A stretch of 64,000 nucleotides of DNA. It comes from Prevotella sp. Lineage in GTDB: Bacteria; Bacteroidota; Bacteroidia; Bacteroidales; Bacteroidaceae. The stretch covers positions 1 to 64,000 of the forward strand of contig JAFRRN010000034.1 of assembly GCA_017428055.1 (NCBI GenBank). Direction: 5' to 3'. Positions 1 through 64,000 of this stretch are shown here, one piece after another (position 1 is the stretch's first letter; every line of letters begins with the position of its first letter). The position numbers were made by a program, and so were the translations under genes. The notes under the pieces were generated by a model that saw only the letters and a list, made by a program, of their open reading frames with translations, searched no databases and was not told where the DNA came from.

Positions 1-2
1 CG

Positions 3-1238
3 AAATACAAGGAAATGCTCGTCAATCTCAGCAAGGGAAATCCTTTCACTTATGAGATGGTACGTGTGGCTGTCACCACAGGCAATTCCAATATCGAGGT
101 TGCCAAAGAAGACAAGTCTTTTATCGGTATTTGGCAAGAATACATCTATCACCTTCAGAACGACGATAACGGCAAGCGTTATTCTACAAGCGACAGCTAC
201 ATCAGTGCATTGAACTCCTTCCAAAAGTTCTTAGGGAAGGATACCATCAAGGGGTTTAATATCAGTGTGGCTGAAATACAGAAATGGAAGGATTGTATGT
301 CTAATGGCATTAAAGGTAAAGACGGCAACAGCGAAGGACAAATATCTGATGCAACTGTTGGACTTTACCTTCGCTCCTGTCGCACCATATGGAATCTCTG
401 TCGCAGTCAGGGATATTTGTTGGATGTGACCTATCCCTTCTCGAATAAGAAGGAGAAAAATCTTGTCAGTATTCCGCGAGGCAAGGTGAAGAAGAAAGTC
501 TATCTGAAACGAGAACAGTTTACGGAACTATACCATGTGTTTATCAACAAGAACTACCCTGAGACCTGGAAGGAGGGCTATGCAGAAAGAGCACATTATT
601 CCCTTGGATTATTCCTTGCCCAGTATCTTTGCAATGGTTTTAATCTTGCTGATGCTGCACGTTTGCAGTATAACGACTATTATTTCCAGACGGGTAGAAG
701 GGCATTCCTCTTCAACCGCAAGAAGACAGCAGACAGGAGTTCCAATAATTCCGAGGTCGTTATACCTATCATTGAGCCGTTGCAAGTTATACTTGATGAA
801 ATCGCGGCTCCTCCCACCCTTGGAGGTTATGTATTCCCACAGATATTCAATGGGGAGACAAGTGAAAAAGTAAGAAGGAAGCTAACGGCACAGGAAAACT
901 CTAATGTTAAAGACCGTGTGACCAAGATATGTCACGATGTACTTGGATGGGACAAAGCAATCTGCCCGTCAGGAACCTGGTGCCGTCATTCGTTTGCTAC
1001 AAACCTCCGTAATGCTGGTGTAGAGAAGACTTACATTGATGAGAGCATGGGGCATTCCAGCAATTCAAACGACATGACCAATGTGTATCTGGACACATAC
1101 CCGATTGAAATGCAGATGGAGTACAACTCCAAACTGCTTGTCCTCGACACGAAATCTGCCGAGCGGGATGAACTGATGTCAAAGCTCTCAAAATTGTCAA
1201 ATGAGGAGTTAACACAGCTTCTCGCAAAAGCCATGTAG
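3..1238 (+). CDS. Site-specific tyrosine recombinase/integrase, 5' end cut by the window
   Basis: DNA strand-exchange enzyme of the phage-integrase family, expected to integrate and excise the surrounding element. The frame is open to the window edge and the first ATG (position 15) falls inside what looks like the arm-binding region, so the true start probably lies upstream. A SAM-like core-binding domain spans about residues 38-140 counted from that ATG. The catalytic C-terminus shows R324 in TWCRHSFAT, H347 in MGHSS and the nucleophile Y358 in NVYLDTY. The place where Arg I is expected (YLCNGFNLAD, about residue 207) has Asn. The Bacteroides conjugative-transposon integrase IntDOT is also known to lack Arg I, so this need not mean inactivity. 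The next gene starts 24 bp downstream. Confidence 0.9.
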   Translation, partial: KYKEMLVNLSKGNPFTYEMVRVAVTTGNSNIEVAKEDKSFIGIWQEYIYHLQNDDNGKRYSTSDSYISALNSFQKFLGKDTIKGFNISVAEIQKWKDCMSNGIKGKDGNSEGQISDATVGLYLRSCRTIWNLCRSQGYLLDVTYPFSNKKEKNLVSIPRGKVKKKVYLKREQFTELYHVFINKNYPETWKEGYAERAHYSLGLFLAQYLCNGFNLADAARLQYNDYYFQTGRRAFLFNRKKTADRSSNNSEVVIPIIEPLQVILDEIAAPPTLGGYVFPQIFNGETSEKVRRKLTAQENSNVKDRVTKICHDVLGWDKAICPSGTWCRHSFATNLRNAGVEKTYIDESMGHSSNSNDMTNVYLDTYPIEMQMEYNSKLLVLDTKSAERDELMSKLSKLSNEELTQLLAKAM

Positions 1239-1262
1239 TATCAACCTAATATTGTATAACGT

Positions 1263-2312
1263 ATGATGAATATACTTGATGAATTAAGCAATTTGAGTGA
1301 TTTCCACGAATTGCGAGAAAGGGCATCACTAAGCATCTGTTCTTGGAAAGCAGAGCATGAAGATATCTATGCGGAATTCAAGAACAAGATGGACAACATC
1401 AGTGCAGGTGACCTGTCTGCATTGGACGCAATGTTCAATCTTGCCTGTGATTGCTTGGCTGATAAGCCAATGGGCAAGAACGTGTCATCATTGCCAGACT
1501 TCGGATCTGCTGAGGAAATATGGCAAAACCTTCCTCAATATGCCAAATCCTATATTGCCGAGACAAGCAAAGAAGATGGTAAGGCTACCAAGGATAACTG
1601 TCTTTCTTTGATAGAAGAGGCTACTGACTATATGAACGCATGTATTTCATTTGTCCCATCTTTTGTGAGCAATTTAAAGGCAAAAGCCATGGATGAAGAG
1701 AACGACGTCATTCGATGCATGTACTACTACATGATGTTTGATGGGGGCTCTACAAAGATGATTAAAACGCTGAACACCATTCTGAACGAAGAAATTCTTG
1801 ACCAAGAGGATATGGCAATGATTCATGGGGCAGTCGGCTTTATGGTTCCAAGCAGCATTGACCTTGGTGTGGGAACTAAGGAATCTTGGGAAAAGGTTGC
1901 AACCTCATGTGACCCTGAAATCTGGAAGGATATAAGCTATGAACTAAGCAAGTCGGAAGGAAATAGAGGAAGAAAGGTTGAAATAAAGTGTATCGATAGC
2001 CTGCTAATAGGAAATAAGTCTGCATTAAAGGCACAGATTCTTTGCTTTATTAAAGAGAATCCTGAGGCAATCTGTCTAGCATACATGTTAAAGGCGTTAA
2101 TACGAGCTGATGCCATTAAGGAGAGTGTCAGTTATGCTACTTTCCATCGTGCCATCGAACAGTTCACAGGACGAAAGTTCGGGATTGACACTCCCCAGAA
2201 ACGCTTTGGTGAGATGAAGGACTTTGGATTTCACGGAGCACAGAAGGGTTCCTGGGCTAAAGCAAAAGAAATCATATTTCGGTGGTCAAACATATTTGAA
2301 GCAGTAGCATAA
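1263..2312 (+). CDS. Conserved hypothetical protein accompanying the integrase
   Basis: I do not recognise a characterised family with confidence; it resembles uncharacterised proteins found beside Bacteroidales integrases (possibly DUF6043). It has 349 residues, is soluble, acidic and mostly helical, with no signal peptide or membrane segment. The basic C-terminal third (about 280-349, with TFHRAIEQFTGRKFGI and QKRFGEMKDFGF) could bind nucleic acid, but this is inference. It begins 24 bp after the integrase stop, so the two are probably cotranscribed. A strong hairpin lies about 30 bp past its stop. Confidence 0.7.
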   Translation: MMNILDELSNLSDFHELRERASLSICSWKAEHEDIYAEFKNKMDNISAGDLSALDAMFNLACDCLADKPMGKNVSSLPDFGSAEEIWQNLPQYAKSYIAETSKEDGKATKDNCLSLIEEATDYMNACISFVPSFVSNLKAKAMDEENDVIRCMYYYMMFDGGSTKMIKTLNTILNEEILDQEDMAMIHGAVGFMVPSSIDLGVGTKESWEKVATSCDPEIWKDISYELSKSEGNRGRKVEIKCIDSLLIGNKSALKAQILCFIKENPEAICLAYMLKALIRADAIKESVSYATFHRAIEQFTGRKFGIDTPQKRFGEMKDFGFHGAQKGSWAKAKEIIFRWSNIFEAVA

Positions 2313-2343
2313 AGCTCACCTCTCTTCTTTTGACTCATGATAG

Positions 2344-2374
2344 GCGGATAATCGGTGCAAGACTGGTTATCCGC
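2344..2374 (+). terminator. Hairpin terminator after the integrase operon
   Basis: GCGGATAA (2344-2351) is the inverted repeat of TTATCCGC (2367-2374) with a 15-nt loop, followed by a short T run (CTTTACTT). It sits 31 bp after the preceding stop codon. The T tract is weak, so termination strength is uncertain. Confidence 0.55.
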
Positions 2375-2477
2375 TTTACTTGTTGATATACAGTTAATAG
2401 ATATTGAACGTTTCCCTGAAAGCAGTTGGTTTTATTAAGGTATAAATAAACCGACCAATGCCCCATTGAATTATCAT

Positions 2478-2502
2478 TACCTTTGCACTCGAAATCGATT
2501 TC
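2478..2502 (+). promoter_or_regulatory. Bacteroidetes -7 box with overlapping palindromic operator candidate
   Basis: TACCTTTG at 2478-2485 fits the Bacteroidetes -7 consensus TAnnTTTG. No clear -33 TTTG is present at the usual spacing. A perfect 12-bp palindrome, GAAATCGATTTC (2491-2502), would cover the predicted start of transcription and is a plausible repressor site. The transcript would lead into the DUF3853-type gene at 2549. Confidence 0.45.
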
Positions 2503-2548
2503 AAAGAGATTCATTGAGGTTCTGCAGACCTCTTAGTACTAATTTCAA

Positions 2549-2896
2549 ATGACATTAAATATGAATATCGATGAATTGAAACAAAAACCTGTGGCAATGA
2601 TGACAGGAGAGGAACTCAGTTTCCTCATTGACAGCCGTATGGCTACTTGGGCAACAGAGATTGCGAGTCTTAGTCAAAGACGTATCTACTATGGTATTGA
2701 AGGAATCGCTCAGATATTCGGTTGCAGTGTCCCAACTGCCAATCGTATCAAGAAGAGTGGTGTGATAGACGATGCCATAACCCAAATTGATCGTCAGATT
2801 GTAATCGATGGCAACCTCGCTCTTGAATTGGCAAAGAAAGCAGGAACTATCAGGGTCAAAGGTGAGAAAACAGCGAAAGAGAATGACGTACATTGA
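2549..2896 (+). CDS. DUF3853-like helix-turn-helix protein of mobile elements
   Basis: Small DNA-binding protein of a family common in Bacteroidales integrative elements, where it occupies an excisionase or regulator-like position. The centre (about residues 45-75) reads as a helix-turn-helix: YYGIEGIAQIFGCS then VPTANRIKKSGVID, followed by an ending of the ITQIDRQIVID type. Length (115 aa) fits the family. MNIDELKQK at 2561 is an alternative start. The stop overlaps the start of the next gene (2883), suggesting translational coupling. Whether it is an excisionase or a replication/transfer regulator cannot be told from sequence. Confidence 0.75.
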   Translation: MTLNMNIDELKQKPVAMMTGEELSFLIDSRMATWATEIASLSQRRIYYGIEGIAQIFGCSVPTANRIKKSGVIDDAITQIDRQIVIDGNLALELAKKAGTIRVKGEKTAKENDVH

Positions 2897-3371
2897 TTAC
2901 ATGAACCAGTTCTGGCGTGCTTCTTCTATGGAATATATGTCCATGAGCGAGGTTGCACTATACGCATTCATAGTGAATGAGTGCAACCTTAATCATTGGA
3001 ATATGCCAGTGCCATGCTCTACAGTCCGAATCTGCGAAGTGCTGCACATGTCAAAGCAGACGCTCTGCAACGCTCGAAAGAATCTTGCCAAACGTGGACT
3101 GATTTCTTTCACCGAAGGCAGTTCACGTCATGTACCATCCAAATATTCACTCCTAAAATGGACGGATAACTTGACAGTAGAGTTGACGGATGGATTGACG
3201 GCAGACTTTACACCTTTAAAAGATAAAGAGAAAGATAATTTAATAAAAAGCGGTTCTATAAATTTTTCAAACAAAGAAAGGGTAATAAAAAATGGAAACG
3301 ATACACAAAATAGACGTAGAGGGATTAAAGAAATCTCTGCTACAGCGTCGGCCTATGAAGGTACGTTTTAA
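2883..3371 (+). CDS. Winged-helix replication-type protein of the mobile element
   Basis: The chosen start ATG at 2883 overlaps the preceding stop; a longer reading frame begins at 2808. The 162-residue product starts MTYIDYMNQFWR and contains a helix-turn-helix-like segment (STVRICEVLHMSKQTLCNAR, about residues 45-65) followed by a likely wing (RGLISFTEGSS). Such proteins upstream of DnaC-like ATPases in Bacteroidales elements are thought to act in replication initiation or primosome loading, by analogy with DnaD/phage O-type partners. Its last 80 nt overlap the next gene in another frame, and the tail beyond about residue 120 is polar and probably disordered. Confidence 0.65.
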   Translation: MTYIDYMNQFWRASSMEYMSMSEVALYAFIVNECNLNHWNMPVPCSTVRICEVLHMSKQTLCNARKNLAKRGLISFTEGSSRHVPSKYSLLKWTDNLTVELTDGLTADFTPLKDKEKDNLIKSGSINFSNKERVIKNGNDTQNRRRGIKEISATASAYEGTF

Positions 3372-3975
3372 GATGCCTATGCCAGAAGAAGATGCTTATG
3401 CCTGGCTTTTAGCGTCAATTATGGCTGAGGTAGAATATCGTCACCGTACCTTCTACTCAAATGAACATTTGGAGAGGCAACTCCATGAGATGTCTTATTG
3501 GCTTACTTCACCATCATCCCATTTCGGCATGATGCTATGCGGTGGCTGTGGCAATGGCAAGAGTACTATGCTTAAAGCATTCCAGCAGTTGCTGAACTCT
3601 CTGCGCATTCCTAAGCCTGACAACGATGGAACTTATGGAATCCAGATTGTGGACGCAAAGTACGTTGCGCACCTTTGCAAGAACAACCATGAGGCATACC
3701 GTAAACTCATCAGTGTTGACATGCTTGGCATCGATGACCTTGGCACAGAGCCATCAGAGGTAATGGACTATGGCAATATCTATACTCCAGTCATTGACCT
3801 GCTGACAAAGCGTTACGAAGAGCAGCTTTTCACCATTATCACCACCAACCTCACGCCGCAACAAATCCGAGAGCATTATGGTGACCGCATTGCTGACAGG
3901 CTCAATGAGATGGTCAAGAAAATTGTATTCAGCAATGGTACTTACCGTACAGACAAGCTGGCAACATATGATTAG
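3292..3975 (+). CDS. DnaC/IstB-like AAA+ ATPase (helicase loader type)
   Basis: P-loop ATPase resembling the replicative helicase loader DnaC and the IstB family. Walker A is GGCGNGKST (residues 84-92), Walker B is MLGIDDLG (144-151), and a sensor-type segment TIITTNLTPQQIREHYGDR lies near 180-198. Length (227 aa) is typical. It likely loads a helicase during replication of the excised element together with the overlapping upstream HTH protein. The ATG at 3292 lies 80 nt inside the upstream gene; a start at 3355 would shorten the overlap but lose a conserved-looking N-terminus. No transposase is adjacent, which disfavours an IS21 origin. Confidence 0.85.
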   Translation: METIHKIDVEGLKKSLLQRRPMKVRFKMPMPEEDAYAWLLASIMAEVEYRHRTFYSNEHLERQLHEMSYWLTSPSSHFGMMLCGGCGNGKSTMLKAFQQLLNSLRIPKPDNDGTYGIQIVDAKYVAHLCKNNHEAYRKLISVDMLGIDDLGTEPSEVMDYGNIYTPVIDLLTKRYEEQLFTIITTNLTPQQIREHYGDRIADRLNEMVKKIVFSNGTYRTDKLATYD

Positions 3976-3993
3976 TTTCTTTTTGGACTTCGA

Positions 3994-4480
3994 GGCACTG
4001 GGCTTGCCCAAGTGCCACATTATTCCAGTATCGGGAAGCTCACTACCCGTTTCGATTAGCATCGAACGTTAGGCTGACCGCATAAATCTGCAAGCAGAGG
4101 TCAAGGTATCTGGCATAATTGTATGTTCCCACATGGCTGGTCTTAAATTTCAGAGTTAATACCTGTGGCTTTTATCAAGTCAGTCCTATCGGCTTGCCGA
4201 TGCCACTTTTTTAAGGTCAGGGGAAGCCTAATACCCCAACCATCTATCGATGCTTGGGAAACTGACCAGATAACAATAGCAAGCAATTAGGGTTACTTTG
4301 ACTTTGATGGTTCTTCAAAACATGATATTCAGAATGATAGGAATCTGGCAACATCTTGCCAAGACAGATATGCAGAAGAGGCTTGCCTCTGTCCACTCAA
4401 CAGTAGGGAGGGGCAGCCTAATACCCCAACATCGCTTTGCTCGATTGGAGTTTGCCACCCCAAAGGCAAGCCAGTTGTGG
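3994..4480. repeat. Three diverged ~190-bp tandem repeats with hairpins
   Basis: This gene-free stretch between the DnaC-like gene and the RES gene holds GGCTTGCC at 4001, 4191 and 4380 (spacing 190 and 189 bp). Each copy is embedded in a dyad: GGCACTGGGC..GCCCAAGTGCC, ATCGGCTTGCCGAT and AGAGGCTTGCCTCT. About 32-36 nt downstream of each comes a second block: GGGAAGCTCACTACCC (4033), GGGAAGCCTAATACCCC (4221-) and GGCAGCCTAATACCCC (4412-). A third element includes a CGAT stem (perfect TTCGATTAGCATCGAA at 4051-4066 in copy one) and TGACC. A reverse GGCAAGCC lies at 4466 within GCCAC..GTGGC. No convincing protein is encoded. Origin iterons, oriT or structured RNAs are possible. Confidence 0.7.
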
Positions 4481-4644
4481 CGTTAGTACTTTTCGTCACT
4501 CTACAATAATGCCCCTATCATGTTTGCGTGATTCATTGAGGAAGCAATAAACCCACTGGCATTTAGCAAAGCAGCTAAAAGACTGTGGGGTTATTTATTT
4601 AGTTGACAATCTTGATAAGATGAGTTAGAATCGCTATAGTGATT

Positions 4645-5619
4645 TCATAATGTTAATGCACCTACAGGGTTATCGGGGTCATAGGTAAACATTCCTGATA
4701 AGATCATGTTTTGCAACTTATATTCAATTTTTCCGAAGACCGAGCGACCATATATATCAGACTTGTCTGATTGCAAATCAGGATTCATAAGTTTTAACTT
4801 ATTGTATGTGATACTATTCCAAAATTGAAAAATAGTGTTCAGCTCTTTAGATAACCCCGTTTCCTCACGGTCAAATGCAGGAAAAACGTAATTGTAGAAC
4901 AGCTGTCTGTTTTTCCTGTTTTCAGGATAGTTAATCCACAATTTTGAATCTTTAATGTGGGTTGAAGAATACTTAATTCCAGCAATTTTCTCTTCATTAT
5001 TACTATCTCGATTATAACGGACAAGACTTTGAAGTAGCATCTGTGGTATTATATATTCGGGCTTAAATGGATCGTTTGGGAATTGCACGGGGAATGAGCA
5101 GGCAAGTACCAAGCAGTCTGCAAACTTCTCGCTAGTAAAATGGTAATGCTCCTTATTTGAAAGATCAACAACTTTAACTGTGGTAGTTGTCTTGAATAAG
5201 GCAAAATTAGCATAATCGATATCCGGACGTCGCATTTCTTCCCAACAAACATATACGGAAGAACCAAGATAAAGTGACGGAAATCCCGACATACTATATC
5301 TTTCATTTCCGACTTTGTGATTGAATTGAAATGGAATATGAGACATTTCTTCGTTGGATGTAAATTCCTCGTATCCATTTTTCCCTACTCTCATACGATA
5401 AAGGGAACTATCTTTTTGTATAGTTCCTAAACGCAATGAGTCAACATTCTTTATGAACAGAGTATAGAAGGTCTCAAACGCATCGGCTTGACAACCTGAC
5501 AAATACTGATCAATAACATGAATTAACTCCGTCCATATTATTGAAGTGTTTGCTCTGTCAAGTTCTCTGTACCTTTTTGTAAGAGCTCTCATTCTACAAT
5601 CAATAGTCTTTACCTCCAT
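4645..5619 (-). CDS. RES-domain protein (putative NAD+-consuming effector)
   Basis: RES domains are ADP-ribosyltransferase-like toxins; characterised members (MbcT, Res of Res-Xre) destroy NAD+. The N-terminal ~65 residues are helical, as in longer RES proteins with HEPN-like N-termini. RES features follow: LYRMRVG (R75, R77), RYSMSGFPSLYLGSS (R107, S109, G112), acidic residues E127/E128, the core segment IPQMLLQSL (191-199) and terminal GIKYSS (214-219) with its conserved serine. It is last in the minus-strand defence-like operon, 67 bp after the 155-aa gene. No Xre antitoxin is adjacent; the operon's own XRE gene lies 7 kb upstream. The effector role in this operon is inference. Confidence 0.75.
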   Translation of the reverse strand: MEVKTIDCRMRALTKRYRELDRANTSIIWTELIHVIDQYLSGCQADAFETFYTLFIKNVDSLRLGTIQKDSSLYRMRVGKNGYEEFTSNEEMSHIPFQFNHKVGNERYSMSGFPSLYLGSSVYVCWEEMRRPDIDYANFALFKTTTTVKVVDLSNKEHYHFTSEKFADCLVLACSFPVQFPNDPFKPEYIIPQMLLQSLVRYNRDSNNEEKIAGIKYSSTHIKDSKLWINYPENRKNRQLFYNYVFPAFDREETGLSKELNTIFQFWNSITYNKLKLMNPDLQSDKSDIYGRSVFGKIEYKLQNMILSGMFTYDPDNPVGALTL

Positions 5620-5686
5620 ATTCGAGTTTAACCAGATTCACGCTGATTTCTACCCCCAATTTATATGAAACATGTTACTACAATTA

Positions 5687-6154
5687 TTAGGAAGTACATA
5701 TTTTATTTATTTCCTCCTTTATCTCCTCATACCTTTTGTCCATATAGCTTATCAATTTATAGAACAGGGTTTCCTCGTCAAGGTGCTCGGTGTAGTCTTT
5801 AAGGATACCAAAACCTGTGTTGGCACACTTCTCGGCAAGGTTATACACCTCATCGCGATTGCAAATGTTGTCAATATTTTCAGGATTTTCTTTTAGCTCC
5901 TTGTCATAGTACAGGCACGAAAGCAACGGCTCTACATTGGTCAGGAATTCTGTGCGGACAATAGATTTCGTTGCTCCTACCGATGATATAGGTGTAGGCT
6001 CTTTCCCCTCCATCTCGCAGAGTGCGATGGCGAAGCAGTAGAGGTCTGTACGCGATGCGGCGTTTTTGTGGAGCTGAAAATACTTGGTCTTCTCGATGTT
6101 CTCAATAAAACCGTCGTCGTAAGCTTTTGCGATATTTAATGTTACTCTAGCCAT
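5687..6154 (-). CDS. Unknown 155-aa protein paired with the DndD-like ATPase
   Basis: No firm family assignment. It is soluble and helical, starts MARVTLNIAKAYDDGF, and has a central stretch KNAASRTDLYCFAIALCEMEG (about residues 30-50) that recalls DndE-type small subunits, which also sit beside dndD; this resemblance is weak. The C-terminal half is charged and probably helical. Only 5 bp separate its start from the stop of the ATPase gene, so tight coupling and a physical partnership are likely. It could act as a DNA-binding or regulatory subunit of the ATPase. Confidence 0.7.
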   Translation of the reverse strand: MARVTLNIAKAYDDGFIENIEKTKYFQLHKNAASRTDLYCFAIALCEMEGKEPTPISSVGATKSIVRTEFLTNVEPLLSCLYYDKELKENPENIDNICNRDEVYNLAEKCANTGFGILKDYTEHLDEETLFYKLISYMDKRYEEIKEEINKICTS

Positions 6155-6159
6155 AATTC

Positions 6160-8139
6160 TTACTTTATTACTGTTATACCATCTTCGATTGCTAACCTGT
6201 TGAACGAAGCATATTGGCCTTGTAAGGCTGCTGCCACCTTATCGTCGTACTCTACGGGCGTGAACGTCAGAATCACCTGTTTGGACTTGGCTATCTCACA
6301 GAGAGTATTGACAAAGTTCAAGCGGTTGTCCTGATCTACGCGGCCTATAGGTGTGTCGATGAACAGCAGGGAGTCGTGCATTGACACTTTCTGCAAAGCC
6401 AACGTAAACGACAGGGCCAGCAATGCACGTTCAGCAGCGCTACATGAGCCAAGCGTCTGCGAACCGTATTTGTCGAGCAGACGGAAGGTGTAATCCTCCA
6501 GAATCTCCACCTTAGAGAAAGCATCTTTCTTCCACAACAAGCGGGAGAATGTGTCGAACGTCTCCTGTTCCATTTCCCGACGACTCTCTTCCAGTAAGTC
6601 AAGACGAGTCTCTTTTAAAACATTCCTACATACCTTGCAATACTCTGCCTGCTGATTTATTTTCTCCAGTTGTTTGTTCTTTTCAATGAGAGACTTCAGT
6701 AGTTTACTTTGATTGTAGAATTTATTATCAAGCTCTTTCTTGTGTTCCTCTTCAACACCTTTCTTCGCAACTATATCGTCACGCTTTTTGCGATATTCTT
6801 TTTTATCTTCGATGGCCTTAGTCACAGCTTCAGTATTAGGGATATTCATCAGGTAGATGTTCAGCTGCTTCTCCTCTTCAAGGTACTCTGTGTATTGTTT
6901 TCGAAGTGCCTTTTCTTCCTCCATCAAAGCGATACGCCGTTCCTGATAATGTGACAGCTTATCAATATACTGACGCAATACCACTACCGATTTGTTCAAC
7001 AGAGCAGATGTCTCCGACGACACTTCAAGTTCTTTTCTAAGTTCTTGAATAAAACTATATGAATGGTCGCTTAAGTCTTGGTCACAAATCAGACAATGTT
7101 TGTGTTCCTCGATTGCCTGAAGCAGGAACTTGTCTATGCGGGGTGGCAGCTTGCCGTGCTTGTCTTGCTCCTGAATGTAGGTGTATAGATTCTTGATGGC
7201 AGGATATAGAGCGAAATATTGAACATATTCGCGTACAAACACCATCATTTCTGATTTCTTCTTGGCTATATCTGCCTTCAAAGAGTCAATCAAACCTTCC
7301 ACCTCTTTCAGCCTTGATGTTTTCTCTGAAACATGAATATGTCCGCTGATAATACTATCAAGCGTTGAAATTTCATCGTCACAATGATGAATCTGTGTCG
7401 TCATTGCTTCAATAGAGGTAGAACATGCATCTATGGCCTCCTGTATTTTATCCAACTCTTTCTGTGCGGTCGAAATATCCTTGACAGAAGAATTGGCAAT
7501 TTGAGGATTTAAAACGCCTGTCAGATAATTATTAAAAGCAGCTTCAGCTTTCTCTATAATTACAGCTTGCGTTAATTCCTCTATGCCATTTTTTATATTG
7601 TCTGATTGTCCAGCTCTAAAATAGTTTTCAAGGTGCTCACCATCGAAGAAAATGTATTCATGAATCTCTTCTGGTACGTTTCTTTTAACGAGAGAAAGCG
7701 TTTCTTCTTCAGATTCAATAGAATTCCACTCACCATTAATAAAATGCATAATGGTAAATTTTGTGTCAACGGATATTACAGCATCTGTTGTCACATTGAA
7801 TTTTCCTACTCTCTGAAAAAGAATTTTCTCAGAGGCATCGTCTGATGAAAAAGTGATTTTCACAATTGCCTCACCAATCACACTTCCGCCTTCTGGTAGA
7901 TGCGTACGCAGTTCTTGAACCTTCTGGTTGTTCAATATAGCAAGTGCGGTATTCTTATCACCCAAGTGCATTTCCGTGTCGTAAAGGCACCAAGTGATTG
8001 CATTGAGCACATTCGTCTTACCTACGCCGTTGTTAGCGAAGATGATATGCAAGTCATTTTCCCCATTGGAATGAGGGAACTTGAATGACAGATTGCGATA
8101 CTGACGAAAATTCTGAATTTCAATACTCTCTATTCTCAT
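6160..8139 (-). CDS. DndD/Rad50-like SMC-type ATPase with zinc hook
   Basis: Double-strand-DNA-associated ATPase of the SMC/Rad50/DndD class. The N-terminal half-site has FRQYRNLSFKF and Walker A ANNGVGKT (residues 35-42), then the segment EYIFFDGEHLENYF typical of DndD-like proteins. Long coiled-coil arms run about 200-340 and 365-530, separated by a CLIC zinc hook (C349, C352). The C-terminal lobe carries the ABC signature region (LGSCSAAERALLALSF) and Walker B LLFIDTP (about 590). In Dnd systems DndD couples ATP hydrolysis to DNA modification or restriction, but no dndB, dndC or cysteine-desulfurase gene is seen here. It lies between a 49-aa gene (4 bp) and the 155-aa gene (5 bp). Confidence 0.85.
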   Translation of the reverse strand: MRIESIEIQNFRQYRNLSFKFPHSNGENDLHIIFANNGVGKTNVLNAITWCLYDTEMHLGDKNTALAILNNQKVQELRTHLPEGGSVIGEAIVKITFSSDDASEKILFQRVGKFNVTTDAVISVDTKFTIMHFINGEWNSIESEEETLSLVKRNVPEEIHEYIFFDGEHLENYFRAGQSDNIKNGIEELTQAVIIEKAEAAFNNYLTGVLNPQIANSSVKDISTAQKELDKIQEAIDACSTSIEAMTTQIHHCDDEISTLDSIISGHIHVSEKTSRLKEVEGLIDSLKADIAKKKSEMMVFVREYVQYFALYPAIKNLYTYIQEQDKHGKLPPRIDKFLLQAIEEHKHCLICDQDLSDHSYSFIQELRKELEVSSETSALLNKSVVVLRQYIDKLSHYQERRIALMEEEKALRKQYTEYLEEEKQLNIYLMNIPNTEAVTKAIEDKKEYRKKRDDIVAKKGVEEEHKKELDNKFYNQSKLLKSLIEKNKQLEKINQQAEYCKVCRNVLKETRLDLLEESRREMEQETFDTFSRLLWKKDAFSKVEILEDYTFRLLDKYGSQTLGSCSAAERALLALSFTLALQKVSMHDSLLFIDTPIGRVDQDNRLNFVNTLCEIAKSKQVILTFTPVEYDDKVAAALQGQYASFNRLAIEDGITVIK

Positions 8140-8143
8140 AGTG

Positions 8144-8293
8144 CTATATGGATTTCATTATTTTGTCAATAATTCGTTTACCTTGACGACCTTCTTCTAT
8201 GCCAGAAAGTACACTCTCGATGTTCTTCTGCATAGCGATATCAGACATCGTCTTATCTGCTATCTTCGTTAGGATTTTCTTGCTAATGGCCAT
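8144..8293 (-). CDS. 49-residue microprotein between helicase and ATPase genes
   Basis: A short open frame from ATG (complement of 8291-8293) to TAG (complement of 8144-8146), encoding MAISKKILTKIADKTMSDI.. and ending in ..IIDKIMKSI. It begins 1 bp after the helicase stop codon and ends 4 bp before the ATPase start, filling the gap exactly as a true operon member would. The product is basic, amphipathic and predicted helical. No family recognised; it may be an adaptor or antitoxin-like peptide. Without it the operon would have a lone 155-bp gap. Confidence 0.6.
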   Translation of the reverse strand: MAISKKILTKIADKTMSDIAMQKNIESVLSGIEEGRQGKRIIDKIMKSI

Positions 8294-8294
8294 A

Positions 8295-10415
8295 TTAGTC
8301 TAATGAATTTATTACTGTTAGCGCATCTATTGAATTGATTGCATTTTCCGCAATTTCTTTAAGACGTACTTGTTCTTTCGCCCTTATCTTGCGTTCAAAA
8401 GCAACACTATCATCGTCCACAGAATGTATCGTGTCAACGCAAATGTCGTAAAGTTTTGCCGACAGTTTGTTGGGACTTTGGCGTATAATACGACCTATTC
8501 GCTGAACATACTCACGTGGATTTGTACTGGAAGCCATCAATATTCCCACGTCTGCAGTTGGAATGTCTATGCCCTCGTCCATACACTTGATGGCAACGAG
8601 GACCTGATAGTCTCTGGACTTGAACTTCGATATGATATGCTCCCGTTCTGACTTGTTCCCAAAGCGTTTCTCTGCCTTGGTTCCTTCTTTCTCGGTCAAC
8701 TTATGGAAGATGATTCCCCTTGATGCCAGGATATCAAGCACCTCTTGTATTTGTTGGGGTGAGACAAAGATAATCAAGTTCTCTATTCTGCCCTTTACTT
8801 GTAGTTCATCGAGAATCACCTCCAACTGGTTGTATTTTGCAGAAGCATTCCTGATGATGTTTGCCCTCTTCTCCATCATTCGCTCTAATAAGAGAGCTGC
8901 ATCTGGGTTATTATCTTTCTGGTTCCACAGTTTTCTAATCTTTGCGGAGATTTCCTTGTATTGCTCTGTCTCTTCCTCGTTGAGAGAGACCTTGGAAATG
9001 AGATAATGGTAATTGACAAGGAAATGCTTACCTGTCATCGGGTTGTATTCCGTCAACGCATCTTTAATGGTAAACTCAAAATTTGCATTTCCATAGAATG
9101 CCACAAGCTTGGCTGTACCAGCATCATCAAACCAACGGCTTGGAGTGGCACTAAGTCCAATCCTATATTTGTAGCAAGCCAACAATGCCTGTTGGAATTT
9201 TCGTGCTCCCAGCCAATGGGTTTCGTCACCCACAAACAAGACATCTGTACCATTTGGAAGGTTCTGCTGAATCGCATTTGTGAACTTTTCTGATGATGCG
9301 GTATTGTGCGTTGTATATAAGCAGATGTGGTCTGCCATACCAGCTCTGTTCTTCAACAACAACTTAACTAATAATTCATCCCATTTTTGTACAGAACCGT
9401 CAACAATAACACTCTCGTCAAACGACAATTTCTGAGTGTCCACTTCGTCTTTCCATTGCTTGGAAAGTGTGTTCTGCGGAGTGGTTATAATTGTAATGAG
9501 CCGTTTCCTTGTTTCGTTCAAATACTTGATACCAGCTATGGCAGTTCTAGTCTTTCCTGTACCAGTAGCCATTTCGAAGAGCAGCATATAGTCATTAGCC
9601 TTCCATTTGTTCAACGCTTCGGCTTGATAGAAGAACAGTTTCCTGTCGCTCTTGAAATCAAAGCCCTTCATGCGGATGGCACGATATTTCTTCAAAGAAA
9701 TACTTTCCCTGTCAAAATCGGAGGAATAGTGAACTATATTCGACTTAATGGCTGACGGGAGATTATATACCTTCACATTTTTTCGCTCGCCGTTCCATAT
9801 CTCATCGAATCGCTTCTTATCTCTCTCGAAATACTCACAAGCATCCGTCCATTCCTTGAACACTTTAAATTCTTCGTCATTATTGACCCATGCAGATGCA
9901 GTTTCGTTAATGGAGCCACTAAATGACATTTCATTTCCTTCGGTATCTTTTAGTATTCCCACCTTTTGATGGAATAGCCCCTTCTCGGATATTGTTTCGT
10001 TGTCACAGATGCTGCCGTCATCATTAAAGACTACGGCCAATTTCATTTCAAGCAATCCAGAGGCAAGCATCCAGCCAAGAGCCTTAACGTGGTTTTTCTC
10101 AAATTCATTTTCAAGATTTTCCAAATCAAGCCCAAAATCAGATGGTGACAGAGAAGAATCATTTGCGACAATCTTCTTGACGATCTCAATGTCTTCTCCA
10201 TTTAGCCGTGGACTTGTAATAAGCCTCATTCTGCCACCATTAACAATAAAGTCAGCAATGCCACGGGCAGCTACAGCTAGGGATGTGGAGGAAAAGAATC
10301 CTGCAATCCTGTCATACTGCACCGCAGCACCAAGGACTGGCACATAGTAATCCTCTATTATGTCATCTACACCAGATTCATAACATGGTTTAATATGTAA
10401 ATCCTTAAAGCTCAT
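8295..10415 (-). CDS. PLD-type nuclease domain fused to SF2 DEAD/DEAH helicase
   Basis: The N-terminal ~200 residues form a phospholipase-D-like domain with one HKD motif, HQKVGILKD (H149, K151, D157), followed by FSGSINETASAW; such half-sites usually dimerise into a nuclease. A superfamily-2 helicase follows: Walker A ATGTGKT (283-289), DETH box (397-400), motif III SAT (422-424) and arginine-finger motif QRIGRIIRQ (about 638-646). PLD-helicase proteins occur in several phage-defence loci and probably translocate on and cut foreign DNA. Its start overlaps the radical SAM stop by 11 bp. Mokosh systems pair or fuse an RNA helicase with a C-terminal PLD; here the PLD domain is N-terminal. Confidence 0.85.
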   Translation of the reverse strand: MSFKDLHIKPCYESGVDDIIEDYYVPVLGAAVQYDRIAGFFSSTSLAVAARGIADFIVNGGRMRLITSPRLNGEDIEIVKKIVANDSSLSPSDFGLDLENLENEFEKNHVKALGWMLASGLLEMKLAVVFNDDGSICDNETISEKGLFHQKVGILKDTEGNEMSFSGSINETASAWVNNDEEFKVFKEWTDACEYFERDKKRFDEIWNGERKNVKVYNLPSAIKSNIVHYSSDFDRESISLKKYRAIRMKGFDFKSDRKLFFYQAEALNKWKANDYMLLFEMATGTGKTRTAIAGIKYLNETRKRLITIITTPQNTLSKQWKDEVDTQKLSFDESVIVDGSVQKWDELLVKLLLKNRAGMADHICLYTTHNTASSEKFTNAIQQNLPNGTDVLFVGDETHWLGARKFQQALLACYKYRIGLSATPSRWFDDAGTAKLVAFYGNANFEFTIKDALTEYNPMTGKHFLVNYHYLISKVSLNEEETEQYKEISAKIRKLWNQKDNNPDAALLLERMMEKRANIIRNASAKYNQLEVILDELQVKGRIENLIIFVSPQQIQEVLDILASRGIIFHKLTEKEGTKAEKRFGNKSEREHIISKFKSRDYQVLVAIKCMDEGIDIPTADVGILMASSTNPREYVQRIGRIIRQSPNKLSAKLYDICVDTIHSVDDDSVAFERKIRAKEQVRLKEIAENAINSIDALTVINSLD

Positions 10416-12519
10416 AATCTATAGATTCCTTTATTGTCTGAATGATAGTATTGACATTGGAACGCCTCCTTACCTGCGTGGTGTGAGACAATATGCTGAG
10501 TATTTCATCACGTACTTCATCTGTGGCACCAGCCATGAAGTAGTTCTGAATGAAGGGGATGTATAAGCAGAGTTTGGGCAAAATGTTCCTTCTGTCGGAC
10601 TCGCTAAGTTTAACAAAGCAACTGCCCAAAGAATTGGCATTTCCTCGACATTTCTCAAATCGGCAAAGCCCCAGCTGTGCAGCTGTCTTCATGTGGTTTT
10701 CGCCATACTTCTTATCTGCAACATCCTTTCGTTTTTCATCACGAAGCATATAGCCCATCTTGGAATAGTCAACATCATTTATGCCGCAGTTCTGAAGCAT
10801 GTAGGGTACAGTGTAATATGCATCCTTGAAGTCGCTAAACTGCGAGATATCCTTCTTGTCAACCTCCGTTGGCTCAAAGCCATCTTCGATGATTTTCAAT
10901 ATCTCACTGCATTTGTACCTTTTGAGAACTTCCAACAGCAAAGCACTTTTCTTTTCGTCCTCCAAAAGGCTGGCATCCGAATGTGTATAGAACACCTTCA
11001 ACAAGGCTCGTTCGTTTGCGCTATTGCCGATTAGATTATCCCAGAACTCGCTGTTCAAAGTGTACTTCACTCCTTCCAGGGTTATCTCTGTATCACGATA
11101 CCATAAGTTAGAATCTATCATCTGCTTAAACGACATATTGAAAAAAGACAAAAACAAATCTTTGTGTTCCTTGAATTGGTTCAGGAAGTCCACTACAGTC
11201 CTTAGAGGTGTGGATATTCCAATTTCTTTGTAGTACCCGTTATTATAGTCCTCCATGAATTCTTCATAAGTTTTCAGCCGTGACGGTTCGCGGCCAAGGG
11301 TATGTTCTTCCCAGAAGGTCTGGTTCTTATAGCAGAACTGCCAGAAGGAAAGGTTGCGAAAGAAGCCGGGCTGGTTACACCAGCGGGCTATCTGCACATA
11401 GATATTGGGCAGTGGAGCCTTCTTGTAATCTTCATGGCGCATGATGTACGGAAGGCATCCGTATCTCATCAGCACACAGATACGCATGAAAATCTCAGCA
11501 ATGTCCAATTGGAATTTCTTGTATTCATTCTCCGATTGATGGAAACCACAGAACAGATAGAACTTCGTTTCTTTCTTGGGACAATAATGCTTCCATATTT
11601 TCAGGGCTCTAACTATGAGTTTGCGGTCAAACCAGTTGTCAAAGGCAAAGATGAAGTCGCCATGATAGTTCGCACTTGCCAACTTTCTTGCCATATCCTC
11701 ACCACGTTTGTGTTGTGCCAGCAATCGTTCGTCAAGTCCCTGTCGGAACTGGAAAGGTCGTTTCGTTGCTATCAGCTCGTCGAGCAATGGTTCCCAATAG
11801 GGCGAAGCCAGGAAGTTGTCATCCCAGAGGTAGATGTAAGGGCGCTTCAACTTTCCTGTTGTCTCGTCAATCTCATTGTCAAGGAAATCGCTTAGTTTGG
11901 AGTACGGCATGGCCTTGCGTTCCAACTTGTTCACGCAGAACGGACAGCGACGGAAACAGCCACGCGTCAAGAAACCAATAGAGTATTCCTTGTAGTCCTT
12001 GTAGTACGCATCCGATGCCTTCACGTTCTCCATCACGCTGACGAAATCATCATACAGGTGATAGTCAGGCATCTGTGTCTGCATGTTAATACCATAGCCA
12101 CCAGACTTATTCTTAAGCGTATTCAGGAATGCATCTTTCTCCAACCGTTGCATATCCTCTTCACGTTTCTCAGCAAATCCTTCTTCTACAGAAAGATTCG
12201 CATAAGTGCCAGTACCACCCATGCGGACTCGCTTTGAGAGTTTCTTGTCGTTGAGAAGAGTCGTTAGCACAAGTGGAGGGTCATCGATGGTAAAGGTAAA
12301 AACGCATGAGACATAGAAGTAGTCGTACTTCTGCAACTCCTCGAAGTTGCTTTCATTCGTAATCAGTTCATAGCAGCAGGCATCGTCAGTATAGCCACGT
12401 ACATAACCATTATCCCTGAAATATCCGGCAATCTTCAATAGCGCAAGGTTAGGGTGCCGTGTCCCGTTGCATAACAGGTCGGCATCCACAAGCCCTATCT
12501 TTATCTTTCTTCTCGCCAT
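10405..12519 (-). CDS. Radical SAM enzyme with B12-binding-like N-terminal fold
   Basis: Fe-S/S-adenosylmethionine enzyme. The N-terminus (1-150, starting KIKIGLVDADLL then HPNLALLKIAGYF) resembles the Rossmann-like cobalamin-binding domain of class-B radical SAM proteins, but I see no DxHxxG cobalamin ligand. The cluster motif is CFRRCPFC (C188, C192, C195; CX3CX2C) preceded by IGFLTRG, followed by a TIM-barrel-like region (YIYLWDDNFL, FRQGLDERLL). A large C-terminal extension (about 400-704) includes a cysteine group near 620-640 (LCRFEKC, then SCF) that could hold a further metal centre. Substrate unknown. It overlaps the helicase by 11 bp and starts 5 bp after the 95-aa gene, so it belongs to the same operon. 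Confidence 0.85.
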   Translation of the reverse strand: MARRKIKIGLVDADLLCNGTRHPNLALLKIAGYFRDNGYVRGYTDDACCYELITNESNFEELQKYDYFYVSCVFTFTIDDPPLVLTTLLNDKKLSKRVRMGGTGTYANLSVEEGFAEKREEDMQRLEKDAFLNTLKNKSGGYGINMQTQMPDYHLYDDFVSVMENVKASDAYYKDYKEYSIGFLTRGCFRRCPFCVNKLERKAMPYSKLSDFLDNEIDETTGKLKRPYIYLWDDNFLASPYWEPLLDELIATKRPFQFRQGLDERLLAQHKRGEDMARKLASANYHGDFIFAFDNWFDRKLIVRALKIWKHYCPKKETKFYLFCGFHQSENEYKKFQLDIAEIFMRICVLMRYGCLPYIMRHEDYKKAPLPNIYVQIARWCNQPGFFRNLSFWQFCYKNQTFWEEHTLGREPSRLKTYEEFMEDYNNGYYKEIGISTPLRTVVDFLNQFKEHKDLFLSFFNMSFKQMIDSNLWYRDTEITLEGVKYTLNSEFWDNLIGNSANERALLKVFYTHSDASLLEDEKKSALLLEVLKRYKCSEILKIIEDGFEPTEVDKKDISQFSDFKDAYYTVPYMLQNCGINDVDYSKMGYMLRDEKRKDVADKKYGENHMKTAAQLGLCRFEKCRGNANSLGSCFVKLSESDRRNILPKLCLYIPFIQNYFMAGATDEVRDEILSILSHTTQVRRRSNVNTIIQTIKESIDYEL

Positions 12520-12524
12520 CTATT

Positions 12525-12812
12525 TCAGTTAACCATAAAATCGTTCTTATTCAGGCAGACAAGATAGTCATCGCCTACCAATACAAGAATATCGGTTTCT
12601 GGTTTTGACCAGTTTGCCAATTCTTCGAATCCCATATCCAACGCCTCCTTTGGATGAACCTCACGCCATCCATCTTTGACTGCAACCTCATTCAGCTTCT
12701 TGGCGATATCTTCTTCCACTAAGTCTATCAGGCTCATCCACTCCTGATACATCCCCCCAATGGGTATCTTTATGCTTGCTTTTTCCATGATTTCGTTCAT
12801 TCTTACAAACAT
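12525..12812 (-). CDS. Small hypothetical protein of the radical SAM operon
   Basis: A 95-residue acidic protein, not recognised. The N-terminus (MNEIMEKASIKIPI) is followed by a helical segment (about 20-45, EWMSLIDLVEEDIAKKLNE) and a beta-rich end (ETDILVLVGDDYLVCLNKNDF). It begins 2 bp after the XRE regulator stop and ends 5 bp before the radical SAM gene. It could be an accessory factor or substrate peptide of the radical SAM enzyme, since small proteins directly upstream of such enzymes are often substrates; it lacks the glycine leader or repeated Cys/Ser pattern of known peptide substrates, so I regard this as a weak idea. Confidence 0.7.
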   Translation of the reverse strand: MFVRMNEIMEKASIKIPIGGMYQEWMSLIDLVEEDIAKKLNEVAVKDGWREVHPKEALDMGFEELANWSKPETDILVLVGDDYLVCLNKNDFMVN

Positions 12813-12814
12813 TT

Positions 12815-13042
12815 TTAAAAGTTTTGCGACAAGAGAAATTGTTTATACTCTCTAACCAACAATTCTTTGATGTCAACTTCCAATAGATCTGCAATCTTTA
12901 GCAAACATGCGACATCAGGTTGAGAAGAGTTCGTGCACCATTTGCTGACAGTGGAAGGATTCACATCCAACTGTTGCGACAGCCATCGGGCTGTGCGCTT
13001 CTTTTCAACCAATACCAGTTTTATTCGGTTTATATCTTCCAT
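12815..13042 (-). CDS. XRE-family helix-turn-helix regulator
   Basis: First gene of the operon. ATG at 13042 is preferred (MEDINRIKLVLVEKKRTARW) because the longer frame begins with TTG at 13063, inside the predicted -7 box. The 75-residue protein is essentially one Cro/CI-type domain: WLSQQLDVN (helix 2) and PSTVSKWCTN (recognition helix), then LLKIADLLEVDIKELL. This regulator type heads many Bacteroidales restriction and defence operons. It probably autoregulates the downstream genes. Confidence 0.85.
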   Translation of the reverse strand: MEDINRIKLVLVEKKRTARWLSQQLDVNPSTVSKWCTNSSQPDVACLLKIADLLEVDIKELLVREYKQFLLSQNF

Positions 13043-13060
13043 ATTAGAACTTTTAATGTC

Positions 13061-13068
13061 CAAAGGTA
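13061..13068 (-). promoter_or_regulatory. -7 promoter box for the defence-like operon
   Basis: On the minus strand TACCTTTG fits TAnnTTTG, placing the transcript start near 13056 and the XRE start codon (13042) about 15 nt downstream. The upstream -33 element is poor (AATTG rather than TTTG), as expected for a regulated promoter. Confidence 0.5.
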
Positions 13069-13319
13069 ATGATTTATTTTCAATTATTTGCTATTCCAAC
13101 AAAATAATCGTTGTATATCGGCATTTTTTTTGTATTTTTAAAGAGGATTTGGCTTTCATTGACAAATTTGACACAATATTAATAATGTGCGTAGTGGTAA
13201 AGGTTTCTGATAAAAGTTGTACGGAAAGACAGATTGCCATTTTATCTAATATAGATAACTTTGTTCCTCGTTAATACTCTATGAGACTGTGTGACAGAAA
13301 AAGGGAAACTGAAACAAAA

Positions 13320-13340
13320 TGTTTACGCATTGTTTACGCA
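13320..13340. repeat. Two direct repeats TGTTTACGCA, 11-bp period
   Basis: TGTTTACGCA occurs at 13320-13329 and 13331-13340, just beyond the 3' end of the tRNA-Met gene and at the outer edge of the accessory region. Close direct repeats of this kind are typical of integrase or excisionase arm sites, so this may mark an element end. No second copy of a core site can be tested because the other end lies outside the window. Confidence 0.35.
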
Positions 13341-13344
13341 GACA

Positions 13345-13380
13345 TGAAAAAAGCACTTGCGAGAAACTCGTAAGTGCTTG
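13345..13380 (-). terminator. Rho-independent terminator of tRNA-Met
   Basis: AAGCACTTGCGAG (13351-13363) pairs with CTCGTAAGTGCTT (13367-13379) through a 3-nt loop, with one G-T wobble. Read on the minus strand it is followed by TTTTTT, and it lies 11 bp downstream of the tRNA 3' end. Confidence 0.8.
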
Positions 13381-13390
13381 ATTTTCAGTG

Positions 13391-13464
13391 TGGACCAGCC
13401 AGGGCTTGAACCTGGGACCTCCAGATTATGAGTCTGTTGCTCTAACCAACTGAGCTACAAGTCC
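13391..13464 (-). tRNA. tRNA-Met (CAU), elongator type
   Basis: The complement begins GGACTTGTAGCTCAGTTGG and folds as a cloverleaf: acceptor GGACTTG/CTGGTCC (with G-T and one mismatch), D-arm AGCTCAG..GAGC, anticodon stem CAGAC/TCTGG (A-C-free outer pairs) with loop containing CAT, and T-arm with GTTCAAGC. Discriminator base is A; CCA is not encoded (CAC follows). The body resembles elongator Met rather than initiator (no C1-A72 mismatch) or tRNA-Ile2. Its 3' end faces the accessory region, the usual side for integration. Confidence 0.9.
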
Positions 13465-13476
13465 ATAATTAATTTG

Positions 13477-13508
13477 CAAAATTACATGAAATAAATGACT
13501 TTTGCAAA
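13477..13508 (-). promoter_or_regulatory. Promoter of tRNA-Met
   Basis: On the minus strand a -33 TTTG (complement of 13505-13508) and a -7 TAATTTTG (complement of 13477-13484) are separated by exactly 20 bp, matching the Bacteroidetes primary sigma consensus. The start would be about 8-10 nt before the mature tRNA. Nothing else is evident up to 13741. Confidence 0.75.
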
Positions 13509-13741
13509 CTATTTCCGAAAAAAAATTCACATTATGTAATTATTGTCTCCGTTATTGTCTCCGTTGTATAGAGTTTATTGTCTCGTTTGCCATTTCTTAT
13601 AACTTTAGACGGAAAAGCTCGCCTTGGCGTTCAGCCAACATGATAGACTGTGAGATAATGACCCACATTCAAGATAGAAGTGCAATCATGAGATAAGTTG
13701 TTCCTTTTACTTTTTCTCTTTGCGAGGCTATATTTCCCGTT

Positions 13742-16159
13742 CTATTCAGACAATATCATTTCCACCAATGCTGTCACATCTGTGATGTTGATATCGCCGT
13801 CCCTGTTGACATCTGCCGCTTTCTTGATGAACACAGCAGGCTGTTTGTCCAGGACATAATCCACCATGCAAATGACATCGACGATATTAACTTGGCCGTC
13901 GTTGTTGACATCGCCCAATAACACGTTATCGCTATATGTAAGCGTGATATCATCCACCCATACACTGGCTTCCGTTGCCCCTGAACCTGTGATGAAACCG
14001 AATGACAAGCTGAAGAACGTTGGCTCAGACACTTCTATCTCGTATGTTCGCTCCGTCCATGTATCGCTGGTGGGTTTGACCGAAACGGGCGATGAACTTC
14101 CTAACTGATAATAATTCAAATCGACATTCATGTTAGCACCGCTATTATCAGACTTGATAAAGAACTTCAATTCATACTTACCCGTGGGAATCATCGTCTC
14201 TTTTAGGATTTGCAAATGTGGGGTTGCTGGCGACTCTGCCCATTTCTCACGCAAGCGGACATAGTTGGAGCCTCCGTCATGTGGGCTGGCGTTGTTACGT
14301 GTCAGGTAGGCATATTGCTTGTTGTAGTCTGTGGCATCGGAACTGAACGTGGTTGTCCACCCTACTTGGTTATAGACATTTGGCCAAGCATCGTCTATCT
14401 GTGTGCCGTTGGCACTTTCGAAGTCGAGGTTTTCACCAAGGAAATGGTTGGCACCCACCTCGAAGTCGTCGAACTGGGTGGCGGCATACGCCTCAAACGC
14501 ATCATCCAAGGCATTGATGGCCTCCTGCACCTTGGTGTCATCGTCGGTGTACTCGGTATTGGTATTGTACGTTGTGCAAGCAACTGACAGGTTGGCATCG
14601 CCAAAGGAATTGTTGCCATTGAGCAATGACAGATAGCCGTTGAACAAGTGGATGCTTGCATCGGTGGCAACCATTTGGTCTTCCAATGCCTGGGCGCGGG
14701 TCTCAAACTCCGAAAGTAAAGATATGTCGTCAAAGGCTTCCGTTACGTCCATCACCTTTGCCAACAAGTCAGTCCATGCCTTGGCACTCATCGTGATACG
14801 ACCATAGTTGGTGCCATCCACAAGGTTGTAGTCTTTCTCAAAGCGTTCCAAGGCGGAGAGCATCCTGATGCGGCTTGCCTTGGCAGCGGCTATTTGTGCC
14901 TGTGCCGTGCTGATGGCGTTGGGGAGGGTTGTCGAAGTCACGATATTCAAGTCAGACTCCGTATTGGCAGCGTTGCCAGCATCTATCGCCAATAGGAGAG
15001 CAGTCTTCTGCTCGGCGGTGAGATATGGTGCGTCGTTGCCGTCAAGGATGGCTTGCGCCTCTGCCACATACCCATCGCGTAAGTCTTTCAAAGCCTCCAA
15101 GGGGTCGCCATAGAAGAGGAGGGAGAATCGGTCGAAAGCAATCCAGTTGCCTGTGCATCCATCAAGCTTGATGCCGAGGGTGAGGGTGCCGTCTGTCACG
15201 TTGGCGCGAACCTTATATAGGTTATTAGTGCTGACTTCCGTCTGGTTATTGTTGGCGGTGACAAACATGCCTGTCCCCCCGGCACTGCTATTGTATTGTT
15301 CGAGGTTTTGCGCATAGACAGAGACCTCATACAATCCATCCTCCAGGTTGGAGAGGGTCTGGGTGAATGTACCGTTGGAAAGCCCACCTTGGTTGCTTGG
15401 CTGCCATCGTTCGACAAAACCGATACCAGCCTTGTTGCCAAAATTATTGTTGTTGGCATAGCCACCGCCAGCTGAAGAAGTCCAACCGGTAGCATCACGG
15501 AATTCAAATCCCGAATTGGTAATAGCGTATGTCACATCGGTTGGCGAACTCACCGATGCCAAGTCATTCATATCAAACAGCTCAAACATACCGGCGATGC
15601 ACCATGAGCGCATCTCGTCGAATGTGCCGACGATACCAATTTCTATTGTAGTGTTGTCGGCATCAATGGTAAATTCCACTACGTTGCGGTACATCTTCGA
15701 GTCAAAGCAGTTGGCACCTTCAGCTTGGCTATTAGCATAACCAGTTGGCGTGATGCTGCCTAATGTCTTGATGGCGACTTGGGTACTTCCTGCCTTTAAG
15801 TAAGCCAACGACTTTGAGTTATCGGTGTTGTGGTATTCCCCTTGACGGAAGAAGGAATAGTTCACCAAACGGTAATTTCCCTTGGGCAAAGTGATATTCT
15901 GTGTCAAGGAATAGGATGTCACGCCGAGTGAGCCCCATCCCGCGTATGCCTCCGTGGCATAGCCAACGGTATTATTGCCTTGTTGGGGAGTGTTGAAGTT
16001 GCTGACTGTCCATCCGGCAGTACCGTTGGATAGTTTTGCATTTGTGATATATTGGCTCGTGACGTCTTTCTGCGCCCTTGCATTACCAGCAAAACAGAGT
16101 AGTGCGAATGTCACGATGATCAAATGATATGTTCTTTTCATACGTTTGTTTCCTTTCAT
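13742..16159 (-). CDS. Exported multidomain protein with dockerin-like tail
   Basis: Secreted or surface protein of unknown function. Signal peptide MKRTYHLIIVTFALLCFAG..ARAQ; a second ATG at 16141 gives a more compact signal. Two beta-sandwich, carbohydrate-binding-like segments follow (ITNAKLSNGTAGWTVSN near 38 and ITNSGFEFRDATGW near 212), each with a buried-aromatic pattern, then a helical linker (about 360-560), a third sandwich (about 575-735) and a C-terminal dockerin-like pair of calcium loops, DVNNDGQVNIVDV and DVNRDGDINITDV. No catalytic motif seen. It lies 17 bp after the metallophosphoesterase and shares tail architecture with the 1336-aa protein, so the three genes probably form an operon. 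Confidence 0.75.
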   Translation of the reverse strand: MKGNKRMKRTYHLIIVTFALLCFAGNARAQKDVTSQYITNAKLSNGTAGWTVSNFNTPQQGNNTVGYATEAYAGWGSLGVTSYSLTQNITLPKGNYRLVNYSFFRQGEYHNTDNSKSLAYLKAGSTQVAIKTLGSITPTGYANSQAEGANCFDSKMYRNVVEFTIDADNTTIEIGIVGTFDEMRSWCIAGMFELFDMNDLASVSSPTDVTYAITNSGFEFRDATGWTSSAGGGYANNNNFGNKAGIGFVERWQPSNQGGLSNGTFTQTLSNLEDGLYEVSVYAQNLEQYNSSAGGTGMFVTANNNQTEVSTNNLYKVRANVTDGTLTLGIKLDGCTGNWIAFDRFSLLFYGDPLEALKDLRDGYVAEAQAILDGNDAPYLTAEQKTALLLAIDAGNAANTESDLNIVTSTTLPNAISTAQAQIAAAKASRIRMLSALERFEKDYNLVDGTNYGRITMSAKAWTDLLAKVMDVTEAFDDISLLSEFETRAQALEDQMVATDASIHLFNGYLSLLNGNNSFGDANLSVACTTYNTNTEYTDDDTKVQEAINALDDAFEAYAATQFDDFEVGANHFLGENLDFESANGTQIDDAWPNVYNQVGWTTTFSSDATDYNKQYAYLTRNNASPHDGGSNYVRLREKWAESPATPHLQILKETMIPTGKYELKFFIKSDNSGANMNVDLNYYQLGSSSPVSVKPTSDTWTERTYEIEVSEPTFFSLSFGFITGSGATEASVWVDDITLTYSDNVLLGDVNNDGQVNIVDVICMVDYVLDKQPAVFIKKAADVNRDGDINITDVTALVEMILSE

Positions 16160-16176
16160 GTCGTTTTGTTAGTAAT

Positions 16177-17568
16177 TTAGAATTGCGTTTGGATGACTTC
16201 CTTCACACCCTCGCCACGTTTGAAAAGGACTACGAAAGCATTGTTGCTTTGGTTGGTATTGCCATTGGCTGCCACGGTGTAGTCGTGTACTTGGTTGGCA
16301 GAATTGACGGTACTTGTGTAAGTGGCATCATAGAACTGGTGATAGTGACCTGAGAAATGTTGCACCTTGCCGTCTGTCCTGCCCGCCGCCTTCATCATGA
16401 TGGCAGAAAGTGGGTCTTTCTTCAAGGTGTTGGCAGAGGTGGCATCGTTGTAAGCAATGCCGGAAGTGCTGGAACCGTATGCGGAAGAATTGCTTGCGGG
16501 GATGTAATAGCCCCCACTGTTTTGGTCGAGCCACCAACGGTTGCAGTCAGAGCCAGCCAACCAAGGATAGTGCTGCATCCATACACTTGCCTCGTCGGTG
16601 TGATTATCAACGAAAGAATTGAGGGTACTGATGATGCCGTCTGGAGCATAGTATGTAGCACTGCTCAACAATCCAGGCTTGTTATAAGGTTTCTGGAACC
16701 AGTAGTTGTTGGCGCAATAAAAACGTACATCCTTGAACTTAAAGGTGAAATGATTGGGTTGCCATGCGCCACTACCACCTGTGAAATATTGTATATTCTC
16801 ATCGAATACACTCTTATTGTTCCAATATGAGTTGTTGTTCTTGATAGCAGTAATCGTCTGGTCATCAGCGTGAGAGCCACCCGTGGAGCCGTATGTCACA
16901 CCTTTGTCTGAATTGCTACTCCCCCAATAGTCAGGAGAGAAGTCGTGATTACCGGCAATGAAGATGAATGGCACTCCCGCTGTCTTGCATACTTCAGCCG
17001 TGGCATTGAGGAAGTTGGTGTGCGTGCCACTGCTCCCATCGTCGCCCTTGTCTTGGTCGATGTCACCAAGGCAAAAGACGATACTTGTCTTTGGCACAAG
17101 TGATGTGGCACCTTCCGTGGTGAAGCTCACTTTCTTCGTCCCGTCTTTCCCCATGTTGCAGATGTTGTTCATGATGGTTGTCAAGTCCGACGCACTTGTT
17201 CCGTCATGGTCAGTCTGGTTGGTATGGCAGTCGGAGATAAACACGGCGCAGAACCATATATCCTCCTCGAAGCGGAATCCGTATGCCTTGTTGTTATAGA
17301 CAAATACCTTCAGTTCTCCCGGGGTGATGTTCGTCGTCGTGGGATTGGGCTTGATTTGCGAGGCACTGACGGTTGTTCCATCAACTTGTACTGCCGTAAT
17401 CAATCCCGACAAATTCGTTCCCGCCGGCACGGTGATAGTTGTAGAACCATCCAAAAGGTTGGTCTCTGCACAGTCTGCGTAGGTCAGTCCGTTCAGCGTG
17501 AATGTCATCTGTGCGCTTGTCGTCAAGGCAATGGCGCACAATAGGAATGGCAAAATAATCTTTCTCAT
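16177..17568 (-). CDS. Exported calcineurin-like metallophosphoesterase
   Basis: Signal peptide MRKIILPFLLCAIALTTSAQ. The phosphoesterase metal-binding series is complete: D-x-H in VFISDCHTN, GDxxxD in CLGDIDQD, the GNHD signature in FIAGNHDFSP, H in WMQHYPWLAG, and GHYH in HFSGHYHQF. This predicts a dinuclear-metal phosphatase or phosphodiesterase acting in the periplasm or at the surface; substrate unknown. An N-terminal ~100-residue beta domain precedes the catalytic core. It sits between the two dockerin-tailed genes with gaps of 17 and 27 bp. Confidence 0.85.
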   Translation of the reverse strand: MRKIILPFLLCAIALTTSAQMTFTLNGLTYADCAETNLLDGSTTITVPAGTNLSGLITAVQVDGTTVSASQIKPNPTTTNITPGELKVFVYNNKAYGFRFEEDIWFCAVFISDCHTNQTDHDGTSASDLTTIMNNICNMGKDGTKKVSFTTEGATSLVPKTSIVFCLGDIDQDKGDDGSSGTHTNFLNATAEVCKTAGVPFIFIAGNHDFSPDYWGSSNSDKGVTYGSTGGSHADDQTITAIKNNNSYWNNKSVFDENIQYFTGGSGAWQPNHFTFKFKDVRFYCANNYWFQKPYNKPGLLSSATYYAPDGIISTLNSFVDNHTDEASVWMQHYPWLAGSDCNRWWLDQNSGGYYIPASNSSAYGSSTSGIAYNDATSANTLKKDPLSAIMMKAAGRTDGKVQHFSGHYHQFYDATYTSTVNSANQVHDYTVAANGNTNQSNNAFVVLFKRGEGVKEVIQTQF

Positions 17569-17595
17569 GATTATAAAAGTTAGTTAAAACTATTA

Positions 17596-20500
17596 TCAGT
17601 CGTTCAATATCATGTTGGTAATGGTGACAATGTCGGTCACGTTAATTTCCCCATCCACATTGGCATCGGCAGCCACGAGGTCAATGTCTATGTCGTTAGC
17701 TTCCAAAAGATAGTTTGAGAGGCACACGATGTCGGTCACGTTGACAAAGCCATCCCTGTTCACGTCGCCAAGGATGTGCTTGATGCCATAATAGTACAAG
17801 CGGAAATTGTCCACCGCTACCCAGTTGGCGTCGGTCGATTCCACATATAAGCCGAAGGTATGGTCGCCAGCCTTCACGGTCTTGCTGACCTCGAATATTT
17901 CTGGGGCATGGTCGCCTGTGTGACATTCCACTTGTTCATCGTCAAAACGGAGCGTGACACCGCTCACCGTCAGGCTCGCTTGGTCTTGTCGCACGGCCTC
18001 TACTGCGGCTTTCAAGGTATAACTACCTTCACGCAATGCCATTGTCTGATACATCGAGTGGTCGGCTAATGCGCCAGCCAGCCAACACTCGGCAAACGGT
18101 GGGTTGAAGTTGTCGTATGTGGTATTTTGTGCCCACCAGCCGCCAGTCGTGCTCCATTCATCAATGTTCCATTTGTCGAATGCAGGATTAGCCATAGGGA
18201 CGCGGACGGGTGAATCTTGCGTAGCCAAGGCATAGTAATCATCCTCCGTCCCAGCGAAGAGGAGCGAGAAGTTGTCCATCGCTATCCAGTTGGCAGTGGT
18301 GGAGACTGCCTTCAGTCCGTAGGTCAACGTGCCGTCCGTCACCTCCACTTTCAATGAATAACGTTCAGGCTTACCATTGCCCGTTGCCACCGTCATCTCC
18401 TTGTCGCCCGCATAGAACGTCACGCCTGTTACGTCCGTGCCGCTATTAGCTTGTTGGCAAGCGATAAAAGAGCCACGGATGTAGTATGTGCCGTTGGGTA
18501 GTTCACGGACGGTCTGTTCTATCTTGGTATTGGCGAGTGTGCCACTGCTTCCAGTCCATCGTTCAATGAATGGGAAATCAAACTGTGCCCCATCGGCACT
18601 ATTGGAATAAACCGTACCACTACCATTGTAATTGGTGTACATACCATTATTATTCCAATCCTTTACGCTACCCGTACAGAGATAGGGAGCCATGGCATTG
18701 GTGATGTCAAAATACTCCACCAGGTCGGCGGCGGGGTCTTGCGTGGCATTGCCTCCCCCGTAATAATATAGGCGGAAATTGTCGAAGATAGTCCAGTCGC
18801 TCGACACGTATGACGCTCCTCGGATGCCGAACTGCAAGGTCTGGTTGTTGCTGGCAAGCGTCGTCTCCACGCTGTTGTCATACAGGCCCTTGTTGAAATA
18901 GGCTGCTGCGGCTTGCATGTTGTTGGGGATGTACATCACAGGCGACTCTCCCACTTCCGACTCGTTGCCTGTTCCCACCTTGGTAGACTGCGCGTCCTTG
19001 CCGATATGGTTGACCAATACGTATTCCGTTCCCAAATAAACCTGTGTGGTGATAGGATAATTGCTTGTTCCCGCCACATAGTCACTGTATGTGTCGGTGG
19101 ACGTTCCGGGTCGCTGATAGCCTTGGAGCTTGAACACATAGCGACCGGCGGGTGCGCCCGTAATGGTTTGGTAGACATCGAATGTCTTTTGATAGTACTC
19201 GCCACATGAGTAACTGATGGTGGGCGTGGTGCCGCTCCATCCCTCCGTGTCGTCCATTCCCGCGTTCTTGATGAGGAAGGTGATGTCGTAGGGGTTGCCC
19301 GTGGGCGTGGTGTTTTGCATGAATGTCATCAAGGCGGCTTTCGCCTCGCCCTCAAGGGTGACGATGGTCGATGCGTCTGCCGTACCCTCTGCCGCCTCGA
19401 TTTCTTGCAACTTGCTTTCCAAGGTGGAGTTTGCCCCTGCCACATCCTCCGTATGCGACTTGGCGGCAAGGTTGCGGATGGCTGCAATCAGCTCGTCCAG
19501 GTCGTACCGCTCACCCTGTTCTATCGCATCATTGATCTCCTCCAAACCCTCGGCATCGGTGATGATCCACCGCTGGGCGGTGGCGGCATTGGTGTTACTG
19601 AATGCCGTGGAGCCAGTCACGGTTGCCGTCTTGGCGCACATCGCCTGTGGTGAGGGTGTAGAGGTGGCCCGCATGATATGGTAACAGTCTGCCGTCAATG
19701 CGGATGTGCCTTTCCCCAATACCACATCGACAAACGACAATTGGAGCCGCAAGTCTACCTCGTTGGAGGTGGATGTTGCCGCCTTGAATCCATTGTTCGC
19801 ATTGTCGGAGGCATAATAGATGTATCGTCCCGTGGTTTGATTCTTGATGCGGTAGGTTTGTTTTGTTGGGTCGAAAGTGATGTTCCACATCGCATTGTTG
19901 GATGCCGTGTTCGCTTCCGTCAAGGAGAGGGCTTTGAGTTGCAGCGTCCCATTGTTGTCAACAAGATAGGATGTCTTCAATCCATAGCTTTCATCCGAAT
20001 TACGGATGAAATAGCTCTTCGTGTCTTCTTGCTCAAAGGTATATGCCAAGCCTTGCAGGTTGCCGCCCACAGGACAAAGGCCGTCTTCCACGATGGCTTG
20101 CATCAATAGGGAGTTGCCATAATAGGAGGCGTCACTATGGTTGTCCTCGTGTGCGCCATTGATGGTGTATGAGAGGCTCTGCGCCGCTCCCGTTGCCCAT
20201 AGGTGGGTGCCATCGCCCGTGAGTCTTACGCCGTCGCTGTTGTCCCAGAACTGCAAGAAGCGCGTAGCCCGCTTGCCATACCAAATGCCGCTGCCGCTAT
20301 TGGAGCGGATGTCGCCCGTATAGGTGCTGTGCGTTCCCACGCCGATGCCATGTCCCATCTCGTGCAACAACGTACCCGTGGCTTGGTAGCTCTCAGTCGG
20401 TCCCACACGGATATACCCGCCATACGAGCAGTCTGCCGTGGGCGTTCCCGACGCATAATGCACATTAAGATAAGCTCCGCTGATGCTGGTGAGGTTTGAC

Positions 20501-21606
20501 CACATCGTCGCCACACCCATCGCCGACTGTGAGATGCGGGCATTGATGAGGTCATCGCCCTCGTTGCCATATCCATACGTCACATTTCCCTTGGGTAAGG
20601 TATAAACTTTGATAACGTCACCATAACCCACCTTATAACCCGTCGTCACGGCATACGCGCGTATATAATATAAGGTGGCGGGAGTGAGGTTGTCTAAGCA
20701 ATAGATGTTGCCGCCATTCGACACATAACGGGTGGTACGCTCGTCGGCAACGGTGGGTGTGGGGTTGGTGGAACTATAGCAAAAGCCCTGTTCCAAGATA
20801 CTGGATGAGCCACTTACTGTGGACCGACCGAAAATCATCGTTGCCCCACGGGCATACTTGGTGCTTGTCACTACCGTCGGCACCGTTCCCGACGTCGATG
20901 TCTTGGTGGCGAAAATGCTACGCTCGGCGGCGAGCATGGCGGCTTTCAAAGTGGCGGCTGCTGACTGAACATTGGCTGCCGTGCCGCTCGACGTGTACTT
21001 ATTGGCATTGGTGATGGCACTACTCAACGTGCTTTTCACCGTAGCATCCATCGACTGTGACGCCAACGTATTGGCTACCGTCACAAGATTCGACAACCCC
21101 GTGCGCATATAGGTCACGTTGGTGCTGGTACGGACGAGGCGGAAATTGTCACATGCCATCCAGTTGCCCGTGGCATTTGTCACCTTGAAGCCAATGGTCA
21201 CGTCATCGGTCAATACGTCAAAAGTAACGGAATAGTCGCCCGCAGTGGTGACTGTGGTCTCTGCCCAGTCGGCAAAGACGACTCCCCCCGTGGCGGCCGT
21301 ATTGCTATCTTGCTTGATATGCTGCGCCGCGACGGTAAGCGTATAGCGTCCCTTGGTCAGCCCCGTGATAGTCTGCTTGATGTATGTGTCGGGCAGGTTG
21401 CCGCTACTGGAGACCCACCGTTCCACGTAAGCGTAATTGGACTTCCCCGAGAAGTCGCTGTTGGTTTGGAACTGCATCCCCTGCTGTTGCCAGCCGGCGA
21501 AGCTCCTTCCGTCAAACTCGGGGTTGACAATACTCGAAGTGACATCCGTCTGTGCCATCATCGGCAAGAACGTAATCATAAGGAAAAGAAGTGATTTCTG
21601 TCGCAT
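17596..21606 (-). CDS. Very large exported protein with zinc-protease-like motif and dockerin tail
   Basis: 1336 residues with signal peptide MRQKSLLFLMITFLPMMAQ. Order: N-terminal sandwich (VNPEFDGRSFAGWQ), fibronectin-like segment (about 240-330), a domain with HEMGHGIGVGTH near 415-426 that resembles a metzincin zinc site although the third His is one residue later than in the canonical HExxHxxGxxH, a ricin/lectin-like segment (about 520-680, KSYFIRNSDES), helical linkers, three further carbohydrate-binding-like sandwiches and a dockerin-like C-terminus (DVNRDGFVNVTDI, DANVDGEINVTDI). It may be a surface peptidase or glycan-binding protein; proteolysis is not certain. Confidence 0.75.
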   Translation of the reverse strand: MRQKSLLFLMITFLPMMAQTDVTSSIVNPEFDGRSFAGWQQQGMQFQTNSDFSGKSNYAYVERWVSSSGNLPDTYIKQTITGLTKGRYTLTVAAQHIKQDSNTAATGGVVFADWAETTVTTAGDYSVTFDVLTDDVTIGFKVTNATGNWMACDNFRLVRTSTNVTYMRTGLSNLVTVANTLASQSMDATVKSTLSSAITNANKYTSSGTAANVQSAAATLKAAMLAAERSIFATKTSTSGTVPTVVTSTKYARGATMIFGRSTVSGSSSILEQGFCYSSTNPTPTVADERTTRYVSNGGNIYCLDNLTPATLYYIRAYAVTTGYKVGYGDVIKVYTLPKGNVTYGYGNEGDDLINARISQSAMGVATMWSNLTSISGAYLNVHYASGTPTADCSYGGYIRVGPTESYQATGTLLHEMGHGIGVGTHSTYTGDIRSNSGSGIWYGKRATRFLQFWDNSDGVRLTGDGTHLWATGAAQSLSYTINGAHEDNHSDASYYGNSLLMQAIVEDGLCPVGGNLQGLAYTFEQEDTKSYFIRNSDESYGLKTSYLVDNNGTLQLKALSLTEANTASNNAMWNITFDPTKQTYRIKNQTTGRYIYYASDNANNGFKAATSTSNEVDLRLQLSFVDVVLGKGTSALTADCYHIMRATSTPSPQAMCAKTATVTGSTAFSNTNAATAQRWIITDAEGLEEINDAIEQGERYDLDELIAAIRNLAAKSHTEDVAGANSTLESKLQEIEAAEGTADASTIVTLEGEAKAALMTFMQNTTPTGNPYDITFLIKNAGMDDTEGWSGTTPTISYSCGEYYQKTFDVYQTITGAPAGRYVFKLQGYQRPGTSTDTYSDYVAGTSNYPITTQVYLGTEYVLVNHIGKDAQSTKVGTGNESEVGESPVMYIPNNMQAAAAYFNKGLYDNSVETTLASNNQTLQFGIRGASYVSSDWTIFDNFRLYYYGGGNATQDPAADLVEYFDITNAMAPYLCTGSVKDWNNNGMYTNYNGSGTVYSNSADGAQFDFPFIERWTGSSGTLANTKIEQTVRELPNGTYYIRGSFIACQQANSGTDVTGVTFYAGDKEMTVATGNGKPERYSLKVEVTDGTLTYGLKAVSTTANWIAMDNFSLLFAGTEDDYYALATQDSPVRVPMANPAFDKWNIDEWSTTGGWWAQNTTYDNFNPPFAECWLAGALADHSMYQTMALREGSYTLKAAVEAVRQDQASLTVSGVTLRFDDEQVECHTGDHAPEIFEVSKTVKAGDHTFGLYVESTDANWVAVDNFRLYYYGIKHILGDVNRDGFVNVTDIVCLSNYLLEANDIDIDLVAADANVDGEINVTDIVTITNMILND

Positions 21607-21724
21607 ATCTTTGATAATAGTTTAGGTTATGTTTGCAAAAATAATCAAAAAGAACATAAAAATGGAATATCTAACCTAAAAAGATGACCCACTCGCGAAA
21701 AAATGAAGTTGGCAGACATCATTC

Positions 21725-21785
21725 GTCCAAGCGGCTTGGACGAGGTGTCCAAAGGGCTTGGACGACCCGTCCAACGCCTTTGGAC
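21725..21785. repeat. Cluster of three 17-nt palindromes at 22-bp period
   Basis: GTCCAAGCGGCTTGGAC (21725-21741), GTCCAAAGGGCTTGGAC (21747-21763) and GTCCAACGCCTTTGGAC (21769-21785) start exactly 22 bp apart with 5-nt spacers. The gap between the divergent 1336-aa and ogt genes (21607-21962) holds this cluster and little else. A copy with the same geometry lies at 58959-59019 in opposite orientation. Confidence 0.9.
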
Positions 21786-21918
21786 GGCACTCCACTGATG
21801 CCTTGGCGCATTTCCCAGATGGCATCAATGGCTACTTAATAAAGCACCACCTAATAAGGAACGGCGTGTTGAGGACACCAAAATACAAAAAAACGAGCGG
21901 AAAGACGATACTTTTGCT

Positions 21919-21926
21919 TATCTTTG
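21919..21926 (+). promoter_or_regulatory. -7 box upstream of ogt
   Basis: TATCTTTG fits TAnnTTTG and lies 37 bp before the ogt start. The -33 region does not show TTTG at the normal distance, so the promoter is probably weak or uses another upstream element. Confidence 0.45.
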
Positions 21927-21962
21927 CGACGGAAACGCCGCCTATCATCAATATGACCGACA

Positions 21963-22460
21963 ATGGATTACACTTCACACTATGACAGTCCTCTTGGAGG
22001 AATCACGATGGCATCTGACGGAACGGCACTTGTCGGGCTATGGTTTGATGGCCAGAAATACTTTGCCGATACGCTCGACAGGGAACATCAAGAGAAGCAT
22101 GACTTGGATGTTTTCACAGACACTCGCCGTTGGCTCGATACCTATTTTTGTGGGAAGGCACCCGTGTTCACCCCCACCCTCATGATGCGAGCCGGTAAAT
22201 TCAGGAAGGCGGTGTGGGAACTGTTGCTTACTATCCCCTTTGGTCACACGATGAGCTACGGTGACATTGCCCGCCGCCTTGCCGAGGCGCAAGGACTTGA
22301 GACCATGTCGGCACAGGCTATCGGTGGCGCGGTAGGCCATAATAGCATCTCACTCATTATTCCCTGCCATCGTGTCATCGGCGCAAACGGCTCGTTAAGA
22401 GGGTATGCTGGCGGCATTGACAAGAAGAGAAGGTTATTGCAGATGGAAGGAGTTATATGA
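21963..22460 (+). CDS. ogt: Methylated-DNA-protein cysteine methyltransferase
   Basis: Suicidal DNA repair protein that transfers the alkyl group from O6-alkylguanine to its own cysteine. The active-site motif IPCHRVIG is present near residues 135-142, preceded by the DNA-binding helix (MSAQAIGGAVGHNSI) and helix-turn-helix FGHTMSYGDIARRL. The N-terminal ribonuclease-H-like domain begins YDSPLGGITMASDG. At 165 aa it matches Ogt-type proteins without the Ada regulatory domain. Transcribed alone; a long inverted repeat follows its stop. Confidence 0.92.
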   Translation: MDYTSHYDSPLGGITMASDGTALVGLWFDGQKYFADTLDREHQEKHDLDVFTDTRRWLDTYFCGKAPVFTPTLMMRAGKFRKAVWELLLTIPFGHTMSYGDIARRLAEAQGLETMSAQAIGGAVGHNSISLIIPCHRVIGANGSLRGYAGGIDKKRRLLQMEGVI

Positions 22461-22465
22461 TTAAA

Positions 22466-22536
22466 GATTGAAAATTGAAGATTGAAAATTTGGCTTGCGC
22501 CATCAATCTTGAATCTTGAATCTTCAATTTTCAATC
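22466..22536. repeat. Long inverted repeat of GATTGAAAATT words
   Basis: GATTGAAAATTGAAGATT (22466-22483) and its exact complement AATCTTCAATTTTCAATC (22519-22536) flank a 35-nt spacer that itself repeats the same words. It lies directly after ogt and before the rbfA promoter, so it may serve as terminator or boundary. Confidence 0.8.
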
Positions 22537-22542
22537 CTTTTG

Positions 22543-22574
22543 TTTGGCGTTTTATCATCTTTTCGTTACCTTTG
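22543..22574 (+). promoter_or_regulatory. Promoter of rbfA
   Basis: TTTG (22543-22546), 20-bp spacer, TACCTTTG (22567-22574): a full match to the Bacteroidetes primary promoter. The leader to the rbfA ATG would be about 120 nt. Confidence 0.75.
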
Positions 22575-22696
22575 CGTTGGTAATAACGAACATTAAACAT
22601 GAAAGATGAAAGACGAAAATTGAAAAATTAAATATTAAAAGGTTGGCAATCTTTATTGTTTAATGTATAATGTTTAATTCTTTAAAACTATTATTC

Positions 22697-23044
22697 ATGC
22701 AAGAGACAAGACAAAACAAGGTGGCACGGTTGCTGCAAAAGGAACTAAGCCTGATATTCCAAAGCCAGACACGCAAGATGCACGGCACGATGGTGAGCGT
22801 GACACGTACCAAAGTGAGTGCCGACCTGGGCATCTGCACGGCATACCTCAGCGTGTTTCCATCGGAAAAGGCAGAGGAGATTATCAAGAACGTGAACGAC
22901 AACGTGAAGACCATCCGCTATGAGTTGGGTACGCGCATCCGCAACCAGGTGCGTATCATCCCTGAATTGCGATTCTTCGTCGACGATAGCCTGGACTATA
23001 TCGACCACATAAACGAACTATTAAACTTGAAAGATGATAGATGA
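22697..23044 (+). CDS. rbfA: Ribosome-binding factor A
   Basis: Late 30S maturation factor that binds near helix 1 of 16S rRNA and supports cold growth. The product starts MQETRQNKVARLLQKELSL (a longer frame from 22670 adds nine unlikely residues) and shows the KH-like fold pattern: LIFQSQTRKMHGTMVSVT, VSADLGICTAYLSVF, and the family ending RIIPELRFFVDDSLDY. Length of 115 aa is normal. The ABC permease gene 156 bp downstream is probably expressed with it. Confidence 0.93.
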   Translation: MQETRQNKVARLLQKELSLIFQSQTRKMHGTMVSVTRTKVSADLGICTAYLSVFPSEKAEEIIKNVNDNVKTIRYELGTRIRNQVRIIPELRFFVDDSLDYIDHINELLNLKDDR

Positions 23045-23200
23045 AATATTAATTTTTGAACAATTTTGAATGGATTTTTGAATGGATTTCTGCACGAAGT
23101 GTACGATATGGTATCGCCTACGGCGAGAAATTTCACAAAATCCATTTCAAAATCCCACAAAATTCAATTTCCATCTTCCATCTTTAATCTTTAATGTTTA

Positions 23201-24418
23201 ATGTTTAATTTTCCATTCTATATTTCCCGTCGATACCTTTTTTCCAAGAAGAGTACCAATGCCATCAACGTGATTTCCATCATCTCGATGGTGGGGATAG
23301 CCGTCGCCACGATGGCTTTGGTCATCGTGTTGAGCGTGTTTAATGGCTTTCACGACTTGGTGGCATCGTTCTTTACCTCCTTTGACCCACAGTTGCAGGT
23401 GGTGCCTACCATCGGGAAGGACGCACCCACAGACGACCCCATCTTGGTGAAAATCAAGCAAATGCCGCAAATAGACATTGCGACAGAGTGCGTGGAAGAC
23501 CAAGCCCTCGCAATCTTCAATGACAAACAGGCAATGGTGAAGATAAAGGGGGTGGATGACAATTTCAATGAATTGACGCACATCACGGAGATTCTCTATG
23601 GCGATGGTGAGTATTCGCTCCATGCCGGCGACCTACAATATGGCATCCCAGGCATCCGTCTGGCGCAGAATCTCGGAACGGGAACGTACTATAAAGGGTT
23701 TATGCGCATCTATGCCCCACAACGTGAGGGGCAGTTGGACATGACAGACCCCTCGTCGGGATTCGTGGTAGACTCGTTGCTCTCGCCCGGCGTGGTGTTT
23801 TCTGTGAGGCAGGCGAAGTATGACAGGGACTATATCATCACATCCATTTCATTCGCCCGGCTGCTTTTCGGGCAGCAGGGGATGCTCACGTCCTTGGAAC
23901 TTCGCATCAAGGATGGCTACAGCATAGGCAGCGTGAAGAAGGAAATCAAGAAGATTGCTGGCGATAAGTATCGTGTCCTTGACCGTTACGAGCAACAGGC
24001 GGACACATTTAACATCATGAAGATTGAGAAACTGATCGCCTACCTCTTCCTGACTTTCATCCTCATGGTGGCATGTTTCAACATCATCGGCTCGCTCTCC
24101 ATGCTCATCATCGACAAGAAAGACGATGTGCAGACCTTGCGAAACCTTGGTGCCAACGACAAGCAAGTAACCAAAATCTTCCTCTTCGAGGGAAGGATGA
24201 TCTCTGCCATTGGCGCATTCATCGGCATCGCGCTGGGCTTGCTGCTATGCTGGCTGCAACAGACATTTGGCTTGGTAGCCCTCGGGGAGAGCAGTGGGTC
24301 GTTTGTGGTGAATGCCTATCCTGTCAGTGTGCATTACACCGACGTTCTCTTGGTGTTTGTCACCGTGCTGGCAGTAGGGTGGGTTGCCGTATGGTATCCT
24401 GTCAGGTATTTAAGATAA
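23201..24418 (+). CDS. LolC/LolE-type ABC transporter permease
   Basis: Inner-membrane permease of the lipoprotein-releasing (FtsX/MacB-like) ABC family, which hands lipoproteins to the outer-membrane pathway. Four membrane segments are visible: about 23-45 (VISIISMVGIAVATMALVI) and three after residue 275 (LIAYLFLTFILMVACFNII; GAFIGIALGLLLCWL; VLLVFVTVLAVGWVAVW). A large periplasmic domain lies between. N-terminal FYISRRYLFSKKS is typical. The 405-aa length fits. Its 3' end overlaps convergent murI by 17 bp. No ATPase gene is adjacent, which is usual in Bacteroidetes. Confidence 0.88.
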   Translation: MFNFPFYISRRYLFSKKSTNAINVISIISMVGIAVATMALVIVLSVFNGFHDLVASFFTSFDPQLQVVPTIGKDAPTDDPILVKIKQMPQIDIATECVEDQALAIFNDKQAMVKIKGVDDNFNELTHITEILYGDGEYSLHAGDLQYGIPGIRLAQNLGTGTYYKGFMRIYAPQREGQLDMTDPSSGFVVDSLLSPGVVFSVRQAKYDRDYIITSISFARLLFGQQGMLTSLELRIKDGYSIGSVKKEIKKIAGDKYRVLDRYEQQADTFNIMKIEKLIAYLFLTFILMVACFNIIGSLSMLIIDKKDDVQTLRNLGANDKQVTKIFLFEGRMISAIGAFIGIALGLLLCWLQQTFGLVALGESSGSFVVNAYPVSVHYTDVLLVFVTVLAVGWVAVWYPVRYLR

Positions 24419-25226
24419 CACTTTCCACTTCCACGGATTCATGCAGGAACATCTGTGCAGACTCCTTAAACTTCTCGGGATTTTCAGTGGTTAAATAGCG
24501 TACGATGCCGCCTTGAGAGCATTGACTTTCCATCTGTGGGTGGCGGGTAAGGTATTGTTGTAGGCTCTCTGCCACATATTCTCCCTGTGGCACGATGCGT
24601 ACTCCCATAGGAAGATATTTGAGAATCTTGGGCATCAAGAGTGGATAATGGGTGCATCCGAGGATGATGGCATCAATCGCGGGGTCTTTTCGCATGATTT
24701 CATCGATACGCTTCTTCACGAAATAGTCGGCGCCGGGAGAGTCTGCCTCGTTGTATTCCACGAGTGGTACCCAAAAGGGACACGCCACACCAGAGACAAC
24801 GATGTCGGGATGAAGCTTGTGAATTTCGAGGTTATAGCTCTCGCTCTTGATGGTTCCCTCTGTTGCGAGCACCCCAACATGGCGACTCTTGGTGAGGCTA
24901 CCTATCACCTCCGCCGTCGGTCGTATGATGCCCAGCACCCGCTTATTGGGGTCTATCTGTGGCAAGTCGTGCTGCTGGATGGTACGCAGAGCCTTGGCAG
25001 ATGCCGTGTTGCAACCCAAGATGACGAGGTGGCAACCATACTCAAAGAGTTTCAATACCGCCTCCCGGGTGAATTGGTACACCACATCGAAGGAGCGCGG
25101 GCCATACGGGGCGCGGGCGTTATCACCCAAATACACATAGTCGTATTGGGGAAGAAGTTGGCGAATGCCATGAAGGATGGTCAGGCCGCCATAACCAGAG
25201 TCGAAGATACCAATGGGTCCACTCAT
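24402..25226 (-). CDS. murI: Glutamate racemase
   Basis: Makes D-glutamate for peptidoglycan. Both catalytic cysteine motifs are present: LGCNTASAKALR (C about 74) and ILGCTHYPLLMP (C about 190), along with the N-terminal IGIFDSGYGGLTIL and YLGDNARAPYG. Length 274 aa is standard. Last gene of the long envelope operon; its start overlaps the upstream OmpH-type gene by 4 bp, giving translational coupling. Confidence 0.95.
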   Translation of the reverse strand: MSGPIGIFDSGYGGLTILHGIRQLLPQYDYVYLGDNARAPYGPRSFDVVYQFTREAVLKLFEYGCHLVILGCNTASAKALRTIQQHDLPQIDPNKRVLGIIRPTAEVIGSLTKSRHVGVLATEGTIKSESYNLEIHKLHPDIVVSGVACPFWVPLVEYNEADSPGADYFVKKRIDEIMRKDPAIDAIILGCTHYPLLMPKILKYLPMGVRIVPQGEYVAESLQQYLTRHPQMESQCSQGGIVRYLTTENPEKFKESAQMFLHESVEVESVILNT

Positions 25227-25783
25227 CTGACCCGTAGTTTCAAGACGGCATTGAGGTCAACGCCCAAGTCAGTATCTATCCAAGGAACGGCATCATGGTC
25301 GGTGTTGAGGATAAAGGCGAGGCCACGCTCCTTGCCTAATTGTGCCAAGGCAGTGGCAATCTTTGCCTTTAAGGGGGCGTAAGCATCATGTTCCGCCTGT
25401 TGCAAGAGCCGTTGCGACTCCTCTTTGAAGGCGACGTTCCTTTCCATCATGTCCTGCAATTCCGCTTGCCGCTTCTTCAATATGGAAGGGGCAAGGTCGC
25501 GTTGCTCTTCCAAGAATGCCTCATACCGCTTGCTGAACTCCGCCTCTGAGCGGCTTGCCTCGTCTTGGAACTGCTTGGCAAGGGTCTCGACGTTTTTCTT
25601 CGCTTGGGTGTATGCTGGCATGGAGTGCAGCACCTCGTCATAGCTAAAGTAGCCAAAAACCAATGCCTTGGGTTCTTCAACTGGCTCTTCTTGTGGCACT
25701 TCCACATCAATAGAGTCAATGGGTTCGGGTTGCCCCGACACCGTTAAAGCGAAGAATGAAAGGATTAATGGAAAGAATCGCAT
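25223..25783 (-). CDS. OmpH/Skp-family periplasmic chaperone, third copy
   Basis: Periplasmic holdase for outer-membrane proteins. Start chosen at MRFFPLILSFFALTVSG (25783), which gives a signal peptide; the frame extends 31 codons upstream through repeat DNA. A proline/glutamate-rich stretch (EVPQEEPVEEPKA) precedes the Skp body: FGYFSYDEVLHSMPAYTQA, a coiled-coil arm (about 60-130, AKQFQDEASRSEAEFSKRY), and ALAQLGKERGLAFILN. It is longer and more diverged than the two upstream copies and has a longer N-terminal linker. Confidence 0.85.
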   Translation of the reverse strand: MRFFPLILSFFALTVSGQPEPIDSIDVEVPQEEPVEEPKALVFGYFSYDEVLHSMPAYTQAKKNVETLAKQFQDEASRSEAEFSKRYEAFLEEQRDLAPSILKKRQAELQDMMERNVAFKEESQRLLQQAEHDAYAPLKAKIATALAQLGKERGLAFILNTDHDAVPWIDTDLGVDLNAVLKLRVR

Positions 25784-25796
25784 GTTGCCGATGTTG

Positions 25797-25882
25797 AATG
25801 ATTTGTGTTGAATGTTTAGTGTTAAGTGTTGAGTGATTATATGTCTATTCAACACTAAACACTCAACACCAAACACTCAACA
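25797..25882. repeat. Inverted repeat of GTGTTGAGTGTTTA-type words inside the operon
   Basis: The interval between the second and third ompH-type genes consists of GTTGAATG/TGTTTAGTGTTAAGTG words followed by their complements (CACTAAACACTCAACACC..), able to form a long imperfect hairpin in the operon mRNA. It may affect processing or differential expression of downstream genes. Confidence 0.7.
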
Positions 25883-25892
25883 AATAAGAATT

Positions 25893-26390
25893 TTACTTCA
25901 GTTTGCGAACCTCACTCTTGCAAGCCTCCGTCACATCGTCACACAAGGTGGGATTGATGAAAGGCAATGAGTTCTTCATCACGATGTACACATACTTGCC
26001 ATTGGTGCCGACGGTCTCGATGGCCTTGGCAACCTTGGCTTGTATCGGGTTCAACAACTCCTGCTGTTTCTGTTGCAATTGTTGGCTATTGTCCTGATAG
26101 GCTTGCTGGATTTTCTGTTGCATCTCCATCAAGGCCTGTTCGGTCTCTTCTTGCTTGGTGGCGTTCATGGTAGACTTTGTCTTGTCATACTCCTCTGCCT
26201 TACGCTTGAATTCTTCTTGCATCGACTGCAAGTCATTGTCATATTGTTTGGCAAGAGCCTGTAGGTCACCTTGTGCCTTGGCATATTCAGGGAGATCCTG
26301 TGCCACGGCATCATAATCAACACAACCAAACTTCTGCGCAAACATCGTCATGGGTGCCAGAAGCATTAGCATCATAAAAAACTTTTTCAT
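25893..26390 (-). CDS. OmpH/Skp-family periplasmic chaperone, second copy
   Basis: Signal peptide MKKFFMMLMLLAPMTMFAQ (start at 26390 preferred over 26435). The mature protein begins KFGCVDYDAVAQDLPEYAKA, the family pattern, then an alpha-helical arm rich in Gln/Lys/Glu (about 45-120, including MQQKIQQAYQDNSQQL) and a C-terminal ETVGTNGKYVYIVMKN segment. It probably acts with its neighbours and BamA in escorting barrel proteins across the periplasm. Confidence 0.9.
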   Translation of the reverse strand: MKKFFMMLMLLAPMTMFAQKFGCVDYDAVAQDLPEYAKAQGDLQALAKQYDNDLQSMQEEFKRKAEEYDKTKSTMNATKQEETEQALMEMQQKIQQAYQDNSQQLQQKQQELLNPIQAKVAKAIETVGTNGKYVYIVMKNSLPFINPTLCDDVTEACKSEVRKLK

Positions 26391-26438
26391 TTTCTTCGTT
26401 CTATTAAAATTAATAATATGTATTCTTGGAATCACGAG

Positions 26439-26954
26439 TTAGTTAGCATAGCCCAATTTCTGCAACACCTCGTTGCTGATGTCGATGGTAGGCGAGGCGA
26501 AGATGATGCCCGCCCCGTCGCTGGCACGATCAAGCACGAGCTGGTATCCGCGTAATTCGGCTATCTCTTTCACCGTGTTATAGATTTCATCCTGGATAGG
26601 ACTCATCAAGCTTTCACGCTTCTTAAACAACTCTCCCTCTGGGCCAAAGTATTTCTTCTTCAGGTCGCTTGCCTCCTTCTCCTTTTGCATGATGGCCTCT
26701 TGCTTGGCTTTCTTTTGTTCTTGGGAGAGGAATACCACCTCGTTCTGGTAGTTTTTGTACATGGTATTTGCCTCGGTATTGAGGGCTTCCACCTCGGCTT
26801 GCCATTTCTTGCTCACTTGGTTGAGCTGCTCATTGGCACGTTCATACGCCGGGATGTTCTTCAGGATATACTCCATGTCAAGCATGGCAAACTTCTGTGC
26901 ACCTGCCGTCAATGCCATAACGGCGAGAATGCTTATCAACATCATTTTCTTCAT
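26439..26954 (-). CDS. OmpH/Skp-family periplasmic chaperone, first copy
   Basis: Signal peptide MKKMMLISILAVMALTAGAQ. Mature sequence KFAMLDMEYILKNIPAYERA is diagnostic for the OmpH/Skp family; the helical arm (about 40-115, SKKWQAEVEALNTEANTMY) and AELRGYQLVLDRASDGAGI end follow. 171 aa is typical. It lies 30 bp downstream of bamA, the conserved arrangement in Bacteroidetes and many Proteobacteria. Confidence 0.92.
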   Translation of the reverse strand: MKKMMLISILAVMALTAGAQKFAMLDMEYILKNIPAYERANEQLNQVSKKWQAEVEALNTEANTMYKNYQNEVVFLSQEQKKAKQEAIMQKEKEASDLKKKYFGPEGELFKKRESLMSPIQDEIYNTVKEIAELRGYQLVLDRASDGAGIIFASPTIDISNEVLQKLGYAN

Positions 26955-26984
26955 ATCACTCGTTATTAGTTTTAAAATACATTT

Positions 26985-29630
26985 TTAGAATTCTTGGCCA
27001 AGGATGAAGTGGAACTGCGAACCACCTCTCGTGCCAAATACCTTATCGAAGCCGTATGCCCAGTCGATACCCATCAAGCCGACCATCGGCAGGAAGATAC
27101 GCACGCCGACTCCCGCCGAGCGTTTCATGTCGAATGGGTTGAAGTTCTTGGTCTCATTCCATGCGTTACCCGCCTCTAAGAATGTCAGGCCGTAGATGGT
27201 CGTATTTCCCAACATGAAGGGATAGCGCAACTCCAATGTGAAGCGGTCGTAAGCATAACCCTCTTGGTAATAAGGGGTGAGCGATCCATTCTCGTAACCA
27301 CGCAAGCCAATGGTCTCCTCTGCATAGCTTGTCGAGTAGCCGCTCATGCCATCGCCACCCATGTAATATGTCTCGAAGGGAGACTTCTTGTATTTATTGT
27401 ATGAGCCCAAGATACCCAACTCCACGCGTGTCATCAGCACAAGACATTTTGCACCCTTGGTGAGTGCGGTGTAAGTACGAGCCTTAAACTTCCACTTGTG
27501 GTATTCCACCCATCGATACTTTTCTTGTTGCTCTTGGCTATATGTAGCAGACTGGCTGTTGTTCGCCAAGTTCTTGTAATCCTTTCCGTCCCACAACGAC
27601 CATGGGGGCGTGAGCGTGACGGATGCCAAGAACTCCGACCCACGGCGTGGGAACAACTGGTTGTCTGTAGAGGTACGGCTCAATGAGATACCCAAGTTCA
27701 AGTTGTTGGAATTGCCATTACGCATCAAGAAGTAAGCCCAATTCTTCAACATGTAACGTGTGTATGAAAGTTGCATAGAGAGGAAGAAATAGTCATCTGG
27801 CCAGCGTAGGCGCTTACCCCAACCCAATGATACACCTAATAACTGCACATATTTGTCGGGGTCATAATAGTTCTCATAGCTGTTGTAATAACTATTTCCA
27901 TAGCCATATAGATAATTGTAATAATTGTTCAAGTAACCGCTATTATAGTAGTTGCTCGAAACATCGGTCTGCTTGGAATAGTATGCACCCACACTGAACT
28001 GGATGGGTCGCTTGCCCCCAAACCAGTTAGTAGAGTAGCTTGTATTGTACGACTGGTAATACCGGCCATTGGTTTGGGCGCCGATGGAGAGGACTTCACC
28101 ATCGCCGATAGGCATAATGCCACGATGCTCTTTGTTCTTATTGAACAGGTTTGCCATGGAGAAGTTATTGAGCTTCAATCCGATACGGCCAATCACACCC
28201 GTCTGTCCCCATCCAAGGGAGAACTCCACTTGGTCGTTAGACTTCTGTTCCAAGTCCCAATTGATGTCCACAGTTCCATCTTCACCATTGGGTTGTGGGT
28301 CGGGATTGATCTTCTCGGGGTCGAAATGTCCCATGGATGCTAATTCACGGGCTGTACGCATAAGCGCATCCTTGGAGAAGAGGTCCCCAGGTTTGGTACG
28401 CAACTCACGGCGGATGACGTTCTCATACAAACGGTCGTTGCCATTGATACGTACGCGGTTGATGTGTGCCTGTGGTCCTTCCTGGATGCGCATCTCCAAG
28501 TCGATGGAGTCGCCTACAATATTCACCTCGGAAGGATCAAGCTGATAGAAAAGATAGCCATTGTTCCAATACTCATTACCCACGGCATCTTCATCCCCAG
28601 AAAGACGTTTTTGCAGAAGTTTCTGGTTGTAGACATCGCCCTTATTCATGCCAAGTATATGGCTGAGGTACCCCGTGGGATAGACGGTATTGCCCACCCA
28701 ACGGATGTCGCGGATATAATACTTTTGTCCTTCATCCACCTTCACATAGACGTTGACATGTTTATCGTCCACATTCCACACGCTGTCTTCCACGATTCGT
28801 GCGTCACGATAGCCGTATTCGTTGTATTTCTCAATGAGGTTTTGCTTATCTGTCTTCCACCGCTCAGGCGTGAATTTCTTGGCTTTGAGGAACGTGGAAA
28901 GCTTACCCGCCTCATGGGTCTTGGCAAATGCACCCTTTTTCAGGAAACCACCTTTAATCTTACTGTCTTTTAGCTCTGTGTTACCTTCGAGGATGATGTT
29001 ACGCACTTTCATCTTCTCTTTCTTGTCGATAACGACATCAAGGATGACATGGTTTTTCTCCGACACATCCTCTCGTTGCAGGATTTCAATGTCAGCATTC
29101 TTGAAACCCTTATCGTCAAAGTATTTCTTAGCGAGGATTTTGGCACGGTCGATGACGTTAGGATGTAGGCTCATACCCTTGATAATTCCCAACTTCTGCT
29201 CCATATCCTCGCGTTCCGACTTCTTCAAGCCAATATAATTGATGGTTGAAACACGTGGGCGGGTTGCCAAGGTGATGTGTAAATAAATCTTGTTGCCCAC
29301 CAAAGAATCGGCAGAAATCTTCACGTCAGAGAACAATCCATGCCGCCAATAACGTTTCACGGCATCGGTAATGGCCATGCCAGGAACTTCTATCTCCTGC
29401 CCCACCGTCAGTCCTGATATACCCGTGAGCATATAGTCCTCATATCCTTCTACCCCAGAAACGTTGATGCCGCCCAAGACACATGTGCGCGGCGTACCAG
29501 CATACGATATGTCGGGGTTGACGATGACATCCTGCGCCTCCAAACGTAAGGGAAGCAAGGCAAGTAGGCAGATAGGCAAAATGCCTCCCATCATCACCCA
29601 GACCTTATTTAATATAGAATAATATCTCAC
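26985..29630 (-). CDS. bamA: Outer membrane protein assembly factor BamA
   Basis: Central Omp85 component that inserts beta-barrel proteins. An N-terminal export segment (MMGGILPICLLALLPLRLEA) is followed by POTRA domains (about 45-450; repeats such as VSTINYIGLKKSEREDMEQ and VRNIILEGNTELKD) and the 16-strand barrel with terminal phenylalanine (FILGQEF). The barrel contains a Tyr/Asn-rich insert (around residues 555-600, with YNYLYGYGNSYYNSYENYY) that I take for an exposed loop. 881 aa is slightly longer than the ~800 aa enterobacterial form. It lies 25 bp after uppS and 30 bp before the Skp-like genes. Confidence 0.95.
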   Translation of the reverse strand: MRYYSILNKVWVMMGGILPICLLALLPLRLEAQDVIVNPDISYAGTPRTCVLGGINVSGVEGYEDYMLTGISGLTVGQEIEVPGMAITDAVKRYWRHGLFSDVKISADSLVGNKIYLHITLATRPRVSTINYIGLKKSEREDMEQKLGIIKGMSLHPNVIDRAKILAKKYFDDKGFKNADIEILQREDVSEKNHVILDVVIDKKEKMKVRNIILEGNTELKDSKIKGGFLKKGAFAKTHEAGKLSTFLKAKKFTPERWKTDKQNLIEKYNEYGYRDARIVEDSVWNVDDKHVNVYVKVDEGQKYYIRDIRWVGNTVYPTGYLSHILGMNKGDVYNQKLLQKRLSGDEDAVGNEYWNNGYLFYQLDPSEVNIVGDSIDLEMRIQEGPQAHINRVRINGNDRLYENVIRRELRTKPGDLFSKDALMRTARELASMGHFDPEKINPDPQPNGEDGTVDINWDLEQKSNDQVEFSLGWGQTGVIGRIGLKLNNFSMANLFNKNKEHRGIMPIGDGEVLSIGAQTNGRYYQSYNTSYSTNWFGGKRPIQFSVGAYYSKQTDVSSNYYNSGYLNNYYNYLYGYGNSYYNSYENYYDPDKYVQLLGVSLGWGKRLRWPDDYFFLSMQLSYTRYMLKNWAYFLMRNGNSNNLNLGISLSRTSTDNQLFPRRGSEFLASVTLTPPWSLWDGKDYKNLANNSQSATYSQEQQEKYRWVEYHKWKFKARTYTALTKGAKCLVLMTRVELGILGSYNKYKKSPFETYYMGGDGMSGYSTSYAEETIGLRGYENGSLTPYYQEGYAYDRFTLELRYPFMLGNTTIYGLTFLEAGNAWNETKNFNPFDMKRSAGVGVRIFLPMVGLMGIDWAYGFDKVFGTRGGSQFHFILGQEF

Positions 29631-29655
29631 TTGATTTATTACTTATGATGCAATG

Positions 29656-30414
29656 TTACTCTTTCTCACTCTCCAAGTCTTCCTCCACCTGCGCCTCTGT
29701 CTTACCAAACCGACGCTGACGACCCTGGAAACTCTCAATAGCCTTATATAAATCCTCTTCCATGAAGTCTGGCCAATAGGTATCGCAGAAATACAACTCG
29801 GAATAGGCAATCTGCCAGAGCAGATAATTACTGACACGCAACTCACCACCAGTACGAATCAAGAGGTCGGGATCGGGCATGAAGTTTGTTGTCAGATGCC
29901 GTGCTACCATTGCCTCGTCGATGTCGCTCACGTCTTGATAGCCTTCCTCTCCGAGGTCGTGCCGACGAATGATGTCACGCATGGCGTTTACCATCTCCCA
30001 ACGGCTGGAATAACTCAAGGCGACCACCATGGTCATCGTATCGTTATCCTTCGTATGCTCCTCTGTGTCTTGGAGTTTCTGGCGCACCACCTCGGGGATG
30101 CGGCTGAGGTCACCTATCACCCGAAAGCGCACGTTGTTTTTCATGAAAATCTCATCCTCCAACGACGTGAGAACCAACCCCATCAAGGCGGCAACCTCAT
30201 CTGCGGGGCGATTCCAGTTCTCCGTGGAGAAAGTGTATAGCGTGAGGAACTTCACACCAAGGCGTGTACATTCCGACGTGATACGGCGCACCGCCTCCAC
30301 TCCCTCTTGATGCCCAAAACTGCGGGGCTTGCCACGTTGTGCCGCCCAGCGTCCGTTGCCATCCATGATGATGGCGATGTGCTGCGGGATTCGTGTCTTA
30401 TCTAATGTTATCAT
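29656..30414 (-). CDS. uppS: Isoprenyl transferase (undecaprenyl diphosphate synthase)
   Basis: cis-Prenyltransferase that makes the C55 lipid carrier for peptidoglycan and surface glycans. The diphosphate-binding start [17 protein letters not shown] (catalytic Asp about 18), the FSTENWNRP motif and the [19 protein letters not shown] signature are all intact. 252 aa is normal. It precedes bamA by 25 bp and follows the DUF6089-type gene by 30 bp. Confidence 0.95.
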
Positions 30415-30444
30415 ATTATCTTTCTCTCTATCAATTCCTTTTCC

Positions 30445-31161
30445 TTACTCATCCTCATTATGACATGTGCGGCACTTTGCCATGAAGCTATATGTGAGCG
30501 AAAACATCAATGCCGTATAGCAATCGGTGTTCTTAAATGCCCCCGAGCTCTTGACATCGTATGGGTCTTTCACACCATCAAGTTCATCGCTCAACGAGAA
30601 ATGCACGCCCCATTCCGCTCCGAAGTTCAACCTATCGCCAATCTTATATTTCACGCCAAGACCCAAGGGAACATTCGCAGTAAAGACATTCGTACCATTA
30701 CCTGTGACGAAAGTGCCGCCCAGTCCTATAAATATATAAGGTGTAAGACGCTGCGCCCCACGATAGTCTCGTCCCGTGCCGTATGGCCAGAAGTTGTACT
30801 CACAGGTCACGGAGCCGTCGATGAGTGTCTTGTTAAAAAGATATGGCGTCTCCACATAATCGTGATAATAGGTTTTCATGTCTTCAGATGACCCCTTCAA
30901 CTTGCCATACATGGCATCAAACTTAAATCCCACCCATGGATTGAGAAGGCGGCGTAACAATAATGTCGCCCCAGGTTGGAAGTCCTTGGTCAATTTGGCA
31001 TTGAAGTCTCCTAAATAATTGACCACCCCAACGCCCGCACCTACCTCCATCAAGTATTCCGGATCGCTTTGGGCAAAAGAGCGAATGGGCATGATAAGAA
31101 AGAATATCACGACCCCATCCAACCATTTCTTGCCAAATCGCAGAACTCCTTTATTGCTCAT
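30445..31161 (-). CDS. DUF6089-like outer-membrane barrel protein
   Basis: Start at 31161 (MSNKGVLRFGKKWLDG) gives an N-terminal hydrophobic export segment (VVIFFLIMPIRSFAQ) and overlaps the upstream gene's stop by 11 bp; a longer frame reaches 31260 but runs through that gene. The mature part alternates beta strands (EVGAGVGVVNYLGDFN, FKFDAMYGKLKG, PYIFIGLGGTFVTG) as in small Bacteroidetes outer-membrane barrels that regularly precede uppS-bamA. It ends with a CRTCHNEDE tail. Function unknown; an accessory in envelope biogenesis is suggested only by position. Confidence 0.8.
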   Translation of the reverse strand: MSNKGVLRFGKKWLDGVVIFFLIMPIRSFAQSDPEYLMEVGAGVGVVNYLGDFNAKLTKDFQPGATLLLRRLLNPWVGFKFDAMYGKLKGSSEDMKTYYHDYVETPYLFNKTLIDGSVTCEYNFWPYGTGRDYRGAQRLTPYIFIGLGGTFVTGNGTNVFTANVPLGLGVKYKIGDRLNFGAEWGVHFSLSDELDGVKDPYDVKSSGAFKNTDCYTALMFSLTYSFMAKCRTCHNEDE

Positions 31162-32581
31162 ATCCCACCTGTTCCTGATTCCATCCCAAACGGTTAGTCC
31201 TTCCTCGCCACACCTGGCCGGTGCCTCCACAGAACACCCATAGATAGTTGTCGTCATCACTGGTCATCGCAAATGACGTGTCACTCGAAGAGAATCCTGC
31301 CGGGAAACTATATGTCGCATTCATAGACCACGTGACACCCCTGTCCTCACTCCGATAAAAATGGGCAAAAGCCGACTGCTTGCCATCAAAGGACTCGCCA
31401 CCCAAAGCAATCAAGCCAGAGTCATACCCCACCACCTGGAGGTTATTCAGGCGCGGGAGTTGCGACTTGTTTTCTTTGGAAGGTGTATAATAAAACCAAG
31501 GTTGGTCTTGGGATTTGCCATCCAGCTCTTCCACTTTCCCCCAAACGACAGCGGTGGTGTCAGCCTCATACGACGCGTCGCGGTTTCCTATGAGCAAGAG
31601 CGTATATGTGTTGACGTTGACATTCGAAGAAAGAACCATGAAATTCACATCTCGTGTTGGCAACAATTGCGCATCAGTATCAAGCGTTGACAACTGCCAA
31701 TCGTTATATACCGAAGGTGACTCAAGCATGATTCCCTCACCCGTCAAGCCATATATGCTACCTTTACCAGCACCTAAAAGGCACCCTAAATCCACCTTTG
31801 CCATAGGCAAACAACCTCTGCTATCATCGAAACATTGGTAGAGGCTGCCATCAGAAACAAACGAGGGAATGCCATACAACAAGGTGAAGTTTTTGTAGGC
31901 ATCGGCAGCGAATGGGCTTGTCGATACTTCCGTCCAAGTGATGCCATTGTCCACACTGCCTTTGTAGACCTTTGAACCAGTGCCATCGTTGCCCATCAAC
32001 CATAACTTGCCATTGGCAGAAAGCACTTTCATACCTTGCATAGAAGCAACCACGGCATCATTGTCAACAACTTTACGCCAAAGGAAGGAGTCTGCAACCT
32101 CATGGTGAACATTGACATGCACCGTATAGGAACGGTATGCCGTACCCATCGTGTTGAAAACACGGAATTCCAAAGGGTTGGTAAAGTCAAGTGAGTCGGA
32201 GCTTGTCACGGACACCAAGCTGTCTGCGGTGAGATCCTTAGTCTTGAGGTTCACGACTATGAGGCCAGAGTTCTTGGACGTTGCCGACACCAAAACCTTG
32301 GAAACGTCAATGCCAAGAGGCAAAGAGTCGATATTGTAAATCTCTTTTTTATACTGGTCAATATAGAATTTGTATTTGCTACAGTCGAGGGTGGTCTTAT
32401 AGACACTATCCTCGCCTGTGGACGACTTGGTATGTATATATCTGTTGAGCGTCCCCACACTAAATGACGTAATGGCTGTATCATCATAATACACGACCTC
32501 ATCGGAATCGTTTTTTAGACATGAGGCAAGCACAAAAATACTTGAAAAAAACACGAAAAATATCGCTATCTTATTCTTCAT
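31151..32581 (-). CDS. DUF6242-like lipoprotein
   Basis: Start at 32581 (MKNKIAIFFVFFSSIFVLASC) gives a signal peptide with lipobox LASC followed by KNDSD, so the protein should be lipidated. The N-terminal ~150 residues form a beta domain; the rest looks like a WD/kelch-like propeller of repeated blades (LWLMGNDGTGSKVYKGSVDNG, GVTWSMNATYS, DDNYLWVFCGGTGQVWRG). Found in Bacteroidales only, as far as I know, and of unknown function. It heads the operon leading to uppS, bamA and murI. Confidence 0.78.
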   Translation of the reverse strand: MKNKIAIFFVFFSSIFVLASCLKNDSDEVVYYDDTAITSFSVGTLNRYIHTKSSTGEDSVYKTTLDCSKYKFYIDQYKKEIYNIDSLPLGIDVSKVLVSATSKNSGLIVVNLKTKDLTADSLVSVTSSDSLDFTNPLEFRVFNTMGTAYRSYTVHVNVHHEVADSFLWRKVVDNDAVVASMQGMKVLSANGKLWLMGNDGTGSKVYKGSVDNGITWTEVSTSPFAADAYKNFTLLYGIPSFVSDGSLYQCFDDSRGCLPMAKVDLGCLLGAGKGSIYGLTGEGIMLESPSVYNDWQLSTLDTDAQLLPTRDVNFMVLSSNVNVNTYTLLLIGNRDASYEADTTAVVWGKVEELDGKSQDQPWFYYTPSKENKSQLPRLNNLQVVGYDSGLIALGGESFDGKQSAFAHFYRSEDRGVTWSMNATYSFPAGFSSSDTSFAMTSDDDNYLWVFCGGTGQVWRGRTNRLGWNQEQVGYEQ

Positions 32582-32630
32582 CACACTCATACAAACGTTA
32601 TACGATATGCACAAAACTATTTTTAGCTTG

Positions 32631-32638
32631 CAAATTTA
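32631..32638 (-). promoter_or_regulatory. -7 box of the envelope operon
   Basis: On the minus strand TAAATTTG fits TAnnTTTG, about 50 nt before the DUF6242-type start. A TTTG lies only 12 bp further upstream, so -33 spacing is not ideal. Confidence 0.45.
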
Positions 32639-32759
32639 AGCAGAAATCCGCAAAAAGCGGACTTTTTTAATGCTTTATTATGGAAAAAGGCATGATATAC
32701 CCCGTTTTTTAAGGTCTGTTTAGAGTTTTTTACTATCCATCAACACCTACAAACCCTGT

Positions 32760-32900
32760 TTATATGTTCCACACATCGTTGGCACTATTCAGGCGTATGG
32801 CGGATTTCGTCTCGGCAGTTGCCACTGTCATGTTGTTTAACTCATCATAGGTTTTTTCATCGATGTAAATGGCTCCATCGCCAGTAATGCCGATTTTTAT
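32760..32900 (-). pseudogene. Short open frame without start codon, possible gene remnant
   Basis: A 46-codon open frame (ITGDGAIYIDEKTYDELNN.. to ..SANDVWNI, stop TAA at 32760-32762) has ordinary protein-like composition but no ATG at its beginning; an upstream in-frame TGA closes it. A 23-residue product could start at an internal ATG (MTVATAETK). It is most likely the C-terminal leftover of a deleted gene; parent unknown. Apart from this and the operon promoter, 32582-32933 contains nothing I recognise. Confidence 0.3.
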
Positions 32901-32933
32901 GTGTCAACATGCGAAGATTGTCGCCATCAACGC

Positions 32934-32962
32934 TTGGATTTCGGGGAAAAACCGTATCTTTG
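32934..32962 (+). promoter_or_regulatory. Promoter immediately before the DUF6078-like gene
   Basis: TATCTTTG (32955-32962) fits the -7 consensus, with TTGG at 32934 in -33 position. The predicted start of transcription falls at about 32966, next to the ATG at 32967, so the mRNA may be leaderless or nearly so. Confidence 0.55.
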
Positions 32963-32966
32963 CAAC

Positions 32967-33413
32967 ATGAATACCACTATCGACCAACCGTTCAACCTTA
33001 GTTTCGTGCCACCGATGTGGCAACTGTGTTTCTGCGATGGGTGCCCGCGCCATGCGGAGTGCCTACGCTATGCCACGGGGCAGCATGTGCCGGAAGACCG
33101 CACATGGGGCCCCGCCATCTTTCCCACCGCCTATCGCAACGGGCCTTGCCGCCATTTCAAGGCGATACGCACCGTCAAGGCGGCTTATGGCTTCGCCCCG
33201 CTCTTTCGCGAGGTGAAACAGAAAGACTTCACGCCCCTGCGCAATAAGATGAAGGCGTACCTCGGCGGCCACGGCACGTATTACCGCTACAACCGAGGCG
33301 AAAGGCTGCTCACGCCCGCACAGCAGCAATGGATTCTCGACCTCTTCGCCCGCCACGGCTACACCGAGGGGCTTGCCTTCGCCCATTACGTCGAGGTAAT
33401 CGACTTCTCGTAA
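32967..33413 (+). CDS. DUF6078-like cysteine-containing protein
   Basis: 148 residues from MNTTIDQPFNLSFVPPMW; the frame extends to 32901 but that start would lie upstream of the promoter. N-terminal cysteines and histidine (LCFCDGCPRHAECLRYATG) form a likely zinc- or Fe-S-binding knuckle (CxCxxC..C), followed by GPCRHFKAIR and a helical C-terminus with a winged-helix look (MKAYLGGHGTYYRYNRG, LTPAQQQWILDLFARHG). Family members occur in Bacteroidales, function unknown. Confidence 0.7.
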   Translation: MNTTIDQPFNLSFVPPMWQLCFCDGCPRHAECLRYATGQHVPEDRTWGPAIFPTAYRNGPCRHFKAIRTVKAAYGFAPLFREVKQKDFTPLRNKMKAYLGGHGTYYRYNRGERLLTPAQQQWILDLFARHGYTEGLAFAHYVEVIDFS

Positions 33414-33452
33414 CCATACGTCCGCCATCTCTTGACCATGCATCCATCGGGA

Positions 33453-33535
33453 GTACCACGTCGTGGTAGCCTCCCTCCCACGTTGTGGTACGCACAATAC
33501 CACGCCTTGGTACTGCCAGTACCAAATACAGGTAC
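33453..33535. repeat. Cluster of four 17-nt palindromic units, 22-bp period
   Basis: Units start at 33453 (GTACCACGTCGTGGTAG), 33475 (CTCCCACGTTGTGGTAC), 33497 (ATACCACGCCTTGGTAC) and 33519 (GTACCAAATACAGGTAC). The geometry equals that of the clusters at 21725 and 58959, but the arms read GTACCA/TGGTAC in place of GTCCAA/TTGGAC. The flank GCATCCATCGGGAGT, read in reverse, resembles the GGCACTCCACTGATGCC flank of the first cluster. Confidence 0.75.
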
Positions 33536-33748
33536 AGATTTTGGTACTATGGGTATCTTGGCATCTGCGTATCGGCAAATGAAGGGTTTTCATGCACTTT
33601 TCCCTTCGAAAAAGCATGGATTTGCATTTTTTGTTGTAATTTTGCATGATGCATCGTTTGCGCTGGTCGCAGGGTGCTGTGGCGGTGCAGGAATGCCTGC
33701 CACATGATTTTCGCGGGAATTTAGCACATTTGCTATTTATTCGAAAGA

Positions 33749-33930
33749 ACGTCCTTGAAGTTTGGCCACTGATAGACGTACTTCATAGAATAAAGAGCAG
33801 ATGTCCACTTGATACGTGGACGTCTGCCTTGTCTGTGAAGTACGGGTCAGGCCAAACACCCAAGGACGTGGACGAGGGGATTGTCCACGTCCTTTATGCC
33901 TTCAAGTGGCGGGGTGTCTGGCTTGGCAAT
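33749..33930. repeat. Large nested inverted repeats upstream of the methylase
   Basis: ACGTCCTTG-AAG-TTTGGCC (33750-33767) pairs with GGCCAAA-CACC-CAAGGACGT (33850-33869), enclosing GTACTTCA/TGAAGTAC and an inner hairpin GCAGATGTCCAC..GTGGACGTCTGC (33798-33827). GCCAAACACCC can alternatively pair with GGGTGTCTGGC (33912-33922), around GGACGTGGAC..GTCCACGTCC. The region 33414-33985 otherwise has no credible gene. A regulatory RNA leader or a transposon-like fold-back element are both possible. Confidence 0.65.
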
Positions 33931-33985
33931 ACGTTTCTTGAGATACTTCCCCTTCAACGTAAGAACTCACAGAAACGTACTACAA

Positions 33986-35005
33986 ATGGTAAGAAGAACC
34001 GAAAGAATGCAAGGCAGCAAGGCGCGGCGCGACGATGAATACTACACACTCTATGACGACATCGCCGCCGAGGTGCGCCACTACCTGCCACAATTGCGTG
34101 GCAAGAGAATCCTTTGCCCCTGCGACTGGGACGAGAGTTATAACGAGGAGATCGTCTACAAAGAGGAGGGCTACGTGTTGGGACGTGGCTTGTTCTCACA
34201 AGAAGGCACCATCAAGAACATCGACATCGGCAAGACGAGGGCAAAGATTGAGAAACGCCTCGACATGGTGAAATGCCAATTCGTGGAATACCTGCTCAAC
34301 CAAGCCGAAGAATGGGGATTCCGCTCCATCAGCGTCAGCGGCTTCAACCCACAGACGGGCGAGGGTGTGCGCTTCCAAGACATTGACTATAGCCACTATG
34401 ATGTCATCATCACCAACCCGCCCTTCAGCCAGTTTGACGAGTTCATCGACCTGTTGGTCAAGAACGGAAAGCAATTCCTCGTCATCGGACCGCAGACCGC
34501 ACCCACGGAAAAGAGCATCATCCGACATTTCCAAGACGGCAATATCCGCGTGGGTTATCACTATCATTTGAGTGGATTCCGCCGCCCCGACGGCACGGTG
34601 CTGCCCAAGCAACACAATACCCCGCGCAGTTCGATGTGGTACACCAACCTTCAGGTAGACGAGAATGAGAAGCAAATCGTGCTGAGTTGTTCATACGAGG
34701 AGAATCCCGAGCGCTATCCCCGCTACGTCAACTATGATGCCATCGAGGTGCCTACCGTGGCAGAAATCCCTTTCGACTATGACGGTGAGATGGGAGTACC
34801 TATCACATTCATGCAGAAATATAATCCTAAGCAGTTTGAAATCATTGGTTCAAGCAGACAATTGGGAAAGCCAATGAAAGATTGCGTAGAGTCTGATGCA
34901 ATCTATTCAAAGGGTGGAATGCGTTTCTATTTGGCAGAAGGGAACAAACATTACAAATGTCTTTGGGACAGAATCATCATCAAACGCAGAAAGGAGAAAG
35001 AATGA
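33986..35005 (+). CDS. EcoRI-type adenine-specific DNA methyltransferase
   Basis: N6-adenine methyltransferase related to M.EcoRI. Start taken at MVRRTERMQGSKARRDDEYY (33986) by likeness to the family's basic N-terminus; a longer frame from 33881 runs through inverted repeats, and 34007 is another candidate. Visible: DDEYYTLYDDIAAEVRHY, the SAM-binding ILCPCDWDESYN, and catalytic motif IV ITNPPF (about residue 135-140) followed by SQFDEF, then FLVIGPQTAP. 339 aa is close to M.EcoRI. It overlaps the DUF262/HNH gene by 4 bp, so the pair probably forms a restriction-modification-like unit. Recognition sequence unknown. Confidence 0.88.
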   Translation: MVRRTERMQGSKARRDDEYYTLYDDIAAEVRHYLPQLRGKRILCPCDWDESYNEEIVYKEEGYVLGRGLFSQEGTIKNIDIGKTRAKIEKRLDMVKCQFVEYLLNQAEEWGFRSISVSGFNPQTGEGVRFQDIDYSHYDVIITNPPFSQFDEFIDLLVKNGKQFLVIGPQTAPTEKSIIRHFQDGNIRVGYHYHLSGFRRPDGTVLPKQHNTPRSSMWYTNLQVDENEKQIVLSCSYEENPERYPRYVNYDAIEVPTVAEIPFDYDGEMGVPITFMQKYNPKQFEIIGSSRQLGKPMKDCVESDAIYSKGGMRFYLAEGNKHYKCLWDRIIIKRRKEKE

Positions 35006-36099
35006 CAGTAAAAGAGCTATATGAAAAAGTGGTCAGTGGCAAGATTCTCAGCGACATTGACTTGCAACGAGCCATTGTGTACGACTCCGCCAAGCAGTCG
35101 TTGGTCATCGACAGCATTTATCGCGGCATACCCTTGCCCGCCTTCTATCTGTGGGAGCGTGAGGACGGCATATTGGAAGTGCTCGACGGCAAGCAACGCA
35201 TAGAGGCGATTAGGAAGTTTAAACAGGGCGACTTGAAATACAACAACAAGACGTGGAAGGAATATGCCTACGACAGCGACCTCCAACCCAAGATAGACCA
35301 AACGCCACTCACCGTCATCGTTTGTGGCGGCACGGAGGAAAAGAAGCGCGAGATCTTCAAGCGCATCAATACGCTTGGTGTCCCCCTATCTCGCTATGAG
35401 GTACTCAACGGGCTCTATCACGGCGAATACTTGGAGGGGCTTGACTCGTATGTCCGTACCAATGCCGAGATTAGGAAGGTGCTGCCCCCTGCCGCTATCG
35501 ACCGTGGCGACAACAAGTATCACCTATTGGAATACATCTACTATATCCGCCATGGTAGCCAATTCCCGAAGAAAGACGAATTGGATGAATACGTCAAGCA
35601 ACATCAAGGCGACAGTTTCAACGACGACTTGAAGAAAATAAGGCCTTACATTAGTTTCGTCCGCGACGTGTTCCACGAAAAGTCCAAGGTTCCCTCTGTG
35701 CTGAAGTTCCGCCTTGGCGTGAAGTACTTGAAGGACCGGGCTATCTGGCTCCGCCACAAGGATGAGATATGGAAAGAGGTCAATGACTTCATGAAGAGTG
35801 AAGGCTATCGCCTCTCGCCAACAAAAGAGTCAGACATCGAGGCGATGATTATGGGGATTGTGGGCAACTGCCGCGTAGACCCCAAGCGTCTCTTCACACA
35901 GGACGACAAGCTGCGGTTGCTGTCGGAGAGGAGGGCGAATGGCGATGGGCTATATGAATGCGACGGATGCCACCAACATTTCCGTGCGGAGGAGTTGACG
36001 GTAGACCATAGGCATCCTTGGAGCCTTGGCGGCAGGACAGTCCTCTCCAATGCCCAACTCCTATGCCGTCCCTGCAATAGCAGGAAAGGCAACCGCTGA
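35002..36099 (+). CDS. DUF262/HNH endonuclease partner of the methylase
   Basis: Start at 35002 (MTVKELYEKVVSGKILSDID) in an ATGA overlap with the methylase stop. The N-terminal ParB-like DUF262 domain shows LQRAIVYDSAKQSLVIDSIYRG style sequence and DGKQRIEAI (about residue 57-65), the region that in GmrSD-type enzymes binds or hydrolyses nucleotide. The C-terminus is an HNH nuclease with zinc cysteines: CDGCHQHF, TVDHRHPWSLGG (catalytic His) and LLCRPCNSRKG. In GmrSD proteins DUF262 and HNH parts together cut modified DNA; here coupling to a methylase suggests cleavage of unmethylated DNA instead. That distinction is inference. Confidence 0.85.
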   Translation: MTVKELYEKVVSGKILSDIDLQRAIVYDSAKQSLVIDSIYRGIPLPAFYLWEREDGILEVLDGKQRIEAIRKFKQGDLKYNNKTWKEYAYDSDLQPKIDQTPLTVIVCGGTEEKKREIFKRINTLGVPLSRYEVLNGLYHGEYLEGLDSYVRTNAEIRKVLPPAAIDRGDNKYHLLEYIYYIRHGSQFPKKDELDEYVKQHQGDSFNDDLKKIRPYISFVRDVFHEKSKVPSVLKFRLGVKYLKDRAIWLRHKDEIWKEVNDFMKSEGYRLSPTKESDIEAMIMGIVGNCRVDPKRLFTQDDKLRLLSERRANGDGLYECDGCHQHFRAEELTVDHRHPWSLGGRTVLSNAQLLCRPCNSRKGNR

Positions 36100-36165
36100 T
36101 TATTAGAGTTAGACTTCTACCTACAACAGCGCAGGATTATCGGTGATAAGGGAAATGTTTTGTTG

Positions 36166-37644
36166 TTAGGTCTTGTGGGGTCTTTTATTGACTCGTTTAG
36201 ACATGGAAATAGCTCCCGATGGGCAGACAAGGCGACAGAGGTGACAACCCACGCATCGTGTGCCGATGAGGCGTGGCAACCGTGTCTCGGAATCGAAGAC
36301 AATGGCTTGGTGTCCCCCATCTTGGCAGGAAATGTAGCATCTTCCGCAACCTATGCAACGGTCTTTGTCAATCTTGGGATAGACCACTGTCTCCCTATCC
36401 AAGTCGGATGGATTGACGAAACGGGGGACTTGTTCGCCCACGATGTCTTCAAGGTTGCTAATGCCTCGCCCGGCAAGGTAGGTTTGCAATCCAAGCGTGA
36501 GGTCGTCGATGATGCGGTAGCCGTATTGCATCACTGCGGTACACACTTGCACGTTGTGACATCCCAACTGAATGAACTCTAAAGCGTCGCGCCATGTCTC
36601 GATGCCACCGACACCACTCAATTGCAATCCTTTCATCAATGGGTTTCTTGCCATTTCGAGGATAAAGCGCAAGGCGATGGGCTTCACGGCACGTCCTGAC
36701 AGTCCCGATATGACTTTCTTGTCTGACACCTCGGCGAAGTCGCTCATCGTCACGCTCTTGATGGTGTTGATGGCACTGATGCCATCCGCTTGCGCGAAAT
36801 AGGCAGCTATGGCGGGTTGGTTCATGTGGGTGATGTTGGGTGTCATCTTCGGTATGACGGGGATGGAGACATTGCGTTTCACGTATACGGTGTAGAACAA
36901 TACCAACTCGGCATTCTGCCCCACATCGCTTCCCATCCCTGCTAACCGCATTTGCGGACACGAGAAGTTTAGCTCCACAGCATCTACTCCTGCCTGTTCT
37001 GCCATTTTCGCCAATTCTATCCATTGCTCCTCAGTACTACCCATGATAGATGCCACCACAACCTTAGAGGGATAATCACGTTTCAGCCGCCGCAGGATGT
37101 CGAAGTCCACATCCACGGGGTTTTCGCTCAATTGTTCCATGTTGCGGAAACTGATGATGTCGCTTGTCCCCGCCTTGTGTACGGCATCGAAGCGAGGCGA
37201 CACCTCGCGGATGTCATCAAAGCAGATGGTCTTATAGAATACTCCTGCCCAACCAGCCTCAAATGCTCGCGCCACCATCTCATAGTTGGTGCAGACAGAG
37301 GAGGAGGCGAGGAAAAATGGATTTTCGCAAGGGATGCCACAGAACGTGATGGCAAGGCTTGGAAGGGTGTTTGCCGAGAAGTTTTTATCCTCATCGGGCA
37401 GCGATGCCACCAGTTCTCGGATACGGACAGGACGGTCGTAGTGGATGCAGGCTCTTTCTGCGTCCTCTAATTCCGCGTCTGTACACCTTGCCACCCATCT
37501 CTTTGCCACATTCTTGTTTCCGAACCGAATGGCACGGATGGCACGAGCAGGGTCTCCATGATCACACACTCGGCTACAAGGTGCGTCGTTGCAGAACAGA
37601 CACCGAGCCGCTTCTTCTTCCACATGCATATTTCTCTTTTCCAT
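36166..37644 (-). CDS. PreA-like dihydropyrimidine dehydrogenase with N-terminal Fe-S domain
   Basis: Flavin/iron-sulfur oxidoreductase. The N-terminus (1-95) is a GltD/Fer4_20-type cluster domain (ARCLFCNDAPCSRVCDHGDP) that normally belongs to the partner subunit PreT. Then comes the FMN-binding dihydroorotate-dehydrogenase-like barrel (about 105-410: ITFCGIPCENPFFLASSS, VELNFSCPQMRLAG, GISAINTIKS, SGVGGIETWRDALEF) and a C-terminal 2[4Fe-4S] ferredoxin (CIGCGRCYISC; CVGCHLCRLVCP). It may reduce uracil/thymine or act on another diene. No FAD/NAD domain and no preT gene are adjacent, so its electron donor is unknown. A following short gap leads to the GH28 gene, transcribed separately or together. 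Confidence 0.83.
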   Translation of the reverse strand: MEKRNMHVEEEAARCLFCNDAPCSRVCDHGDPARAIRAIRFGNKNVAKRWVARCTDAELEDAERACIHYDRPVRIRELVASLPDEDKNFSANTLPSLAITFCGIPCENPFFLASSSVCTNYEMVARAFEAGWAGVFYKTICFDDIREVSPRFDAVHKAGTSDIISFRNMEQLSENPVDVDFDILRRLKRDYPSKVVVASIMGSTEEQWIELAKMAEQAGVDAVELNFSCPQMRLAGMGSDVGQNAELVLFYTVYVKRNVSIPVIPKMTPNITHMNQPAIAAYFAQADGISAINTIKSVTMSDFAEVSDKKVISGLSGRAVKPIALRFILEMARNPLMKGLQLSGVGGIETWRDALEFIQLGCHNVQVCTAVMQYGYRIIDDLTLGLQTYLAGRGISNLEDIVGEQVPRFVNPSDLDRETVVYPKIDKDRCIGCGRCYISCQDGGHQAIVFDSETRLPRLIGTRCVGCHLCRLVCPSGAISMSKRVNKRPHKT

Positions 37645-37679
37645 TGTTATAGCTTTTTTCCATCAATTGTTTTTAGGGA

Positions 37680-39095
37680 TTATTTGATTGGCAACACGTC
37701 ATCCATCCGCTCATGCTTCACATCCTCCATTAGAATGGCGGGGCGGGCATCGGGCTTGATGGTTTCCATGCGGATGTGCGAGAGATTGAGACCATCGACG
37801 TGGCGGGCGTATATGCCCCATGCCGGCGTGGGTCCTGCCCATCGCGGCTCGGGGTAGTTGGTGCCTTGCTCTCGATAGGATTTGTCGGTGGGGTATGGCT
37901 GACCGCCTCCACGGTATTGTAGATGGATGTTGTTTAGGCTGATGTTTCGGAGAGGATAATTGGGCATTCCCGTAATGATGACTCCCGCAAGCGAGTCGAT
38001 GTCCGTGGCGATGACATTGGAGATGGAGATGTTGCCTCCGTATGACACATCTGTCCGTTCCTTAGGTCCGCGGTTTCTGCATCCCGTGGTGATGTAGATG
38101 GGATAGTGGTGTACATGCTCCATCGTGATGTTGCTTACCACGATGTTCTCCATCCTCCCTTGGTCTACCTCCTCAAACGCCAGTCCGCTGCTCCACATAC
38201 AGGTGCAATTGGAGATGGCAATGTTGCGATAGCCGCCATTGCTCTCCGTGCCAAGCTTGATGCGTCCGCACACCCAGTTGACTTTCTCTGGAACATACGT
38301 CCCATCGAGGAACGTGCCGAGCTTGTAGCCTGTCACGATGCAGTTGGTGATGGTGATGTGTTCACAGAACACGGGTTTTTTCAAGGCGTATGAACTCTTC
38401 AATACAATGGCATCGTCGTTGGGGGTGTTGACCTTGGTGTTGCTCACGGTGAGATACTTGCAGCAGTCGATGTCGATGCCGTCGCGGTTGGTGTCGATGG
38501 TCACATTGTCGATGGTGCCGATGTCACATCCCGTGACGATGATGGCGAAATGGCCGCCACGGTAGATGGTGATGTCGCGGATGGCGATGTTGCGGCATTG
38601 CTTGAGGGCTATCGCCTTGTCGCCCGTACCGATGCTGCCGCCCTGCACGTTGCCCGCCTTCTCGGTATCGCGCTTGGTGAGTCCCTCACCGTCGATCATG
38701 CCCTGCCCAGTAATGGAAACGTTGCGTTGTCCCTCCGCCCATATCAGGGAGTTATGGAAATAGGTATGTCCGCCGTCTTGGTATTCGGGTGCGCCGAACA
38801 CCTCGCTCTCGTCATACGCTTTCATGGAGGCGGGTGAAGCCAGGATCGTGGCACCCGCAGAAAGATGGAGGTCGATGTTGCTCTTGAGATGGATGCTGCC
38901 GCAGAGATACGTGCCGGCAGGGAGGAGTACCTGTCCGCCGCCTTGTGCCACGGCGGCATCTATCGCCTTGTTGATGGCGGTGTGGTCGAGGGTGGTACCG
39001 TCGCCCTTGGCACCGTAGTCTTTCACGTTGAAGATGCCGTTGGCAAGGGTCTGGATGGTGATGAATAGTGAGAGGATAAGGAATGGCTTTTTCAT
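37680..39095 (-). CDS. Exported glycoside hydrolase family 28 (polygalacturonase type)
   Basis: Start at 39095 (MKKPFLILSLFITIQTLANG) gives a signal peptide; the frame runs upstream to 39263 across the terminator hairpin. The right-handed beta-helix starts IFNVKDYGAKGDGTTLDHTA, the usual GH28 N-terminus. Catalytic features: NRDGIDID (variant of NTDG), NDDAIVLKS, and the basic RIKLGTESNGGY corresponding to RIK. 471 aa. Acts on pectic galacturonan or rhamnogalacturonan, probably in the periplasm, and completes the adjacent Sus locus. Confidence 0.9.
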   Translation of the reverse strand: MKKPFLILSLFITIQTLANGIFNVKDYGAKGDGTTLDHTAINKAIDAAVAQGGGQVLLPAGTYLCGSIHLKSNIDLHLSAGATILASPASMKAYDESEVFGAPEYQDGGHTYFHNSLIWAEGQRNVSITGQGMIDGEGLTKRDTEKAGNVQGGSIGTGDKAIALKQCRNIAIRDITIYRGGHFAIIVTGCDIGTIDNVTIDTNRDGIDIDCCKYLTVSNTKVNTPNDDAIVLKSSYALKKPVFCEHITITNCIVTGYKLGTFLDGTYVPEKVNWVCGRIKLGTESNGGYRNIAISNCTCMWSSGLAFEEVDQGRMENIVVSNITMEHVHHYPIYITTGCRNRGPKERTDVSYGGNISISNVIATDIDSLAGVIITGMPNYPLRNISLNNIHLQYRGGGQPYPTDKSYREQGTNYPEPRWAGPTPAWGIYARHVDGLNLSHIRMETIKPDARPAILMEDVKHERMDDVLPIK

Positions 39096-39130
39096 GATGG
39101 GGTTAATGGGATTAATGGGATGAAAAGTAA

Positions 39131-39162
39131 AAATAGGGACGCAATCAGTTGCGTCCCTATTT
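39131..39162 (-). terminator. Strong terminator between the Sus operon and GH28
   Basis: AAATAGGGACGCAA (39131-39144) and TTGCGTCCCTATTT (39149-39162) form a perfect 14-bp stem with a 4-nt loop. On the minus strand a T-rich stretch (TTTTTACTTTT) follows. It lies 16 bp past the DUF4957-type stop and about 35 bp before the GH28 start. Confidence 0.85.
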
Positions 39163-39177
39163 GATGAAAGAGGTAAA

Positions 39178-40761
39178 TTACTTAATCCAACGTGGATCGC
39201 CAGCTCGCTTGTCGCTGACCTTCGTCTCGCAGACGGTGAAGTCGCCGTCAGCAGGGTTAGCAAACTTGGGATCGATGTCCGTACCCTTCGTGTCGAACCA
39301 GGAAACCTTCTCCGTGTTGCCTTCAGCGAGAGACATCAGGTTGGCGGTGTTGTGGTAGAAGTTGTTGTCCAACGTCGGGTCTTGGTCGGTCGAACTCTGG
39401 TTGGCAAAGCCGCGCTTGTTGTTGAATCCTGATACGATGTTGTTGGTGAACGTGATCGTGTTTCCGGCAAAACGAACGTAGAAGAAACGGTAGTTGGCGT
39501 TGCCATTACCCACATTGTGGAACGTACAATGGTCTACCTTGATGTTCGGCGTTGCATCGATGGCACTTGAGGCATCGTCCATACGCACCACGTCACGACC
39601 GGAAGCACAATTATAAATCGTGCTGTTGGTGAGGTTGAACGTGTCGTACCCGCCCTTACGGCTGTCGAAGAAGTCGCCACCCGAACATTCGATGTTGCTG
39701 ATGATGCAGTTGTCGATGGTGATGGTGTTAATCTTCACCGCCTTGTTGATGTAGAAGAAGCCCTTGGTGTAGTTCTTGACCTCGCTGTTTGTAATCGACA
39801 GATGATCAATGTTGCCCTCTTCCAATGTGAAGTCAAACGTTTGTCCGCCATCTGTTCCTGTACCATCGAGAATCACCTGGTCTATATCCAGGCAGGCCTC
39901 CACCTTGATGCGTCCCTTGATGACAGGCATGTCGTTGGGTCGCAAGCCCTTGATGGAGAGGTTCTTGGTGATGGTGGTGGAGCCGCCGAAGTCAGCCTCC
40001 TCCGTATGCAACCCATACTCGCCCGGCATGAGGACGAGGCGATAGCCAGCGGGAGCGGCGGTAATGGCTGCACCCAGGTCAGCACCCTCTTCTACGAGGA
40101 TGTCGGTCTCTGCAAGGTCGATGCCCGTGGTAAACGTCACCTTGCCGCGTGTCTTGCCATTTTCGCGTTTCATGGTGGCGGTATATTCCGTCTCTGGGGT
40201 CAATCCCGTGACAGTGGCAGCACCTGCGGCGATGTCTGCTGCGGTGATGTTATACACCAATCCTCCCGGTGAGAACGTGATGGTGGCAGCCTCCTCGCCA
40301 GCGGGCCAGCGCAGCGTCACTTCCTTCGCCTTGATGTCCTCTGCGGCGACGGTATAGAAGATTTGTTCGGTCTCAGTCTTGGCATACGCCGTACTCCATT
40401 TGGAATTGCGGTTTTCATCGCCGTCTATTGCCATGATGCGGAATGAGTATTGTGTCTCGCCCTGCAAGCCCATGATGGTATAGGGGTTGTTGTCGGGATT
40501 GACGGTCAATGTCTGTATAGGCGTGCCAGCGAATTGCAGGCTGTCATTCTCGTACACCTCGACGACATAACTGGAAACGCCATCAGATGTCTTCCAAGAG
40601 AGTTCCACATTGGTCCTGTTGCGGACTTTCGCCTCAAAATCGATGGGTGAGAAATTGCGACCGAAGATTACTTCCGTAATTTCGTCTGCCACATCGCTAC
40701 ATGCCGTCAGCGACAAGGATGCCACTGCCAGCAACAAATATGATAATTTAAACTTTTTCAT
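39178..40761 (-). CDS. Surface lipoprotein with Fn3 domains and DUF4957/DUF5123-like beta-helix
   Basis: Lipobox LTAC after MKKFKLSYLLLAVASLS. Two fibronectin-III-like domains (about 35-130, RNRTNVELSWKTSDGVSSYVV; 135-215, KEVTLRWPAGEEAATI) are followed by a parallel beta-helix (about 230-527, VILDGTGTDGGQTFDF, HLSITNSEVKNYTKGFF) resembling the DUF4957/DUF5123 pair in pectin-utilisation loci. It occupies the SusE/F position, 17 bp after susD, and likely binds pectic glycan at the cell surface. A catalytic pectate-lyase role is possible but I see no clear Arg/Lys active site. Confidence 0.8.
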   Translation of the reverse strand: MKKFKLSYLLLAVASLSLTACSDVADEITEVIFGRNFSPIDFEAKVRNRTNVELSWKTSDGVSSYVVEVYENDSLQFAGTPIQTLTVNPDNNPYTIMGLQGETQYSFRIMAIDGDENRNSKWSTAYAKTETEQIFYTVAAEDIKAKEVTLRWPAGEEAATITFSPGGLVYNITAADIAAGAATVTGLTPETEYTATMKRENGKTRGKVTFTTGIDLAETDILVEEGADLGAAITAAPAGYRLVLMPGEYGLHTEEADFGGSTTITKNLSIKGLRPNDMPVIKGRIKVEACLDIDQVILDGTGTDGGQTFDFTLEEGNIDHLSITNSEVKNYTKGFFYINKAVKINTITIDNCIISNIECSGGDFFDSRKGGYDTFNLTNSTIYNCASGRDVVRMDDASSAIDATPNIKVDHCTFHNVGNGNANYRFFYVRFAGNTITFTNNIVSGFNNKRGFANQSSTDQDPTLDNNFYHNTANLMSLAEGNTEKVSWFDTKGTDIDPKFANPADGDFTVCETKVSDKRAGDPRWIK

Positions 40762-40778
40762 AAATCTTTGCGTTGTTA

Positions 40779-42596
40779 TTAGTCTGACAATTGTCCGTAG
40801 ATTCCCTCATTATCAAGCTGGTTGTTGCTGGCATCGATGAAGCATCTCCAAATAGGCCATAGGCAATGGGTGCTGGGCTGCACCACATAGAGGCCATCGA
40901 TGTAGTCATCAGTAAGTGCGTTGGCACTGTTGCTGATAAACCAGTTCTTCGACTCCCAGCCCTCGGCGTTGAGCGTATTGATGTAATCGGCATCGTCCTC
41001 GCCCTTGTTCAGTCCATAGATGCGGATGTCGTTGGCATCCTCGGATGGATAGAGGAACACCTTGTCGGGCAATCCCTCGTAGGCTCCAGTGCGGTTGGCG
41101 AGGGCGGTCAACTTGGCCTTGGTTTCTGCCATCTTGGCATCGATGATACCCCAGCGGATGAGGTCAGGCTTCCGCAAGGCCTCGCCGGCGAACTCCAAGG
41201 CACGTTGCTCATAGATACCCTCGCGGAAGGCTGCTTGGCTTGCGGTGTATTTCGCTTGCAGGGCAGACACCTTGGCGGCGGGCAGCACACGGTCGAGTAT
41301 GGGTTTCATGTAGCCCCAGGCGGTAGCGGTGTTGCCTAACTCGTTCTCTGCCTCGGCAGCCATGAGGTACACGTCTGCCAAACGCATGTATTGCCAGTTG
41401 ATGCCATCGTCGTTGGTGGATGTGACGATACGGCTCATCCACTCATAGCGCAACTTGCCGAACATCCAGCGATAGAGGGCTGTCAGTGTCACATGGGCGT
41501 TGCCATTGACGAGCTGTGAACCCCATTCATAAGGTACACAGGTGATGTCACGGCGGATGTCGTCGGCATCATAGTCGTAATACAATGTGGGAACAGGTCC
41601 ATTCACGCCGCCCTGTGCCTGTTGGGTGTATTGGTCTTTAGCCCTATGGCGCACACCCCATGTGTAAAGCACACGTCCGCGGCCTGCGGAGAAGGGGATT
41701 TCCCAAAGGCTCTCGCCACCTGCTGTCACGTTGTCTTGGCAGAGCTTCAAGAAGTTCTCCTTGAACCCTCCGAGCTTCGATGAGCCATGGGCGATAACTT
41801 CCTCACACTCCTTGCGGGCAATCTCATACATCAGATTGGGGGCAAGGTCGGGGTCTTTAGACAAACGATAGCCGTCGCCACGTAGTCCGTAACCGCCGGC
41901 ATAGAGGGCGAGTCGGGCGCGGAGACCTTTCACGAAATCTTTGTTGACACGCTCCGTCGTCTTGGTGATGGCATTGGCATTGGCCCAATAGCAATAGTTC
42001 TCAGCCTCGGCAAGGTCGGCAAGCAATTGCTTATAGATGACATCCCGGTTGGTGCGTGGCAAATAAAGGTTCTCTGACGAGTTTGGCTCGAAACGGGCAG
42101 GAACATCTCCCCATGCCTTAATGAGGTCATTGTAAATGACAGCACGCAGGGTGAGAGCCTCACCGAGTAACTGTGCCATGTCGGGGTTGTTCTCGATGTT
42201 GCCGTATTTGCGCAATCCTTGGATGGCGAGGTTGGCCCGCTCGATACCCTCGTAGAACTTGGCGTATGCGTTGTTTGTCGTATTCATCTGTCCGTTTGAA
42301 GGAAGCGTGTTGTAGTTCCACAAACTCTGCTTGTCGGACATGCGGTCACTATAAGATGGGGTGTTACCCCATTCCACATCGGTGTTGATGCCATAGTATG
42401 GAAGGAAACGTCCACGGTAGGAGTTGGTCTCGCCAAACGACACGTGAATGGACATCACCTCCGCCTCTGCCAATGAGTAGGTGGCGAACACCGACGACTC
42501 GTCGAGCGTTGAGATGCTCGGTGCATCCATGTCGCAGGAAGCCAGACCCATCACGGAAAGCGATAATATTGATAATTTGATATAGTTTTTCATCAT
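40779..42596 (-). CDS. susD: SusD/RagB-family glycan-binding lipoprotein
   Basis: Surface lid of the SusCD importer. Lipobox LASC in MGLASCDMD, then tetratricopeptide-type helices and the family segments LLGEALTLRAVIYNDLIKAWG, PRTNRDVIYKQLLADLAEAE, and LMAAEAENELGNTATAWGYM, with the C-terminal LWPIW. 605 aa is normal. It lies 15 bp after the SusC gene. Substrate is not readable from sequence; neighbouring GH28 and the beta-helix lipoprotein point to pectin. The symbol denotes the homologue class, not a starch role. Confidence 0.92.
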   Translation of the reverse strand: MMKNYIKLSILSLSVMGLASCDMDAPSISTLDESSVFATYSLAEAEVMSIHVSFGETNSYRGRFLPYYGINTDVEWGNTPSYSDRMSDKQSLWNYNTLPSNGQMNTTNNAYAKFYEGIERANLAIQGLRKYGNIENNPDMAQLLGEALTLRAVIYNDLIKAWGDVPARFEPNSSENLYLPRTNRDVIYKQLLADLAEAENYCYWANANAITKTTERVNKDFVKGLRARLALYAGGYGLRGDGYRLSKDPDLAPNLMYEIARKECEEVIAHGSSKLGGFKENFLKLCQDNVTAGGESLWEIPFSAGRGRVLYTWGVRHRAKDQYTQQAQGGVNGPVPTLYYDYDADDIRRDITCVPYEWGSQLVNGNAHVTLTALYRWMFGKLRYEWMSRIVTSTNDDGINWQYMRLADVYLMAAEAENELGNTATAWGYMKPILDRVLPAAKVSALQAKYTASQAAFREGIYEQRALEFAGEALRKPDLIRWGIIDAKMAETKAKLTALANRTGAYEGLPDKVFLYPSEDANDIRIYGLNKGEDDADYINTLNAEGWESKNWFISNSANALTDDYIDGLYVVQPSTHCLWPIWRCFIDASNNQLDNEGIYGQLSD

Positions 42597-42611
42597 GTTG
42601 TCCTCCTGATT

Positions 42612-45600
42612 TTAGAAATTCAAGTTCAAGCCAATAACAAACGAGCGGCTGCGTGGGTAGCAGGAATAGTCGCAATTGGGCGTGAGTGCCGTCTTGCGAA
42701 CACCGTCAGCCTCGGGGTCGAAGCCGCTGTAGTCAGTGATGGTAAATACATTGTAAGCCGTCACGTAGAAGCGCAGGTTGTTGATGCCAATCTGCTTGGT
42801 GAGCGTTGCGGGGATGGTATAACCTAAGCTCAATGTGTTCAGGCGTAAGAAGGAAGCGTTCTCGAGAGCCCAGTCGGTGAGTACATACGACTTCATGTAA
42901 GGACTCCACATGGTGGTGTTGGCATTCAACTCTGCCAAACGTGTGGGGTCATTGGAAAGAAGTCCCGTCTCCGGGTCGAGGTTGGTCCAACGGCTGCCGG
43001 CCTCCATGATGGATGAGAGGCTGCGGTATTGATATTTCGATGTCGTGGTGTATTCCACCTTGTTGGCATTGTAAACCTTGTTGCCGATGCTGAAGTTGAA
43101 AGCGGCACTCAAGTCAAAGCCGTATGCGCGGGCAGAGATGTTGAAACCACCGAACACATCGGGATTGATGGTGCCGATCTTGGTGATGTCTGCCTCGGTG
43201 ATGCTGTTGTCGCCATCGATGTCTTGCAACTTCAATGTACCTGGGCGGATAGTACCAACTACGTTGCTGGCATTGGGAACACCAGCCTTCAAGACCCATC
43301 CCTCTTTCTCGTCATAGCGTTCAAAGTCGCTTACCTCATAACGGCCGTTGCCATCAATCTTGTATCCCATGATAGTACCCAGCTGCTCGCCTACGGCAAT
43401 CATATAGTCATTGCCAATCTCGGTAGAAGCCCAGTTGGTATTCCATCCAAAGTCTTCCATGGTACCAAGACTCTTGATCTTGTTCCTGTTCATAGAGATG
43501 TTGCCACCGATGTCAATGCCCCAGTCTTTCTTGTTGACAGCATGCCAGGTGAGGCTAAGCTCGACACCTTTGTTTTCAGTCTTACCCATGTTACGGTATT
43601 GGGTATCATAACCTGTACCGCCAACGGGGAACTCAATGAGCAAGTCTTTTGTGGTATTGATATAACCCTCAATTGATCCATTCAACTTGCCGCCAAAGAG
43701 CGTAAAGTCAAGACCGAGGTTGCGCGTGATGGTTGTCTCCCACTTCAGGTCGGGGTTGGCCATGGTCTTTGACGGTGCCCAATAAGAGGAGACGCCATTG
43801 ACCCAAGAAGTGGTCTTTGGCTCATACATCTGAACGAGCTGGCCCACAGGGATATTGTTGTTACCGGCAGTACCATAGCTCAGACGGAGCTTTAAGTCAT
43901 CAAGCCACTTGTTTGTCCCGGCCATGAAAGGCTCTGAGGAGATACGCCAGGCGATGGCTGCTGAGGGGAAATAGCCCCAACGGTTGTCCTTGGAGAACTT
44001 AGAACTACCATCGGCACGGAATGTCGCGCTCAATAGGTAGCGATCTTTGAAGTTATAGTTGGCGCGGCCAAAGAATGAGAGCAGTTTGTCGTCGGCACTA
44101 TAAACATCGTCTATGTAATAAGGCGACTTGGCCTGGGCGGTCAACCTCCAAGCAGTATTGGAATCGAAGTCAACGGGGTATCCATGTGCCTCATCGGCAT
44201 CCACGTTCTTCTTGGTAATGACATACTCATGACCCACCATCACGTTGAGGGAATGGTCGTCGTTGTTGAGCAGTTTCTTGAAGTCATAGTTGACAGTATT
44301 GGTATTGCGGAAACGATGGCGGTTGGTGTCGGTGATGCGGATGGCGGGCATGTTCTGCACATCCACGGCAGGCACGTTCTTAATATAATAGGTGGAAAGA
44401 CCCCAGAAACGCTTGTCGTTCTCTGTATAGTCGTCATAGCCGAACTCTGTCTTCAAACGTAGGTTTTCGTATACCTCCCAGCCGAAGCTGCCCGCGATGT
44501 TCAAGTTCTTGCGGTTCTTCTTGCGGTCGTTGTCTTGTTGTACCTGAATGGGATTATACAAGTTTCCTAATTCGTCGTCGGCACTTCCTGCGGATGCGTC
44601 GAAGTTCTTCAAGGGGAACGGTGAGTAAAGCATCGCATAGCGCAGACGGTGGTCAGAGTCGTAACTACCCGTGGCATCATTGGCACCTCCACCACGGATG
44701 TCGGTGTCGCTATAACGTGCCTGGAAGTCGAGTGTCGTGCGCTTGGTCGGAGTCGTATTCAATTTCAAACTGAAGTTGTCACGCTTGAAATTGGAACCAA
44801 TCTGGATGGCCTTGTCGTTCATGTGCGCATAGCTGAAGGCGTACTTAATCGTCTCGCTACCGCCATTAATATTGATGTTATGATTAAATGTATTGCCCGT
44901 GCGGCCATACACCAATTCCTGCCAGTCGTTGGTTGCGATGTTGTCATACATGTCAATGTCTTGCCAGTTGCCGAAGTAGTCGGTGTAGGAAGAAATCTTC
45001 TCGGGGTCGTTGCCATTCTTCAGCAAAGCAAGCTCATACTGCCATGTGGCATAGTCTTTCGCCCCGATGACATCCAACTTCTTGGCCATCTTCTTCCAAC
45101 TATAATAAGCATTGTAGCTCACGTTGACCTTGCCGCTCTTGCCACTCTTGGTGGTCACGAGGATTACGCCATTGGCACCACGTGAACCATAGATGGCGGT
45201 GGAGGAGGCATCCTTCAACACTGTGATGTCCTCAATGTCGTTGGCGGGGATGTCGCTGATGCCATCTACTGGGAAACCATCAACGATATAGAGCGGGTCA
45301 TTCGACTGTGTAATGGAGCCACCGCCACGCACACGAATCTTTACCTCGGCATCGGGAGAGCCTTCTGTCGTCGTAATCTGCACGCCAGGCATCTTACCTG
45401 TCAATGCCTCGGAAGCGTTGGCGACAGGCACAGCCTGCAACACCTCGCTATTGACCGTTGCCACGGAACCCGTCAAGTCTTTCTTCTTGACTGTACCATA
45501 ACCGATGACCACGACATCGTTCAAACTCGTTGCCTCGTCTTCGAGAACAATATTCACATTGCTTTTCCCTGCAACATCGACGATTTGCGGTTTCATACCA

Positions 45601-45836
45601 ACGTATGTAACCTGCAATTTTTTCGAGCTGCCCTTGAGTGCCAATGAAAAGTTGCCGTCATAATCCGACACCACCCCATTGCCTGTCACACCCTGTTCTA
45701 CAACAGTAGCACCGATAATGGGTTCGCCGGTATTGTCAACAACATTTCCATGGATGGTCTGCGCTGTTACCGTTCCTGCTACCCATAGGCATAGAAACGC
45801 CAGCGCCATTCGAATTTTCTTCAAATTACCAGACAT
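42612..45836 (-). CDS. susC: SusC/RagA-family TonB-dependent outer-membrane transporter
   Basis: Start at 45836 (MSGNLKKIRMALAFLCLWVAG) gives a signal peptide; the upstream frame to 45956 crosses the promoter. Mature order: carboxypeptidase-regulatory-like domain (IHGNVVDNTGEPIIGATVVEQ, about 27-105), TonB box/plug (DVVVIGYGTVKKKDLTGSV then VQITTTEGSPDAEVKIRVRGG, about 115-250) and a 22-strand barrel ending in FVIGLNLNF. About 1074 aa. Imports oligosaccharides through the outer membrane with SusD. No hybrid two-component or anti-sigma regulator is found upstream in this window. Confidence 0.93.
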   Translation of the reverse strand: MSGNLKKIRMALAFLCLWVAGTVTAQTIHGNVVDNTGEPIIGATVVEQGVTGNGVVSDYDGNFSLALKGSSKKLQVTYVGMKPQIVDVAGKSNVNIVLEDEATSLNDVVVIGYGTVKKKDLTGSVATVNSEVLQAVPVANASEALTGKMPGVQITTTEGSPDAEVKIRVRGGGSITQSNDPLYIVDGFPVDGISDIPANDIEDITVLKDASSTAIYGSRGANGVILVTTKSGKSGKVNVSYNAYYSWKKMAKKLDVIGAKDYATWQYELALLKNGNDPEKISSYTDYFGNWQDIDMYDNIATNDWQELVYGRTGNTFNHNININGGSETIKYAFSYAHMNDKAIQIGSNFKRDNFSLKLNTTPTKRTTLDFQARYSDTDIRGGGANDATGSYDSDHRLRYAMLYSPFPLKNFDASAGSADDELGNLYNPIQVQQDNDRKKNRKNLNIAGSFGWEVYENLRLKTEFGYDDYTENDKRFWGLSTYYIKNVPAVDVQNMPAIRITDTNRHRFRNTNTVNYDFKKLLNNDDHSLNVMVGHEYVITKKNVDADEAHGYPVDFDSNTAWRLTAQAKSPYYIDDVYSADDKLLSFFGRANYNFKDRYLLSATFRADGSSKFSKDNRWGYFPSAAIAWRISSEPFMAGTNKWLDDLKLRLSYGTAGNNNIPVGQLVQMYEPKTTSWVNGVSSYWAPSKTMANPDLKWETTITRNLGLDFTLFGGKLNGSIEGYINTTKDLLIEFPVGGTGYDTQYRNMGKTENKGVELSLTWHAVNKKDWGIDIGGNISMNRNKIKSLGTMEDFGWNTNWASTEIGNDYMIAVGEQLGTIMGYKIDGNGRYEVSDFERYDEKEGWVLKAGVPNASNVVGTIRPGTLKLQDIDGDNSITEADITKIGTINPDVFGGFNISARAYGFDLSAAFNFSIGNKVYNANKVEYTTTSKYQYRSLSSIMEAGSRWTNLDPETGLLSNDPTRLAELNANTTMWSPYMKSYVLTDWALENASFLRLNTLSLGYTIPATLTKQIGINNLRFYVTAYNVFTITDYSGFDPEADGVRKTALTPNCDYSCYPRSRSFVIGLNLNF

Positions 45837-45874
45837 ACCTTCAATTTTTAGATTAGTAAAATATAATATAGCGA

Positions 45875-45906
45875 CAAAAATAAACAAAAAGGATGAAGAA
45901 AACAAA
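45875..45906 (-). promoter_or_regulatory. Promoter of the Sus operon
   Basis: On the minus strand TTTG (complement of 45903-45906), 20-bp spacer and TATTTTTG (complement of 45875-45882) match the Bacteroidetes primary promoter. The leader to the SusC start is about 35 nt. Confidence 0.7.
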
Positions 45907-46036
45907 AAAACCTTAATTTTTTTGATGTAACCCTCTGAATAAGTGTATATTCCCAACGGGAAATCTATAAAAACACTTTACAAAAAACGACACTATTTCC
46001 ATCAGTGAAGATTTTTGTTTACCATACAGATTAGTA

Positions 46037-47485
46037 TTAACATCCAACCTTATTGCTTTTCCCAAAAAGGGACTTGATGTATTCAATTTCCTTGAAATGG
46101 AAAAAATAAGCAATGCTGACGTAGAAGACTACACCCACAACAATATCTATTACCAATTGCAATACGAGACTGTCTATCCCAAGATTCAACACCTTGATGA
46201 TGGCAAACATCAAAAGGGAAGTCAACAAAATATGGGAGATATCATTCATTTGTCTCCAAAACCCCAAGTTAATCAACTTCCCTGTGTAATAAGTATTGAT
46301 TGCCAAGGCAACGAGAGAATTGAAGATTTGGGCATAACACATAAAGACCAGCCCAAAGGGGATGCTTGCCACCAAAATGGTAACGCCCAAAATCTTCTTG
46401 ATGATTTCCAACCGCAAGAACAAGTCGGAACGTCCCTTCACTTTAAGGAGGTTGAGGTTGATGGCATGGATGGGATACCACATCATCGTAAAACAGATGG
46501 GAACCAACAATATGGTAGAAAACTCCCACTTCTTACCTATCAACAATACAATTGACGGGTATGCCGCCCCGGCAAGGCCACACATGATGGGGAAGATGAT
46601 GAATGCTGTGACCTTCAACAGTTTTCGGTAATTCTCCCTAAGACGATCATCATCGTTCTGCATCTTACACAAGATGGGATAAAAGACACGCATCACAATG
46701 GTGTTGACATTGTGTGCCGGTAGATGGGCGTAATGGTCTGCGCGACCGTAGAATCCAAGCTTTTGCGCATTGAATATCTTTCCTATCACCAAAGAATACA
46801 TGTTTTTATAAAAGGTATCTATCAACCCGCTTATCATCAAGTTGACACCAAAAGCGAACATTTCGCGAAACGATTTCCACGAATAAACCCACTGGGGACG
46901 CCAAGGTGAATAAACCCACAAAACCGAAAGATTGACAATCCCATATATAATCTGTTGGTAAACCAATGTCCATACACCCCATCCTCTCACCGCCATCGCT
47001 ATCGCGGCAATACCGGAAATGATGGAAGCTGTCATGGAAGCCATTGACATCTTCTTGAACTGTAGAGTTGCCATTAGCAAGGCACTCTGTACAATGGTGA
47101 AAGAATTGAAGATAACGACCACGCCAAACACTCTCAAGATGGACTTCAATAATGGTTCTTCGTAAAAAGAGGCAACCAACGGGGCAATGAGATAAAGGAT
47201 GAGATAGAAAAACACGCCCAAGACAATGTTGAAATAGAAGATGGTGCTGCTATCCACATCGTTGCGGTCTTTCTTCCGAATGAGTGCCTGCCCAAAACCG
47301 CTATCGACCAAAGTCTGTGACACACATATAAAAATGGCAAGCATTGACACAAGGCCATAGTCCTTGGGGGAGAGGATGTTGGCAACCACCAACATCACAA
47401 GGAATTGCACCCCATGCACCCAGAACCGCTCCAAGACGCTCCAGATGCTTCCTTTCAACGCCTTATCTTTCAGTGAGCCTGACAT
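46037..47485 (-). CDS. Polysaccharide flippase (Wzx/MATE-like, oligosaccharide exporter)
   Basis: Inner-membrane protein with about 12-14 hydrophobic helices (FLVMLVVANILSPKDYGLVSM at the N-terminus; LVLQLVIDIVVGVVFYVSI near the end), of the MVF/polysaccharide-synthase superfamily. It would flip undecaprenyl-linked oligosaccharides. The N-terminal ALKGSIWSVLERFWVHGVQF and ADHYAHLPAHNVNTIVMRVFYP are typical for the lipopolysaccharide-biosynthesis branch. 482 aa. No glycosyltransferases adjoin it, so its glycan is unknown. The MaoC gene lies 9 bp upstream on the same strand. Confidence 0.87.
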   Translation of the reverse strand: MSGSLKDKALKGSIWSVLERFWVHGVQFLVMLVVANILSPKDYGLVSMLAIFICVSQTLVDSGFGQALIRKKDRNDVDSSTIFYFNIVLGVFFYLILYLIAPLVASFYEEPLLKSILRVFGVVVIFNSFTIVQSALLMATLQFKKMSMASMTASIISGIAAIAMAVRGWGVWTLVYQQIIYGIVNLSVLWVYSPWRPQWVYSWKSFREMFAFGVNLMISGLIDTFYKNMYSLVIGKIFNAQKLGFYGRADHYAHLPAHNVNTIVMRVFYPILCKMQNDDDRLRENYRKLLKVTAFIIFPIMCGLAGAAYPSIVLLIGKKWEFSTILLVPICFTMMWYPIHAINLNLLKVKGRSDLFLRLEIIKKILGVTILVASIPFGLVFMCYAQIFNSLVALAINTYYTGKLINLGFWRQMNDISHILLTSLLMFAIIKVLNLGIDSLVLQLVIDIVVGVVFYVSIAYFFHFKEIEYIKSLFGKSNKVGC

Positions 47486-47494
47486 ACACTATTC

Positions 47495-47959
47495 TCAAAC
47501 GAAATAATAGAGGAATGAGGCGATACCCTCCAAGGCTGGCTTTCGTTGCCCCTCTATCTCTATCTTAAAGGCTATCTCTGTCTTACAAATGCCCCTTAAG
47601 TTTTGAATGTTGTGCAGTTTGGTCGTTAGACGAATGCGACTGCCCGTGACGACGGGTTGCCCGAAACGCATCTGGTCCATGCCATAGTTCACCAGCATCT
47701 TGATGTTGTTCACCTCAATGATTTGATTCCACAGATATGGCAGAAGTGACAAGGTAAGATAGCCATGGGCTATCGTACTCTGATAGGGACTCTCCTCCTT
47801 TGCCCGCTCCGTATTTACGTGAATCCATTGGTGGTCAAGTGTGGCATCTGCGAATAGGTTGATGCGTTCCTGGTCTATTTGCAGCCACTCCGAACTCCCC
47901 AAATCTTGTCCCAAGTGTGCGGCAAACTCATCGTAAGAATTGATGACAAGTTTTCCCAT
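47495..47959 (-). CDS. MaoC-family (R)-enoyl-CoA hydratase
   Basis: Single hot-dog-fold hydratase: FADATLDHQWIHVNTERAKE contains the Asp/His dyad of the hydratase-2 motif and TIAHGYLTLSLLPYL the conserved loop. ATG at 47959 (MGKLVINSYDEFAAHLG) is preferred; the longer frame reaches back over its promoter. 154 aa is typical. It adds water to 2-enoyl-CoA. Its divergent neighbours ptb-buk suggest short-chain acyl-CoA metabolism. Confidence 0.88.
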   Translation of the reverse strand: MGKLVINSYDEFAAHLGQDLGSSEWLQIDQERINLFADATLDHQWIHVNTERAKEESPYQSTIAHGYLTLSLLPYLWNQIIEVNNIKMLVNYGMDQMRFGQPVVTGSRIRLTTKLHNIQNLRGICKTEIAFKIEIEGQRKPALEGIASFLYYFV

Positions 47960-47978
47960 ATTGTTTATGTTTAGCCTA

Positions 47979-48010
47979 CAAAAATAACCTTTTCTCATTA
48001 AATAAGCAAA
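47979..48010 (-). promoter_or_regulatory. Promoter of the maoC-like gene
   Basis: On the minus strand TTTG (complement of 48007-48010), 20-bp spacer, TATTTTTG (complement of 47979-47986). The leader is about 15 nt. Confidence 0.7.
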
Positions 48011-48039
48011 TAAATGTATAAAATATCAATTAAAATTAC

Positions 48040-48047
48040 TATCTTTG
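48040..48047 (+). promoter_or_regulatory. -7 box of ptb-buk
   Basis: TATCTTTG fits TAnnTTTG, 30 bp before the ptb ATG. No TTTG at the -33 distance, so the promoter may need an activator. Confidence 0.5.
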
Positions 48048-48076
48048 AAAACTCATTCTAACAAAGACAATGCGCT

Positions 48077-48979
48077 ATGGAAACTATCAGAAGCTTTGAA
48101 GACATGGTTGTTCACCTCGCACAAAGAGGTGGGCGCAAGAGGGTTGCCATCGTTTGGGCCGCCGACCAATATTCGCAAGAGTCTGTCATTCGCGCCCTGC
48201 AAGTGGGATTCATCGATGCTATCTTCGTGGGATGCCAAAAGGAAGTAGAGAGTAATCCCCGACTGATGAAGTACGAGAACCACATCGAGTTCGTGGAGGC
48301 AGCTGACCGCGATGAGGCGGCACGAATCTCCGTCAGGATGGTTCGCGAGGGCAAGGCTGACATTTTGATGAAAGGTCTCATCAACACCGACAATCTCTTG
48401 CATGTGGTATTGGACAAGGAAACAGGTATCTTGCCACGTGGCAATGTGCTTACCCACATCACCGCCTCGCAACTCCCCGAATACGACAAGATGCTTTTCT
48501 TCACCGACTCTGCCGTCATCCCCTATCCCACACAGGAACAACGCATCCAACAAATCCGCTACATGGTGTATGTATGCCATGCGTTGGGTATTGAAGAACC
48601 GAAAATTTCGCTCATCCATTGCACGGAAAAGGTAAATGAGAAGTATTTCCCTTTTACTCTCGGCTATAAGGAAATCATTAAAATGGCAGAGAATGGAGAC
48701 TTTGGCAGATGCATTATCGACGGTCCGCTTGACCTAAAAACATCTGTCAGTCCCGAAAGTATGCGCATCAAGGGTATCAATTCCCCCATCGGAGGCGAGG
48801 CTGATGCCTTAATATTCCCCGATATAGAGGCAGCCAATGTGTTCTACAAATCTATTACCCTCTTCCTTGGCGTGGAGACAGCGGGCGTGTTGCAAGGCAC
48901 GATGGCTCCTGTGGTGCTACCCTCTCGTAGCGACAGCAAGCTCTGCAAGTTTTATTCCCTTGCCTTGGCAGCTATATAA
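48077..48979 (+). CDS. ptb: Phosphate butyryltransferase family enzyme
   Basis: Converts butyryl-CoA (or branched acyl-CoA) and phosphate to acyl phosphate. The Pta/Ptb fold is indicated by GRKRVAIVWAADQYSQESVIRAL, KADILMKGLINTDNLLHVVLD, CIIDGPLDLKTSVSPES and INSPIGGEADALIFPDIEAANV. 300 aa matches Ptb rather than the larger Pta. It precedes buk by 78 bp in the normal order. Whether the physiological substrate is butyryl-, isobutyryl- or isovaleryl-CoA cannot be told. Confidence 0.9.
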   Translation: METIRSFEDMVVHLAQRGGRKRVAIVWAADQYSQESVIRALQVGFIDAIFVGCQKEVESNPRLMKYENHIEFVEAADRDEAARISVRMVREGKADILMKGLINTDNLLHVVLDKETGILPRGNVLTHITASQLPEYDKMLFFTDSAVIPYPTQEQRIQQIRYMVYVCHALGIEEPKISLIHCTEKVNEKYFPFTLGYKEIIKMAENGDFGRCIIDGPLDLKTSVSPESMRIKGINSPIGGEADALIFPDIEAANVFYKSITLFLGVETAGVLQGTMAPVVLPSRSDSKLCKFYSLALAAI

Positions 48980-49057
48980 TATGGTTAATAAAGAATAATG
49001 CCAGTATCTCCTTAACTCACAAAACTTCTATATTCCTAACACCTAAACTTTATTATT

Positions 49058-50119
49058 ATGCTTATTCTTGTTATCAACCCTGGCTCTACATCCACCAAGA
49101 TGGCGGTCTACGAGGACGAAAAACCCATGGTGCTTCGCAGCATCCAGCACCCTGCCGAGTCGCTTAAGCAATTTGACGAGGTGACCGACCAATTTGAATT
49201 TCGCAAGCAACTCGTCATTAATGAGTTGGAACGTATGAACGTGCCGTTTGATTTCGCTGCCGTCATTGGGCGTGGAGGATTGGCAAAGCCCGTGGCGGGT
49301 GGTGTATACGAAATCAACGAGCAAATGTTGATAGACACCAAGAACGCTATCCACAAACACGCCTGCGACCTCGGTTGCATCATTGCTTACGAGATAGCCA
49401 AGGAAATCCCCAACTGCCGTTCATTTATCGCCGACCCCGGCGTGGTGGATGAATTGAATGACTATGCCCGCATCAGTGGGTCGCCACTGATGAACCGCAT
49501 CTGTATCTGGCACGCCCTCAACCAAAGAGCCATCGCACGGCGATATGCCAACGAGATAGGCAAGGAATATGAAGACCTCAACCTCATCGTATGCCATCTT
49601 GGAGGTGGCATCTCCGTGGCGGCACACGAACATGGACGAGCGGTGGATGCCAACAATGCACTCGATGGCGAGGGACCCTTTTCCCCCGAAAGAGCTGGTA
49701 GCCTCCCTGCCGCCGACCTCATCCGCCTCTGTTTCAGTGGAAACTATACCGAAGCACAGCTACTCAAGCGCATCGCGGGAGAGGCAGGTTTGGCAGCCCA
49801 CCTCGGTACCAATGACATGAAAGAGATAGAAAACCGCATCATGCATGGCGACAAACACGCACAGCTCATCGTCGATGCTATGATTTATCATACAGCCAAA
49901 GCCATCGCCGCCGAGAGTGCCGTGCTATGCGGAAAGATAGATGCCATCCTCATTACGGGTGGACTCGCCCGCTCGCAATACATCGTCAAGCACCTACGCA
50001 AACGCATCGACTTCCTTGCACCCACCCATTGCTACCCTGGGGAGGACGAAATGGAAGCCCTCGCCCTTAATGCACTTGCTGTCTTGAGAGGCCAGCGTGT
50101 AGCCAATGTGTATACATAA
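49058..50119 (+). CDS. buk: Butyrate kinase
   Basis: Acetokinase-family kinase that converts acyl phosphate and ADP to the acid and ATP. ATP-binding motifs: ILVINPGSTSTKMAVYED, AVIGRGGLAKPVAGG, LIVCHLGGGISVAAHEHGR and ILITGGLARSQYIV. 353 aa is normal for Buk and shorter than acetate kinase. It completes the ptb-buk pathway that yields ATP and a short-chain fatty acid. Confidence 0.94.
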   Translation: MLILVINPGSTSTKMAVYEDEKPMVLRSIQHPAESLKQFDEVTDQFEFRKQLVINELERMNVPFDFAAVIGRGGLAKPVAGGVYEINEQMLIDTKNAIHKHACDLGCIIAYEIAKEIPNCRSFIADPGVVDELNDYARISGSPLMNRICIWHALNQRAIARRYANEIGKEYEDLNLIVCHLGGGISVAAHEHGRAVDANNALDGEGPFSPERAGSLPAADLIRLCFSGNYTEAQLLKRIAGEAGLAAHLGTNDMKEIENRIMHGDKHAQLIVDAMIYHTAKAIAAESAVLCGKIDAILITGGLARSQYIVKHLRKRIDFLAPTHCYPGEDEMEALALNALAVLRGQRVANVYT

Positions 50120-50186
50120 AACCCTTGTTTTTATTAAATTACCTTAAAATCAAGGACTTACAAACATGAATTAGAAATATTATCGC

Positions 50187-50358
50187 TATATTTGTAAATC
50201 ATTATTTCGCTATATAAAACCTAAAACAATACATATCTCTCGATATTTTTATGAATAATAATAATATTGTCTATGTAGGTAGCAGTTGTTTCACAAAATG
50301 ACTGCAAGTTTTTTAAGGTAGGGAGTTTCTATGCCGTGAGGCATGGGAACTCTTTTAT
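50187..50358 (+). ncRNA. Candidate small RNA between buk and the EamA gene
   Basis: A -7 box TATATTTG (50187-50194) is followed about 90 nt later by hairpin GCAGT..ACTGC (50283-50306) and then an intrinsic terminator, GGGAGTTTC-ATGCC..GGCAT-GGAACTC ending TTTTATTT (50326-50358). No protein is encoded. The terminator could merely serve buk or, in reverse, the EamA gene, whose stop is at 50355. No known RNA family recognised. Confidence 0.35.
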
Positions 50359-51242
50359 TTAGCATTGGTAACGATATAGGCACTCACTAAAACCAGCACG
50401 GCAGCCACTATCTTATCCCAAGTGAAGAAGTCTTGGCCTATGGCAATGGCAACCAATGAAGCCACGATAGGTTGCAGGTTGGTGTAAATGCTTACGGTTG
50501 TGGCTTGCAGGGACTTCATCGCCACGGGAATTAAGAAATATCCCAAAACCGTTGCACCAAGCACAAGGAATGCCATCTCGGCTATGCCCTCCCAATTGGC
50601 GGCGGACGAATAAAGTGTCTGTGCATCGAACTCACGCATTGCGATAGGCACCGTCACGATGGCGGAAATCAAGAATATCCATTTCATCTGCGTGACAGAA
50701 CTATATTTCTGACTCACCTTGCGCGTCACGATGAGGTATATCGCCCATGTCAGCAAGCTTAACACGGCAAGGAAGATACCTAATACGTCATTCTTCCCTG
50801 CTCCTGCTTGCCAGCCCTTGAAGAGCATGAGCAATGCGCCGACGATGCCGAGAACGACGCCCACCGTCTTCATCCACGTAATCTTCTCGCCGATAAACAA
50901 CGCAGCCATCAACATCACGCCAACAGGGGTGAGCGCGGCTATGAGTGAATAATAGACGGGAGTAGTATAGTCGAGAGCCCAAGCCGTGAGCGACTGTGAG
51001 ATGACAAAGCCCAACAATCCTCCCAAAAGGATGATCATGAGATCCTTGCGTTCCACTTTCTCATTAGGCAGGAAACAAGCTATTATCCAGAATATCACAG
51101 CCGCAAAGAGACTCCGTGATGCCATGAAACCCATTGGCGTAACCCAAGAGTCGAGTAAAGCCTTGCTCACAGGTACACCAAGACCAAATATCATATTTGC
51201 CGTGAATATCGCGGCATGTCCCTTTAATTTGTCGTTTTGCAT
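50355..51242 (-). CDS. EamA/DMT-family transporter
   Basis: Ten predicted membrane helices in two EamA repeats (about 10-140 and 150-290), e.g. FTANMIFGLGVPVSKALLDSW and AFLVLGATVLGYFLIPVAMKSL. Start at 51242 (MQNDKLKGHAAIF); upstream frame to 51344 enters the neighbouring gene. 295 aa is standard for drug/metabolite exporters such as RhaT/YdcZ-like proteins. Substrate unknown. Confidence 0.88.
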   Translation of the reverse strand: MQNDKLKGHAAIFTANMIFGLGVPVSKALLDSWVTPMGFMASRSLFAAVIFWIIACFLPNEKVERKDLMIILLGGLLGFVISQSLTAWALDYTTPVYYSLIAALTPVGVMLMAALFIGEKITWMKTVGVVLGIVGALLMLFKGWQAGAGKNDVLGIFLAVLSLLTWAIYLIVTRKVSQKYSSVTQMKWIFLISAIVTVPIAMREFDAQTLYSSAANWEGIAEMAFLVLGATVLGYFLIPVAMKSLQATTVSIYTNLQPIVASLVAIAIGQDFFTWDKIVAAVLVLVSAYIVTNAK

Positions 51243-51282
51243 GTTATTATATGATGACACATTATTTATATATACTATACTA

Positions 51283-52008
51283 CTACTTCTCAAAATGTTG
51301 GTAATCCTTTGATGACCGCCAAGCCCCACCCCATGTAAACCCATGCTGGATGAAGAGTCGGTGGAGCAAGTCTCCCTTTTCTATCTTATACGGGAATCGC
51401 AAGGAACGGTTGCTGTATTTACGGGCAGTGGCGGGCTGCACTGTCAATGTCCCATCCTTGCGTCTCTTCACGTATGGATTGTAGAGCGTATTGACATCCA
51501 CTGCCAGCCCTTGTGCATGTTTCGACAACTTTGTTGTACCCGCAACCCGTCGGAAATTAAAACATGAAGTGTTGTTGGCTCGCATAGAGGTTTCGTCATC
51601 CGCTTGGTATTCGTCAACGAGTACCATCCGCTCAATGGGGTAACGGGCATCATAGAGTTGGCGGAAAATCTCCAACAAGTCACGTGCGATGGTTTTATGG
51701 CACACCATTTCCCCCAAGTGTATCTTTCCTTCTGCGTCTATATGAAGTGTTCGGATATACCGTAAGTCAGAGCGTTTGATGGTGCAGTCCACCTTAAACG
51801 ACCTTCCTTTCATTCGGGAAAACACCTGATCATTGATTGTGTCGATGCCAAAACAACGGTCTTTACCGTATTGCTCCACCGCTTTTGCCGAAATCTCCGC
51901 CCCTGCTTTCCATGCCTTGAGCCATTGCAGTTCGTCTTTCTCTCCTGCCCAAATGGTTGTGGTGAGGAGCAAAAATGACATGAAGAATACCATTTTTCGT
52001 ATCATCAT
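51283..52008 (-). CDS. Exported M15-type peptidase (D,D-/L,D-carboxypeptidase like)
   Basis: Start at 52008 (MMIRKMVFFMSFLLLTTTIWA) gives a signal peptide. Zinc-site features of family M15: TKLSKHAQGLAVDVN (SxHxxGxAxD) and the C-terminal FTWGGAWRSSKDYQHFE with the terminal metal-binding His. An unusual ~100-residue N-terminal region precedes the catalytic domain. Probably trims peptidoglycan stem peptides or cross-links. Confidence 0.82.
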   Translation of the reverse strand: MMIRKMVFFMSFLLLTTTIWAGEKDELQWLKAWKAGAEISAKAVEQYGKDRCFGIDTINDQVFSRMKGRSFKVDCTIKRSDLRYIRTLHIDAEGKIHLGEMVCHKTIARDLLEIFRQLYDARYPIERMVLVDEYQADDETSMRANNTSCFNFRRVAGTTKLSKHAQGLAVDVNTLYNPYVKRRKDGTLTVQPATARKYSNRSLRFPYKIEKGDLLHRLFIQHGFTWGGAWRSSKDYQHFEK

Positions 52009-52063
52009 GGCTGCAAAATTATAAAAAAACGTAGAATATGGGATAATATCGGACATTTTTTTA

Positions 52064-52071
52064 TACCTTTG
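52064..52071 (+). promoter_or_regulatory. -7 box of the deoxynucleoside kinase pair
   Basis: TACCTTTG fits TAnnTTTG, 21 bp before the first kinase ATG. The -33 region is T-rich but lacks TTTG. Confidence 0.5.
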
Positions 52072-52092
52072 CACTAAACCTAATGACGCAAC

Positions 52093-52713
52093 ATGCACAT
52101 CGCCATCGCTGGAAACATCGGAAGTGGGAAGACAACGCTCACCACCATGCTCGCCAAACATTATGGTTGGGAGGCACGGTTTGAGGCTGTTGACTACAAT
52201 CCCTACTTAGAAGACTATTACAAAGACATATCTCGATGGTCCTTTTGCTTGGAGGTTTTTTTCTTGAAACAACGATTCAAGGACTTATTGGACATTGCCC
52301 ATTCTGAGAAAACCATCATCCAAGACCGTTCCATCTACGAGGGGGTATATGTGTTCACCGCCAACAACAAGGCGATGGGAAATCTCTCTGACCGCGACTT
52401 CGACACCTATATGGAGTTGTTTGACCTCATGACCGAAGTCGTAAGTTATCCTCATTTGATGATTTACCTTCGTGCCTCCGTGCCACATTTGGTGAAAAAC
52501 ATTCAAAAACGGGGTCGAGACTACGAGCAAGCCATGCCATTGGAATACCTTAACAACCTCAACGACCGATACGACGACTTCATCTATCACAAGTACAAGG
52601 GAAAAGTACTTGTGGTGGACGTTGACAACATCGACTTTGAACACCAGCCGCAAGAGTTCGCTTCCATCATCGATAAGATAGACGCACACCTCTTCGGATT
52701 GTTCCCAGACTGA
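52093..52713 (+). CDS. Deoxynucleoside kinase, first of a tandem pair
   Basis: Phosphorylates a deoxynucleoside in the salvage pathway. P-loop AGNIGSGKTTL (residues 6-16), the substrate DRSIYEG motif (E-R pair; IIQDRSIYEG about 76-85) and lid RGRDYEQAMPLEYL (about 140-153) define the dCK/dGK family. 206 aa. It shares about half its residues with the gene 26 bp downstream, so the two are tandem paralogues. Substrate preference unknown. Confidence 0.9.
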   Translation: MHIAIAGNIGSGKTTLTTMLAKHYGWEARFEAVDYNPYLEDYYKDISRWSFCLEVFFLKQRFKDLLDIAHSEKTIIQDRSIYEGVYVFTANNKAMGNLSDRDFDTYMELFDLMTEVVSYPHLMIYLRASVPHLVKNIQKRGRDYEQAMPLEYLNNLNDRYDDFIYHKYKGKVLVVDVDNIDFEHQPQEFASIIDKIDAHLFGLFPD

Positions 52714-52739
52714 CTTTTATAAACAAAAAACATATACTC

Positions 52740-53366
52740 ATGCACATAGCTATAGCAGGAAACATCGGCAGCGGAAAGACAACGCTCACCAAGATGCTTG
52801 CCAAGAGGTACGGATGGACACCACGGTTTGAGCCTGTGGACAACAATCCTTATCTATCCGACTTTTATGCGGACATGGAACGATGGTCGTTCAACCTACA
52901 AATCTATTTCCTTAACAAGCGATTCAAGGAGGTGGTGGAAATATCCAAGAGTACAAATACCATTATCCAAGACCGAACCATCTTTGAGGATGCCCGTATC
53001 TTTGCGCCTAACCTCCACGCACAGGGGATGATGAGTGACCGCGACTTTGCCAACTACACCGACCTCTTTGAACTCATGATGTCGCTCGTCAAGCTGCCCG
53101 ACCTCATGATTTACATCCGCTCGACCATACCCAATCTGGTGGAACAAATCCAAAAACGGGCGCGTGAATTTGAAAAGAGCATCCGCATCGACTACCTACA
53201 AGGCCTTAACGACCGCTATGAGGAATGGATCAAGACCTACAAGGGAAACCTCATCATCATCGACGGAGACAAGATGAAATTCGAGAGTGACATCCACGCT
53301 TTCCAGCATCTCACCGACATGATCGATGCCAAGCTCTACGGCTTGTTCCCCATGGATAGTGAGTGA
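52740..53366 (+). CDS. Deoxynucleoside kinase, second of a tandem pair
   Basis: Same architecture as its neighbour: P-loop AGNIGSGKTTL, IIQDRTIFEDARIF (DRS-type motif with Thr replacing Ser) and lid RAREFEKSIRIDYL. 208 aa. In Lactobacillus acidophilus adjacent paralogues form a dAK/dGK heterodimer; the tandem order and 26-bp gap here allow the same, which is inference. The DRT and lid differences suggest a different base preference. Confidence 0.9.
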   Translation: MHIAIAGNIGSGKTTLTKMLAKRYGWTPRFEPVDNNPYLSDFYADMERWSFNLQIYFLNKRFKEVVEISKSTNTIIQDRTIFEDARIFAPNLHAQGMMSDRDFANYTDLFELMMSLVKLPDLMIYIRSTIPNLVEQIQKRAREFEKSIRIDYLQGLNDRYEEWIKTYKGNLIIIDGDKMKFESDIHAFQHLTDMIDAKLYGLFPMDSE

Positions 53367-53400
53367 TTCACTTAATGATTCCGCCAATTCGTTGAACATA

Positions 53401-53432
53401 TTTGGAAGAAAACGCAAGATATAATAGATTTG
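53401..53432 (+). promoter_or_regulatory. Promoter of the secreted hypothetical gene
   Basis: TTTG (53401-53404), 20-bp spacer, TAGATTTG (53425-53432): a full consensus match. Leader of about 38 nt to the ATG at 53474. Confidence 0.75.
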
Positions 53433-53473
53433 CGGCAGATTCTTGAATGTCTAACTTTTAAAACAAAGAGATT

Positions 53474-54223
53474 ATGAAAAGGATTTTTATGACAATCGCA
53501 GCCATGGCAATCATCGCCATGAACGCACAAGCAATGAGCTACTCACAAGCACGTGCGCAAGCACTGTACCTGACCGACAAAATGGCTTACGAACTCTATC
53601 TCTCTGACGACCAATATAACGCATGTTATGAGATCAACCTCGACTACATGATGTGCGTGGAAGTGCAAGGAGACATCTTTGGTTATTACTGGAACCGTCG
53701 TAACTTAGAGTTCGAATATGTCCTCTCCCGCAGCCAATATGCCCTCTACATGACGCTGGAATACTTCTATCGCCCCATCTCGTGGTATGCTGGCAAATTC
53801 TATTTCAACATCTATGACCGTTACTACAGCAAGCGGTTCTTCCGTCCGGCACCAACGGTATACGTGACTTACAAAGGTGGCAACCGTTTCTATACGCAAA
53901 GCCCTTACAAGGGACGTACCTTCAACGGCAGGGACAACGTGCCACGTGATCGTAGTAATAGCTCATGGAGAAATCCTGAACCAGGCAAAAAACCAAATGC
54001 TGGCCATAACTCCAACAAGCAAACCAGTTTCGGAAATGGGCCAAAGGCTACAACCAATCATAGCCAACCATCCAATAACACATCATTTGGGAACCAGCGC
54101 CAAGGTGGTAACTCTTCCATGGGGAACACTCCACCCACACAACCCACCATCAAGAAGAACGAAGCCATCCGCCAAAGCAAGAACAGCAACGGCGACAGCT
54201 GGAAGTTTGGAGCCAAGAGATAA
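53474..54223 (+). CDS. Secreted hypothetical protein with Asn/Gln/Gly-rich tail
   Basis: Signal peptide MKRIFMTIAAMAIIAMNAQA. The mature N-terminal half (about 22-125) is helical and rich in Tyr/Met (QALYLTDKMAYELYLSDDQY, LSRSQYALYMTLEYF), reminiscent of the short DUF3300-like or CpxP/Spy-type helical periplasmic proteins but not assignable. The C-terminal half (about 140-249) is low-complexity, dominated by Asn, Ser, Gly and Gln with short repeats (TSFGN, NTSFGNQ). Transcribed alone from a strong promoter and followed by a terminator, so it may be highly expressed. Function unknown. Confidence 0.75.
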   Translation: MKRIFMTIAAMAIIAMNAQAMSYSQARAQALYLTDKMAYELYLSDDQYNACYEINLDYMMCVEVQGDIFGYYWNRRNLEFEYVLSRSQYALYMTLEYFYRPISWYAGKFYFNIYDRYYSKRFFRPAPTVYVTYKGGNRFYTQSPYKGRTFNGRDNVPRDRSNSSWRNPEPGKKPNAGHNSNKQTSFGNGPKATTNHSQPSNNTSFGNQRQGGNSSMGNTPPTQPTIKKNEAIRQSKNSNGDSWKFGAKR

Positions 54224-54248
54224 CCACAAGTTTATATATTTATCCAAG

Positions 54249-54283
54249 GAAGGGGGGCGCATCTTTGTGATACGCCCCCCCTT
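54249..54283. terminator. Bidirectional terminator between convergent genes
   Basis: AAGGGGGGCG (54250-54259) pairs with CGCCCCCCCTT (54273-54283), extended by CATC/GAT inside; a T-rich side follows on the plus strand and A/T runs flank the other side. It separates the secreted hypothetical gene from convergent trpS. Confidence 0.8.
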
Positions 54284-54325
54284 TATAAGTCAAAAAAACA
54301 TAGGATTAATTGCTCCCATCATGTC

Positions 54326-55420
54326 TCAGACTCCTACTCTTTTGTATTTGAGACTCTGTTCCCTGATTAACTCCATATCGTTGAAATAGTCGATGCGCAT
54401 CGCCTTACGCACCTCGTCCATCGTCTGAACGGCGGTCTCTCGAGCCTTTTCCGTACCCCTTTGCAGGATATTGAATATCTCTGGGATGTCCTTCTCAAAC
54501 TCATGGCGACGCTCGCGCATGGGAGCAAGGAACTTGTTTAGCACCTGATTGAGGAACTTCTTGCACTTCATGTCGCCCAACCCGCCACGCTGGTAATGCT
54601 CCTTCAGCTCGTCCAAGTTGGCATATTCAGGCCAAAACTCGGCAAAGTCGGCATCGGTGGAAAAGGCATCGAGATAGGTGAACACAGCGTTCCCCTCCAC
54701 ATGTCCTGGGTCATTGAGGTTGACATGCAAGGGGTCGGTGTACATGGAACGTACCTTTTGCCACACCTCGTCGGCGGAGTCGCTTAGGTAAATGCAATTG
54801 CCAAGGCTCTTCGACATCTTCTCCTTGCCATCCGTACCGGGCAAACGGCGGGCGGTGGTGTTCTCTGGCAACATGATTTCAGGCTCTACCAAGACGGGTC
54901 CGTAAGTGGCATTGAAGCGACGCACCAGCTCGCGTGTCACCTCCAACATCGGCTCCTGGTCCTCTCCCACGGGCACGGTGGTGGACTTAAACAAGGTGAT
55001 GTCCGCCGCCTGGCTTACGGGATAGCAGAAGAAGCCCAAAGGAATGTTCGCCTCGAAGTTGCGCATCTTAATCTCCGTTTTCACCGTGGGATTGCGCTGC
55101 ACACGCGATACGGTGATGAGGTTCATCAGATAGGTGGTCAGTTCCGCCAACTCCGCAATCTGGCTTTGCACGAAGATGGTGCATTTCTCAGGGTCTAAAC
55201 CCGCTGCGAGATAGTCCAATGCCACCTCGATGATGTTCTGCCGTATCTTCTCGGGGTTGTCGGCATTGTCGGTCAGAGCCTGCACATCCGCCATGAAGAC
55301 AAACATCTTATCATAGTCTCCCGCCTCCTGCAATTGCACACGTCGGCGCAGCGACCCTACATAATGCCCCAAGTGGAGTTTCCCTGTGGGGCGGTCGCCT
55401 GTCAAAATTACTTTTCCCAT
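54326..55420 (-). CDS. trpS: Tryptophan-tRNA ligase
   Basis: Class Ic aminoacyl-tRNA synthetase. HIGH-type motif LHLGHYVG (about 16-23) after TGDRPTGK, and KMSKS in [11 protein letters not shown] (about 199-209). 364 aa is slightly longer than the typical ~330 aa, with an extended insertion around 225-260. It is 5 bp after the barrel protein gene on the same strand. Confidence 0.95.
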
Positions 55421-55425
55421 GATGT

Positions 55426-55944
55426 TTATTCGAGATAAATACCGAATCCTATGCGCAGCCCCACCTTGGAATAGTCAGAATGATCCTTGAATGACTGCTG
55501 GTAATAGATAGCTGGCTCGATGGTCACCGTGCGGCTGATGAAAAAGGCATATCCTATCTCCACGCCTGGCATCACGTCGTTATAGCTCTTGTTGGAATGG
55601 ATATACTTGCAGTTTGCTCCGAGAAAGAGTCCATTTTGTGAGATATAATACCTGCCGCCTACACCTGCCATGAAAGAGTCGCTTACACCCTTCAAGCCAG
55701 AATGGCTATATTCCACCAAGCCGTATGCCAGCCAATTGTCGGCAAACGTATAACCCAACTGTGCCTGGAGACCGAGGTTCAGTTCTGTCATTCCACTGTA
55801 ACTCAGGTCTAATCCTGTCAACGAGGCACCGGCAAAAACCTTGCCTTGCTCAAAGGGTTCCTTACCATTGGCATCCAACTTGAACTGCGCAAAGCCCGTG
55901 AGTGGCAATAAGGCGATTGCAAACAATAAAAATAATTTTTTCAT
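55426..55944 (-). CDS. Small outer-membrane beta-barrel protein
   Basis: Signal peptide [20 protein letters not shown]; the 150-residue mature part alternates hydrophobic strands ([68 protein letters not shown]) as in OmpW/OMP_b-brl barrels of 8 strands. No specific function. Located 5 bp upstream of trpS, probably cotranscribed. Confidence 0.82.
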
Positions 55945-56110
55945 TTTACTATAATTTTAATCATGATTAAATACTTGTTTTCGTCCACAAAGATACTATT
56001 TAAATACTAAAGAATAAAAAAAAACGACAAAATTGTTTGTGAGTTTATAATTTTGTGAGAACTCAAGAACTAATTAACTAATCAACTCAAATACTAATCA
56101 ACTTAACAAA

Positions 56111-56872
56111 TCAAGAACTTTTTTTCCTCGACTTGGTGGATTTCTTGCGTTTAGAAGCCGTTGACTTTTTCGCCGAGGATGCTGTAGACGTTTTCTTTTT
56201 GGCGGTGGTGGTCTTTTTCTTCGCCGTTGTCGTAGTCGTCTTACGGGGTGTGGCCTTCTTTTTGGTGGTGGAAGTCTTCTTGGGCTGGGTTATTTCCTCC
56301 GTCTTGCCCTTGATGTCGTTGAGCAGATTATCCCATGAACATTCTTTGAGGGATGAGGAGATAAACCATATTACCACGACCACACCGACAATAAACTTCA
56401 ACAGGCTACGCCAATTACGCAGGGAAAAGCCACCCAGGATGGTCTTCCCTTTCTTTTTGCGAGAACTGCCCTTCCTGCTGCGGGCGGCTTTCTTCTCGGC
56501 AGCCTCCGCCTTTTCCATCTCCTTGCGACGCTTCTCTGCCTCTCTCAACTGCCGTTTCTCCTCTTCGGCGGCTTCCTTCTCGCGCTGTTTCTCCGCTTCC
56601 GCCTCTTCCTTCTCCCTTATTTGAGCATACCTCGCCTCGCTATACACGTCAAACGACGTTCCCAAGGTAGCCTCCTCATTCTGCGCAATTTCCACGCCCA
56701 GTTGCTCCCTGCAAGCACTGGCTATCTCCTTACGGAAAGAAAAACCTGTAGATTCCTCCACCTCGCGCTCGCTCTCAAAAGCCACCTTGGCACCCTTCGC
56801 TATCTTTTCCGTTCCCGTGCGCTGTACGGCAATATATCGGTACATGATTGTTTCCTTTTCCATCTTGTCCAA
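56111..56872 (-). CDS. Membrane protein with KE-rich coiled coil and histone-like Lys/Thr tail
   Basis: Four regions: a compact N-terminal domain (1-80, MYRYIAVQRTGTEKIAKGAK), a charged coiled coil (about 83-130, KEEAEAEKQREKEAAEEEKR), one membrane helix (about 160-180, LLKFIVGVVVVIWFISSSL) and an 80-residue C-terminal tail of Lys/Thr/Ser/Ala repeats (TTTTAKKKTTTAKKK) like eukaryotic H1 tails and Bacteroidetes histone-H1-like proteins. The tail suggests binding to DNA or another polyanion; tethering it to a membrane is unusual. Composition alone makes homology claims unsafe. Confidence 0.7.
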   Translation of the reverse strand: MDKMEKETIMYRYIAVQRTGTEKIAKGAKVAFESEREVEESTGFSFRKEIASACREQLGVEIAQNEEATLGTSFDVYSEARYAQIREKEEAEAEKQREKEAAEEEKRQLREAEKRRKEMEKAEAAEKKAARSRKGSSRKKKGKTILGGFSLRNWRSLLKFIVGVVVVIWFISSSLKECSWDNLLNDIKGKTEEITQPKKTSTTKKKATPRKTTTTTAKKKTTTAKKKTSTASSAKKSTASKRKKSTKSRKKSS

Positions 56873-56958
56873 TTAAAGTAATATCCTACAAAATTACCAT
56901 TTTTTATGGAATAACACGAAAATATACTCCAAAAACCTTGTTTTCCCTCATTTTTTGC

Positions 56959-57531
56959 TCATATTCCGCTCTCGCACACGGTGTAGACATATCCCGATGC
57001 CATATTCTCATGGGTAATGAAATGGTGGGGGATGCTTGTGTCAAGGATAGAGGGCAGCTGCCCTGCCACCAATTCCTCTCCCAAAAACTTCAACAGGCTT
57101 TCCTTCATCGTCCAAAAACGGATGAATGCCACGGCGGGAGAAGGGGCTTGGGCAATGGCTTCTTGCTCCTTTCCGCTCATGGTGACGGCAACAAGGGCGG
57201 GGTCATACGCATCGACACTCTCAATATCGATGCCCACAGGGCGGCTATCGACGGCACAAACGGCAGCCTGGCGGCAATGGCTGAGGCTAAAATGAATATC
57301 AGGGTAATCCCTCAACAGGGGTTTCCCTTGTGGCGTAAAAGAGAAGAGGGGCGGCTCGACGATGCCATATTCTTGTCGCAAGGCCTTCTGCAAGAGCAGA
57401 TAAGCCGACAGCGACAGCCGCCTATCATGCTCCCTCCGATAGCGCAACGAATGGTCGCGCCGTTGCTGGCTGACGATAGAAAGAGCCTCTGCCACGTCGA
57501 TTTCCTGTGGTTTATCATCAATGTAGACCAT
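56959..57531 (-). CDS. 4'-phosphopantetheinyl transferase (Sfp type)
   Basis: Attaches phosphopantetheine to carrier-protein serines. Signature: VGIDIESVDAYDP (magnesium-binding Asp/Glu, about residue 105-117) and FWTMKESLLKFLGEEL (WxxKES, about 150-165). 190 aa is on the short side for the Sfp/AcpS-HetI group. It lies on the same strand as the MATE exporter and NRPS and is the obvious activator of the NRPS carrier domains. Confidence 0.9.
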   Translation of the reverse strand: MVYIDDKPQEIDVAEALSIVSQQRRDHSLRYRREHDRRLSLSAYLLLQKALRQEYGIVEPPLFSFTPQGKPLLRDYPDIHFSLSHCRQAAVCAVDSRPVGIDIESVDAYDPALVAVTMSGKEQEAIAQAPSPAVAFIRFWTMKESLLKFLGEELVAGQLPSILDTSIPHHFITHENMASGYVYTVCESGI

Positions 57532-57570
57532 CCCTCCTTATAATGAGTTTGTGAGATTATGAGTTTATAA

Positions 57571-57590
57571 GTTTGTGAGTTCTCACAAAC
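57571..57590. repeat. Perfect hairpin GTTTGTGAG/CTCACAAAC
   Basis: Nine-bp perfect arms with a 2-nt centre, within a run of gtttgtgag/ctcacaaac words, between the MATE stop and the phosphopantetheinyl transferase start. No T tract follows on the minus strand, so it is not a standard terminator. Confidence 0.7.
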
Positions 57591-57597
57591 TCACAAA

Positions 57598-58911
57598 CTA
57601 ATCAACTAATTTCAATTCCACATGTGTTGCCTTGTGAAGAATGACGATGGCTATCGCCTCCAACACGTATGCCACAAGGTAGCTATACCACAAGCCAGAG
57701 GGCAGGTAATGCGCCATCAGCCACATAACAGGGATTACCGTGAGCGACAGAGCCAACGAGATAAACAACGCCATTCGATGCTGCTTATACAGCTTATACA
57801 CTATCATCAGCACATAGATGTAACAGAACGGAATGAAACTCAAGGCAAAGATACGCAACGCATGACTGCACTCGGCTATCACCACCTCCTCCGTGGCACC
57901 GAACAGTCGGGCTATCGTATCGGGGAAGACCCACACCAACAAACACGTCACCACCATGGAAATGGTGATAAAACGGAAGGCACGGCGCAACACGGCACGG
58001 AATCCATCACTGTCGTTCTTACCAATCGTGATGGCTCCGAGCGACTGTAACGTTTGGCAGGTACCCGAAATGAAAAGGTTGTAGACCTGCAAGAGGTTCA
58101 TGCAAACGGCAAAGACGAATATTCCCACGCTGCCCGCCGTGGAGAGGACAATGGTATTGGCTGAGAGCAGGAGTAGCGTCAAGCAGACAGAAGCCAACGC
58201 CAAAGGTGCGCCTTGTCCGACGATACGTCGCCACGATGCCACCAGGCTCTTCGTTTCGATGATGGGTAAAAGCCTACGATGTCTCCGCCAATGGGTCAGC
58301 AAGATAGCTATTCCCACAAGATGACCCACGATGGTAGCCGCCGAAGACCCCGTGATACCCCACCCGAATAGTTGGATGAAAACGATGTCGAGGCAAAGAT
58401 TGACGGCATTGTCCACGATAACCGCAACGGAGACAAGCTGCGGGCTGCCGTCGACACCCACCATTGTAGAGAGTCCCCACATCAAGATATAAGCGGGCGA
58501 ACCTATGAGCAATACTTGCATATATTGGAATGCCAAGGGACGAATCACGTCATCGCTGCACAGCAACCTCGCTATATCCGCAGGGAAGACGATGCCGCCA
58601 AGGAGCGTGATGACAAGCCCCAACCCCACGCTGAGTGCCAACGAGCGGGAAAAAAGTCTACGCGCCTCCCCAACATCGTTCCTCCCCAACGCGTATCCCA
58701 CAAGCATTCCGGCACCCGCATTGATGAGCAAATGGAGCGTAAAGATAAACTGGACGATGGGTTTGGAGAGATTAATGGCACTGACACCATCCTTGTCGAT
58801 GAGGTTGCCTACGATGATGCCATCGACCACATTCCCTAAACAACCCGAGAGGGCAACGAGGATATAGGCCCAAAGAAACCTGTAAAACAGGGATGACTCT
58901 TCATTTTTCAT
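57598..58911 (-). CDS. MATE-family efflux transporter
   Basis: Multidrug-and-toxin-extrusion antiporter with about 12 helices (FLWAYILVALSGCLGNVVDGI at the start, LSFIPFCYIYVLMIVYKLY later). Start at 58911 (MKNEESSLFYRFLWAY); the frame upstream runs into the palindrome cluster. 437 aa is standard. Its place between NRPS and phosphopantetheinyl transferase suggests export of, or self-protection from, the NRPS product. Confidence 0.9.
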   Translation of the reverse strand: MKNEESSLFYRFLWAYILVALSGCLGNVVDGIIVGNLIDKDGVSAINLSKPIVQFIFTLHLLINAGAGMLVGYALGRNDVGEARRLFSRSLALSVGLGLVITLLGGIVFPADIARLLCSDDVIRPLAFQYMQVLLIGSPAYILMWGLSTMVGVDGSPQLVSVAVIVDNAVNLCLDIVFIQLFGWGITGSSAATIVGHLVGIAILLTHWRRHRRLLPIIETKSLVASWRRIVGQGAPLALASVCLTLLLLSANTIVLSTAGSVGIFVFAVCMNLLQVYNLFISGTCQTLQSLGAITIGKNDSDGFRAVLRRAFRFITISMVVTCLLVWVFPDTIARLFGATEEVVIAECSHALRIFALSFIPFCYIYVLMIVYKLYKQHRMALFISLALSLTVIPVMWLMAHYLPSGLWYSYLVAYVLEAIAIVILHKATHVELKLVD

Positions 58912-58958
58912 TTCGCAAGTTTGTGAGAACTTAAGAACTAATATATCGGTTGATGCCC

Positions 58959-59019
58959 GTCCAAAGGCTTTGGACGAGTCGTCCAAGCCTTTTGGACAAC
59001 TCGTCCAAGCGGCTTGGAC
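58959..59019. repeat. Second cluster of three 17-nt palindromes at 22-bp period
   Basis: GTCCAAAGGCTTTGGAC (58959-58975), GTCCAAGCCTTTTGGAC (58981-58997) and GTCCAAGCGGCTTGGAC (59003-59019). Starts are exactly 22 bp apart; 5-nt spacers. The outermost unit is identical to the outermost unit of the 21725 cluster, and the other flank (ATCGGTTGATGCC in plus orientation) is the reverse-complement counterpart of that cluster's GGCACTCCACTGAT. Sits between the NRPS stop and the MATE start. Confidence 0.9.
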
Positions 59020-59076
59020 TATCCTCTAATGATGAGTTGGCATCAACTATCACCATATATAATTACCCTACTAAAA

Positions 59077-62000
59077 TCAATCGAAGAAGCCAAAACCACC
59101 GATGGCGGTAAGCATACGCTCGACATAATCCCATGACGTGGGCGACCAGGAGAAGCCCAAGCGATAGAGTACCTGCGTGGTATAGTCGTTGTCGCGGCGC
59201 ACATCGGTGGTCTTCTGCCCGTGTGCCATGTCTTGATAAGCCAACAGGCTTGCCATTTGGCGGGCTTTCTGCGGGTCGTCCTTGGCTTGTTGCATGGCGG
59301 CATCAAAGTCGTCTTGCTCCACGAAACGCACGCCATCGCCTACTGTCGTCAGCCCCATCAACACATCGCCAAGGAACTGGCCATGGATGTTATAAGGATG
59401 GAACACGGTGCATTCCCTCGGCGTGGTCGCCAATAACACGATGGCATGAGCCACCTCGTTGATGGGCGAGAACTCCACGCTCTTGTTTCTCATCCCGTAT
59501 GGGCAGCAGCCAAGCATGTTATACACCTTGATACGACCCATGAAGGAGTTGGTGGAGAAATTGGCCTGGAACTCGCCGTCGGTACTCCGGGCGGCAAGGT
59601 TTCCCACACGCATGATCTTCGCATGTAGCCCATGCTGGGCAACAGCATCGAGGATAAGGCGTTCAGCCATAAACTTAGAGTAGATATACTTGTTGCCAAG
59701 ATATTGCCCCATGTAAAGCCGTTGCTCGGTAAAGATGTCATCCTTCACCTCGCCAGCCCACAAACCGCGTGTACTTGCCGTGGAGACATGGACGAGCCGT
59801 GCGCCCTTCTTGATGCAGAAGTCCACACACCGCTGCGCCCCTCCGATGTTCACGTCCTCTATCTCCGTACCCTCGGAGAAATGCTTGACGATGGCAGCGC
59901 AATTGAAAACCGTGTCGATAGGCAGGCTCTCGTCAATATTCCCAGTCACATCGCCCAACACTACATGGAGGCGAGTGCCTATGAGACCCTTGAAGGAGTC
60001 GGAGAAATAATAGTAGAGAAGCGTCCGTAGACGGCTCTCCGCCGCCTCTTGGCTCTTGCCTCTCACCAAGCAATAGATGTTCGGTGCATCGGAATCGATG
60101 AGCTCACGAAGGATATGGATGCCGAGATAGCCCGTTGCTCCTGTCAGCAAGACATTGCCAATGGCCTGCCGCTGCCCCTTACGGAACATCGTCAGATTGT
60201 TTTGCTGCAAGAGATGATTGATGGCCGAATAGTCGTAATCAGCTATTTCGGAGTCGCCCAGGGATTTCCTTTCATCCGCCGATTCAAACTGGCTTGCCAA
60301 TTGCCTTGGCGTGGGATGGGCGAACACGTCCCCGTAAGCCACATGCAATCCTGCCTTGTCTGCCTCGATGATGACACGTGTAACGACCAATGATGTCCCT
60401 CCCAACTCAAAGAAATTGTCTGTGGCTCCCACCTTATCCATCTGTAGGATGGCAGCGAAGATATTACAGAACGTCCGCTCTGTGTCAGTGGCGGGTGCCT
60501 CATAGTCGCCACTAATGGCCAGTTGCGGCTCAGGCAGAGCCTTGATGTCAGTCTTGCCGTTGGGTGTCATCGGCATTTCCTCCAGTTGGAGGTAGGCCGT
60601 AGGCACCATATACTGTGTCAGGCTCTTAGAAATCTCGGCTTTCAGTTCGTTGGGGGCAATCTCATGTTCTGCGGTATAGTAGGCGCAGAGGTGTTCTTTG
60701 TCGTTGAGTTTGCGAATGACGATGACCACCTTCTTCATGCCTTCCACCCTTAACATCACATTCTCTATCTCGCCGAGTTCGATGCGTAAGCCGCGCAACT
60801 TAATCTGATGGTCGGTACGTCCGAGAATCATGACATTTCCATCAGGCAACCACTTGGCATAGTCGCCCGACTTATAGATGCGCTCGCCGTGGTATTCCAC
60901 GAAACGTTCACGAGTCATATCGTCAAGGTTGTTATAGCCACGAGCCACACCACGACCGCCGATATAAAGCTCGCCAACGACACCTACTGGCAGTTCGTTG
61001 CCGTCTGTATCGACGATAAACTCCTTCACGTTCAGCTGTGGCTTCCCGACGGTGGCGGTCTTGACATTGGTCAGTTCGGCATTGTTCGATGCCACGGTAA
61101 TCTCCGTGGGACCATAGCAATTGAAGATACGTGCCTTGGTGATGCCGTGCATCTGTTGCAACAATTGGTCGGAGAATTTCTCACCACCCGCACGGCAAAT
61201 CTTCACTTGGCTGATGGCATCGCAGAAGTCTTCGCTGGTAAGCCAGGTCTGCCAACGCGAAGGCGTACCACTCACCATGTTAATATGCTGTGTCTTGATG
61301 AGTTGAGCCAAGTCGAGTGGGTTGTTGGCTTGTTCCTCAGTGGCAACAATGAGCGTCTTACCATTATAGTAGGCCATACCGATATCTTGCAGGGCGGCAT
61401 CAAACGAGATGGTGGTGACGCTGAGGATGCGTGTGGCATCTGTCAGCACGGCATTAGCAAAGACATTTGCAGGATGTCCATAGAGGTAGTTACAGATACC
61501 CGCATGGCGCAACATCACTCCCTTGGGGCGACCCGTGGAGCCACTCGTATAAATAAGGTACGCCAAATCCTCGGGGGTGACATCTGTCTGCGGCTGCGAG
61601 GCATCATCCGTCTGCAACAACTCTTCTGCCAATTCAGGAGTGATAATCAGTTTTGCCTCGCTATCCTCAAGAATCAGTTTCACGCGATCCTCTGGATAGT
61701 CAGGGTCGCAGGGGATATAGGCGGCACCGGCTTTCAACACGCCGAAGAGCGAGAGAATCAGCCGACTGGTACGTGGCAGCAACAGGGCGATACGGTCGCC
61801 AGTCTTGACACCACGCCGGTGCAAGCCATTGGCGATGCGATTCGTCAGTTCGTCCATTTCCTTATAACTATATGTGGCGTCGCAAGCAACCAATGCCTCC
61901 TGTCCCGGTGACTGATGGGCATAGCAGCTGATACACTCATGGAACAACTTAAATGGAGCCTCACCCGTAGCCACTTGACGCAGATGGCCTAACTCCTCTT

Positions 62001-64000
62001 CTTGGTTTTCGCTGATGATAGAGAGCTGACGTACTTTCACTTGTGGTTGGGCAATCATGCGCTTGGCAACAGCCACGATGCTCTCGGCTATCGCATTGCC
62101 CAGACGGGCGGAATAGAGGGCATCATCATATTGCACCACCACCCCACGGGACTCTATCTTGATATTCAGCTTAAACTTCGGCACATTCAGCTCCAACAGC
62201 TCTTGTCCGATAGGTTGCCCATGAACCGTATATTTCGACAACACACCCACCTGGTAAGCGTAGGCAATGGCGGGATGAAAACCGTAGTCGGCGGAAATAC
62301 GGGCGAAGGGATAGTCCTCGTGGCGTAGCGTCTCGTCAAAGGTGTTGCTGACTTGATGCAGATAATCAGCCACCGTCACATCGTCAATCTTCAGACTGAG
62401 GGCAAGGGTATTGACAAACATACCCACCGTGTCGGCAATCTTCAGGTTAGAACGTCCGCTGCTAACAGTACTGAGGTAAACATCGCGACTGTTGATGTAA
62501 CGCGATACCACATAACTCACAGCAGCAAGATAAAGATGTGCCGGCGTGATATCTTGCTGGCGACAGAAAGCAATGGCCTTGTCATGGTCTACCGGACAGA
62601 CAGCCTCGCCGATAAATCCCTGCTGGTCAGTCTTTGGTAAGTCGGCAGGAATTTCACTCGCACCCTCACACGATTGCAGTCTCTCGGCAAAGAACTGGCG
62701 AGAAGCGGCAAACGTTTCGCCATCGACAGCAGCTTGCTGGTCTACCACGAATTTGAAATAACTATAATCTTCTTTATCTATGCTGTTCCCCTCGACCACG
62801 GAACAAAGTTGGCGAATGAATAAGTCAGCCGACCCACCATCAAACAACAGATGATGCACATCCATCAGCAGGTGGACGGCAGTGGGTGTTTCCACCACTT
62901 CAAAACGATAGAGCGGGGCTTTCTGTAAATTGAACGGACGGACGAACTCCGACTTGTATTTTTCCAATTCCCCATCACTCATTTGGGTAGTCACGACTTC
63001 CACGGGAACACTATCTTCCAAAGTCTGGACTATTTGTTCCCCTTGGGTAGAGAAGTGGACACCCAGTTCGGGATGACATTCGACAACTTGCTTCACGGCA
63101 TTGCTTAATGCCGTGGCATTGGTCCCTGCTGGGAACGTAAGCAGATAAGGTATATTATATAAGGTGGAGGTGGGATTTCTCAAACAATCGAAATACACTC
63201 CCGTTTGGGCGTATGAAAGGGGAACAGTAGACTCATTTGTCGTACTATTGTCAGAACTCTTCGACTCTTGAACACCTCCTTGACTCAATAGTTCTTTCAA
63301 GATGTCATTTTCTATCGTTTGCAGAGAGCCACTCTTCACCAACGACTTGGAGTCGAGTGCCACATGATAACGCTTATTCACCTGCACCGCCAATTTAATG
63401 GCAGAGATAGAGGTAAGCCCCGCATATCCCAAAGGAGTAGTCACGCCGAAGTCACCATTGCCCACGATAGCGGCAACCATCCCGTGAAGTTCCTCTTCCA
63501 AAACATTCATAGGGATATTCACGGCTTCTATATCCATCGACTTTTTCTCAGGTTTTGGCAAAGCCCGCTTATTCACCTTCTGGTTTTGGTTGAGCGGGAT
63601 GGCGTCGATTTGCATCGTCACGGCGGGTACCATGTAAGGAGGCTTCTCGTCAAGGATAAACTGGTTGAGGGATTCAATGTCTATCTGCTGGTCACTGACG
63701 ATATAGGCAGCTATGAATTTCCCGCCGCCATCCTCGTCAAAGGCCTGCACCGTGGCATCCTTGATGTTGGGGAATTGGCGGATGATGCCTTCCACCTCTT
63801 TCAGCTCAATGCGGAATCCGCGTATCTTCACCTGCCCATCCCGACGACCGACAAACTGGATGTCACCGCTTGGCAAGTATCGCACGATGTCGCCCGTACG
63901 ATAGACACGCCGATATTTCCTTTCATCCGTAAAGGGATTGTCAATGTATACCTCCGCCGTCTTATCTGGCCGATTCAGATAGCCACGGCTTACCTGTGGT
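59077..64000 (-). CDS. Nonribosomal peptide synthetase with terminal thioester reductase, 5' end beyond window
   Basis: Open to the right window edge (sequence continues upstream through GYLNRPDKTAEV and YRTGDIV). Visible order: end of an adenylation domain (KIRGFRIELKEVE; QNQKVNKRALP), carrier (GLTSIS serine, about 63.4 kb), condensation (HHLLFDGG, about 62.85 kb), second adenylation (YTSGSTGRPKGVM, CYGPTE, YKSGDYAKW; about 61.96-60.52 kb), carrier (LGGTSL, about 60.4 kb) and a thioester reductase (LLTGATGYLG and catalytic YIYSK; 60.2-59.1 kb). The second adenylation pocket reads about D-A-Q-S-C-A-C-V-A by hand alignment to GrsA, substrate not predictable. The reductase predicts release as aldehyde or alcohol. 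Confidence 0.95.
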   Translation of the reverse strand, partial: PQVSRGYLNRPDKTAEVYIDNPFTDERKYRRVYRTGDIVRYLPSGDIQFVGRRDGQVKIRGFRIELKEVEGIIRQFPNIKDATVQAFDEDGGGKFIAAYIVSDQQIDIESLNQFILDEKPPYMVPAVTMQIDAIPLNQNQKVNKRALPKPEKKSMDIEAVNIPMNVLEEELHGMVAAIVGNGDFGVTTPLGYAGLTSISAIKLAVQVNKRYHVALDSKSLVKSGSLQTIENDILKELLSQGGVQESKSSDNSTTNESTVPLSYAQTGVYFDCLRNPTSTLYNIPYLLTFPAGTNATALSNAVKQVVECHPELGVHFSTQGEQIVQTLEDSVPVEVVTTQMSDGELEKYKSEFVRPFNLQKAPLYRFEVVETPTAVHLLMDVHHLLFDGGSADLFIRQLCSVVEGNSIDKEDYSYFKFVVDQQAAVDGETFAASRQFFAERLQSCEGASEIPADLPKTDQQGFIGEAVCPVDHDKAIAFCRQQDITPAHLYLAAVSYVVSRYINSRDVYLSTVSSGRSNLKIADTVGMFVNTLALSLKIDDVTVADYLHQVSNTFDETLRHEDYPFARISADYGFHPAIAYAYQVGVLSKYTVHGQPIGQELLELNVPKFKLNIKIESRGVVVQYDDALYSARLGNAIAESIVAVAKRMIAQPQVKVRQLSIISENQEEELGHLRQVATGEAPFKLFHECISCYAHQSPGQEALVACDATYSYKEMDELTNRIANGLHRRGVKTGDRIALLLPRTSRLILSLFGVLKAGAAYIPCDPDYPEDRVKLILEDSEAKLIITPELAEELLQTDDASQPQTDVTPEDLAYLIYTSGSTGRPKGVMLRHAGICNYLYGHPANVFANAVLTDATRILSVTTISFDAALQDIGMAYYNGKTLIVATEEQANNPLDLAQLIKTQHINMVSGTPSRWQTWLTSEDFCDAISQVKICRAGGEKFSDQLLQQMHGITKARIFNCYGPTEITVASNNAELTNVKTATVGKPQLNVKEFIVDTDGNELPVGVVGELYIGGRGVARGYNNLDDMTRERFVEYHGERIYKSGDYAKWLPDGNVMILGRTDHQIKLRGLRIELGEIENVMLRVEGMKKVVIVIRKLNDKEHLCAYYTAEHEIAPNELKAEISKSLTQYMVPTAYLQLEEMPMTPNGKTDIKALPEPQLAISGDYEAPATDTERTFCNIFAAILQMDKVGATDNFFELGGTSLVVTRVIIEADKAGLHVAYGDVFAHPTPRQLASQFESADERKSLGDSEIADYDYSAINHLLQQNNLTMFRKGQRQAIGNVLLTGATGYLGIHILRELIDSDAPNIYCLVRGKSQEAAESRLRTLLYYYFSDSFKGLIGTRLHVVLGDVTGNIDESLPIDTVFNCAAIVKHFSEGTEIEDVNIGGAQRCVDFCIKKGARLVHVSTASTRGLWAGEVKDDIFTEQRLYMGQYLGNKYIYSKFMAERLILDAVAQHGLHAKIMRVGNLAARSTDGEFQANFSTNSFMGRIKVYNMLGCCPYGMRNKSVEFSPINEVAHAIVLLATTPRECTVFHPYNIHGQFLGDVLMGLTTVGDGVRFVEQDDFDAAMQQAKDDPQKARQMASLLAYQDMAHGQKTTDVRRDNDYTTQVLYRLGFSWSPTSWDYVERMLTAIGGFGFFD

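Follow-up and report, generated by a model that had tools for sequence, protein, structure and literature searches.

A radical SAM enzyme ahead of PbeABCD in a Prevotella integrative element: a candidate DNA-marking module shared by several restriction systems

A minus-strand operon of a Prevotella sp. genome combines PbeABCD, a known DNA-attacking defence system of the CxC-ATPase type, with a large radical SAM enzyme, and its novelty lies in this partner: the gene ahead of PbeABCD encodes the radical SAM enzyme, not Dnd proteins or a DNA methylase. The operon was found in a stretch of 64,000 nucleotides, here called the window (contig JAFRRN010000034.1, assembly GCA_017428055.1), from a genome of 106 contigs that is 93.57% complete. 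The order radical SAM-PbeA-B-C-D is more than a chance arrangement, because it recurs in four phyla (Bacteroidota, Bacillota, Actinomycetota and Lentisphaerota). With a probability of roughly 0.6, we read the locus as a two-module restriction system carried by an integrative element, in which the enzyme would mark self DNA and PbeABCD would check for the mark.

The features of the locus are given in Table 1. As the first-pass annotation had described, all eight ORFs are open on the minus strand, and the recomputed gaps agree with the tight packing that it reported (67, 5, 4, 1, -11, 5 and 2 bp in the order RES to XRE), the RES-like gene being the only one set apart. An upstream TTG start would lengthen the XRE ORF to 13063. 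The operon sits between a tyrosine recombinase gene at the left contig end, accompanied by DUF6043 and DUF3853 genes (Pfam), and a tRNA-Met, to the right of which the first genes are host-like (dockerin and DUF5013, Pfam). The 3' half of the tRNA-Met is duplicated on another contig (G000:C51:2024-2076, 92% over 53 bp), a pattern that fits integration of an element at a tRNA, and the two copies probably lie at its opposite ends. An element with integrase and replication genes had been proposed; the integrase is present, and no replication gene was identified by Pfam among the five left-end ORFs scanned.

Table 1. Features of the operon and of the element that carries it (window positions)
Feature	Position	Strand	Evidence
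Tyrosine recombinase of carrying element	15..1238	+	Phage_int_SAM_5 7.2e-7; Phage_integrase 8.3e-5
RES-like protein, 324 aa	4645..5619	-	PF08808 21.1 bits; PHROG 7835 1.4e-37
PbeD, DndE-like small protein, 155 aa	5687..6154	-	profile comparison with PbeD-position proteins
PbeC, DndD-like ABC ATPase, zinc-hook type (CxxC at 349, 501)	6160..8139	-	PADLOC PbeC 3.2e-81; motifs
PbeB, small protein, 49 aa	8144..8293	-	place and size; a homologous ORF at 17 related loci
PbeA, HKD (PLD) nuclease domain and SF2 helicase	8295..10415	-	PADLOC PbeA 1e-205; motifs
Radical SAM enzyme with C-terminal domain, 704 aa	10405..12519	-	PF04055 4.7e-4; PHROG 9298 8.7e-35; conserved positions; changing partners
95-aa protein, unknown fold	12525..12812	-	ORF; homologues 5' of radical SAM gene in other loci
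XRE-family (Cro/CI HTH) regulator, 75 aa from ATG at 13042	12815..13042	-	Pfam HTH_26 3.7e-7; HTH_3 1.2e-6
tRNA-Met, likely attachment site	13390..13464	-	ARAGORN

Regarding the core of the operon, the earlier statement that no named system has this gene set is wrong for half of the genes. The PADLOC matches to PbeA and PbeC, a profile match for PbeD, and the fitting places and sizes of the proteins identify the helicase, the 49-aa protein, the ATPase and the 155-aa protein, at the level of sequence, as PbeABCD. The helicase and the ATPase had been correctly recognised. The helicase carries ResIII and Helicase_C domains, a PLDc_2 match below the Pfam cut-off, and the motifs HQKVGILKD at 149 (HKD/PLD), GTGKT at 285 and DETH at 397 (SF2 helicase); it is 28% identical to a PbeA from a Pbe locus without radical SAM. 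The ATPase, described as DndD/Rad50-like with a zinc hook, matches AAA_23/SMC_N and has the CxxC motifs CLIC and CKVC; it is the DndD-like PbeC, an ABC ATPase of the CxC clade. The 155-aa PbeD itself matches no PADLOC model at E 1 and a solved-structure search returned nothing usable, and profile comparison of its family with the proteins in the PbeD position of six Bacteroidota Pbe loci that lack radical SAM gave a probability of 93 (E 3.5e-7). PbeB, in these systems a small and fast-evolving protein, is identified by its size and its position between PbeA and PbeC.

In the systems described in PMC6459918 and PMC10853773, PbeB is a small protein and PbeD is DndE-like with 152 aa. PbeABCD was first described, by the account in Xiong 2019 (PMC6459918), next to phosphorothioation genes as DndCDEA-PbeABCD, and CxC ABC-ATPase-DndE systems (Rakesh 2024, PMC10853773) are also known beside cytosine methylases. 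In the survey of PMC6459918, dndCD was nearby in 233 of 553 PbeAC, so the PbeABCD core does not require phosphorothioation genes. The haloarchaeal PbeABCD of that report spared phosphorothioated viral DNA, and no viral DNA cleavage was observed there for this phosphorothioate-Pbe system. The window operon has the same four genes in identical order and with similar sizes, but at the window we found no phosphorothioation genes or cytosine methylase and a radical SAM gene instead.

The radical SAM part of the enzyme comprises approximately residues 1-480 and is followed by a C-terminal domain at about 530-704. PHROG 9298 covers residues 7-396, the PF04055 match is under the Pfam cut-off, and the cluster motif CxxxCxxC (CFRRCPFC) lies at 188-195, with its three cysteines in all 51 aligned rows; the call of a large radical SAM enzyme is therefore confirmed. 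Among solved structures none is similar to it by sequence. As to cobalamin dependence, residues S71 and GG101-102 resemble cobalamin-binding relatives, but a clear DxHxxG is missing. Sulfur insertion giving a phosphorothioate was set aside, since radical SAM sulfur insertion is known from C-H bonds and not from phosphates. In 14 Pbe loci the C-terminal domain is part of the enzyme itself, and in others it is a separate gene. It is also found elsewhere, in a sigma-70-like protein (L021) or in a PLD-domain protein (L088) that has weak similarity to AAA_assoc_C.

A genome scan identified 154 relatives of the radical SAM protein. The best 80 were assigned to classes from ORF clusters and BLAST, and representatives were checked against PADLOC or Pfam models; this is the best-scoring half, and the counts lean to close relatives. 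The 80 loci form 69 clusters at 90% identity. Among the 395 genomes of the phylum searched, the protein appears at 1e-15 only in the window's own. PbeA and PbeC on the enzyme's strand, with the enzyme preceding PbeA, occur in 18 of the best 80 loci; PbeA is directly next in 14 of these, and a split C-terminal-domain gene lies between in four (L033, L085, L090, L095). DrmA accompanies the enzyme in 21 loci, which are DISARM-like. DrmB was found in 19 of the 21; unlike DISARM, the operon includes a NERD-helicase (18/21) and a protein of about 800 aa (21/21), and a methylase was seen only in the sister operon L230. DndF, DndG and DndH follow the enzyme directly in 13 loci, an arrangement that is not seen at the window and in which DndC-type probes match none of the loci. 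A ParB-SNF2 module is present in 10, lying upstream of the enzyme in L081, and a PD-(D/E)XK nuclease gene in three, next on the same strand in L088 and nearby on the opposite strand in L089 and L092. Together, the five partner classes account for 65 of the best 80 loci. In six others the radical SAM gene is followed by a NERD-helicase, with the DISARM-like operon stopped by the contig edge. The remaining nine are other or uncertain (L084, L086, L093, L094, L098, L099, L100, L044, L102): L099 contains a DrmB fragment, in L044 no DrmA occurs in the 8.9 kb after a NERD-helicase-like gene, and the Pbe genes of L102 are convergent with the enzyme, its PbeA falling outside the enzyme-linked clade.

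Some of these arrangements deserve a short description. The ParB-SNF2 module, in which a pair of ParB-like proteins and a 137-aa protein go with an SNF2 helicase, is conserved and was observed in L021, L034, L035, L048, L069, L078, L081, L087, L091, L097 and L101; in L021 the SNF2 helicase is the sole protein that resembles a known defence protein (ZorD/DpdE). The pair of a NERD-helicase and a protein of about 800 aa without Pfam match is found in L020, L230 and the DISARM-like loci. The 808-aa form is absent from the 395 genomes of the phylum, a set that is uninformative for it, and the DrmB stretch of L066, cut at the locus end, has no PADLOC match at 1e-20. L088 (9359-12154), L089 and L092 each have a radical SAM gene and a PD-(D/E)XK gene, plus the PLD-domain protein in L088, and could be minimal restriction-modification pairs.

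A control search identified PbeA in 10 of the 395 genomes of the phylum besides the window's own. The window's radical SAM protein has no hit in the 10 stretches that hold it (13.6 to 20 kb each), and seven of them have a PP-loop ORF, classed by the SGGxDS motif of DndC-type proteins. Among the three without one, L121 has a DndB-like gene and L123 resembles a helicase on its own; in control locus L117 the PP-loop gene may be cut at the edge. With three DndC-type probes at 1e-5, no PP-loop gene was found in the 80 radical SAM loci. C5-methylase probes, few in number, match two of the 80: in L048 the nearby methylase was confirmed by Pfam, and in L095 a weaker relative is a probe match alone. 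L046 and L093 have methylase motif matches only. The first-pass annotation had excluded Dnd, and rightly: DndC (TIGR03183) has no match in the window's 93.6% complete genome, and by this measure no linked or genomic phosphorothioation genes were found. What it had overlooked is Pbe, the sister system of Dnd.

The partners of the enzyme change often. On an enzyme tree of 81 rows, built by a quick method with SH-aLRT support only, the five classes require at least 20 changes, with L102 labelled as Pbe and the NERD-helicase loci including L044 labelled as DISARM. When 'other' and phage labels are added, 26 changes are needed against a mean of 46 in shuffles, so the labels are clustered on the tree and yet switch often. 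Enzymes that are 90.7% identical lie beside DndFGH in L055 and beside DrmA/B in L047 and L096, and two that are 87% identical have DndFGH (L040) and DrmA/B (L046) as neighbours. Enzyme-linked PbeA proteins fall into a single clade of 19 rows with support 100 (one long branch was flagged), separate from those of eight sampled loci without it.

The most direct evidence for a marking role is a single case, the sister operon L230, whose first gene encodes a C-5 cytosine DNA methylase (PF00145, 1.9e-36) in the place of the radical SAM gene. The operon is otherwise homologous, with a NERD-helicase (2e-90), a protein of 828 aa that matches the family profile at 7e-31, DrmA and DrmB. It belongs to a search in which DrmA was present at 1e-30 in seven of 199 genomes of kin, one of them being the radical SAM locus G087; the remaining five, some cut by contig ends, have neither radical SAM nor NERD-helicase in the sequence examined.

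Phages also carry the family. A viral scan with the single protein as query gave no relatives, and one with an alignment as query gave 100; among 80 of these viral contigs the ORF was found in 78, forming 50 clusters, which were used as dereplicated representatives. A ParB-fused or C5 DNA methylase flanks the enzyme in 32 of the 50 and is adjacent on the same strand in 21, and 12 have an S-adenosylmethionine synthetase-like gene; for both calls one member each was checked by Pfam. The phage family PHROG 9298 is shared with the window enzyme over the residues given above, but most of its members lack Pbe neighbours and many are near DNA methylases. An exception is the viral contig L137, with radical SAM-PbeA-PbeC-PbeD, and it suggests that radical SAM-Pbe systems may travel on phage-like elements. 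A second viral contig with a defence partner, L141, has ParB-SNF2.

The genes at the head of the window operon are recurrent but not constant. The XRE regulator, already recognised as such, has HTH_3 and HTH_26 matches, and 16 of the loci searched have an XRE-like ORF in the 2 kb on the 5' side of the radical SAM gene. The 95-aa protein has no Pfam, PADLOC, NCBIfam or PHROG match. Among 82 loci that offer 300 bp or more of upstream sequence, 19 have a homologue of it 5' of the radical SAM gene (L020 and L031, both among the 19, are one contig): 10 are DISARM-like, five DndFGH, two Pbe, one ParB-SNF2 and one other. With only two of the 18 Pbe loci having it, its place as a fixed second component is weakened; it is a possible accessory of the radical SAM enzyme. 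Conservation of the neighbours, on which the proposal of a system depended, thus applies to the radical SAM gene and PbeABCD, which recur together; XRE and the 95-aa gene are in a minority of loci and RES is in none.

In the mechanism that we propose, the first module would consist of the radical SAM enzyme and its C-terminal domain, headed here by XRE and the 95-aa protein, and it would use radical chemistry to place a chemical group on the cell's own DNA, a C-H position being the most likely site. DNA is the presumed substrate because of the genes with which the enzyme keeps company. The second module would be PbeABCD, in which the ATPase/DndE-like pair PbeC-PbeD would scan DNA and, where the mark is missing, PbeA with its HKD nuclease and helicase would block or cut the invader; PbeB would have a regulatory function. 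Attack on unmarked DNA by Pbe is modelled on one haloarchaeal phosphorothioate system, as reported in PMC6459918. More broadly, there is an even chance that the locus represents a whole restriction class, in which DNA marking would be the task of an interchangeable radical SAM module whose C-H radical mark would be read by PbeABCD, DndFGH, DrmA/B, ParB-SNF2 or small nucleases, and which phages would carry too.

Other explanations were weighed against this one. The enzyme could modify a protein or tRNA, or sense infection, and act as a switch for the adjoining restriction module instead of marking DNA. No structural relative fixes its substrate, which is deduced from context, and the occurrence of the C-terminal domain in a sigma-70-region protein and in a PLD-domain protein would agree with a regulatory role; the DNA methylase in the enzyme's slot in L230 and the methylases often near the phage relatives speak for marking, and we regard a switch as rather unlikely. 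Since prokaryotic viperins are radical SAM defence enzymes (as presented in PMC12926258), the enzyme might also be an effector that makes a chain-terminating nucleotide and is stacked beside other defences. We consider this quite improbable and rejected a viperin identity, because its matches in Pfam, NCBIfam and PADLOC (E up to 1) include no viperin model, the enzyme is mostly the first gene in operons of several different restriction modules, and phages carry it as well. The same gene content would be predicted if the enzyme labelled or altered the DNA of an invader, or the precursors of that DNA, and its partner destroyed what had been labelled, as in modification-dependent restriction. Such a labelling enzyme is not expected in phages, and the PbeABCD described in PMC6459918 spares phosphorothioated viral DNA, which makes this reading highly improbable.

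The first-pass annotation had joined, as a hypothesis, a DNA- or nucleotide-modifying radical SAM step to a RES suicide effector consuming NAD+. Genomic context upholds a defence operon with a possible DNA-modifying step, and the effector part is not supported. That all eight genes form one unit ending in RES deserves very little credence: the RES gene is on the same strand, 67 bp after PbeD, but a search of the 80 radical SAM loci gave no RES relative even at E 1, although at least 1 kb past the last Pbe gene was available in 15 of the 18 same-strand Pbe loci. RES relatives occur in three of 198 genomes of kin, with no radical SAM or Pbe match within the 2.3-3.8 kb seen. It is probably a separate neighbouring cargo, and was rejected as a component of the system. 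A RES-Xre toxin-antitoxin pair was also rejected, as XRE and RES are at opposite ends of the operon with six genes between them. The RES-like protein itself scores just below the PF08808 cut-off of 23.2 bits and fits PHROG 7835, of unknown function, far better than Pfam RES.

According to Rakesh et al. (PMC10853773), systems of the DndD/CxC type may in some cases 'mediate entirely different modifications'. The window locus and its relatives offer a concrete candidate enzyme for such modifications, testable by mass spectrometry, and if the marking reading is true the DNA mark that the enzyme makes may be a new one. In the open-access papers searched, we found no report of a radical SAM enzyme paired with PbeABCD, DndFGH or DISARM, and one may be published elsewhere. 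Elsewhere in the window's genome, a 540-aa frame (G000:C21:2280-3197) matches the HerA end of DndH with E 3.5e-30.
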